NCBI GenBank assembly: GCA_009781675.1 | Contig: WQVG01000011.1 | Coordinates: 1 to 34,019 of the forward strand | Direction of reading: 5' to 3' | DNA length: 34,019 nucleotides | DNA from: Candidatus Bathycorpusculum acetigenes | GTDB taxonomy: Archaea; Thermoproteota; Bathyarchaeia; Bathyarchaeales; Bathycorpusculaceae | Shown here: positions 1-34,019 of the stretch, piece after piece | Layout of the letters: each line of letters begins with the position of its first letter | How positions within the stretch are numbered: the first letter of the stretch is position 1 | The notes under the pieces: model-generated | The model's input: the letters and a program-made list of their open reading frames with translations, nothing else | Told to the model about the DNA's origin: nothing | Database searches by the model: none | Position numbers and translations under genes: made by a program

Positions 1-2
1 CG

Positions 3-146
3 TGTCCTTTTTCTGAGGTTTCTATTTTGACTCCTTTGATGCTTTATCCGCCTGAGCGGGTTCTTGAGGTTCTAAACATCCGACGCGAACTCATAAAAGT
101 GATAGTTAACGGCGAAGAATACAGTGTTAACTACATAACACGATAA
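3..146 (+). CDS. C-terminal end of a gene cut by the window edge
   Basis: Frame 3 is open from the first base to a TAA at 144-146 and gives 47 residues. The text looks like real protein rather than chance: a proline-containing stretch (LTPLMLYPPERV), then a charged helix and a beta-like tail (LIKVIVNGEEYSVNYITR). No family can be named from so little. The next gene starts about 140 bp downstream on the same strand. Only the last part is present, so function and length are unknown. Confidence 0.45.
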   Translation, partial: CPFSEVSILTPLMLYPPERVLEVLNIRRELIKVIVNGEEYSVNYITR

Positions 147-289
147 CTTCACTATTAAACTAAAAGTGAGGCGGCTTGCGTTTAAACAACTGCTTTAATA
201 GAGAACGCAAAAAAGAATACGAAAACTGTAACCGAAGGAAAGAAAAGTTCTATATTTTCCAGTAAATACAGCATTATAAAAATAGTCAA

Positions 290-1063
290 ATGGGGAAAAG
301 TCAGATGACCACAGACACAAACATTTATTCAAATGATGAATATGTTTCGAAAAATCCTACTCTCCATGAAGAAGATGCAAATTGGAAATTAGAACACATT
401 ATACCACAAATTGATAAAATAATAATTGAAAAAGGCCATACTGGCACTGAGATCGTACTGCTCGATGTGGGGGGGGGCACAGGAACAATACTTCGAGAGA
501 TAGCAAAATACATTTCTAAAGAATATAATCTCACGGTAAAAAAGATTATCATCGATTTAAGTCCAAAAGCTCTAGAAATTCAGACTAAAAATAACGCAGA
601 CTACTATAAAGCATTAAACGAAGATATCTCCAAGACATCTTTAAGCGATAAAGAGGTTGATATAACCTTGATGATTGATGTTCTTGAACATATCCCAAAC
701 CCAATAATGGCTTTACAGGAAATAAAAAGAGTATCTAAAACAGCTATCTTTAAAATACCCCTTGAAAGCAATATTTTTGAAAATATATTCAACACATTAA
801 CGAATGGAAAAGTAGCAAAAAAACTAGAACAGCAATATGGACATGTAAATAGATACAGAACAGGCAAATTTATCTCACAAATTAAGCGTACATCGGGCAA
901 AGTAGTGGCGTTGCGTTATACTGAATTTTATACAATCCAACAAAAATCGTTAACTAAAAGTGCGGCTATTCGAGCTAAACTTGCGCGTTACACTAGTAGA
1001 GTATCCCCTAAAATCTCTGCCAGTCTCTATGGTGACTTCATAGTCACAACAATAAAATATTAG
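290..1063 (+). CDS. Class I SAM-dependent methyltransferase
   Basis: A 257-residue Rossmann-fold methyltransferase. Motif I reads LLDVGGGTGTIL (about residues 57-68). An acidic residue follows the second strand (IIIDLSPKAL), and motif IV reads DITLMIDVLEHIPNP, the pattern typical of the Methyltransf_11/25 families. It should transfer a methyl group from S-adenosylmethionine to a small molecule, lipid or sugar; the acceptor cannot be read from the sequence. The ATG at 290 opens the longest frame, but the ATG at 305 follows GGGGAAAAG and may be the true start. Two glycosyltransferases and a glycan-type membrane protein follow on the same strand, so methylation of a surface glycan or its lipid carrier is a reasonable inference. 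The gene is A/T-rich, like its neighbours. Confidence 0.8.
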   Translation: MGKSQMTTDTNIYSNDEYVSKNPTLHEEDANWKLEHIIPQIDKIIIEKGHTGTEIVLLDVGGGTGTILREIAKYISKEYNLTVKKIIIDLSPKALEIQTKNNADYYKALNEDISKTSLSDKEVDITLMIDVLEHIPNPIMALQEIKRVSKTAIFKIPLESNIFENIFNTLTNGKVAKKLEQQYGHVNRYRTGKFISQIKRTSGKVVALRYTEFYTIQQKSLTKSAAIRAKLARYTSRVSPKISASLYGDFIVTTIKY

Positions 1064-1065
1064 AA

Positions 1066-1084
1066 AGGAAGATAAAATCTTCCT
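1066..1084 (+). terminator. Short hairpin just after the methyltransferase
   Basis: A perfect 8-bp inverted repeat, AGGAAGAT-AAA-ATCTTCCT, begins 3 bp after the methyltransferase stop. No T-run follows on the plus strand, so it is only a possible terminator or mRNA 3'-end structure. Confidence 0.3.
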
Positions 1085-1086
1085 AA

Positions 1087-1280
1087 TTATCCATTAAAAA
1101 ACTCTGCAATAGAAGTCCATAAATGTGCGACACGATACTTTAAACTACGCCTATTATAGCCCGCTTCAATCACAGGAGCATTAGTCTGTTCTTTCTAATA
1201 AATACCCTCAAAACTGTGTTACTCCATTTATAGCAACATAACTTTCAAACCATATTCCGTTGTAGTGTTAATCTTTGGAA
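1087..1280 (-). pseudogene. Possible decayed C-terminus of a glycosyltransferase
   Basis: On the minus strand the 465-bp gap between the methyltransferase and the GT2 gene holds a stretch that reads like the end of a GT-B (GT4-type) glycosyltransferase broken by stops and frame changes. One frame near 1230-1279 gives EYGLKVML. Another, up to about 1194, gives NAPVIEAGYNRRSLKYRVAH and then LWTSIAEFFNG with a stop at 1087-1089. GT4 enzymes often end with a conserved 'N-arg-leu...fsW..ia..f' helix, and this resembles it. The call rests on pattern recognition only. The rest of the gap (1281-1512) shows nothing else I can name. Confidence 0.3.
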
Positions 1281-1512
1281 CTTCAAGTGCTTAACTCTCA
1301 ACTGTGATAACGGTGCATTATGCTGAGACTTGTGGATAGTGTTACAATGGTCTGATGTCTGTGACAAGGTGACTGTTGAATTAATCTATTCACGTATTTG
1401 TATGCTGTGCTAATTGCAACTTCAAACTGCACAAAAAACAAACATTCACAAAAATCACTTGTTTATTTGGCAAACTGTTCTCGGATATTTAAGTTAATCA
1501 AATAAAATTCAG

Positions 1513-1522
1513 TTTTATAAAA
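1513..1522 (+). promoter_or_regulatory. TATA box for the GT2 glycosyltransferase
   Basis: TTTTATAAAA lies centred about 27 bp before the ATG at 1544. This is the archaeal TATA spacing expected if transcription starts at or next to that ATG. It argues against the TTG at 1529 as the start codon. Confidence 0.5.
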
Positions 1523-1543
1523 AATGTATTGGAAGCCAAAAAA

Positions 1544-2425
1544 ATGGAAAAAGTGACTATAGGATTATGTGTAAAGAACTCTGAAAAAGAGGTCAATGTG
1601 GCTTTAAATAGCATCTATAATCAAGATTATCCACATAAATTAATGAAACTAGTGGTTGTGGATGATGGTTGTACTGATAATACTATTCCGTTAGTGAATA
1701 ATTTTGTTTCAAAAATTGATATTGAAACAACAATTCTTGTCAGTGGCGGGAAAGGCTTGGGAACTTCGAGACAAATGGTTGTGAATATTGCGGAAGGTAA
1801 TTATGTAGTATGGGTTGATGATGATTTTTCCCTACCAAAAGATTATGTGGCCAAACAAATCGCCTTTATGGTAAAAAATCCCACAGTGGGGGCTGCTTGT
1901 CCGCATGTAACCCGGACTGTGAAAAAATCATTTACATCTCTTGGATATTCTCTTTTTTCACTTCAGTCTAACCGTCCAAATACGATTGGTACTGGCGGCG
2001 CAATTTTTCGACTCAAAGCCATAAATGCGGTAAACGGGTTTGATGCCAAGATAAATGGTGCTGGTGAAGATCGAGATATTTCACATCGTATAAACGAGGC
2101 GGGGTGGATGTTAGCGATTAATTTTTCGGCGCATATAGAACGAAATGTTCCGCCTATAACCTTGAGTGCTTTGTGGAAAAAGCACAATTGGTATGGTTAT
2201 GCAAATCATTTCCTTTTTCATAAAAATGGCGGACGGAAATTGTTATTTGATGCTCATCCACTCAAAACTTTCTTGGGTGGGGCTAAAGAGGCTAATCAAG
2301 TTTATCGAAATACTAAAGAAAAATATGTTTTTCTTATCCCAGTTTTTAAAGCTTTTATAAGCTTTGCAGAGTTATTTGGATTTATACGTGCCCATTTAAC
2401 GGGTTATGGTCATTTATCCTCTTAA
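1544..2425 (+). CDS. Family 2 glycosyltransferase
   Basis: A GT-A fold inverting glycosyltransferase of about 293 residues. The N-terminus MEKVTIGLCVKN is followed by the nucleotide-binding VVVDDGCTDNT, the metal-binding DXD region VWVDDDF, and an acceptor/catalytic segment GGAIFRL...NGAGEDRDIS in which the ED pair is the usual GT2 base region. It should move a sugar from a nucleotide- or lipid-activated donor to a growing glycan on the inner face of the membrane. The C-terminal 60 residues are hydrophobic in places but show no clear transmembrane anchor. The frame can be extended to a TTG at 1529, but a TATA box at 1513-1522 fits a leaderless start at 1544. The downstream GT-C-like gene begins 65 bp later and may be co-transcribed. 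Confidence 0.88.
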   Translation: MEKVTIGLCVKNSEKEVNVALNSIYNQDYPHKLMKLVVVDDGCTDNTIPLVNNFVSKIDIETTILVSGGKGLGTSRQMVVNIAEGNYVVWVDDDFSLPKDYVAKQIAFMVKNPTVGAACPHVTRTVKKSFTSLGYSLFSLQSNRPNTIGTGGAIFRLKAINAVNGFDAKINGAGEDRDISHRINEAGWMLAINFSAHIERNVPPITLSALWKKHNWYGYANHFLFHKNGGRKLLFDAHPLKTFLGGAKEANQVYRNTKEKYVFLIPVFKAFISFAELFGFIRAHLTGYGHLSS

Positions 2426-2490
2426 TTTCCTTACCACAAAAATTAATACATCTGTGATGCAAAATAGGTTGCAAAAGTTTCTGGAGTGAT

Positions 2491-4737
2491 ATGAACGTGG
2501 ATTTGTCTGCTAAGGTTGTTACTCCTTCAAATCAACAGCCGGTTGTGCCTAAAATGAGAAAACAGGCACTGCTCATACCGCTCATAACTTTAATAGCCTT
2601 TATCATAGTGTTGCTTGATATCCCTGTTATTAGAGAAATTGTTATTTTTGCTTATTTGTCATTTGTTCCTGGTTTTGTTACCCTTAAGGTTTTTAGGTTG
2701 AGAAAACTTAGCCTTCTGCACACCTTTTTGTTCTCTGTAGGTTTAAGCTTATTTGTTTTAATGTTTGTTGGATTTTTAGTAAATGAACTATGCCTTTTTC
2801 TAGGATTTATGCAGCCTCTATCGGCTATTCCGTTAATGATTGCTCTGTCAAGTTATGTCTTAGTTGTTTTCTTTATCGATTATAAAAATGATTTTTCTAT
2901 AGACTTTGCTTCATTACATGAAGGATTAAAAGTTTCAAAAAAATATTTTCACATTGTTCCTTTGCTGATTGTTCTCCCGATAACTAGCGTTATCTTTGTT
3001 TTGTATGTTAATGTTCCTCTCATGTTAGGGTTAACTCTGATAATAGCGGCTCTGTGTCTAATGTGTGCCATTTCAACTAAATTTATACCCCGTGAATCTT
3101 ATCCGTTTTTGATTCTTTCAATTTCTCTTTCCATATTGCTCCTAAATTTGTTGATTTCAAAATATACTATTGGTGATGATGCTAGTCTTGAATTTTATGT
3201 GTTCAAGGTTACTCAGCTCAGAGGGTATTGGGCACCACTTGATGCAGTTAAAGATACTTGGCAGGCTGTATCGTATAACTCTAATTTATCAGTAACTGTG
3301 TTGCCTGCTGTCTACTCTGCTCTTATGAATGTTAAAAATGAATTACTTTTCAAAATTTTATATCCTTTTATTTTTTCTTTACTGCCTCTAAGTTTGTATG
3401 AAATATATAAAAAAGAACACGGTGCCTTAATTGGCTTATTAGCGGCCCTCTTTTTTATTTTTTCTGTAAATGCCTTTTTTGGCGAATTAATAAGTGTCAA
3501 TAGACAAATTGTTGCAGAATTTTTCCTAGTGTTATCTTTATTTCTTTGGCTAGATAAGGGTATACCGCTTAAAGAAAAGAGACTTTTGCTCATAATTTTT
3601 GGGTTATCCATATCTCTTGCGCATTATTCGCTTGCAGTTATCTATATTATTTTTGTCTCTTTGGTTGTTTTAATAACAAGTATAAAACCCCGATTTGATA
3701 ACGTATTTAATAGTTTTTCTGTAGTGACACTTTTTGGTGCAACATTTATCTGGTATGCATTTGGGCCGGGCTCAGCACTTGGTAGTATTATTAGAGTAGC
3801 GCAATCGATGATTGATGGGTTAACATCTTTTCAGGGAACCTATGCTGGAAGCGCCACTAACGTATATGCTGTTCCCGAGGTTTTCACTGTTGCAAGCTGG
3901 GTTAATTTAGCGGTTACTGGGGCTGTCACTTTTGCGTTAGGTATCGGTGTTGTTCTTTTAATATTTTCAAAGAAACTAAAACTTCCTGACCAAATCTCTG
4001 ACAAGTATACGTTTGTAATACTCATTGGCGGACTCTTGCTTGCGGCCTCATACGCACTTCCTAGATTTGCGGCAGTACTAAATTTTACACGATTCTATGC
4101 CATAACTCTATTAGTATTGTCGCCTTGCCTCGTAGTAGGTTTGTTGTATATTTTTGACGTGCCTGAAATTATTTTCAGAAGACTTACTGGACGGCACAAA
4201 AATGGCGGTATGTTCTCTGGTTTGTTCTCAAATAAATCTAGAAAGATCGGGTTGTTACTTGTCGCAATTCTTTTGAGTGCTTTCTTTCTATCACAATCAG
4301 GATTTATAAATCACACAACTGGGGGTGCTTTTCGCACTCCATCTTTTGGTTTTGATTACTACCGATTAGAAGCATCGAACAGTACCGAGGGTCAGCTAAT
4401 ATTTTATTCGACCTACATTCAAGATCAAGACGCGTTTAGCGCATATTGGTTATCTGCTTACTGGGGTACTCCACAGAAACTATATGCAGGCGTAATATCG
4501 GGTATGCATGTTCTGATAAGTTGTGCATTAGTACCCCAAAACCTCATATGCTACTTAACCAACGAAACAATACCCGAACGAGGCACCTTCATCTATTTGG
4601 ATACTTTCAACATCATAAAAGATTCAATGCCTACTGAGACAGAAGTATACAAAACTTCAGAAATTTCTAAGTCTTTTGATGACTTTAATGTAATATACTC
4701 AAATGGGCACAGCGAAATATGGAAAGTAGCCGGATAA
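2491..4737 (+). CDS. Large polytopic membrane protein, DUF2206/GT-C-like
   Basis: A 748-residue protein with roughly 14 hydrophobic segments between residues 28 and 620, then a non-membrane C-terminal domain of about 130 residues beginning near GFINHTTGG. The N-terminus (pattern LSFVPGFVTLKVFRLRKLS, about 57-75) resembles archaeal DUF2206 membrane proteins. A loop after a membrane segment carries acidic residues D229, D230 and E234 (YTIGDDASLEFYVFKV), placed like the catalytic acidic loop of GT-C glycosyltransferases, which use lipid-linked sugars outside the membrane. This supports a role in surface-glycan transfer, but the donor and acceptor are unknown. GTGAT directly abuts the ATG, so the GTG at 2497 is a possible alternative start. 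A GT2 enzyme precedes it and a sugar-type oxidoreductase follows. Confidence 0.7.
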   Translation: MNVDLSAKVVTPSNQQPVVPKMRKQALLIPLITLIAFIIVLLDIPVIREIVIFAYLSFVPGFVTLKVFRLRKLSLLHTFLFSVGLSLFVLMFVGFLVNELCLFLGFMQPLSAIPLMIALSSYVLVVFFIDYKNDFSIDFASLHEGLKVSKKYFHIVPLLIVLPITSVIFVLYVNVPLMLGLTLIIAALCLMCAISTKFIPRESYPFLILSISLSILLLNLLISKYTIGDDASLEFYVFKVTQLRGYWAPLDAVKDTWQAVSYNSNLSVTVLPAVYSALMNVKNELLFKILYPFIFSLLPLSLYEIYKKEHGALIGLLAALFFIFSVNAFFGELISVNRQIVAEFFLVLSLFLWLDKGIPLKEKRLLLIIFGLSISLAHYSLAVIYIIFVSLVVLITSIKPRFDNVFNSFSVVTLFGATFIWYAFGPGSALGSIIRVAQSMIDGLTSFQGTYAGSATNVYAVPEVFTVASWVNLAVTGAVTFALGIGVVLLIFSKKLKLPDQISDKYTFVILIGGLLLAASYALPRFAAVLNFTRFYAITLLVLSPCLVVGLLYIFDVPEIIFRRLTGRHKNGGMFSGLFSNKSRKIGLLLVAILLSAFFLSQSGFINHTTGGAFRTPSFGFDYYRLEASNSTEGQLIFYSTYIQDQDAFSAYWLSAYWGTPQKLYAGVISGMHVLISCALVPQNLICYLTNETIPERGTFIYLDTFNIIKDSMPTETEVYKTSEISKSFDDFNVIYSNGHSEIWKVAG

Positions 4738-4871
4738 TAGTCAATTACCCATAGTTAGGTCTTTGCATGTTACAGCGGAGCCCTGTGTTGTTATCAAGAT
4801 TTATTTCTATGTTAACAATTTTGTTTATATCTTTGCTTGAAAAATACTTGAGTTAAAATGTTGATGGAACC

Positions 4872-5867
4872 ATGATATCGTCTGATAAAAAAAAACTAAG
4901 AGTGGCCATAGTTGGCCTAGGCAAGATGGGGATGTTGCATGCTTCAATCCTGAGTGTTTTGCCTGCCGTCGATGTTGTGGCTGTATGTGATAAAAGCTGG
5001 CTTATGCGTAAATTAGCAAAAAATACCCTAAACATATCGGTAACTGACAAAATAGATGATCTATCTGATTTGAATCTTGATGCAATATTTGTAACGACAC
5101 CAATTCCATCCCATTATAATATTATAAAAAAAATTTATAATGACGATTTTGTGTCAAATATATTTGTGGAAAAAACTCTGGCTTCAAACTATATTCAATC
5201 CCGAGAGCTTTATGAATTGTCTCAAAATAGAAAAGGCCTTGCTATGGTTGGATACATGAAGCGATTCTCTGTAACTTTTAACAAAGCAAAGGAATTGTTA
5301 GACAATCGGGTGTTGGGCGATTTGCTTTCATTTGATGCTTATGCCTACTCCTCAGACTTTGCAGACATAAACGATGCAACAGGCTCAATTGCACGGGGAG
5401 GCGTGATTGAAGACTTAGGTTCCCATATCGTAGATATGGCACTTTGGTTTTTTGGAGATTTGAAGGTAATCACCGCTAAAACTGACTCAATAACACCCGA
5501 TTCTACAGATTCGGCAAACTTTGAACTCGACGGAATGAATAATCTTAAAGGCAAATGTACTGTGTCTTGGGTCAAAAAAGGTTACCGAATGCCAGAATTT
5601 GGTCTTACCATAACCGGAGTTAATGGTGTCATGATGGTTGATGATAACGAACTTACCCTGCAATTGAAGGGTGCCCAATTAACACATTGGTACCGACAAG
5701 ACCTTAACGATGCTGTGCCCTTTTTGTTAGGTGATCCCGAATATTATCGAGAAGATGATCATTTTATTAAAACGATAATAAATAACGTGCGGCCGCTGTC
5801 AAACTTTCACACGGCCATGAAAGTCGATTGTTTACTTGATGATGTGAGGCTTAAGTCCCATGAATAA
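4872..5867 (+). CDS. Gfo/Idh/MocA family oxidoreductase
   Basis: A 331-residue NAD(P)-dependent dehydrogenase. The N-terminal Rossmann motif VAIVGLGKMGMLHA occupies residues 11-24. The conserved 'EKP' cofactor/substrate loop appears as VEKTLA, with Thr in place of Pro. The mid-region GGVIEDLGSHIVDMALWFFG matches the conserved G-x-x-x-D-x-G-x-H-x-x-D segment that holds the catalytic His/Asp in this family. These enzymes oxidise or reduce sugars, inositols and nucleotide sugars; the exact substrate cannot be read. The ATG at 4872 is the first usable start because an upstream ATG at 4858 meets a stop after five codons. Its last 8 bases overlap the next gene, so the two are almost certainly translationally coupled. 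Confidence 0.85.
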   Translation: MISSDKKKLRVAIVGLGKMGMLHASILSVLPAVDVVAVCDKSWLMRKLAKNTLNISVTDKIDDLSDLNLDAIFVTTPIPSHYNIIKKIYNDDFVSNIFVEKTLASNYIQSRELYELSQNRKGLAMVGYMKRFSVTFNKAKELLDNRVLGDLLSFDAYAYSSDFADINDATGSIARGGVIEDLGSHIVDMALWFFGDLKVITAKTDSITPDSTDSANFELDGMNNLKGKCTVSWVKKGYRMPEFGLTITGVNGVMMVDDNELTLQLKGAQLTHWYRQDLNDAVPFLLGDPEYYREDDHFIKTIINNVRPLSNFHTAMKVDCLLDDVRLKSHE

Positions 5868-6753
5868 AAACTCCACGATACTTGTTGGCGATAATCCTTT
5901 CCATGGGATTAGTCATCTCTCTCAAAAAAGGTCCCGTGAACGATCTGAAAAAAAACTTGGTTCTGATGTTGAGATCGCTTCCCAGATTGTCAAGACGTCT
6001 CTGGAAAACGGTGCAACCGGCTTTATGTTCTCAGTTAGTGAAACAACTCTATCCATACTAAACTCTCTTGATAACCAACATGTTGATTTGTATGCCATAA
6101 TTCCATATGCATATGAATATGTTCGATTGGCAAATCGTATTGGTGGGGTCTCTAACCTAGCAAAACAAATATCTAAACAAATTGCTCTATCCAAAAATAT
6201 AGTATCTATTTTACCAAACAGCATAGGTATTGCTAGATTCGACCCATCAGCACTCTTAAAATCCTACACGATTTATGAGATGTCAAGAATAAAATCAGTT
6301 GTAGGAAAAAATGCTTGTCTGAAGTCAGTTATGATCCATGAAATAATTACCGATATGGCCCTTGCCTTTAATCTTGATTGGTTATTTAAGTCCTATATCA
6401 AATTTTTAATAAAACATAAAATCAGTCCAGGTTTTGAAACACGAAACTTTGCTTACCTGGTCACTAAATTTCAAGAATGGGGTATTAATTTCGGCGATAT
6501 AACCGTTGTAGCACCTTTTAATAGGATTGGTTTCCAGATGAATCCTTCGCGGAGTAGCTGTGAAACTGCATTAGAACAGGTCTCAGAATCAGAAATCATT
6601 GCCATGAGCATTTTTGCTGCTGGTCATCAGAAACTTCCAGAGGCAATTGATTATGTACGAAATCTTCCCAACCTGTCGGGTGTTGTAGCAGGTATTTCAA
6701 CTCAGAATCAAGCTAAAGAAACCTTTAGCTCTCTGAAACAATCCTTGGGATAG
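5860..6753 (+). CDS. Uncharacterised, possibly TIM-barrel protein coupled to the oxidoreductase
   Basis: A 297-residue soluble protein that I do not recognise by name. It opens with a distinctive motif, ILVGDNPFHGISHLS (residues 7-21), then alternates beta strands and helices (NGATGFMFSVSE, VDLYAIIPYAY, ACLKSVMIHEI). It ends with VVAGISTQNQAKETFSSL, which resembles the last strand-helix of (beta/alpha)8 aldo-keto reductase-like barrels. No signal peptide or membrane segment is visible. The start overlaps the Gfo/Idh/MocA gene by 8 bp in another frame, so the two products are probably made together and may act on the same substrate. An aldo-keto-like or lyase role is only a guess. Confidence 0.6.
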   Translation: MNKNSTILVGDNPFHGISHLSQKRSRERSEKKLGSDVEIASQIVKTSLENGATGFMFSVSETTLSILNSLDNQHVDLYAIIPYAYEYVRLANRIGGVSNLAKQISKQIALSKNIVSILPNSIGIARFDPSALLKSYTIYEMSRIKSVVGKNACLKSVMIHEIITDMALAFNLDWLFKSYIKFLIKHKISPGFETRNFAYLVTKFQEWGINFGDITVVAPFNRIGFQMNPSRSSCETALEQVSESEIIAMSIFAAGHQKLPEAIDYVRNLPNLSGVVAGISTQNQAKETFSSLKQSLG

Positions 6754-6796
6754 TATCGCTATATTACCTGTTTCTCTACAATAGGAGAAAAAAGAT

Positions 6797-7114
6797 ATGT
6801 TTCCAACTCTAAACTTTAAAAAATTACGCGTTAAAAACCCGACGGAGACCGCATCCATAGAGGGATTATCTGAGTGTCCTCAATGCAGACGGCTCTTTTG
6901 TTCCAGTGAAAGGGTTCCACGATTAGCATATGTCAAAGATTACCCGTTATCTGAAAAGCTTTCTAATGAGCCTTGGTTTAGGGTTTTAAGCTTGGCGCTT
7001 GAAAAAGAACGCCAACTGTCCGGAGGGCATTTTTGCCTGCAGTATACACGGAGTTTTTGGGATACATTTAATAAAAAATATAAAACTCATACAAATGTTG
7101 TGCCGGAAGCTTGA
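6797..7114 (+). CDS. Small Cys-containing hypothetical protein
   Basis: A 105-residue protein with a CxxC pair (C27, C30), a further C35, and H78 with C80 (GGHFC); together these could bind a metal ion such as zinc. No family is recognised. The start is well supported because GGAG lies at 6784-6787 before the ATG at 6797. It follows the preceding gene by 43 bp and is probably in the same transcript. A role beside the oxidoreductase pair cannot be assigned. Confidence 0.55.
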   Translation: MFPTLNFKKLRVKNPTETASIEGLSECPQCRRLFCSSERVPRLAYVKDYPLSEKLSNEPWFRVLSLALEKERQLSGGHFCLQYTRSFWDTFNKKYKTHTNVVPEA

Positions 7115-7551
7115 ATTAAATATGTGGTTTGCCGCTCTGCCAATGACCCGTTTTAGCTACCACTAACCGATGATGCGTATTTAGCGTTTGGTAAACACTT
7201 ACAAGAGATTACGTAAATTCGATGTTCTGTCAAATAATTATGGATTTTATGCATACTTAATCGGGATAAATACCTGTGAATGATGAATTCAATGTTAGTA
7301 TGTATAAAAATTAAAACAGCCGCTTATAGCGCAATAAAACCGAATTTTGTGGGCTTTTTATCCATGTTATTTAGGCTTTGAAAATATTTTTGTTATACTT
7401 TTTTAGTTGTATCACGAAATGTGGGTCATAAAACGGTTGGTTGATATTACAATTTTTAGAATGCTCTTTATATAGCTAAGTGGCGGCAATACTGGCTATG
7501 TTGGCGATGATCTAGCTGAAGTGAAAATAGATGGAATGGTGAACGTTTGCC
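7115..7551 (+). other. Intergenic stretch with a TATA box
   Basis: This is 437 bp of A/T-rich sequence without a convincing reading frame on either strand. The only signal I can support is TTTATATAG at 7467-7475, a TATA-like box about 80 bp before the GT2 gene at 7552. It would give a transcript with a leader of about 50 nt. No repeat, tRNA or pseudogene text was recognised. Confidence 0.35.
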
Positions 7552-8247
7552 TTGGAAGATATACGCAAAAATTATTCGATAGATGCCATAATTGCTGCTT
7601 TCAATGAGGAAGAAGGTATAGGCTTAACTCTATCTGAAATGAAAGAACATTTGAACTTTGAAAATATTCTTGTCATCGATGGTAACAGCAGAGATAAAAC
7701 CGTCGAGATTGCCAAAGATAGTGGGGCACAGATTCTGCAACAAACAGGAGTCGGTAAAGGAGATGCTATTGCAGAGGGCATAAAACACATCGGTTTTAAC
7801 GTCGACTACGTGGTTGTTACTGACGCAGACTACACATACCCCGCAAAGCACGTCCCTGAAATGATTGCTCTTCTTGAAGCTAACCCAAATGTTGGCATGG
7901 TTTGCGGAAACAGATTTTACGGCAAAGTTGACGAAAAAGCACAAAATCACCTGTTCTATTTTGGAAATATCATCTTGGCTTGGTCACACCGTATGATTAA
8001 CGGGATAGACCTAAAAGACCCCTTGACTGGACTGCGCGTAATCCGAGCAGAAATATTGCGGAACTGGAAGGTAAAATCCGCCGGTTTTGACATAGAAATA
8101 GAATTAAACAGTCACGTTATAAGAAGCGGATTTAAAATCGTCGAAGTACCCATATGCTATAGAAGCAGAGTAGGGGAGAAAAAACTAAAAGCCAGGCATG
8201 GGCTAGAAATCCTGAAAAGAATTTTTCTCGAAGCTGCTTATTATTGA
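7552..8247 (+). CDS. Dolichyl-phosphate sugar synthase-like glycosyltransferase (GT2)
   Basis: A 231-residue soluble GT2 enzyme of the DPM1/DPG synthase type. The N-terminus DAIIAAFNEEEGIG binds the nucleotide, followed by IDGNSRDKT (42-50) and the metal-binding DADYTYP (91-97). The acceptor region contains DPLTGLRVIR, the lipid-phosphate synthase signature, then FDIEIELN. It should transfer a hexose from GDP- or UDP-sugar to dolichyl phosphate to feed N-glycosylation or glycolipid assembly. No C-terminal membrane segments are present, as in the short DPM1 class. A TGA 10 bp upstream closes the frame, so TTG at 7552 is the only start in this frame, and GGTGA at 7538-7542 is its ribosome site. 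Confidence 0.87.
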   Translation: MEDIRKNYSIDAIIAAFNEEEGIGLTLSEMKEHLNFENILVIDGNSRDKTVEIAKDSGAQILQQTGVGKGDAIAEGIKHIGFNVDYVVVTDADYTYPAKHVPEMIALLEANPNVGMVCGNRFYGKVDEKAQNHLFYFGNIILAWSHRMINGIDLKDPLTGLRVIRAEILRNWKVKSAGFDIEIELNSHVIRSGFKIVEVPICYRSRVGEKKLKARHGLEILKRIFLEAAYY

Positions 8248-8312
8248 TTATCCACGACGAATGATCATCCGGTAGATAGTGCATAATCTCGGAAGATGTT
8301 TTAGCAAAAAGA

Positions 8313-9257
8313 TTACTTAGGAGCTGATTCTTCGTACAATGCCTGTAATCCTTTCGCTAAATCAACATTCGCCCTGAAGAGTAATTCTTTTGTAGCTTTG
8401 GTAGGGTCACCAACGTTAATTCGTATGTCACCTAGTCTTGCTGGACCATACTTAAAGCTGAATTTTTTTCCGGTAACTTGTTTTAACGTAGTAACAAGTT
8501 GATTGATACTTGTCGGTATCCCTGTGCAAACATTAAAAACTTCATGGTTGAGTTCTTTCGGTTCTAGCGCTAATAGGATGGCTCTAACAACATCATCTAT
8601 GTGTATGAAATCTCGTGTTTGCTCTCCATCGCCATCAATGGTTACGGTCTCGCCATTAACGATTTTTTGGAGAAACTTTGTGATAACCCCGCTGTACGGA
8701 CTGCTTTCGCTCCTAAGACCATAAATGTTGAAAAACCTTAATGCGATTGTTTCAATTCCATAACAATGTGAAAACGCGTTGCAGTATGCTTCACCGGCAA
8801 CTTTTGATGCGGCATATGGTGAAATCGGTTGAGTTACACTGTTTTCTTGTATGGGTAAATTTTTAGCCTCGCCATAAACAGCTGTCGAAGAAGCAAAAAC
8901 GAACTTTTCTATATGATGCCTAGCCGCTGTATGGAGCATGTTGAAAGTCCCATCAACGTTTACTTTATTATTATGTGTTGGATCGGTGACTGAAGCTGAA
9001 ACATCTATTAAGGCTGCAAGATGAATTATAGAACTAATTCCTTCAAAAACTTTGGAACACGATTCATCTGTAATGTCAGCTTCATAAAACTTAAACCTTG
9101 GATGATCAATTACTCCTTTAAGATTTTCAATTTTTCCAGTAGATAAATTATCCAAAACAGTTACAGAAAAATCCTTCCCAAGAAGATGAGGAATCAAATG
9201 TGACCCTACAAATCCTGCCCCGCCTGTAACAAGAATCTTTCTGCAATCTTTAACCAT
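8313..9257 (-). CDS. NAD-dependent sugar epimerase/dehydratase, GalE-like
   Basis: An extended short-chain dehydrogenase of about 314 residues that acts on nucleotide sugars. It has the Rossmann motif ILVTGGAGFVGSH, the strand-2 acidic DNLSTG, and the catalytic triad S/T in SSTAVYG with YAASK (Tyr-x3-Lys). The substrate-binding RFFNIYG and the late motif DFIHIDDVVRAI are also present. The most likely reaction is C4 epimerisation of a UDP-sugar such as UDP-glucose, though other epimerases share these motifs. The frame extends to an ATG at 9275, but an AATTTAAAAG TATA-like box around 9279-9290 (minus strand) is about 27 bp before the ATG at 9257, so I favour that start as a leaderless message. 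It converges with the GT2 gene and probably feeds the same glycan pathway. Confidence 0.87.
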   Translation of the reverse strand: MVKDCRKILVTGGAGFVGSHLIPHLLGKDFSVTVLDNLSTGKIENLKGVIDHPRFKFYEADITDESCSKVFEGISSIIHLAALIDVSASVTDPTHNNKVNVDGTFNMLHTAARHHIEKFVFASSTAVYGEAKNLPIQENSVTQPISPYAASKVAGEAYCNAFSHCYGIETIALRFFNIYGLRSESSPYSGVITKFLQKIVNGETVTIDGDGEQTRDFIHIDDVVRAILLALEPKELNHEVFNVCTGIPTSINQLVTTLKQVTGKKFSFKYGPARLGDIRINVGDPTKATKELLFRANVDLAKGLQALYEESAPK

Positions 9258-9370
9258 ACCAAACCAACCTAACATACACTTTTAAATTCATATGTCCATA
9301 CTCAGCATATAGATATCGCATAACAACAACATCATCGGTATGTGCAGATTTACGACCTAAACTAAGCTCT

Positions 9371-9643
9371 TCATTCTTTGAAGGCTTCTCTAATTTTTTG
9401 ATCCGCCAGCTTCGCAATCATAAGGTTAGAGATAAACACGCATTTCACGCCTAATAGTTCGGCAAGTTCGGCAGGTTTCTGGTCCTGTGTTATCAGCACC
9501 AATCTATGTTTGCCCGCATATTCCACGACTTCTCGATCTTTAGTGGCCTTCAACCCTGCTTCCTGTGCGGTCAAAACTTCATAACCCAAGGTTTCAAAGT
9601 ATTCTTTTAATCCAGCATACATCTCGTCTAGGAGGAGCTTCAT
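9371..9643 (-). CDS. DUF5615 PIN-like protein
   Basis: A small PIN-like protein of 90 residues (95 from the upstream ATG at 9658). It begins with the family-typical MKLLLDEMYAGL, has TKDREVVEYA and the second acidic cluster LVLITQDQK, and ends with a short helix. DUF5615 proteins have the acidic residues of PIN/Mut7-C nucleases and are often toxins or RNases paired with a small DUF433-type antitoxin. No such partner is next to it here. It lies 27 bp downstream of the DUF2284 gene on the same strand, so it is probably co-transcribed with it. RNase activity is a family inference; nothing here shows the target. Confidence 0.7.
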   Translation of the reverse strand: MKLLLDEMYAGLKEYFETLGYEVLTAQEAGLKATKDREVVEYAGKHRLVLITQDQKPAELAELLGVKCVFISNLMIAKLADQKIREAFKE

Positions 9644-9685
9644 AACAATCGATTCCATAAACGTAAACGGTTTGGTTGTTCCAGC

Positions 9686-10318
9686 TTATTCTATGAGCAA
9701 AAGGGCAAATGAATCCGCATTCTTGGCAAAGGGAAAGGTAAACTCTATTCCCGCGTTAGTAGCAGTTTTCTTTACATTAACTCCCACGGCATCCTCAGAC
9801 CAGCGTGCAAGCTCAGGATGCTTACAAATGCCTGTTTGAGTGTTGCATTTATCGCATAACTGACAGTGCCCCGAAATGAAAGATACTGCTAGGCTGTAAC
9901 CTTGTTTCATGGCCGCTTTCTCCAAATCCACTACCGCCTGTAGCATCCTTAGTTTGTCATCTTTCCAATTCTGCCAAAACTTTGCCGCTTTCTCTTTGAT
10001 GCCTTGGGGTACGGTAGCGTCAGTTTGATAGGTCATGAGGTGCTTGTAGACCTCCGCATCTGCAGAGGCACTAGTGGTGAACTTCATAAACATGGCATAG
10101 CTATATTCAGAGACGATTTTGCGGAACTCTTCTGCTGTGGGTGTGTAGGGTGGACAGGCTAGGGTTTCTCCGTAGTGGTTGCAACCAATTTTGCATTTGA
10201 GAACCACACGGTCCTCAACGACAACTCTATCGGCTGCTATAATTTTTGCATCTACTGCACCTTTTTCGAGGGCCAATTTGGTGAGGAAACTGAATTTTTC
10301 TGCACCATTCTCAGACAT
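9686..10318 (-). CDS. DUF2284 metal-binding protein
   Basis: A 210-residue cytosolic protein with the DUF2284 cysteine pattern. The first half has C42, C46 and C55 in the motif CKIGCNHYGETLACPPYTP. The second half has a ferredoxin-like C152-x2-C155-x2-C158-x6-C165 cluster followed by HPELARWSEDAVGVNV. The family is predicted to bind metal or an iron-sulphur cluster and is common in anaerobic archaea and bacteria; its reaction is not established. The second cluster could hold a [4Fe-4S] centre, while the first could bind zinc or a second cluster. The gene begins at ATG 10318 and is followed by the DUF5615 gene. Confidence 0.8.
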   Translation of the reverse strand: MSENGAEKFSFLTKLALEKGAVDAKIIAADRVVVEDRVVLKCKIGCNHYGETLACPPYTPTAEEFRKIVSEYSYAMFMKFTTSASADAEVYKHLMTYQTDATVPQGIKEKAAKFWQNWKDDKLRMLQAVVDLEKAAMKQGYSLAVSFISGHCQLCDKCNTQTGICKHPELARWSEDAVGVNVKKTATNAGIEFTFPFAKNADSFALLLIE

Positions 10319-10565
10319 ATATTTACCCGCTTCTGGCTATAGTGTCTATGTATGTGACGTTTAAGTGTTATCCCATTGTATGGCTGCACGAACCGATCTT
10401 GTGTTGTAGAAAGCCCCGCGAGATGACGCATGCAGAGTACGTTCCCAACGATTTAACAGACATGGACGGCATTTAGGCACTGCGGGATATGCAGAAAGGG
10501 TTGAAAGCGGGAAATACGGTGGAATAATTCAAATAATGCTTTATCTCCTAATCGAATGATGTTCT

Positions 10566-11477
10566 ATGGGTAATCTTGAGTGCATAAACCTCACAAAAGT
10601 TTATGATGACCGTCGTATAGCGTTGGATAATGTCACCTTTTCAGTGGAGACAAACGGCATCTTTGGGTTAATCGGAAGAAACGGTGCCGGCAAAACTACG
10701 CTTATCCGTATCCTTGCTACTGAACTTGAACCCACTTCAGGGTCAGCAAGTATAGACGGTATCGATGTCCTCAATCAAACCGGTCGGCTTCGTGAACGAA
10801 TCGCAATTGTACCGCAAGAAGCCCGTACGGTGAGGTGGATGACGCCTAAACAGACCGTTTTTTCTTATCTACTCTGGCGTGGTTATCCCTACAAAGATGC
10901 AGGTAGACTTGCATGTGAATCTCTCTCTAAGCTGGGCCTGACCCAGTATGGGGATGTGCTTAACAATCGACTTTCTGGAGGAACCAAGCGTAAAGTCCTC
11001 CTTGCAACCGTAACCGCTTCAGAGGCGCCCGTAATTTTTCTCGATGAGCCAACTGTGGGGCTGGATCCGATTTCGCGGAGGGAGTTATGGGATATTTTGC
11101 GTGAACTGGGAAAATCGCGTTTTATTTTCCTCACTACACATTATTTAGAGGAGGCTGAGCATCTTGCCGATAAAATTGGTATCCTCCAAGAGGGTAAACT
11201 GATTTCAGTGGGTACCCTTGCTGAACTACGGAGCAGTGTGCGTTACCAATACAGCATTAAGTTGTCACCTAAAACAGTGGTTCCTAGAACAGGTGACGCT
11301 GAAGTAACTGTGAGTAGCAATGGTTACACACAGATTATGACCAATGAGGCAGAGGCTTTTCGTATGGCTAGGTTACTATCCGAGCAGGGTGCCAAGTTTT
11401 CCATATCTCCTGTTACCTTGGATGATATTTTCTTCCGTTTGGCAGGACAGAAAGCGGGGACTGAGTTTGAAGCGTAG
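10566..11477 (+). CDS. ABC transporter ATP-binding protein
   Basis: A 303-residue ATPase of the DrrA/CcmA/NatA drug- and ion-export type. Walker A is GRNGAGKT (37-44), the Q-loop is IVPQEA (81-86), the signature is LSGGTKRK (136-143), Walker B is VIFLDEP (156-162), and the switch His is in THY (191-193). The C-terminal 90 residues form the accessory domain seen in this subfamily. It should power the permease encoded immediately downstream. The two reading frames overlap by 11 bp if the permease starts at TTG 11467, which implies translational coupling. The substrate is unknown; lipids, drugs or surface components are typical for this class. Confidence 0.9.
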   Translation: MGNLECINLTKVYDDRRIALDNVTFSVETNGIFGLIGRNGAGKTTLIRILATELEPTSGSASIDGIDVLNQTGRLRERIAIVPQEARTVRWMTPKQTVFSYLLWRGYPYKDAGRLACESLSKLGLTQYGDVLNNRLSGGTKRKVLLATVTASEAPVIFLDEPTVGLDPISRRELWDILRELGKSRFIFLTTHYLEEAEHLADKIGILQEGKLISVGTLAELRSSVRYQYSIKLSPKTVVPRTGDAEVTVSSNGYTQIMTNEAEAFRMARLLSEQGAKFSISPVTLDDIFFRLAGQKAGTEFEA

Positions 11478-12210
11478 TAGGTTTAGTCAAATCCTCGCAG
11501 GCATATTGGTTAACGCCATATATGAAATGAAAAACTATCCAATCGTTACCATAAGTGCTGTGGTTTCGCCGCTGTCGCTTTTGGCAGTTGTTGGTTTTGT
11601 GAGCAATGGCAATTTGTTGGGTACTGCCATTGCAGGCGGGTTGATAATGATTTTTTTCTCAAGCGGTATCGCCCTGCAGTCAGATCTTTCGCATTTAAAA
11701 AATGACTTTAAACTACAAGATATGATTGTGAGTTCACCTGCCAGCGCAAAAATGTATCTAGCAGGTATGTCGATTGCAGAAATTGTCTACTCTATTCCTG
11801 GTATAGTCATACTCCTTGCCTTAGCGGTTATCTACATTCAGCCGTCTCTGTTGCAAATTGCCATATTTGGGGCTGTGTTGTTTTTGATGTTTACTCTCTC
11901 AATTGCAATAGGCTTTATGCTTGCCACTTTCTCTAGTGATGTCGTGCAGAGTTATGCGTTCTCAAGATTGCTCTCTTTGCTGTTTGCTACCTTGCCGCCT
12001 GTGTATTATCCGATAACTCTTGTGCCTTACCCGTTCAATTATCTGGCCTATCTTTCACCGACAACCTACGCCGCAGAGATTATGCATTGGTCAATTGGTG
12101 CTTTAGAACTCTCAACTACTCATCTGTTTATCGATTGGATAGTTTTGATAGGTGCATGCCTAATCATCATGTTTATTGCAGTGAAGAAAAGTCGCTGGAG
12201 AGATATTTAG
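11467..12210 (+). CDS. ABC-2 type transporter permease
   Basis: A membrane permease of about 247 residues with six hydrophobic segments. It is typical of ABC-2 exporters: a short cytoplasmic N-terminus (KRSRFSQILAGILVNAIYEM), then TM segments. A late loop reads PPVYYPITLVPYPFNYLAYLSPTTYAAE, the conserved 'P...l...P..y..e' region of the family. The open frame extends back to 11344 inside the ATPase gene, but that part reads as out-of-frame ATPase sequence. TTG at 11467 gives a normal N-terminus and an 11-bp overlap. Its TAG stop directly abuts the stop of a convergent small gene. It forms one exporter with the preceding ATPase. Confidence 0.85.
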   Translation: MKRSRFSQILAGILVNAIYEMKNYPIVTISAVVSPLSLLAVVGFVSNGNLLGTAIAGGLIMIFFSSGIALQSDLSHLKNDFKLQDMIVSSPASAKMYLAGMSIAEIVYSIPGIVILLALAVIYIQPSLLQIAIFGAVLFLMFTLSIAIGFMLATFSSDVVQSYAFSRLLSLLFATLPPVYYPITLVPYPFNYLAYLSPTTYAAEIMHWSIGALELSTTHLFIDWIVLIGACLIIMFIAVKKSRWRDI

Positions 12211-12462
12211 TTAATATTTTTTTCCTTGTGCAAGCTTTTTCTCTATTTCTACCCTATCGACTTCGTTGTCAGATAGGATGTTTATCCACAATTCAAATTC
12301 GGCTTGGGAGATTTCCTTTTGTATGATCCCCTGTTGGTCTCCTGAAAAAAACCTTGTAGACGCCGACATGAACAATTTAACATAAAAGATACGATCTGCT
12401 ATGGTTATCTGCGAGGTACACCCTGCTTTTTCGCCTGTAATGTAATCGATTTTGTAACCCAT
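12211..12462 (-). CDS. Small hypothetical protein
   Basis: An 83-residue soluble protein with no recognised family. It has an N-terminal beta-rich part (KIDYITGEKAGCTSQITIADRIFYVKLF) and a charged C-terminal helix ending in KKLAQGKKY. A good ribosome site, GGAAGGATCA, precedes the ATG at 12462, which supports translation. Its stop codon touches that of the permease with no bases between, and the Kelch gene ends 33 bp upstream of its start, so it may be co-transcribed with that gene. Confidence 0.5.
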   Translation of the reverse strand: MGYKIDYITGEKAGCTSQITIADRIFYVKLFMSASTRFFSGDQQGIIQKEISQAEFELWINILSDNEVDRVEIEKKLAQGKKY

Positions 12463-12495
12463 CTGATCCTTCCAATAGACTGGTGATTTGTTTAC

Positions 12496-14127
12496 TCACG
12501 TTTCTATTTCGGTGTTTGAAGCTGTTTTGGCTTTTGCGTTTTTACGTTTATAGAGCAGATATACTGTGGCTATGACGATGATTATGATTAATATAACCGC
12601 TACGATAAGGACAAAAGGAAATGGTTCAATGTCAAAGTAAACCGTTTTTTCTGATGTATTACCCAGTTCATCGGTTGCATATACTGTTACCCAGTATCCA
12701 CCTGGGGGCAATGCCGGTAGTGTCATATTTCCAGCTAGTATTCTCTGTTCTTCCCCGTTGAGGCTGTATGTTAAGGCGGTGGCAGGTTTGTCTAGACTGA
12801 AGGTTAACTCTATGTCTGCTGAGTTGTATGCCTTATTAAGCGGAGACAAGATGACAATTGTGGGGCCCACTGTATCCACTGAAAAATAAACTGTGTTTGA
12901 TATGCCCATGTTGCCCGTGCTGTCATTAGCATAGATAACGATCCGATGGGATCCCTGTGAGAGTCCCAAAGTTGTCTGAGAACCTACGGTTCTGTTTGGT
13001 TGACCATCTAAACTGTAACCTGTCCAGGTGGTGTCTCTATTAACCGTAAAGACTAGCAGAACATCTCTGTAGGTTTTGTTTTCTGGAGACGTAATCTGCA
13101 CCACCGGCGGTACAGATCCATAACCCATAGGCTTGAACTGTTCGACTGTACTAACCCACTCGTTACCATCAAAGCCTCCGATGATATACAGAACATCGCT
13201 AACACTGACGACCCCTAAGCGTTCTTTTAGCCTAGGCATCGACTCAAGGGTGTTCCATGAATTAGTGACGGGATCAAACATTTCTGTTCTGTTATTCTTT
13301 TCTGCTGAGAAACCGCCGAAATAATAAATCCTTTGGGGCGCATGATAGCCGGTTGTGGCAACAGCTGCACCCCGGCTGACGGTGAAGGGAAACGCCCTTG
13401 CCGATGTCCATTGGTCTGTTTGGACATCGTATACCTGATTGTTATTGACAAGGCCTGAATTACTGGTTGAATAGGTTTGATTCGAGCCACCGATAACATA
13501 GATTTTGTTGTTCACAACTGCTGAACCATAACCTTTAACCGCCTTTGGTAGCGGCGCTTTTGTAGTCCAGCTGTCAGTTGCGGGGTTGTAGACTTCGTTT
13601 ATGTCTGTTTCACCATAAAATGGCATGGTGCTTGAAAATTTTTCTCCGCCGATAAGGTAGATACTTCCATTAACAACATTTGCACATAAGCCCGCTCTGG
13701 GTGTGGGCATTGTTGCTCTTTGTTCCCAGCGGTCGGTGGCGGGGTCATACATTTCATTATTTCCTACATATACATTGCCAACTGTGCCTCCGATGGCATA
13801 TATTTTGTCACCATAGACTGCTACGGCTAAACCGCTTCTAGGCGTTGGCATAGACTTTTTCGTTGTCCACGTGTTAGTCACTGGATTGTATTCTTCCACA
13901 ATGCCTAACGGTGTGTTTGTTTCGTTTATTCCACCAATAACATAGATTTTCCCGCCAACCTCTGCAACTCCAAAGTCTCCACGGGCCGTCGACATGGACT
14001 TCACGGTGGTCCAAGATGAGTTTGAGGTCTCTGCCGATACCTGATAGGGTATGTTGATTGCTGGCAGAAGGATTAATGAGATAAGGGTTATCGTGAGGAT
14101 CTGGATATGCTTAGTTATGATGTCCAC
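12496..14127 (-). CDS. Secreted, membrane-anchored Kelch-repeat protein with Ig-like domains
   Basis: A 543-residue surface protein. An N-terminal signal peptide (to about residue 32, ending YQVSAET) leads into six Kelch repeats between about 36 and 330. Each repeat has the pattern W-x-(5-8)-M-P-x-x-R...IYVIGG...Y-(D/N)-P-x-T, enough for one six-bladed beta-propeller. Two Ig-like repeats of about 85 residues follow (PPVVQITSPENKTY and GPTIVILSPLNKAY), each containing an 'ND/TD..GN' late loop. Then come one transmembrane segment (FVLIVAVILIIIIVIATVYLLY) and a short Lys-rich cytoplasmic tail. The arrangement places the propeller outside the cell, probably for binding. GTG at 14127 is the only start that keeps the signal peptide. 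Ligand unknown. Confidence 0.88.
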   Translation of the reverse strand: MDIITKHIQILTITLISLILLPAINIPYQVSAETSNSSWTTVKSMSTARGDFGVAEVGGKIYVIGGINETNTPLGIVEEYNPVTNTWTTKKSMPTPRSGLAVAVYGDKIYAIGGTVGNVYVGNNEMYDPATDRWEQRATMPTPRAGLCANVVNGSIYLIGGEKFSSTMPFYGETDINEVYNPATDSWTTKAPLPKAVKGYGSAVVNNKIYVIGGSNQTYSTSNSGLVNNNQVYDVQTDQWTSARAFPFTVSRGAAVATTGYHAPQRIYYFGGFSAEKNNRTEMFDPVTNSWNTLESMPRLKERLGVVSVSDVLYIIGGFDGNEWVSTVEQFKPMGYGSVPPVVQITSPENKTYRDVLLVFTVNRDTTWTGYSLDGQPNRTVGSQTTLGLSQGSHRIVIYANDSTGNMGISNTVYFSVDTVGPTIVILSPLNKAYNSADIELTFSLDKPATALTYSLNGEEQRILAGNMTLPALPPGGYWVTVYATDELGNTSEKTVYFDIEPFPFVLIVAVILIIIIVIATVYLLYKRKNAKAKTASNTEIET

Positions 14128-14261
14128 CTATATTTTTGTTGTTTACACTAAATAGCGTTCTATCCTTATATTCCTTAAAGGTAAGCATCTAAAAAACCAT
14201 ACTGATTGACGCCTGTAGAAAGACTTTAATGACGTTTTAAAGAAGAATTATAGGGATATGT

Positions 14262-14687
14262 TTGATCCAAAAAGTTCTGGTTGCAGTGGATGGTTCTGAA
14301 AACTCGGAACGCGCCCTGGATTTCGCTATAGTTTTTGCAGAAAAATATTCTGCCCCATTAACGGTTCTCAACGTCACAGAATTATCTCCAGTGGTATATC
14401 CAGGTGATGAAATGATTGTTATTGCCAAAGATATGCACAAACTCCATGAGGCTATCTTGACTAAAGCTGTTGCACGTGTAAAAGACGCTAATCCGCGATT
14501 GATTGTTTCGGCTATTCTGCGTGAAGGCGATCCAGCAGTCGAGATTGTTGCGGTATCTAAAGAGGGCGAGTTTGATGTTGTTGTGCTTGGACATCAGGGA
14601 GTGGGAAAAGTTACCGGTATATTGTTGGGTAGCATCAGCGAGAAGGTTACACGTTCGCTTTCCTGTACAGTAATAATAGTCAAATAG
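14262..14687 (+). CDS. Universal stress protein (UspA family)
   Basis: A 141-residue single-domain Usp protein. It has the first-strand Asp (VLVAVDGSENS, D10) and the complete ATP-binding motif G-x2-G-x9-G-S at G110, G113 and G123-S124 (GHQGVGKVTGILLGS). It therefore belongs to the nucleotide-binding UspA subclass, usually a dimer in the cytoplasm. Its cellular role is not fixed by sequence. TTG at 14262 is chosen because it gives the normal N-terminus MIQKVLVAVDGS and AGGGA lies 7-10 bases upstream; an ATG at 14258 is in another frame. It is transcribed convergently with the glutamate dehydrogenase gene. Confidence 0.9.
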   Translation: MIQKVLVAVDGSENSERALDFAIVFAEKYSAPLTVLNVTELSPVVYPGDEMIVIAKDMHKLHEAILTKAVARVKDANPRLIVSAILREGDPAVEIVAVSKEGEFDVVVLGHQGVGKVTGILLGSISEKVTRSLSCTVIIVK

Positions 14688-14915
14688 ACTACTGTATGCA
14701 CATCTAATTTGCTAATTGTAGTATATGGTTAGCAACTTTCGTATTGTAGATGGTTAATAACTTGAGTTTATTCCCTGTTTAGTAGCCTTCACGTTATTTG
14801 TCTCAAGTTTCCATAATATAATATGGCAGGTTGTGTGCTTAGATGTCATTGATTATGGTTGATAAAATTATAGAGAACTAAAAAGGGAGGGTTTGTATTT
14901 TATTTTAGCTTGTAG

Positions 14916-16265
14916 CTAAACAATCCCTTGATCAATCATCGCATCTGCTACTTTTACAAAACCGCCGATGTTTGCGCCTTTGACATAGTTTATGAATTTT
15001 CCTTCTTTGCCATATCGAACACAAGTTTGGTGAATTGATCTCATGATTTCGTGTAGTCTGGTGTCAACTTCTTCGCGTGTCCATGAGAGGCGCATGCTGT
15101 TTTGTGTCATTTCTAACCCTGAGGTTGCTACACCGCCCGCGTTTGCAGCTTTACCTTGTCCGTATAAAACTTCATTTTTAAGAAACACTTGTACGCCTTC
15201 TGGTTCAGTGGGCATATTGGCTCCCTCGGATATGCAGTAACAGCCGTTATTTATCAGGGTCTTTGCATCTTCTCCATTGATTTCGTTTTGAGTAGCGCAA
15301 GGTAGTGCTACTTGGCATTCAATTCCCCAAGGTCGTTTGCCCTCAAGGTACTCGGCGTTCTTGTATTCATTTACATATTCTTTGATTCGTTCTCGGCGGT
15401 TATTCTTTAGATCCATTATGTACGAAAGTTTTGAATCGTTAATGCCTTCACTATCGTAGATGGTTCCGTTGCTGTCAGATAGTGTTACTACTTTTCCGCC
15501 AAGTTCGTTGACTTTTTGTACTGCATATTGAGCGACGTTGCCTGAGCCTGAGATAGTGACAGTTTTACCATTGAGGTCTTCATTTCGTGTTTTAAGCATT
15601 TCTTGCGCAAAATAAGTAACGCCATAACCCGTAGCTTCTGGTCGAATTAAACTGCCACCCCAATTGAGGCCTTTTCCAGTTAATATTCCAGTGAATTGAT
15701 TTTGTATTTTTTTGTATATGCCAAACATGTATCCGATTTCTCGAGCGCCAACGCCGATATCGCCCGCTGGTACGTCTGTGTTTGGGCCAATATGGCGTGT
15801 GAGTTCTAGCATGAAATTGTGGCAAAATCTCATGATTTCGGCATCGCTTTTGCCTTTGGGATCAAAATCTGAGCCGCCTTTAGCGCCACCTATCGGTAGT
15901 GTGGTTAGTGAGTTCTTAAACACCTGTTCAAATGCTAAGAATTTTAATACGCTTAGGTTGACGCTTGGATGAAAGCGAAGACCGCCTTTGTATGGGCCGA
16001 TGGCGCTGTTCATTTGGATTCTGTAGCCCTTGTTTACTTTCACTTCGCCTTTATCGTTAGTCCATGTGATTTTGAAAATGATTATTCGTTCAGGTTCGAT
16101 TATTCTTTCTAAAATGTTGGCGGCTTGATATTTTGGGTTATTATCAATTATTGGCCAAACAGAGGTGATGACCTCGTCTACGGCTTGATAAAATTCTGGT
16201 TGGTTAGGGTTCTTGTCTTTTACATATTCCATGAAATCTTTTGGTGTTTTGTACATGTTAATCAC
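14916..16265 (-). CDS. gdhA: NADP-type hexameric glutamate dehydrogenase
   Basis: A 449-residue enzyme that interconverts 2-oxoglutarate plus ammonium and L-glutamate. Substrate and catalytic residues are all present: K93 in PYKGGLRFHPS, K117 in QVFKNSL, K129 in GGAKGGSDFDP and D169 in PAGDIGVG. The dinucleotide motif GSGNVA is at 240-245. The length, the N-terminal extension and the GGAKGGSDFDPKGKSD text match the approximately 450-residue bacterial/lower-eukaryote class, not the approximately 420-residue archaeal class, which suggests horizontal acquisition. The start may be the ATG at 16256 (MYKTPKDF). A TATA-like box near 16357-16367 and an inverted repeat at 16298-16317 lie upstream. The product links ammonium assimilation to central carbon. 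Confidence 0.95.
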   Translation of the reverse strand: MINMYKTPKDFMEYVKDKNPNQPEFYQAVDEVITSVWPIIDNNPKYQAANILERIIEPERIIIFKITWTNDKGEVKVNKGYRIQMNSAIGPYKGGLRFHPSVNLSVLKFLAFEQVFKNSLTTLPIGGAKGGSDFDPKGKSDAEIMRFCHNFMLELTRHIGPNTDVPAGDIGVGAREIGYMFGIYKKIQNQFTGILTGKGLNWGGSLIRPEATGYGVTYFAQEMLKTRNEDLNGKTVTISGSGNVAQYAVQKVNELGGKVVTLSDSNGTIYDSEGINDSKLSYIMDLKNNRRERIKEYVNEYKNAEYLEGKRPWGIECQVALPCATQNEINGEDAKTLINNGCYCISEGANMPTEPEGVQVFLKNEVLYGQGKAANAGGVATSGLEMTQNSMRLSWTREEVDTRLHEIMRSIHQTCVRYGKEGKFINYVKGANIGGFVKVADAMIDQGIV

Positions 16266-16297
16266 TGCTTGACTTATGTTTTATTGTTATGCGTGGT

Positions 16298-16317
16298 GAG
16301 TCAGGCTCAAATGACTC
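16298..16317 (-). promoter_or_regulatory. Inverted repeat in the gdhA leader
   Basis: GAGTCA and TGACTC are separated by 8 bp, with an outer GCGT/ACGC pairing (16291-16294 with 16319-16322). It sits between the predicted TATA box and the gdhA start, where either an operator or an RNA hairpin could affect expression. Confidence 0.3.
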
Positions 16318-16493
16318 GACGCATTGTAGCGTTAAATAACTAAGGCTGTTTATGGGCCTATATATGCGTGTTGGACAAGTTTTAACATTTTAATGCTATA
16401 CCTGCGCGATTGTTGTGAAAACTCTAAAGCAGTTGGTTGCGTGTTTGTACTTTCTACATATTGACCATAGCCAATATCAGTAAGACCTCAAGA

Positions 16494-16510
16494 ATATCAC
16501 TCCGTGATAT
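16494..16510. promoter_or_regulatory. Perfect 17-bp palindrome between gdhA and tgtA
   Basis: ATATCACTCCGTGATAT has 7-bp arms and a 3-bp centre, the size of a dimeric winged-helix operator. It lies about 115 bp before tgtA and about 130 bp upstream of the gdhA TATA box. Confidence 0.3.
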
Positions 16511-16624
16511 GTACACAAATGCGGCCTAAACATACCGGCTTACAATAGACGATAGACCGTTGTACCTACTATGGGTTGACAAGAGACATAAGCTATTTTT
16601 TTATAACTGTGTAGCGTTTCATGT

Positions 16625-18286
16625 GTGGGTTTCTTATCCTTGAGCTTTGAAATAAAAGAAAAAGACCTGCTGGGCAGAATCGGCAAACTAAAAACCAAAA
16701 CTACAACAGTGGAGACACCCCTACTTTTTCCCGTCATCAACCCCAGTAGTCAGCCTATACCCAGCAGACGACTCAAGGAAACTTTTGGCTGTCAAGCCAT
16801 AATCACCAACAGCTACATCATCAAAAAACGCTTTAAACAAATTCCACTCGAACAGGGACTCCACAAATTCCTCGACTACAACGGTGCAATCATGACTGAT
16901 AGCGGTGCATACCAAATTCTTGTCTACGGCGAAGTCGAAGTTACCCAAAAAGAAATTATCAACTACCAAGAAGGCATCGGAAGTGACATAGCCACGATTC
17001 TTGACATCCCCACAGGTTGGAAAGTCACCAAAGAAGACGCCGAAGTTACTGTGGCTGAAACACTGAGGCGCGCTAAAGCCTTCTTTGATCTAAAAACTCG
17101 TGATGACATCCTCTGGGTCGGTCCCATACAGGGTGGACGCCACCTCGACCTCGTCGCACAATCAGCTGTGGAAATGAGTAAACTTCCCTTCCAAATCCAC
17201 GCCTTAGGCAGCCCCACCGAAGTCATGGAAAACTATCGCTATGATGTCTTGGCAGATATGATTTTAACTGCCAAAAAGGGTATCCCCATCCAACGGCCAC
17301 TGCACCTCTTTGGTGCCGGGCACCCCTCCATGTTTGCACTGGCAGTCTCATTGGGCTGTGATCTCTTCGACTCAGCAGCATACGCCCTCTACGCACGAGA
17401 AGGACGCTACATGACCGAAAATGGCACCTGGCGTCTTGATCAAATGGACTACTTCCCTTGTAGCTGTCCCCAATGCGCCTCCGAAACCCCTCAAAACCTC
17501 AAACTAAAACCCGCAAAAGAACAAGAGGTTTTCTTAGCCGAACACAACCTCCATGTCTGCATAGCCGAGTTACGGCGTATCAAACAAGCTATCCGCGACG
17601 GCAGGCTCTGGGAACACACCGAAATGCGCCTTCACGCTCACCCTGCACTGCTCTCAGCTCTCAAACGAGTACGCAACTACGAAGACTTCCTCGAAAATTT
17701 TAGTCCAACAACTAAACCCAGCGGCTTTTTCTATTTCACTGCCGTCGGACTGGCACGCCCCGAAATCGTACACTATCGTAAGCACTTAACCCAACGCTAT
17801 ACACCCCCGACTGAGGCAAAAATACTGTTTTTGTTACCCCAGACCCGCAACAAGCCCTTCCATAAGGCTCCGGAAATGAAAAAAATTCGTCAGCTTATGC
17901 GGATGCTTGGCAAAGATCTCGCCGCGCAGGTGCATATCTGTATTTATGCCGCGCCATTTGGTATTGTACCCATAGAACTCGATGAGGTCTATCCGCTCTC
18001 CCAACATGAAACCGCTCTACCCATAGACATAGAAACTATCAATTATGTTGCAGATCAAACTGCAGAATTTATTAAACGCAATAATTACATGGGAATTGTA
18101 TTATTTAACGACAAAAAACTCTGGAATGACGCCGTCAAAGATGCTGCACAAAACACCTGTAAAGCACAAGCACTAACCTTTGATTCTATTGAAACCACTA
18201 ATACAAATGGAACCAGAGAACTGTTAAATCAATTACTAAAAACTCTACAAAAACAATTAGAACTAACCGAGAATAAAAAGGATTAG
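16625..18286 (+). CDS. tgtA: Archaeosine tRNA-guanine transglycosylase
   Basis: A 553-residue enzyme that replaces guanine-15 in archaeal tRNA with preQ0, the first tRNA-bound step to archaeosine. The catalytic barrel has D92 (MTDSGAYQ), GPIQGGRHLDL, HLFGAGHP, and the nucleophile D249 in LFDSAAYALYAREGRY. A zinc site C279-C281-C284-H307 (CSCPQC...H) matches the archaeal enzyme exactly. The C-terminal 190 residues (from about FYFTAVGLARPE) resemble the DUF5591-type domain shared with archaeosine synthase, and no PUA domain follows, so the protein is shorter than the approximately 580-640-residue PUA-carrying form. GTG at 16625 opens the frame; TTG at 16640 (SFEIKEKDLLG) is an equally plausible start. 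It stands alone on the plus strand. Confidence 0.93.
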   Translation: MGFLSLSFEIKEKDLLGRIGKLKTKTTTVETPLLFPVINPSSQPIPSRRLKETFGCQAIITNSYIIKKRFKQIPLEQGLHKFLDYNGAIMTDSGAYQILVYGEVEVTQKEIINYQEGIGSDIATILDIPTGWKVTKEDAEVTVAETLRRAKAFFDLKTRDDILWVGPIQGGRHLDLVAQSAVEMSKLPFQIHALGSPTEVMENYRYDVLADMILTAKKGIPIQRPLHLFGAGHPSMFALAVSLGCDLFDSAAYALYAREGRYMTENGTWRLDQMDYFPCSCPQCASETPQNLKLKPAKEQEVFLAEHNLHVCIAELRRIKQAIRDGRLWEHTEMRLHAHPALLSALKRVRNYEDFLENFSPTTKPSGFFYFTAVGLARPEIVHYRKHLTQRYTPPTEAKILFLLPQTRNKPFHKAPEMKKIRQLMRMLGKDLAAQVHICIYAAPFGIVPIELDEVYPLSQHETALPIDIETINYVADQTAEFIKRNNYMGIVLFNDKKLWNDAVKDAAQNTCKAQALTFDSIETTNTNGTRELLNQLLKTLQKQLELTENKKD

Positions 18287-18416
18287 CGCAAGGTTTCCGA
18301 TTTCTCTCGTGCTCCATTGCACCATTTTTAAAACAGTCTCCACACGTTATTATGCACGACCACTGTCCTATAAAAATATCAAGCAAAACAATCAGTTAGG
18401 TGAGGCGTGCTACATC

Positions 18417-18689
18417 ATGTCAGCAATTATTGCAATACGGGGCAAAATCATTCATACATTCGCTAAAGCTAATGCTTTTATATAGTGAAGCTGAGGCAAA
18501 AAGCATTCAGGGCTGGGGTTACCGTGCGAATTAGGTATATTCAAACGCATGAAACAAATGGGCATTATCATAGAAACCGCCGATGGTAAATTTTATGTGA
18601 ATAGAGAATATTACGATATGCACATATCGCCTAATTCAACGGCAAAGCAGTTTCTTCTATGTAACGTTTTTTACCCCCGCATCCCATAA
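18417..18689 (+). pseudogene. Small winged-helix-like gene broken by two compensating frameshifts
   Basis: A gene of about 75-90 codons can be followed through three segments. From ATG 18417 the first frame reads MSAIIAIRGKIIHTFAKANA and then meets stops. A second frame (about 18478-18509) reads SEAEAKSIQ. The first frame then resumes with LGLPCELGIFKRMKQMG and continues IIIETADGKFYVNREYY to a TAA at 18687. One extra T and one missing G would restore a single frame. A TATA box (18368-18380) and GGTGAGG (18399-18405) are intact, so decay is recent or the base calls are wrong. The 'LPCELGIFKRMKQMG...DGKFYVN' part looks like a small winged-helix DNA-binding domain. This is pattern recognition, not a database hit. 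Confidence 0.55.
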
Positions 18690-18697
18690 GCCCATAT

Positions 18698-19321
18698 ATG
18701 ACTCTTAAACCGCAATTTCTCTACGCTGATCTTCACATCCATACCGTCTACTCCGCAGATGCCATCATCCAGCCCAAGACACTTGTTGACCTGCTCGTTG
18801 CTCACAGCTACATCAAAGTCGTTGCAGTCACCGACCATAACAGCATCCGCGGTTGCAGAGCCACAGTTGAATTAGCTCGCACATATCCCGATATTCTCAT
18901 CATACCTGGCACCGAAATCACCACGGACAACGGCGACATGCTCGTGATGGGGACCTACGAGTTACCCCCTAAACCCTGGACACCTGAAAGCGTGACCGAC
19001 TATACCCGATCCATCGACGGTATCTCCATAGTTGCCCATCCATTCCGTACCTACGGTATGGGTGAATACGCCCGAAACGTCAAAGCAGATGCTATTGAAG
19101 TTCTAAATGGCGGCACCGACAAAGAAGGCAACAACCAGGCAAAAGCATTTGCAAAAGAACTAGGCTTACCCGGTACTGGCGGAAGTGATGCCCATCAGGT
19201 TTCAGAGCTGTTTAACATATGCACACAAATTGAGGCATCCCTAAATGTTGACTCGATTCTGGCCGCAATAAAAAAAGGCCAAATTTCAGCACAATCGGCA
19301 CGATCAGCTAAACCCCTTTAA
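18698..19321 (+). CDS. PHP-domain metal-dependent phosphoesterase
   Basis: A 207-residue PHP-fold hydrolase. All four PHP metal motifs can be seen: ADLHIHTVYS (motif I), VAVTDHNSIRG (II), GTEITTDNGDMLVMG with VAHPFR (III), and GGSDAHQ (IV). The family uses a two- or three-metal centre to hydrolyse phosphate esters such as nucleoside 3',5'-bisphosphates or histidinol phosphate; the substrate of this short, single-domain archaeal form is not known. The ATG at 18698 lies 8 bp after the stop of the broken small gene and may be read from that gene's promoter. There is no signal peptide, so it should be cytoplasmic. Confidence 0.88.
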   Translation: MTLKPQFLYADLHIHTVYSADAIIQPKTLVDLLVAHSYIKVVAVTDHNSIRGCRATVELARTYPDILIIPGTEITTDNGDMLVMGTYELPPKPWTPESVTDYTRSIDGISIVAHPFRTYGMGEYARNVKADAIEVLNGGTDKEGNNQAKAFAKELGLPGTGGSDAHQVSELFNICTQIEASLNVDSILAAIKKGQISAQSARSAKPL

Positions 19322-19562
19322 GTATTATGATTGTTGCCCAACTAATTAATCCCCGATTTGTATTTAAAACCAACAACTCAAAAAACAAACTCCATTCCAA
19401 ACCGTTAATCTAAATTCGAATTTTCTTCACAATTTTTTATTAAATGGTTGAATATAAAAAATTTCACAATAATTTATGGAAGCTGTCTGTTTTTGTACAA
19501 TATGAGTTGTAACAGTCAAAGACGATAAAACCTTAAATGTTGTTTTCCACCCAATTTTAAGT

Positions 19563-20477
19563 ATGATAACTGTCATCGGAGCAGGCAGGGTTGGAAGTGC
19601 TGCGGCCTTTGAGATTTTGCGTTACAAACTAAGCGACGTTGTTCTCATAGATACAAATCTAAACCAAGCCAAAGGCGAAGCGCTTGATATGATGCAGGCA
19701 TCTCCTGCACTCGAATTTGACGGTACCATAGAGGGAACCAACGACTTTAGCCAAATGCAAGACTCCGAACTTGTGATTGTAACTGCTGGAGTAGCCCGAA
19801 AACCCGGTATGAGCCGCATTGATCTTATGAATACCAACGCAAAGATTATACGCAGTATCAGTAAAAACATCGTCAAGTATGCATCCGACTCAAAACTGAT
19901 GATCGTCACAAACCCCGTAGACATAATGACCTACCTCTGCTATAGCGAAACTAATTTCGCTCCAAACCACATATTTGGCATGGGCAATATCTTAGATACC
20001 ATGCGATTTCGCAGCCACATTGCAAGCGAACTAAACGTCTCCCGAGAAGACACACGCGCTCTAGTCATCGGTGAACATGGTGATTTCATGGTTCCACTGG
20101 TGGAGTATGCCTCTGTATCGGGCATACCCCTAACAAACCTGCTGACAACCTCCCAGATCGAAAAAATAATCCAAAAAACAATCAATTCCGGTAGCAACGT
20201 CATAAAACTCAAAGGCAACACCGCATTCGCACCAGCAAGCGCAATCGCATTGATGGCAAACGCAATCATAACCGGAAGAAACCGCGTTATGAGCGTCTCA
20301 ACATGCCTCAAAGGCCAGTACGGCCAATCTAACCTATCCATAGGCGTCCCCGTTGTTTTAGGCAAAACAGGCATAGAAAAAATAATCGAGATCAAACTAT
20401 CCGACAATTCACAAGAAAAATTTAACGCATCAGTTACCGCAATAAAAACTGCCATAGCAGCATTAAAAAATAACTAA
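19563..20477 (+). CDS. mdh: NAD-dependent malate dehydrogenase
   Basis: A 304-residue enzyme of the LDH-like MDH family that interconverts malate and oxaloacetate. The NAD site is VIGAGRVGSA (G6, G8, G11), with D30 ending the second strand, which favours NAD over NADP. The mobile loop ARKPGMSR carries R79 and R85; Arg rather than Gln at the specificity position marks malate rather than lactate dehydrogenase. N117 is in TNPVD, the catalytic pair is D145 and H172 (EHGDFMVPL), and R148 binds substrate. The segment GNILDTMRFR departs slightly from the usual VLDSARFR. ATG at 19563 gives the normal N-terminus. A small convergent gene ends 12 bp downstream. Confidence 0.94.
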   Translation: MITVIGAGRVGSAAAFEILRYKLSDVVLIDTNLNQAKGEALDMMQASPALEFDGTIEGTNDFSQMQDSELVIVTAGVARKPGMSRIDLMNTNAKIIRSISKNIVKYASDSKLMIVTNPVDIMTYLCYSETNFAPNHIFGMGNILDTMRFRSHIASELNVSREDTRALVIGEHGDFMVPLVEYASVSGIPLTNLLTTSQIEKIIQKTINSGSNVIKLKGNTAFAPASAIALMANAIITGRNRVMSVSTCLKGQYGQSNLSIGVPVVLGKTGIEKIIEIKLSDNSQEKFNASVTAIKTAIAALKNN

Positions 20478-20489
20478 AAAATAAAAAAT

Positions 20490-20684
20490 TCAGGTTGGCG
20501 CCCGTATTTTGGCGCAATAAAAATTACCATTCAACCGCACAAACGCCGGGCATTTCCCATTATCACAATGTTCAAGCCATTGGCAAGGTGCACGGACTTC
20601 ATGAACTCTTGGCATGTATCCACGGGTATTAATTACTTCTTTGGAGATTTCTCGCTGGGCGATTTGTTTTAACATCGTTTCCAT
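20490..20684 (-). CDS. Small four-cysteine protein
   Basis: A 64-residue protein with no family recognised. Its second half carries C34, C40, C45 and C57 in CQWLEHCDNGKCPAFV...FYC, a spacing that could hold one zinc or iron ion. The N-terminal half is a charged helix (MLKQIAQREISKEVINTR). It converges with mdh, and the next gene upstream is divergent, so it forms its own unit. The compact Cys pattern makes chance unlikely, but the function is unknown. Confidence 0.55.
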   Translation of the reverse strand: METMLKQIAQREISKEVINTRGYMPRVHEVRAPCQWLEHCDNGKCPAFVRLNGNFYCAKIRAPT

Positions 20685-20925
20685 TAAAACACCTCAAACT
20701 TGACAAACTGAATTATTAAAATAGTCTTATCTGGCGGTCGTTAATTAAAAAATGTGACAGTCGATGTACAACAACAAAAACATATAAACGCTAATCTGAC
20801 ACCAAAACAAACTAACCTTACTGCCATCTTTTATCAGATATCCAACCTCCAAATTTTTACCCAACCTCAACAACGCTTATCTTTATGGCTCCCTCAACAA
20901 TGCAATAATTACAGGTTAGATAAAG

Positions 20926-21882
20926 ATGGGAAACATTACAGTTGCCGTTTTGGGTGCATCAGGTTACAGCAGTAGTATCGGAAAAAAAGGAACCAGCACA
21001 GACATCACACTATATGACCTCAAAAAAGGTAACGCCACTGTAACATTCATCGAAGCTACACGCTACCCCGAACGACTAGCCCCGCTCTTCTATGCCTGCT
21101 CACTTGCCTCCAAAGCCATAGTTGTGGTAGACGAACTCACCGCCCAACTCGGCGAGCAGCTTGTCATGTTACAATGTTGCGGAATCCAAAGCGGCTATTT
21201 TGTACTCCGTAACTATATTCCCAAAGAAAAAATTGAACCTCTCCTCAAAGGTACTTGCCTCGAAAAATTCGAATTTATCCCCGACGACCCCAACCAATTA
21301 CGCGAGAAACTCCTCACACAAGCCGCCGAACAGACCCCCTCTGAGAGTCAAACTGGCACCGTACCAGTTGACCACGCATTCAACGTAAAAGGCGTCGGTG
21401 TTGTTGTCTTGGGTATAGTTGTTAGTGGTACGATTCACAAACATGCGGCCCTCAACGTATTACCCTACTCAAAGACCGCTCAAGTTCGATCTATCCAAAA
21501 GCACGACGACGAATCTGAATCTGCAAGTACCGGTGACAGAGTAGGTCTAGCACTCAAAAACGTAAATATCGAAGATCTTGACCGAGGTGCCGTGTTAACC
21601 AACGATCCAGAAATCAAAACTTCCAACAAACTTCAAGCTCAGGCTTTGCTTGTCAAATACTGGCAAACCCCAATAAAGGACGGTATGGTTATGCATATCG
21701 GGCATTGGACTCAGTTTTTAACCGCCAAAATCGAAGCCGTTTCAGATGCCGAAGACTTCAGAAAACCCAATTTAACCCTCTCAATTGACAAACCCCTAGC
21801 TTATCACCCTGGTGACACTGCAGTATTGATGTATCTAGAGGGTACAAAGTTGCGGGTTGCCGGCACAATCTTGCTGGTATAG
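20926..21882 (+). CDS. EF-Tu/SelB-like protein with a degenerate G domain
   Basis: A 318-residue paralogue of translational GTPases. Domain II is clear at about 148-225: VDHAFNVKGVGVVVLGIVVS, an LPYSKTAQVRSIQ turn, GDRVGLALKNVN, and the DLDRGAVL hallmark; domain III follows to the end. The N-terminal 120 residues occupy the place of the G domain but lack a usable P-loop: GASGYSSSIGKKGT stands where GHVDHGKT should be. No DTPGH or NKxD motif is present. It therefore probably does not hydrolyse GTP. Similar nucleotide-free EF-Tu-like proteins are, as I recall, widespread in archaea, with no settled role. ATG at 20926 follows TAAAGATGGG. It may bind RNA, the ribosome or a translation factor. Confidence 0.8.
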   Translation: MGNITVAVLGASGYSSSIGKKGTSTDITLYDLKKGNATVTFIEATRYPERLAPLFYACSLASKAIVVVDELTAQLGEQLVMLQCCGIQSGYFVLRNYIPKEKIEPLLKGTCLEKFEFIPDDPNQLREKLLTQAAEQTPSESQTGTVPVDHAFNVKGVGVVVLGIVVSGTIHKHAALNVLPYSKTAQVRSIQKHDDESESASTGDRVGLALKNVNIEDLDRGAVLTNDPEIKTSNKLQAQALLVKYWQTPIKDGMVMHIGHWTQFLTAKIEAVSDAEDFRKPNLTLSIDKPLAYHPGDTAVLMYLEGTKLRVAGTILLV

Positions 21883-22275
21883 TACTAACTTCAGCCAACA
21901 CAAATAACCCAATCGTTTACGAAACCATTCTGTGAACCCAAAGCAAGCTCCCTATTCGATATAGTGTCAGAGAAGCAAACTTTTTACACACAATATAGCC
22001 AGTAATTTATGGTTCTTACAACTGCCTTTATAAACCATATCTCCATGCCGGTTATATTGGTGGTTCGTTTGGCTGGTTTTGATGTACCTTATCGTATCCT
22101 CTCTCCTTAAAAAACGAAAAACTTGGACAACCGGCGACAGTTAAAACCCATCCGGATAGAGGCATGTAGAGGCATTACTCATCAATAGTTGTTGTAGTTT
22201 TGTAGCATTTGCTTTTATACCTGACTATACATAATTGTTTTTGATATTTTTAAAATAACATTTGGGGTTAACTGT
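21883..22275 (+). other. Gene-free stretch
   Basis: 393 bp without a convincing reading frame. I see a short direct repeat (TAGAGGCATG then TAGAGGCAT, about 22157-22176) and a loose inverted repeat TATGGTT/AACCATA (about 22009-22040), both weak. Nothing else is recognised. Confidence 0.3.
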
Positions 22276-22812
22276 TTGTCAGTAACAAAAACGTCGACTA
22301 GTCATAGGTTAATTGAGATAATTTTAGGGTTAGTTGCATTAGCTGTTGGTGTTTTAGCCTTATTTTTCCCTACAACAGTTGTAGCTACGATAGTGATGCT
22401 GTTTGGAATAGCTCTGGTGATTATAGGCATTCTGCGGCTAGCCGCTATCCTCTCTTCAGAGTCGATGCAAAGTTTTGCACGAAAAATCAACTCTATAATC
22501 GGTATCTTGGCTATACTTATCGGCGCGGTTATGCTGTTTTTTCCCTTGCTTGCTGCCACAACGATGGTAATTCTAATCGGTCTTGGTTTGCTGATCTATG
22601 GTATAGGCCGTGTCGTAGTGGGCATAGCTTCGGGTAACCTAAACGGCAGACTGAGGATATTACGTATCCTCTTTGGCTTTATAATCCTGTTTTTTGCTCT
22701 TATCATTATTTTTTTTCCCATCTATAGTTATGCCTTATTTGCTTCTATGGCCTTTATTTTAATCGGTATAGACAGTTTAGCTTCAGGTATAGCTGGCATA
22801 TCTGCGATTTAG
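22276..22812 (+). CDS. DUF308/HdeD-family membrane protein
   Basis: A 178-residue integral membrane protein with six hydrophobic segments in three pairs, the DUF308 (HdeD) layout. The repeated unit is recognisable as GLVALAVGVLALFFP, GILAILIGAVMLFFP and GFIILFFALIIIFFP, each ending in a Phe-Phe-Pro turn. HdeD in enterobacteria is linked to acid resistance at high cell density, but archaeal homologues have no assigned function. TTG at 22276 follows GGGGTTAAC. Its end overlaps the end of the convergent VIT-like gene by 4 bp. Confidence 0.85.
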   Translation: MSVTKTSTSHRLIEIILGLVALAVGVLALFFPTTVVATIVMLFGIALVIIGILRLAAILSSESMQSFARKINSIIGILAILIGAVMLFFPLLAATTMVILIGLGLLIYGIGRVVVGIASGNLNGRLRILRILFGFIILFFALIIIFFPIYSYALFASMAFILIGIDSLASGIAGISAI

Positions 22813-23465
22813 TTTCGACCTGACCAGATAAAATAGGACCCAGCCAAAAACAGAATGCTCACAGCAGCCATTACAGCTCCAAGCAGCCAGCGGTTTTTAC
22901 CTGCGCTTTTTCCCAATTGCACGCCATACCACGTTACCCATGTAACTCCAAGAGTGTTGGATAAAACCCACGCTAACAACTTGTTGGGAAAAACCAAAAA
23001 GGGCAGAGCCAACATGAGCCCTACCGTCATGTATATGCCTATAATTGAAAACCACCCTAAGATTTCCTTTTTTGTTAACAGCTGATTTTTTACTAAATTA
23101 GTACGAGGGATATGCATCATAACTTCTTTGGCTATAGCAGTTTTACCATCATCATCAAAATTTGCCAAAAAGGTATCATCAAAACTATTCTTAATCTGCT
23201 CTACTGTATCTGGGCACCTTAGGCAATTCCGAAGCTGTATCAGTTTGTTGCGGCTGTTGTTTCTTTCCATAGCACTCGAAATTGCATAGATTAAACCGTC
23301 GATGGTGCCCCAGCTAAGACATGCACCTAAGTTAACCGCGATAATGTAGAGAAAACCCGTGTTGAGGTCGGAGAGAGCAACATAACCGTTTATGATAATA
23401 ACCATAAGAACTGCAAATGATACTTCGCCTGTTCGATCTGTATACGTGAGGTATTTGGAAAACAA
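22809..23465 (-). CDS. VIT1/CCC1-like membrane protein
   Basis: A 218-residue membrane protein. The N-terminus FSKYLTYTDRTGEVSFAVLM leads into two membrane segments with the family-like text NLGACLSWGTIDGLIYAISS. A soluble charged stretch of about 65 residues follows, then three C-terminal membrane segments (WFSIIGIYMTVGL, LAWVLSNTLGVTW, GAVMAAVSILFLAGSYF). This layout resembles proteins annotated as the VIT family, whose founders move iron or manganese. The canonical metal-binding glutamates of VIT1 are not obvious, so transport is uncertain. TTG at 23465 starts the frame. It converges with the DUF308 gene, with a 4-bp overlap. Confidence 0.65.
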   Translation of the reverse strand: MFSKYLTYTDRTGEVSFAVLMVIIINGYVALSDLNTGFLYIIAVNLGACLSWGTIDGLIYAISSAMERNNSRNKLIQLRNCLRCPDTVEQIKNSFDDTFLANFDDDGKTAIAKEVMMHIPRTNLVKNQLLTKKEILGWFSIIGIYMTVGLMLALPFLVFPNKLLAWVLSNTLGVTWVTWYGVQLGKSAGKNRWLLGAVMAAVSILFLAGSYFIWSGRN

Positions 23466-23855
23466 TTAATCGCCACTAAGTCACAGGTAAAAGGGCCAGA
23501 TATCACTTACGGAAACCGTGCCTTACAAAATTCATATCCGATGTCTCAATCCAACGACGCGATATCAAAACACAGCGAGTATAAAACTGGTTGGCTGAAT
23601 CTGTCTATAGATAGCAATAGCGGTGCCGCAATGAACTGCTTTTTATGTGGTCTGTCTGTTTATCGTAGGAAAATAAATGGGTGTTATGGAAAATCAGACG
23701 GGCTCTGTATGTACGAAAGGTTCTTAAGGTATTGGGTATTCTTCTAAACGGCAAGAAATCGGCATGGTCAATTGCCATTCAGGTAACAACCAGCTCAAAA
23801 ATGGGCCGGTTAGACCACATAAAGGTTAAATAGTCCGATGAAGAGGTGAAAAGGT
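23466..23855 (+). other. Divergent region before the P1 gene
   Basis: 390 bp. A 68-codon frame (23541-23747) with CFLCG and several later cysteines is open, but it lacks a ribosome site and reads poorly as protein, so I do not call it. The last 30 bp contain the P1 signals: TTAAATAG (about 23826-23833) as a weak TATA box and GAGGTGA at 23843-23849. Confidence 0.35.
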
Positions 23856-24176
23856 ATGGAAAACATTTACGCAGCGATGCTCCTTCACAAGGCAGGTAAG
23901 GCAATAGATGAAGCATCCGTAACCAAGGTTCTCGAAGCAGCAGGCGTCACAGTCGACGGGATTCAAATTAAAGCTCTCGTAGCATCACTCAGTGAAGTTA
24001 ACATCGATGAAGCAATCAAAGCTGCCCCAACATTAGCAGCCGCCGCTCCAGTTGCAGCTCCAGCAGCAGGTGAATCAAAACCAGTAGCCGCCGCAGAAGA
24101 CAAGAAGAAAGCAGCAGAAGACGAAAAAGCCAAAGAAGAAGCAGCACTAGAAGGATTAGGCGCCCTATTCGGGTAA
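23856..24176 (+). CDS. rpl12: Large-subunit ribosomal stalk protein P1 (L12)
   Basis: A 106-residue archaeal P1/L12 stalk protein that recruits translation factors to the ribosome. The N-terminal helical dimerisation and P0-binding domain ([20 protein letters not shown]...) spans about 60 residues. An Ala/Pro hinge ([10 protein letters not shown]) and a Lys/Glu-rich linker follow. The tail ends LEGLGALFG, the conserved factor-binding C-terminus. The ribosome site GAGGTGA lies 6 bases before the ATG, as expected for a highly expressed gene. Archaea usually place P1 directly after L11, L1 and P0; none of those is here, so this copy stands alone. A hairpin terminator follows 11 bp after the stop. 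Confidence 0.96.
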
Positions 24177-24187
24177 ACATATCACAA

Positions 24188-24203
24188 GGGCAATTTATTG
24201 CCC
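24188..24203 (+). terminator. Hairpin terminator after P1
   Basis: GGGCAA-TTTA-TTGCCC is a perfect 6-bp stem, followed within 8 bases by TTTTT. It begins 11 bp after the P1 stop. Confidence 0.6.
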
Positions 24204-24298
24204 CAAACAATTTTTCATTTCAAACTAACAGCAGTTTGGCCCTATTTTATAGCCCATGACACTGGCTTGTTGACAATCGTTTCTTCATAAATAACTTC

Positions 24299-24318
24299 AG
24301 GTTATACGATTATAACCT
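24299..24318. repeat. Perfect 20-bp palindrome
   Basis: AGGTTATACGATTATAACCT has 8-bp arms around CGAT. It lies in the gap between P1 and the acetyltransferase gene, nearly 200 bp before the GNAT TATA-like box, so it may be a regulator site or an RNA hairpin. Confidence 0.4.
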
Positions 24319-24368
24319 CAAACAGCAATCAACTGAGTTACTTCTCTATATCCGGCCTCTCTACATCT

Positions 24369-24391
24369 CCCCATCTGCTGTAGTGATGGGG
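24369..24391. repeat. 7-bp stem hairpin
   Basis: CCCCATC and GATGGGG are separated by 9 bases. This could be a structured RNA element; I see no known ncRNA class. Confidence 0.3.
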
Positions 24392-24590
24392 CTATGATGT
24401 TTGGAACAAGTGGTGAGTTGCATCAACAGACCACAGAAATCATCCATTCAACCCCTTTTTCCCCTAAACAACATAAACACCATTTGTTAATCCAAAACTA
24501 TTTATATTAACCCCATCAAAACTGTCACCCGACAAAACTAAGAAGAATGCCTAAGAAACGGTTAAGTAGTTTTACTTATTGAGATGGTAT

Positions 24591-25013
24591 ATGAATAACA
24601 TTGAATTCACAGATCACATATCAGTTAGCGATTACATTGAATTAAGGAAAGCTGTGGACTTTAAGCCCCTTTCACAACGACAGGCCGAAACAGCATTAAA
24701 AAACTATGTCTTTCTTATCGTTGCGAAAATAGATGATAAAACCGTTGGAATGACACGTCTTATTTTTGACGGCGCATATATTGCAGTGCTTGTTGATGTG
24801 ATCATATTGCCAGAATATCAAGGACATGGTATTGGTAAAACTATGATCGAAAAAACACTGGCATATCTAAAAAACAACATTGCAGACGGTGAACAGGTAC
24901 TTGTTATGCTTATGTCTGCTAAGGATAAAGAGGGTTTTTACGAGAAATTTGGATTTATCCAGCGACCCGATGAAACATACGGTGCAGGCATGTCACAATG
25001 GTTATTAAAATGA
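24591..25013 (+). CDS. GNAT-family N-acetyltransferase
   Basis: A 140-residue acetyltransferase. The acetyl-CoA pyrophosphate loop is VIILPEYQGHGIGKTMIE (Q/R-x-x-G-x-G/A), and the C-terminal part KEGFYEKFGFIQRPDE is the usual motif B, which places the Tyr/Phe near the thiol leaving group. It should acetylate a small amine or a protein N-terminus using acetyl-CoA; the substrate is not readable. The frame extends to a TTG at 24579, but the ATG at 24591 directly follows GAGATGGTAT and gives a normal N-terminus. It is preceded by a gene-free region with a TATA-like box. Confidence 0.88.
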   Translation: MNNIEFTDHISVSDYIELRKAVDFKPLSQRQAETALKNYVFLIVAKIDDKTVGMTRLIFDGAYIAVLVDVIILPEYQGHGIGKTMIEKTLAYLKNNIADGEQVLVMLMSAKDKEGFYEKFGFIQRPDETYGAGMSQWLLK

Positions 25014-25153
25014 AGGCGATGCATCTAGCTCTTAACCCCTCGAACTTTTCTCTTTTCTTCTAACAGTTAGGTTACTGAGTATCCTAAACAGTTTGTTGTT
25101 ATGCTGGAGTAAACTACATATCCCTACAGAACATATTTACACGGTGGCAGAGT

Positions 25154-25915
25154 ATGAAAAAGATAGTTAGTGCCTTCATATGTGCCCTGTTAGTCTGTAC
25201 ATTACTTTTTACAGGTATAACCTCTGTGGATGAAGTTCAGGCTCAGAATACCCCAAAGAAACCTGCTGTTCCAGAATTCACCGTAAACTGTGTTACCGGA
25301 TCTACTGAGGTGCCGTCAGTTTACTCTACAGATCCCTACACAGGAGAAACAGTAACTCAACCCGGCTACAGTGAAAAATTTGTATCAATAGAGATAAAGA
25401 TTAAAAACCAAAACCATCCCAACACGGTGAAGTACAATATTCGTACAAAAGGACACTACGAAGAAAGTTGGAAAAATGCATATAACCCTAACGTTAACGT
25501 CTATGATTATCCACAGCAAGATGAAGGCCAGTATACCCTACTATATATTGACGCAAATGATTATCCTGATGGCGGCAAAGTAGATGTACAAGTTGAAGCA
25601 ATGGACGGTTATCTCTCCTGGGAAGGGCGTATTATTGCTAGCGGCTGGGTTTTTGTTGGTGAAACAAGCGGCTGGAGCAAGACAAAAACTGTGACTATAA
25701 CCAGAGAGCGTAATGAAGTGCCCAATCAAACCGAACCAACGCCCAACCCAACTTATTCCTCAAACCAACCGCCTCAACCTGAGCTATCAATAATCCAGTT
25801 TCCCTTGACTGCGTTCATATTGGTACTCATTCTCTGTCCACTAATAATAGTGGCACTAATCATTGCACTTATCTATGAGAAAAGGAAAACTGCCAGACAA
25901 AAAAGGTTAGGTTAG
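25154..25915 (+). CDS. Secreted, C-terminally anchored surface protein
   Basis: A 253-residue protein of unknown family. It has an N-terminal signal peptide (KKIVSAFICALLVCTLLFTG, cleaved near VQAQ). An extracellular beta-rich domain of about 155 residues follows, with regular Tyr/Asn/Asp-rich text (YSEKFVSIEIKIKNQ, YTLLYIDANDYPDG). A Pro/Thr/Asn linker (TEPTPNPTYSSNQPPQPE) leads to one membrane segment near 218-242 and a short basic tail (EKRKTARQKR). The layout matches other archaeal surface proteins anchored by a C-terminal helix. It is similar in plan to the Kelch protein in this window but has no Kelch motifs. Confidence 0.65.
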   Translation: MKKIVSAFICALLVCTLLFTGITSVDEVQAQNTPKKPAVPEFTVNCVTGSTEVPSVYSTDPYTGETVTQPGYSEKFVSIEIKIKNQNHPNTVKYNIRTKGHYEESWKNAYNPNVNVYDYPQQDEGQYTLLYIDANDYPDGGKVDVQVEAMDGYLSWEGRIIASGWVFVGETSGWSKTKTVTITRERNEVPNQTEPTPNPTYSSNQPPQPELSIIQFPLTAFILVLILCPLIIVALIIALIYEKRKTARQKRLG

Positions 25916-26116
25916 TAGTTGGGTTTGTCCAGTTGTTCGGTGCCAAAGCCTGTTGATTAAAGCTTTACGTTGGTCTATGCCTGTACAGTAGCTTGTCATT
26001 CGGTTGAGGTAACGGTCTATATCTTGTGTCTACAAAATTTCTAGTTTTTTGCAACTCTTAACAAATTGTGTTTTTGTTTTTCACAGCCTGTATACGGAAA
26101 AAAGGAAAAATAGCTG

Positions 26117-26154
26117 GTGAGTGATATCGCCATTCAACTACGATATCTGCTCAC
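26117..26154 (-). terminator. Terminator hairpin after the TINN-repeat gene
   Basis: Read on the minus strand, a stem of 5 + 7 bp (GTGAG and GATATCG pairing with CGATATC and CTCAC, with a small internal bulge) has an 11-base loop. It is followed by CTATTTTTCCTTTTTT. It begins about 10 bp after the stop codon of the 721-residue gene, so it is a plausible intrinsic-type terminator. Confidence 0.6.
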
Positions 26155-26164
26155 TAACGGGTCA

Positions 26165-28330
26165 TCACTTAAAGGGCCAATCAATCTTGGGACCCGAATA
26201 AATAGGCGTTTGCTCTATCGGCTCAAATGGCTCAAACTTTGCTATCGGCTCTATCAGATCCATCGTAGGTTGATTGTACGGTAACGGTTCAATCGGCTCA
26301 AACATATAGCCTTTGCTTCTGTTGCGAGTGATTGTGCCATCATTATTAATTATGCCCTGATCGTTGATTGTAGCATTGTTTTTGTTGTTTATTGTTCCAC
26401 CTACATTATTGTTGATTATACAACCCGCATCGTTGTTGATTACGCCATTGTCGTTGTTGTTGATTACACCGTTGTTGTTGATTATGCCGCCTTTGCATGT
26501 TATATAGTGGTAGTGCTGGTGGCACGTGAAGTTGTTGTTGATTACGCCATTGTCGTTGTTGTTGATTACGCCATTGTCGTTGTTGTTGATTACACCGCCG
26601 TTGTTGATTATGCTGTTGTCGTTGTTGTTGATTATGCCGTTTGCATTGTTGTTAATTATTGCGTTGCCTTGGTTGTTTATTGTGCCACGTTCGTTGTTGG
26701 TTATGGTGCCATGATTGTTGTTTATGGTGCCCCTATTGTTGTTTATTTTACCCCCGATATTGTTTATTGTACCCCAGTTACTGTTGTTTATTGTGCCCTG
26801 GTTGTTTATTGTACCCCAGATGTTAGTTATTGTGCCTTTGTTGTTTATAGCGCCTTTATCGTTGTTGGTTATGGTGCCGCCATTGTTGGTTATGGTACCC
26901 CCATTGTTGGTTATGGTGCCACCATTGTTGTCTATGTTGTTCCAGTTGTTTATTGTGCCCAATTGGTTGTCTATTGTACCCTCATCGTTGTTTATTGTGC
27001 CCTGATTGTTGTTTATTATACCCTTTAAGTTGTTTATTGTGCCTTGGTTGTTTATTGTGCCCTGGTTGTTTATTGTGCCCCCTAAGTGGTTGTTGATCAT
27101 GCAGTTGTTGGTGATTATGCCATCGTTGTTTATTGTGCCTTTGTCGTTGTTGTTAATTCCGCCTCCGAAGGTGTTGATTATGGTGCCTCCATCGTTGGTT
27201 ATGGTACCCCCATTGTTGTTTATGGCATAGTTGTTGGTGATTATGTTCCTGTTGTTTATTGTGCCCCCGAAATTGTTTATCGTGCCATAGTCGTTGTTTA
27301 TTGTGCCTTGGTTGTTTATTGTGCCCTCGTTGTAAATTAGACCCCCGATGTGGATCAATATTGGGCCCAAGTCATCGGAGCTGGGAACCTCACATAGATT
27401 GTTGTTTATTGTGTCTTGGTTGTTTATTGTGCCTTTGTCGTTGTTGTTAATTACGCCACCGTTGTTGTTTATTGTTCCATTGTCGTTGTTGTTTATTGTT
27501 CCATTGTCGTTGTTGTTGATTATGCCGTTTACGTTGTTGTTAATTATTGCGTTGTCTTGGTTGTTTATGGTGCCTTGGTTGTTTATGGTGCCTTGGTTAT
27601 TTATTATCCCATTGTATATTGTGATCGTGATACCGCCGTCTGGTAGTGGCCCCCAGAAGGGTATTGTTAAACCCCTGTTGTTTATTGTGCCTTGGTTGTT
27701 TATTGTGCCGCTGTTGTTTATTGTGCAGGCGCTGTTGTCCATTGTGCCTTGGTTGTTTATTGTGCCGCTGTTGTATATTGTCCCAGCGATTTTCCCTTGG
27801 TTGTTTATTGTGCCGCTGTTGTATGTGTTTGTGAGTTGTAGGTAGTCATTGTTGTTTATTGTGCCGCTGTTGTTTATTATATTACTCTGGAACCAGCCTC
27901 TGTTGTTTATGGTGCCTCCGTTGTTGTTTATTGTGCCTCTGTCAGCTATGGTGCCTCCGTTGTTGTTTATTGTGCCCTGGTTGTTTATTGTGCCCCAGCT
28001 AAATATTGCCCCTATGTTGTTTATGGTGCCTTGATTGTTTATTGTTTCCCCGTGGTGGAGAACTACTTCGCCTTGATTTGTTAACGTAACGCCAGTGCCG
28101 ATTTCAATTTGACTATTAATCATGTTTTCGATGATGCCGTCTGAGGGGATTAGGATATTAGTTGCGCCATTTTGTAGTGCCTGTTCTAATTCTGTCCAGT
28201 TAGTCACGATTGTGTTTGGTGTGTCTGCTGCAACGGGTGCAGTGTTGAGTGTTACAACAAAAAGCCCTGCCATTAGTATTGTTGCAAACAACACTAAGGT
28301 GGTTTTTCCGAATTTATGTCTGCTTTGCAT
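26165..28330 (-). CDS. Secreted Asn-rich TINN-hexad repeat protein, predicted beta-solenoid
   Basis: A 721-residue protein. Residues 1-35 form a signal peptide (basic RHKFGK, hydrophobic core, cleavage near VAADT). Residues 40-94 resemble the N-terminal cap of a right-handed beta-helix (NWTELEQALQNGATNILIPS, IEIGTGVTLTN). Residues 95-669 are almost wholly short repeats of the form G-T-I-N-N-Q/N, with 7- and 8-residue variants (GTINNNG, GTINNNDN, GVINNND). A Pro/Glu-rich non-repetitive tail (FEPIEPLPYNQP) ends the protein, with no membrane anchor. The hydrophobic Ile every six residues and the stacked Asn pairs suggest a beta-solenoid with Asn ladders. Function unknown; a surface fibre or adhesin is plausible. 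GAGGAT precedes the ATG at 28330. Confidence 0.75.
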   Translation of the reverse strand: MQSRHKFGKTTLVLFATILMAGLFVVTLNTAPVAADTPNTIVTNWTELEQALQNGATNILIPSDGIIENMINSQIEIGTGVTLTNQGEVVLHHGETINNQGTINNIGAIFSWGTINNQGTINNNGGTIADRGTINNNGGTINNRGWFQSNIINNSGTINNNDYLQLTNTYNSGTINNQGKIAGTIYNSGTINNQGTMDNSACTINNSGTINNQGTINNRGLTIPFWGPLPDGGITITIYNGIINNQGTINNQGTINNQDNAIINNNVNGIINNNDNGTINNNDNGTINNNGGVINNNDKGTINNQDTINNNLCEVPSSDDLGPILIHIGGLIYNEGTINNQGTINNDYGTINNFGGTINNRNIITNNYAINNNGGTITNDGGTIINTFGGGINNNDKGTINNDGIITNNCMINNHLGGTINNQGTINNQGTINNLKGIINNNQGTINNDEGTIDNQLGTINNWNNIDNNGGTITNNGGTITNNGGTITNNDKGAINNKGTITNIWGTINNQGTINNSNWGTINNIGGKINNNRGTINNNHGTITNNERGTINNQGNAIINNNANGIINNNDNSIINNGGVINNNDNGVINNNDNGVINNNFTCHQHYHYITCKGGIINNNGVINNNDNGVINNDAGCIINNNVGGTINNKNNATINDQGIINNDGTITRNRSKGYMFEPIEPLPYNQPTMDLIEPIAKFEPFEPIEQTPIYSGPKIDWPFK
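26324..28048 (-). repeat. Hexad repeat block inside the solenoid gene
   Basis: The codons behind G-T-I-N-N recur almost unchanged (GGCACAATAAACAA and close variants), far more alike than protein selection needs. Larger blocks are copied too: the segment near 27501-27567 reappears with few changes near 26616-26679 (the NAIINNN-NGIINNNDN part). This points to recent tandem and segmental duplication. Confidence 0.8.
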
Positions 28331-28356
28331 CTTAAATCCTCAACAAATATGTCAAA

Positions 28357-28476
28357 CTATACAATACGATGCTCGCGAATTTGCATGTTACCTTTGGTAT
28401 CTGCATAAACTCTAACGGTGTTAAGTGTTAACAATGACAAAAGCGCCATTCCTACTATTATTTTATTTTTTTCCAA
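28357..28476 (-). CDS. Small ORF with a signal-peptide-like N-terminus
   Basis: A TTG-started frame of 39 codons lies 26 bp upstream of the solenoid gene on the same strand. AAGGAG precedes it. The product has a basic start (EKNKIIVG), a hydrophobic core (MALLSLLTLNTV) and an AxA-like end (RVYADT), then about 13 residues. It could be a secreted peptide, a leader for the big gene, or the remnant of a truncated secreted protein. Confidence 0.3.
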   Translation of the reverse strand: MEKNKIIVGMALLSLLTLNTVRVYADTKGNMQIREHRIV

Positions 28477-28586
28477 AATTTTTTTGTCTCCTTCATAATT
28501 TAACCATAAAGTTATTCAGTTTAGCTTGTTGCATTATTTAAGTTTTATACATTACGATTTGTGCAACGTTTTCAAATTCACTTATT

Positions 28587-29394
28587 TTACTTGTTGAGCG
28601 AAATATCAGCATTCACATAACGTCCTATCTGGCGTAACCACCCATCATCGGCTTACAAGAAACAACCAAAGGAATCCGCCTAACCCCCGTCTTACCCTTA
28701 GCAGTAATAAGACAATAACCTCCTTAAACACCACACTCCCAACATACATAGACAACAACTCGCCCGGACGAAGAGTTGTCTCAAACAACACATAATCATC
28801 GCCCTATCCGCTTATTAGAAGTTGTTTTGAGTATGGAAGTTAGCTCGTCCGAGGTTAACAGGTTTTCTGGGGTTACACGTGAGTCTTTGTTTTTCATAGC
28901 TAAGCTACCCCGCTAACCTCAGGCGGTAAAGGGCTATCTTTAGCGCAACTTCCAGTTTTGACGTATTGTACCCGTTTTCGCAGAGTCAATTTCTTGTCGT
29001 GTTTAGTGGAGGCTTTGTTTTGATTGTGTTAATGTTAGCAACGACACGCTCAACATCAGTTTAGTCAACTCTTTAAGGTCAACATCACCTATTATACGAA
29101 ATAATATTGGCAAATGAGAGGCATATTTGACTAAACTCCCTACAGACAAACCAAGCGCACCTAAATGATCCAAAAACTGCAAACTTATCTTGCTATTGGG
29201 TAGCAGTTTGATGTTGTACTTGAATCTTTCAAAGCGTTTTTCGTAGTCATGGATGGAGCGATTAGTTGTCATGCTCCCTATAGCTTCTGAGACTTTAAAA
29301 GGCAGAAAAATCTGATTTTTATTTTTTGGAACCACAACTTGAGGAAGAGTTGCAGACGCAACAGTAAAGAGCGGGGGATGGGATTTGAACTCAT
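28587..29394 (-). pseudogene. Decayed archaeal tyrosine recombinase (integrase)
   Basis: An integrase can be read on the minus strand through about six frame segments. From the tRNA scar the first (to 29003) gives EFKSHPPLF and the core-binding domain (DYEKRFERFKYNI, LGALGLSVGSLVKYASHLPI). A second (29016-28900) gives STKHDKKLTLRKRVQYVKTG. A third (to 28796) gives VTPENLLTSDELTSILK. A fourth gives VLFETTLRPGELLSM, holding catalytic Arg I. A fifth gives YCLITAKGKTGVRRIPLVV, holding the catalytic Lys hairpin. A sixth gives NADISLNK, stopping at 28587. The HxxR box and the Tyr are missing. Each break needs a frameshift or stop, so the gene is dead. It marks a former integrated element. Confidence 0.85.
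29370..29394 (-). other. tRNA 3'-end fragment, integration att scar
   Basis: Read on the minus strand: a T-arm ATGAG-TTCAAAT-CCCAT (one mismatch, A52/C62), then the acceptor 3' strand CCCCCGC and base 73 T. No D-arm, anticodon arm or matching GCGGGGG 5' strand precedes it, so it is not a tRNA gene. The GCGGGGG acceptor is common in archaeal tRNA-Leu, but the parent is a guess. It overlaps both the integrase start and the stop codon of the protease gene. Confidence 0.75.
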
Positions 29395-30530
29395 TGTTGC
29401 ATTGGTAGCCTTGGCTCCTTTGGTACTTCGGCCGGCGGCGGGGTTGCGGACGAAGACGGAACAGGTTTCCTTCTTGTTGCAAGCAACTTGTAGGCCACAA
29501 TGGGTATCCAGCCGGTGATGATGCAGACGGTTGCTGGGAACCCGCCGATATCAAAGAATTTCGTTATTTCAGGCAGAAATGCCTCCCAGATACCAAACGA
29601 TACAGCCATCGCAACAACAGCCATTACTGCAGTTTTTTTGCCGAATTTATTGTAGGTTTGAACGGCGAGAATACCTGCAAAGAAGTAGTCGCCTAAGCCA
29701 AGCCCTCTAAACAAGATACCGCCTGTCTCCTTTAATAGGATGGGGAAGTTTGGCAGATAGACCAAAACAGGTAGACCAAGGTCTGTGAATGTGTTTGCCG
29801 CGGTAACCATCGGTCCAGTGAAAACCAAAATGATATCCATAATGGTTAACAGGCCCGCAAAGAGGCATACGGTTTTCCACGTAAATAAAGAGGAAAGATA
29901 TATAATTATAAGGATAGCAAAAGTGAAGCCAAAAACGTCCAGTAAGACTGGATTCCAAACCTGAGTAGTTCCACTATATATAACATTGAAGAATATAAAC
30001 AGCAACAAAAACAATGCTGGAGGCTGGGCTGCCATATACCACCGGCTCTTTTCAGGAGTGGATTTTTTCTGTTCAAAGATTACTACGCTAAAACAAAACG
30101 TCGCCAGTATGAAGAAGGCGGCGATTCGATAGATCGTATATGCATCGCCAAGCGGATCTAGAAGGCTTATTACACCCGCAATTATAGCGGCTACCCCAAA
30201 CCCTGCAGATAGTAATTGAACTCGCGTTTTTGTTGTGTTGGAAAATATATAGCTGAAGGTGAAAAGCAACGTGGTATAGGAACCCATAAAGAAGACCAGC
30301 AGGGCGTTTTCAAAGACCCCGCCGGGGTTAACTATGGCGGTGTAGGCGATGACTGAAACCACTATGAGTATGAAGGCTACAAGCATAAAGATGTCTCGGG
30401 TTTTGAACTCTTTCTGTTCCACTGTTTCAGTTAATCTGTTCTCTACCCGTTTACTAAGAAGCAATCCAACCAATGCTACTAGAAAAAGTGCTGTTGGCAT
30501 GGCTAAATCAAGAGTTGGCATAGCCCCCAT
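29391..30530 (-). CDS. Presenilin/signal-peptide-peptidase-like GxGD intramembrane protease
   Basis: A 379-residue polytopic protein with about nine membrane segments. Two membrane aspartates sit as in presenilin-type proteases: D232 in FAGLLTIMDIILVFTGP (the 'YD' position, here MD) and D281 in RGLGLGDYFFAGIL, a perfect GxGD motif. A later FPATV (332-336) stands where these enzymes carry PAL. The order and spacing match archaeal presenilin homologues, which cut membrane proteins or leftover signal peptides inside the membrane. The C-terminus (RRKPVPSSSATPPPAE to PMQQ) is a Pro-rich tail. The stop codon TGA lies inside the tRNA fragment of the integration scar, so the last residues may be chimeric. 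The protease call rests on the motifs only. Confidence 0.75.
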   Translation of the reverse strand: MGAMPTLDLAMPTALFLVALVGLLLSKRVENRLTETVEQKEFKTRDIFMLVAFILIVVSVIAYTAIVNPGGVFENALLVFFMGSYTTLLFTFSYIFSNTTKTRVQLLSAGFGVAAIIAGVISLLDPLGDAYTIYRIAAFFILATFCFSVVIFEQKKSTPEKSRWYMAAQPPALFLLLFIFFNVIYSGTTQVWNPVLLDVFGFTFAILIIIYLSSLFTWKTVCLFAGLLTIMDIILVFTGPMVTAANTFTDLGLPVLVYLPNFPILLKETGGILFRGLGLGDYFFAGILAVQTYNKFGKKTAVMAVVAMAVSFGIWEAFLPEITKFFDIGGFPATVCIITGWIPIVAYKLLATRRKPVPSSSATPPPAEVPKEPRLPMQQ

Positions 30531-30601
30531 AGTAGGCTGTCATAACATTTATTCCTTTAGCCAAAACTGACAAAGCCAAAACCGACAAAGAAAAAAAATT
30601 T

Positions 30602-31447
30602 CTATGGGAAATACACGTTTAAAACCGCAAGAGTTGCCAAAAGAGCCTCTTCTGCTCTCACTGTTGCTGTGCCCTGATTGGGAACGGTATTGACTATGAA
30701 ATCTGCAATCGATGTCAACTCTAAGCCCTCATCCTTGACGATTTCATGAAGACCCCGTGAAGGTGCACCAAACCCTACCAAGATGTTACCACCCCATAGT
30801 CGACCGATTTCTGTTACAACTGATCTAAAATCATCCCCTACTCTGGCTGTGGCAATTTTGAGGCTAAATCCCCCATCCATAGCCAGTTGCCCAAAAGGCC
30901 GCTTCTCCACACACACCTGATAACCCCAATATTGAGGTACAAATTCACGACTGACCGCCTGCACCTCAACCGCTTCACCAATGTTGATCACCTGCGTTGT
31001 TAGTCGTTCACCGACACTAAACTGCCTCTGACGAAGAAGCGCCGGTTGTTGCACACCAATATCCACCGCTAGGCCATCTTTGCGCTCTAAGAGTACCACT
31101 CCCTCACGGTATTCTCCAACCTTGAGGTGTTTGGTTTTGCCGCTGAGGGGATGATGAGGGGTACGCAAAGGCGGCATGATCCCTGCATATTGAAGATCAG
31201 GGTCAAGTCTAAAAAGAGTCTTACGCAGGTACTGCGGCGTCTCGAGGTATCTAAGGAGTAACGCAATGAATTCTTGATCTCTCTGCTGATCAGCTTTAAC
31301 ATTATCAGGGTAAACTATAATTTCATCAACTCGAAAAATCGATGCTGACCTAGCAATCAACCCAATTTTTGAAGTCTTCTCACGTAGATGTGGCGTATCC
31401 GATATGATCGAGGCCGGAATAGCAATCGAAATTTTCCTTTTATCCAC
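30602..31447 (-). CDS. SPOUT-family RNA methyltransferase (putative N3-methyluridine type)
   Basis: A 281-residue protein of the PF02598/SPOUT1 type. The N-terminus KISIAIPASIISDTPHLREK and RVDEIIVYPDN form the first part of the knot fold. An inserted OB-like domain (YREGVVLLERKDGLAVDIGV, ERLTTQVINIGEAVEV) binds RNA. The C-terminal knot carries LVGFGAPSRGLHEI and FIVNTVPNQGTATVRAEEALL, the S-adenosylmethionine site. It probably methylates rRNA. In many archaea the gene sits next to ribosomal protein L3, but not here. GTG at 31447 follows GAGGAATAAAGG. It is divergent from the isomerase gene, with 78 bp between them. Confidence 0.85.
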   Translation of the reverse strand: MDKRKISIAIPASIISDTPHLREKTSKIGLIARSASIFRVDEIIVYPDNVKADQQRDQEFIALLLRYLETPQYLRKTLFRLDPDLQYAGIMPPLRTPHHPLSGKTKHLKVGEYREGVVLLERKDGLAVDIGVQQPALLRQRQFSVGERLTTQVINIGEAVEVQAVSREFVPQYWGYQVCVEKRPFGQLAMDGGFSLKIATARVGDDFRSVVTEIGRLWGGNILVGFGAPSRGLHEIVKDEGLELTSIADFIVNTVPNQGTATVRAEEALLATLAVLNVYFP

Positions 31448-31499
31448 CCTTTATTCCTCTAAGTACTTAACTACGTTGTCCTTAAAAGGCAGGATTGAG

Positions 31500-31508
31500 A
31501 TATAAAAA
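31500..31508 (+). promoter_or_regulatory. TATA box for the sugar-phosphate isomerase
   Basis: ATATAAAAA is centred about 22 bp before the TTG at 31526. No ribosome site is seen between them, so the message is probably leaderless or nearly so. Confidence 0.55.
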
Positions 31509-31525
31509 TACGGGTTGAACCCAAA

Positions 31526-32632
31526 TTGACTAAACCCATTTTAGACGACCCAGAAAAAATACGTGCTATCGATAAAAGCGGTATGATAGATTTTTGTATA
31601 AACGCCACAAGCCATTACCGAAATGCCGCAGAGATAGCACAAAAAATCCAAGTGAACAACCCTCAACCAGACTCCATTATCATTGTGGGGATGGGGGGCT
31701 CAGCAATAGGCGGCGAACTCGTCAAAGACTGGGCAAGAGACAAACTAAAAATCCCCATTGAAATTAACCGGGACTATCATCTCCCTGCATATGCAGACAA
31801 AAAAACCCTAGTTCTGGTCTCCAGCTACTCTGGCGACACCGAAGAAACACTAAGTGCATTTCTAGATGCACTCAAACGGGGCTGTATGATTTTTTGCCTC
31901 ACAAGCGGTGGCGCAGTTCTAACTGCCGCTAAAAAGCATAAAGTACCCTACCTCCAAGTTCCCGGTAATATGCCCCCCCGCGCCGCATTACCCTACATGC
32001 TTGTACCTCTGCTGATCTATCTTCAAAAAGCTGGATTAGCAAAAAATGTCGAAGAAGAACTGGGTGAAGCTTTTGCATTGATAGAAAAAATAAGCAAAGA
32101 AAACGGTATAGATACACCTATGGTTGAAAACTTCGCAAAAAATACAGCAAATTATATGGGTGACTCAGCGCCATGTGCGTACGGATTTGGTGTTTACCGC
32201 AGTGTAGCTCAGCGATTTAAACAGCAGTTCAACGAAAACAGCAAAACCGTTGCAAAATGGGAATACTTTCCTGAACTCAACCACAACGAGATCGTGGGCT
32301 GGGAAGGCCGAGGAGAGCAATGCCGATGGTTCTCAGTAATTTTTATCCGCGATAAAGCTGAACCCATAGAAATCGAAACACGAATCGAGACCACTAAAAG
32401 CATTATGGAACGGATTGGTCTAATCACCTTTGACTTGGAAGTGCAAGGTGAATGCACATTAGCAAAGATGCTCTCCACAATACTTGTTGGCGACTTTTTA
32501 AGCGTCTACTTGGCAGTTCTACGTGGAACTGACCCTGTGCCGGTTTTAACCATCAACCACCTAAAAGAGACACTTAAAGAAAACGGCATAAGAGATAAAA
32601 TTATAAGTGACTTAGAAAAAAATACGCCCTAA
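31526..32632 (+). CDS. Bifunctional phosphoglucose/phosphomannose isomerase
   Basis: A 368-residue enzyme of the archaeal SIS-domain family that interconverts glucose 6-phosphate or mannose 6-phosphate with fructose 6-phosphate. The first SIS domain has VGMGGSAIGGEL (54-64) and the phosphate-binding SSYSGDTEETLS (99-110). A conserved hinge PGNMPPRAALPYM follows. The second domain has AKWEYFPELNHNEIVGWEG, with the catalytic Glu and His. These match the crenarchaeal bifunctional enzyme rather than classical PGI. TTG at 31526 gives the typical start and sits behind a TATA box. It supplies hexose phosphates for glycolysis and for the mannose-type glycans made by the transferases in this window. 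Confidence 0.93.
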   Translation: MTKPILDDPEKIRAIDKSGMIDFCINATSHYRNAAEIAQKIQVNNPQPDSIIIVGMGGSAIGGELVKDWARDKLKIPIEINRDYHLPAYADKKTLVLVSSYSGDTEETLSAFLDALKRGCMIFCLTSGGAVLTAAKKHKVPYLQVPGNMPPRAALPYMLVPLLIYLQKAGLAKNVEEELGEAFALIEKISKENGIDTPMVENFAKNTANYMGDSAPCAYGFGVYRSVAQRFKQQFNENSKTVAKWEYFPELNHNEIVGWEGRGEQCRWFSVIFIRDKAEPIEIETRIETTKSIMERIGLITFDLEVQGECTLAKMLSTILVGDFLSVYLAVLRGTDPVPVLTINHLKETLKENGIRDKIISDLEKNTP

Positions 32633-32727
32633 ATTTACGAATTACAAAATATTGTTGACCACACAATTATTTACGTGCAAGCTGATTATTGCAAACTTAA
32701 AATAAATTATGGAAAGGAAATGGCGGG

Positions 32728-33774
32728 TTAAGCGATGAATTTGGCGAATTCGACTTCGCTTTCTTCCATCGTTAACATCTTGGGTGGATGCTTAAAACCA
32801 TAAGCGCAAATTGCGTCTATTGTGCCCTTCTGTTTTTTGGACAATGCTACCTTAATTGCGCGTACTACATCAAAGAGGCTCGAACCCGCATTTGGTGCAT
32901 CCGTCGTCTGGAATTTAAGGTCGATTTTTAGGGGTGCATTACAGAAGTAAGTGCCGCTTATCCAGAAGTAACTGTCCCGCTTGTTCTGCAGAAAATCCAC
33001 ATAGTCAGTGGAGCCTGCAACGATTTCGGTTTTGTAGTCCAATGCAGCTGCAACGGCCTCGGTTTTGATATTACGTTTTGCGTCTCGGGTGCGATCCATA
33101 GTATCGATGGATTCAGTTCCGCCACCGACATCTAATTGGTAGGTTTCGTGGATGCGAACACCACTATCACTTAGTAGCTTGAGTAGGGTTTTATGAAGCG
33201 CGGTGGATCCGATTTGATCGACTAAATCATCCCCGGCAAGCGGCAAATCAGCATCTTTAAACTGCTGGGATAATATAGGGTCACTTGCGATAAAGTTAGG
33301 CGTAGCATTGATGAATGCACAACCAGCTGCTATGGCTTGCATAGCATAGAAACGAGTTGCACTGGATGCACCGCTTGGAAGTAGGTTAATCGCGATTTCA
33401 GTCTGTGAAGCTATCAAGACTTCTGCAATGTTTACATCGGAGGTTTTGCTGACCTCAATTAGGGCCTGTGCAGATTCACCGACACCGTCAAGAAGCGGAC
33501 CCTTGGAAACTTTAACGCCTAAATTGGGCACATCACAAACTTTTGGTGCGTTATTAGGTTTAGCAAAAATAGCCTCAGACACGTCTAGACTGACTTTTCG
33601 GCTATCAATATCAAACGCGGCAACTATTTCTATATCTTTGGGTGTGTAACCTGCCAAGACTGGATTACGAAGTCCAAGTTGATTGACGTCTGGTTTACTG
33701 TAATATTGGATGCCTTGAATAAACGAGGCGGCGCAGTTCCCCACACCGATTAGTGCTACTTTGATTTTGGGCAT
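32728..33774 (-). CDS. ino1: Myo-inositol-1-phosphate synthase
   Basis: A protein of about 348 residues that converts glucose 6-phosphate to inositol 1-phosphate using NAD internally. The NAD motif is IKVALIGVGNCAASFIQG. The active-site region is FINATPNFIASDP, followed by GDDLVDQIGSTALHKTLLKL with the conserved Lys, and GGGTESIDTMDRTRDAKR. It matches the short archaeal/actinobacterial class. The frame extends to a TTG at 33798, but a TATA box at 33815-33823 would put the transcript start near 33793, and the ATG at 33774 is preceded by GGTG at good spacing. The product is needed for archaetidylinositol lipids and possibly solutes, which fits the isomerase upstream that supplies its hexose phosphate. 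Confidence 0.93.
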   Translation of the reverse strand: MPKIKVALIGVGNCAASFIQGIQYYSKPDVNQLGLRNPVLAGYTPKDIEIVAAFDIDSRKVSLDVSEAIFAKPNNAPKVCDVPNLGVKVSKGPLLDGVGESAQALIEVSKTSDVNIAEVLIASQTEIAINLLPSGASSATRFYAMQAIAAGCAFINATPNFIASDPILSQQFKDADLPLAGDDLVDQIGSTALHKTLLKLLSDSGVRIHETYQLDVGGGTESIDTMDRTRDAKRNIKTEAVAAALDYKTEIVAGSTDYVDFLQNKRDSYFWISGTYFCNAPLKIDLKFQTTDAPNAGSSLFDVVRAIKVALSKKQKGTIDAICAYGFKHPPKMLTMEESEVEFAKFIA

Positions 33775-33814
33775 ACTTTGTGGCACCTTGCTTGGCAAGC
33801 TTATGCAGTGTTGC

Positions 33815-33823
33815 CTTATAAAT
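33815..33823 (-). promoter_or_regulatory. TATA box for ino1
   Basis: Read on the minus strand, TTTATAAGG lies about 45 bp before the ATG at 33774, so the transcript would have a short leader containing the GGTG ribosome site. Confidence 0.5.
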
Positions 33824-34019
33824 TTTTCAAACAGTCGACGTTATTTATATTCTGACAGTGGTATGTTGTGGGTCTGCGATTAATTCCTCAATTTATCCGT
33901 AATTCCCGAAAAAGTTTTTACCACAAATATGCTTCAAATGGCATTGGCTAAAAATATAACTGAGTAAAATACCACACAACATTCGGAAAAACATAATAAT
34001 CCACTCGGCACTGCCTGCC

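Follow-up and report, generated by a model that had tools for sequence, protein, structure and literature searches.

A 721-residue protein made almost only of short Thr-Ile-Asn-Asn units, here called the TINN protein, raises the question of how such a repeat folds and what it does for an archaeon of the termite gut. The window analyzed is the whole stretch of 34,019 nt, which is an entire contig (C11) of a genome of 2,139,595 bp in 140 contigs (G000). Its source is the MAG Emb289P1_bin127 (WQVG00000000), of lineage TB2 'Candidatus Termitimicrobium', sampled from the termite Embiratermes neotenicus (hindgut compartment P1; PMC7886697); the lineage has since been placed in Bathycorpusculum (Bathyarchaeia) (PMC10684969). 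How Bathyarchaeia escape washout from the termite gut was asked by the describers of these genomes (PMC7886697). The explanation that we favor is a Sec-secreted solenoid adhesin with an Asn ladder, which travels with viral elements and is plausibly their cargo; for this reading as a whole, we consider the chances of being right and of being wrong to be about equal.

The open reading frame reported by the sequence-only reading is real: it encodes 721 residues on the minus strand (26165..28330), starts with ATG, has GAGG upstream of the start, and is backed by homologues. All parts of the protein are given on the same strand. Residues 1-36 (28223..28330) form a Sec-type signal peptide by hydropathy, with a hydrophobic stretch at about residues 8-36 and probable cleavage near VAA-DT. 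Hydropathy showed this N-terminal stretch to be the only hydrophobic one and none at the C-terminus; thus, the earlier claims of a signal peptide and of a missing membrane anchor are both correct. An N-cap domain follows (residues 37-92; 28055..28222; alignment, HMM, Pfam, and AF2), with an amphipathic helix at 45-53 and then strands. The repeat array covers residues 95-672 (26315..28048), or about 75-80 units judged by motif spacing, and is interrupted by three non-repeat insertions. AF2 confidence is partly low in the first two (residues 217-240, 27611..27682; residues 309-331, 27338..27406), and the third is rich in Cys and His (residues 600-615, 26486..26533; FTCHQHYHYITCKGGI). The last 49 residues (673-721; 26168..26314) are a Pro/Glu-rich tail predicted by AF2 to be disordered.

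Asn accounts for 25.8% of the protein, followed by Ile (15.8%), Gly (13.5%), and Thr (11.0%). The consensus of the unit is [G]-[T/I/V]-I-[N/T]-N-x(1-3), the linker being 1-3 residues long (Q, N, D, or G). When units were aligned on I-x-N (n = 69), Gly was found at position -2 in 56/69, Thr at -1 in 43/69, and Asn at +1 in 56/69. These preferences exceed chance; the unit is defined by Ile and the second Asn, and the other three residues are strongly favored. The spacing of the units was mixed, so the earlier description of the array as hexads is just partly correct: the interval between core motifs was 6 residues in 23 of 85 cases, and the other intervals included 7 residues (23 cases) and 8 residues (14 cases).

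Codon choice within the units was nearly uniform. The TINN codons were almost always ACA ATA AAC AAC, and Ile was encoded by ATA in 34/34 units, as compared with 34% of the Ile codons in the other genes of the window (0.34^34 ~1e-16). A paralogue in the same genome, on contig C59, prefers ACC CTA/ATA AAC AAC. Because codon choice differs between the two copies, each gene has been expanded or homogenized on its own at the DNA level; duplication of units in the DNA would account for both the growth of the array and its homogeneity. The C59 copy runs off the end of its contig within the repeats, and assemblies often break at repeats. Antisense open reading frames (84-173 aa) across the repeat were discarded as by-products of the repeated codons. 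A role as a scaffold for N-glycosylation was also rejected: the protein has 9 sequons versus 23 +/- 3.8 in shuffled sequences, a depletion partly forced by the motif itself.

Four lines of evidence bear on the fold of the array, and each alone is indecisive. The HMM of the N-cap also matches (E 4e-7 to 3e-6) proteins from this genus whose repeats are of the Chlam_PMP beta-helix type. Two relatives exceed the Fil_haemagg (PF05594) cut-off of 21.5 bits, namely a paralogue (L019, 25.3) and a Nitrosopumilus protein (L056, 22.7). An alphaproteobacterial protein (L047) has the repeat in passenger position, ahead of an Autotransporter domain (136 bits). Finally, both AF2 runs placed a helix in the cap (residues 45-53) and gave each unit a single strand of 4 residues. 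The window protein itself had no match to PF05594 even at E 10, no match to Chlam_PMP (PF02415), and passed no family cut-off in Pfam or NCBIfam.

The AF2 runs differed in consistency. From the single sequence, the five models disagreed (mean pLDDT 63, 49, 45, 42, and 37); with eight relatives aligned, the five models had mean pLDDT values of 63-67, with block means of 78-93 at residues about 100-200. When the full-length model was searched with Foldseek, chains of Antigen 43 (including 4KH3) filled the first seven PDB places, although the matches were weak (E 4e-3 to 5e-2), and a shorter alignment-based model had no PDB match under E = 1. AF2 returns confident yet unrealistic beta-solenoids for perfect repeats (PMC11795689); prediction of this type alone therefore cannot settle the fold, and we gave the AF2 evidence little weight, although the TINN repeats are imperfect. 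From the four lines together, we strongly infer that the array folds as a beta-solenoid, and we hold this to be likely. The solenoid first predicted from the sequence is partly supported, with one short strand per unit in the models, and is weakened by the AF2 bias and the poor Foldseek matches. Two details of that prediction change. Three hexads per coil found no support, the mixed 6/7/8 spacing arguing against strict hexads, and the N-cap, Fil_haemagg, the autotransporter passenger, and Antigen 43 all point to right-handed parallel beta-helix adhesins instead of an LbetaH hexapeptide solenoid. A reading as a hexapeptide acyltransferase was rejected on the same spacing and on the lack of a Hexapep match.

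The main structural alternative is that the protein is of low complexity and Asn-rich, and is disordered or a functional amyloid instead of a monomeric solenoid. The high Asn content would agree with this, as would the overprediction of solenoids on repeats by AF2 (PMC11795689) and the fact that just one of the five single-sequence models was good. However, nearly all units retain the aliphatic position, and the N-cap is both dedicated and conserved. The repeat is also found in the passenger of an autotransporter and comes close to Fil_haemagg, and the five models of the aligned run were alike in confidence. We consider this alternative improbable.

The family is narrowly distributed. Matches to the full-length protein were confined to the genus Bathycorpusculum in a search of 121 genomes, and an HMM of the N-cap plus the first repeats (E ≤ 1e-8) found the family in 5/257 genomes of the class, all of this genus (G000, G001, G014, G020, and G023). 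The first four fit termite-gut MAGs, an assignment that is exact for G000 and G001 and approximate for the others. The family was present in 4/9 mapped termite genomes versus 1/23 (Fisher P = 0.015), a comparison of small numbers with approximate mapping. Several copies occur in G000: the window gene, the cut copy on C59, a broken copy on C117, and a tail remnant on C7. The remnant (C7, 11036-11131; L020, 5022-5327) lies next to a nadA-like gene and matches the C-terminal tail alone (53% identity); judged from this match, it is apparently the leftover of a lost TINN paralogue.

The bare motif is rare and more widespread than the family. GTINNxGTINN was found in 18 stretches across about 85,000 species, one of which (L052) is in a doubtful reading frame. 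Its carriers among archaea are Nitrosopumilus, other Thaumarchaeota, and one euryarchaeote; among bacteria, they are Flavobacteriales, a Desulfobacteraceae MAG, a Paracaedibacteraceae autotransporter, Clostridia, and Synergistaceae. Relatives in other archaea thus exist, as had been predicted (e.g., Nitrosopumilus). The suggestion of a new repeat class was overstated: the repeat matches no named family in Pfam or NCBIfam, but the motif is already known from an autotransporter, a Desulfobacteraceae MAG, Nitrosopumilus, Flavobacteriales, and Clostridia. Three carriers among the unrelated bacteria have names in the style of termite-gut MAGs, namely Oscillospiraceae Emb289P1bin128 (which shares its P1 sample with the window genome), Defluviitaleaceae Co191P1bin81, and Synergistaceae Th196P3bin106, and a fourth, Family XIII Cf509_bin47, is of termite-gut origin by name alone. 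Termite-gut genomes would make up 4 or 5 of 17 motif carriers, far above chance (P about 3e-4 or less, if such MAGs make up 1-2% of the collection, a share that is our own estimate). No relatives were found when the single protein was searched against viral contigs, the motif had zero occurrences in the viral contig collection, tblastn against phage and plasmid sequences gave no match, and a literature search on the motif surfaced nothing relevant.

Some of the related proteins have unusual architectures. In G014 (C36, L063), a capped TINN-like protein continues into repeated C-x-x-C / LGH units reminiscent of surface proteins in Firmicutes, and in G020 (C19, L022) the repeat is preceded by Laminin_G, metallophosphatase, and Flg_new; these two proteins hint that genes moved in from bacteria of the gut. 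A euryarchaeal MAG protein (L051, 4-2376, minus strand) has two near-identical GTLTIESG + GTINN blocks with PKD-like domains between them.

Three copies of the gene are associated with mobile elements; neither this context nor the termite-gut setting was noticed in the sequence-only reading. In the window, the remains of a tyrosine recombinase (integrase), a decayed fragment broken by internal stops, are found 300 bp upstream of the TINN start (28634..28855, minus strand). Intact copies of ~370-510 aa in G000, G001, and G014 have 51-65% identity to the fragment, and its match to PF00589 is below the cut-off. Between this remnant and the TINN gene, we read a 39-codon open reading frame (28357..28476, minus strand), preceded by a TATA-like box of archaeal type (TATAAAA, at about 28549-28543). 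From its sequence, the small frame resembles an orphan signal peptide and may be the trace of a rearrangement through which the TINN gene acquired its promoter. Scans of the gene for Sigma-70-type promoters and terminators found no more than chance, a consensus that is inapplicable to archaeal promoters. No viral structural genes were recognized among the open reading frames read in the window.

The second case is the nearest relative, on a contig of 40,077 bp (G001:C94, WRJX01000094) from a sister species, the MAG Nt197P4_bin22 (Neocapritermes taracua, lineage TB1). Over its first ~14 kb, which include a Fae-HPS fusion, the contig looks chromosomal. The stretch of 14.7-40 kb (L119, L021) is in its own right the provirus of a head-tail virus in termite-gut Bathyarchaeia. 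It encodes a terminase large subunit (phrog_2, E 5e-29), a portal protein (PF04860, scoring over the cut-off), a major head protein, and a DNA methyltransferase; its boundary is not fixed because the right-hand end is not on the contig. A 1259-aa protein encoded there carries eight copies of the Flg_new (Listeria-Bacteroides) repeat and may be a fiber that binds receptors. The TINN gene (35316-37097, plus strand) lies within a run of minus-strand proviral genes and is the sole long plus-strand open reading frame of the proviral stretch, as expected of accessory cargo. The third case is the C59 copy, whose 12-kb contig also holds an integrase that is intact, 10 kb away, and many small open reading frames. 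The pattern is not universal: contig C71 of G000 has a terminase 66% identical and a different capped surface protein, without a TINN gene, and in G020 and G023, the open reading frames read around the TINN genes included no mobile-element neighbors. From the three associated copies, we infer that the gene serves as cargo of mobile elements; that proviruses disseminate TINN genes is somewhat less likely than the contrary.

Carriage by a provirus invites two other functional readings, and the chief rival to adhesion is superinfection exclusion. The protein would then be a product of lysogenic conversion that coats the host and blocks viral adsorption, with adhesion secondary. The provirus-borne gene of G001, with its strand opposite to that of its viral neighbors, and the integrases of the C59 contig (intact) and of the window (broken) all agree with such a role. 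Nevertheless, no proviral setting is visible for the related genes of G020, G023, and G014, and the bacterial relatives are ordinary surface proteins, which leaves a shield with a small probability. A virion component, such as a tail fiber or spike of an archaeal virus, is much less probable still. Tailspikes are beta-helices, the G001 gene sits in a provirus, and the top fold match in the viral library was an 'autotransporter beta-domain containing' Caudovirales protein (E 2.9e-4); however, the protein has a Sec signal peptide, its gene runs opposite to the structural gene cluster, and the chromosomal and bacterial relatives carry cell-surface domains.

Two further readings were rejected as very nearly without probability. 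An ice-binding or ice-nucleating solenoid (T-x-N ladders, cf. MpAFP and Lolium IRI) is suggested by the T-I-N ladder chemistry, which resembles ice-binding faces, and by a weak match to the Ca-dependent antifreeze protein 3p4g (E 1.5), but unit lengths vary from 6 to 8 residues, so that outward residues form no uniform TxT/TxN plane, and the host inhabits a higher-termite gut (PMC7886697). A RiPP precursor of the TigB (poly-cyclopropylglycine) type was the sole NCBIfam match (NF047709, E 1e-3), but its 19.1 bits are far under the 70-bit cut-off, the protein has 721 aa plus a Sec signal, and there is no radical-SAM gene among the window open reading frames read.

Other surface proteins are encoded nearby. 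A secreted protein with a C-terminal TM anchor (25154..25915, plus strand) has no Pfam match; in G001, too, the TINN gene has a homologue of this protein as its neighbor. Its family has 12 matches in G000 and occurs in 29/32 genomes of the genus, with up to 22 per genome; because the family is multi-copy, its link to the TINN gene is weak, and its membership in the same element is doubtful. It represents a large unnamed expansion of surface proteins. Farther away, a secreted protein with Kelch repeats that ends in a TM anchor (12496-14127, minus strand) is another probable surface protein.

The adhesin explanation would operate as follows. The protein would be exported through Sec and form a fiber at the cell surface or outside the cell. 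The N-cap would seed the beta-solenoid, with one short strand from each TINN unit; Ile would be buried, and Thr and Asn would lie outside and at the turns, so that Asn residues would stack into ladders and present a long face for hydrogen bonding. A role as adhesin or aggregation factor is the simplest because a secreted, polar-faced solenoid is predicted and because relatives are coupled to autotransporter, SLH (L041, in which the repeat precedes the domain), Laminin_G, and fn3 domains. Its most likely job would be adhesion or self-association of the Antigen 43 kind, which may keep a slow-growing archaeon in a gut flushed every 24-48 h (PMC7886697); for surface adhesion taken by itself, the arguments for and against are about balanced, and the absence of any anchor by hydropathy counts against it. 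The gene would be carried by integrative viral elements, plausibly as accessory cargo. A bolder version, in which proviruses spread Asn-ladder fibers whose length is tuned by repeat expansion and whose module, common to bacteria of the same gut, is a cross-domain currency for gut retention, seems to us unlikely. If adhesion is correct, the protein is a concrete candidate for washout avoidance by uncultured Bathyarchaeia in termite guts, beta-helix adhesin chemistry has been cut to a near-minimal G-T-I-N-N unit in an archaeon, and head-tail viruses may alter the archaeal surface by lysogenic conversion. The array would then also serve as a natural test case for the stability of Asn ladders and for the solenoid bias of AF2.

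Among known systems, the LbetaH acyltransferase type is similar in having an aliphatic residue at roughly every sixth position; the TINN protein differs in lacking the [LIV]-[GAED]-x2-[STAV]-x pattern, an enzyme domain, and a Hexapep Pfam match, and in its 6/7/8 spacing. Filamentous haemagglutinin (PF05594) is approached by the relatives L019 and L056, which pass its cut-off, whereas the window protein has neither a match to it nor a two-partner secretion domain. Chlamydial Pmp-type beta-helices share the type of N-cap that precedes the array in the copies of the genus, and Asn ladders have been described in their rungs (PF02415; PMC10715098). Their rungs are long, with FxxN + GGAI pairs, versus TINN units of 6-8 residues, and the Chlam_PMP copies of Bathycorpusculum bear C-terminal TM anchors, which the TINN protein does not. 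The closest structural parallel is Antigen 43, the best PDB match of the full model (weak, E 4e-3), an elongated right-handed beta-helix that self-associates by a Velcro handshake along its stem (PMC10058404; PDB 4KH3, 7KOH); an elongated beta-helix is likewise predicted for the TINN protein, which has short near-perfect GTINN units and no autochaperone. The TINN protein has no C-terminal outer-membrane beta-barrel and ends in its predicted-disordered Pro/Glu tail. Archaea have no outer-membrane barrel. The GTINN-repeat proteins of Nitrosopumilus, Flavobacteriales, the euryarchaeote, and termite-gut Clostridia and Synergistaceae MAGs share the core motif, some in long arrays, but have other N-caps, HYR, fn3, SLH, or autotransporter partner domains, and fewer or less pure repeats. 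Thus, the beta-helix adhesin and the Asn ladder are already known as ideas; what is new is a near-minimal TINN unit in a 575-residue archaeal array, unnamed in Pfam and NCBIfam, with a genus-specific cap and a viral linkage.
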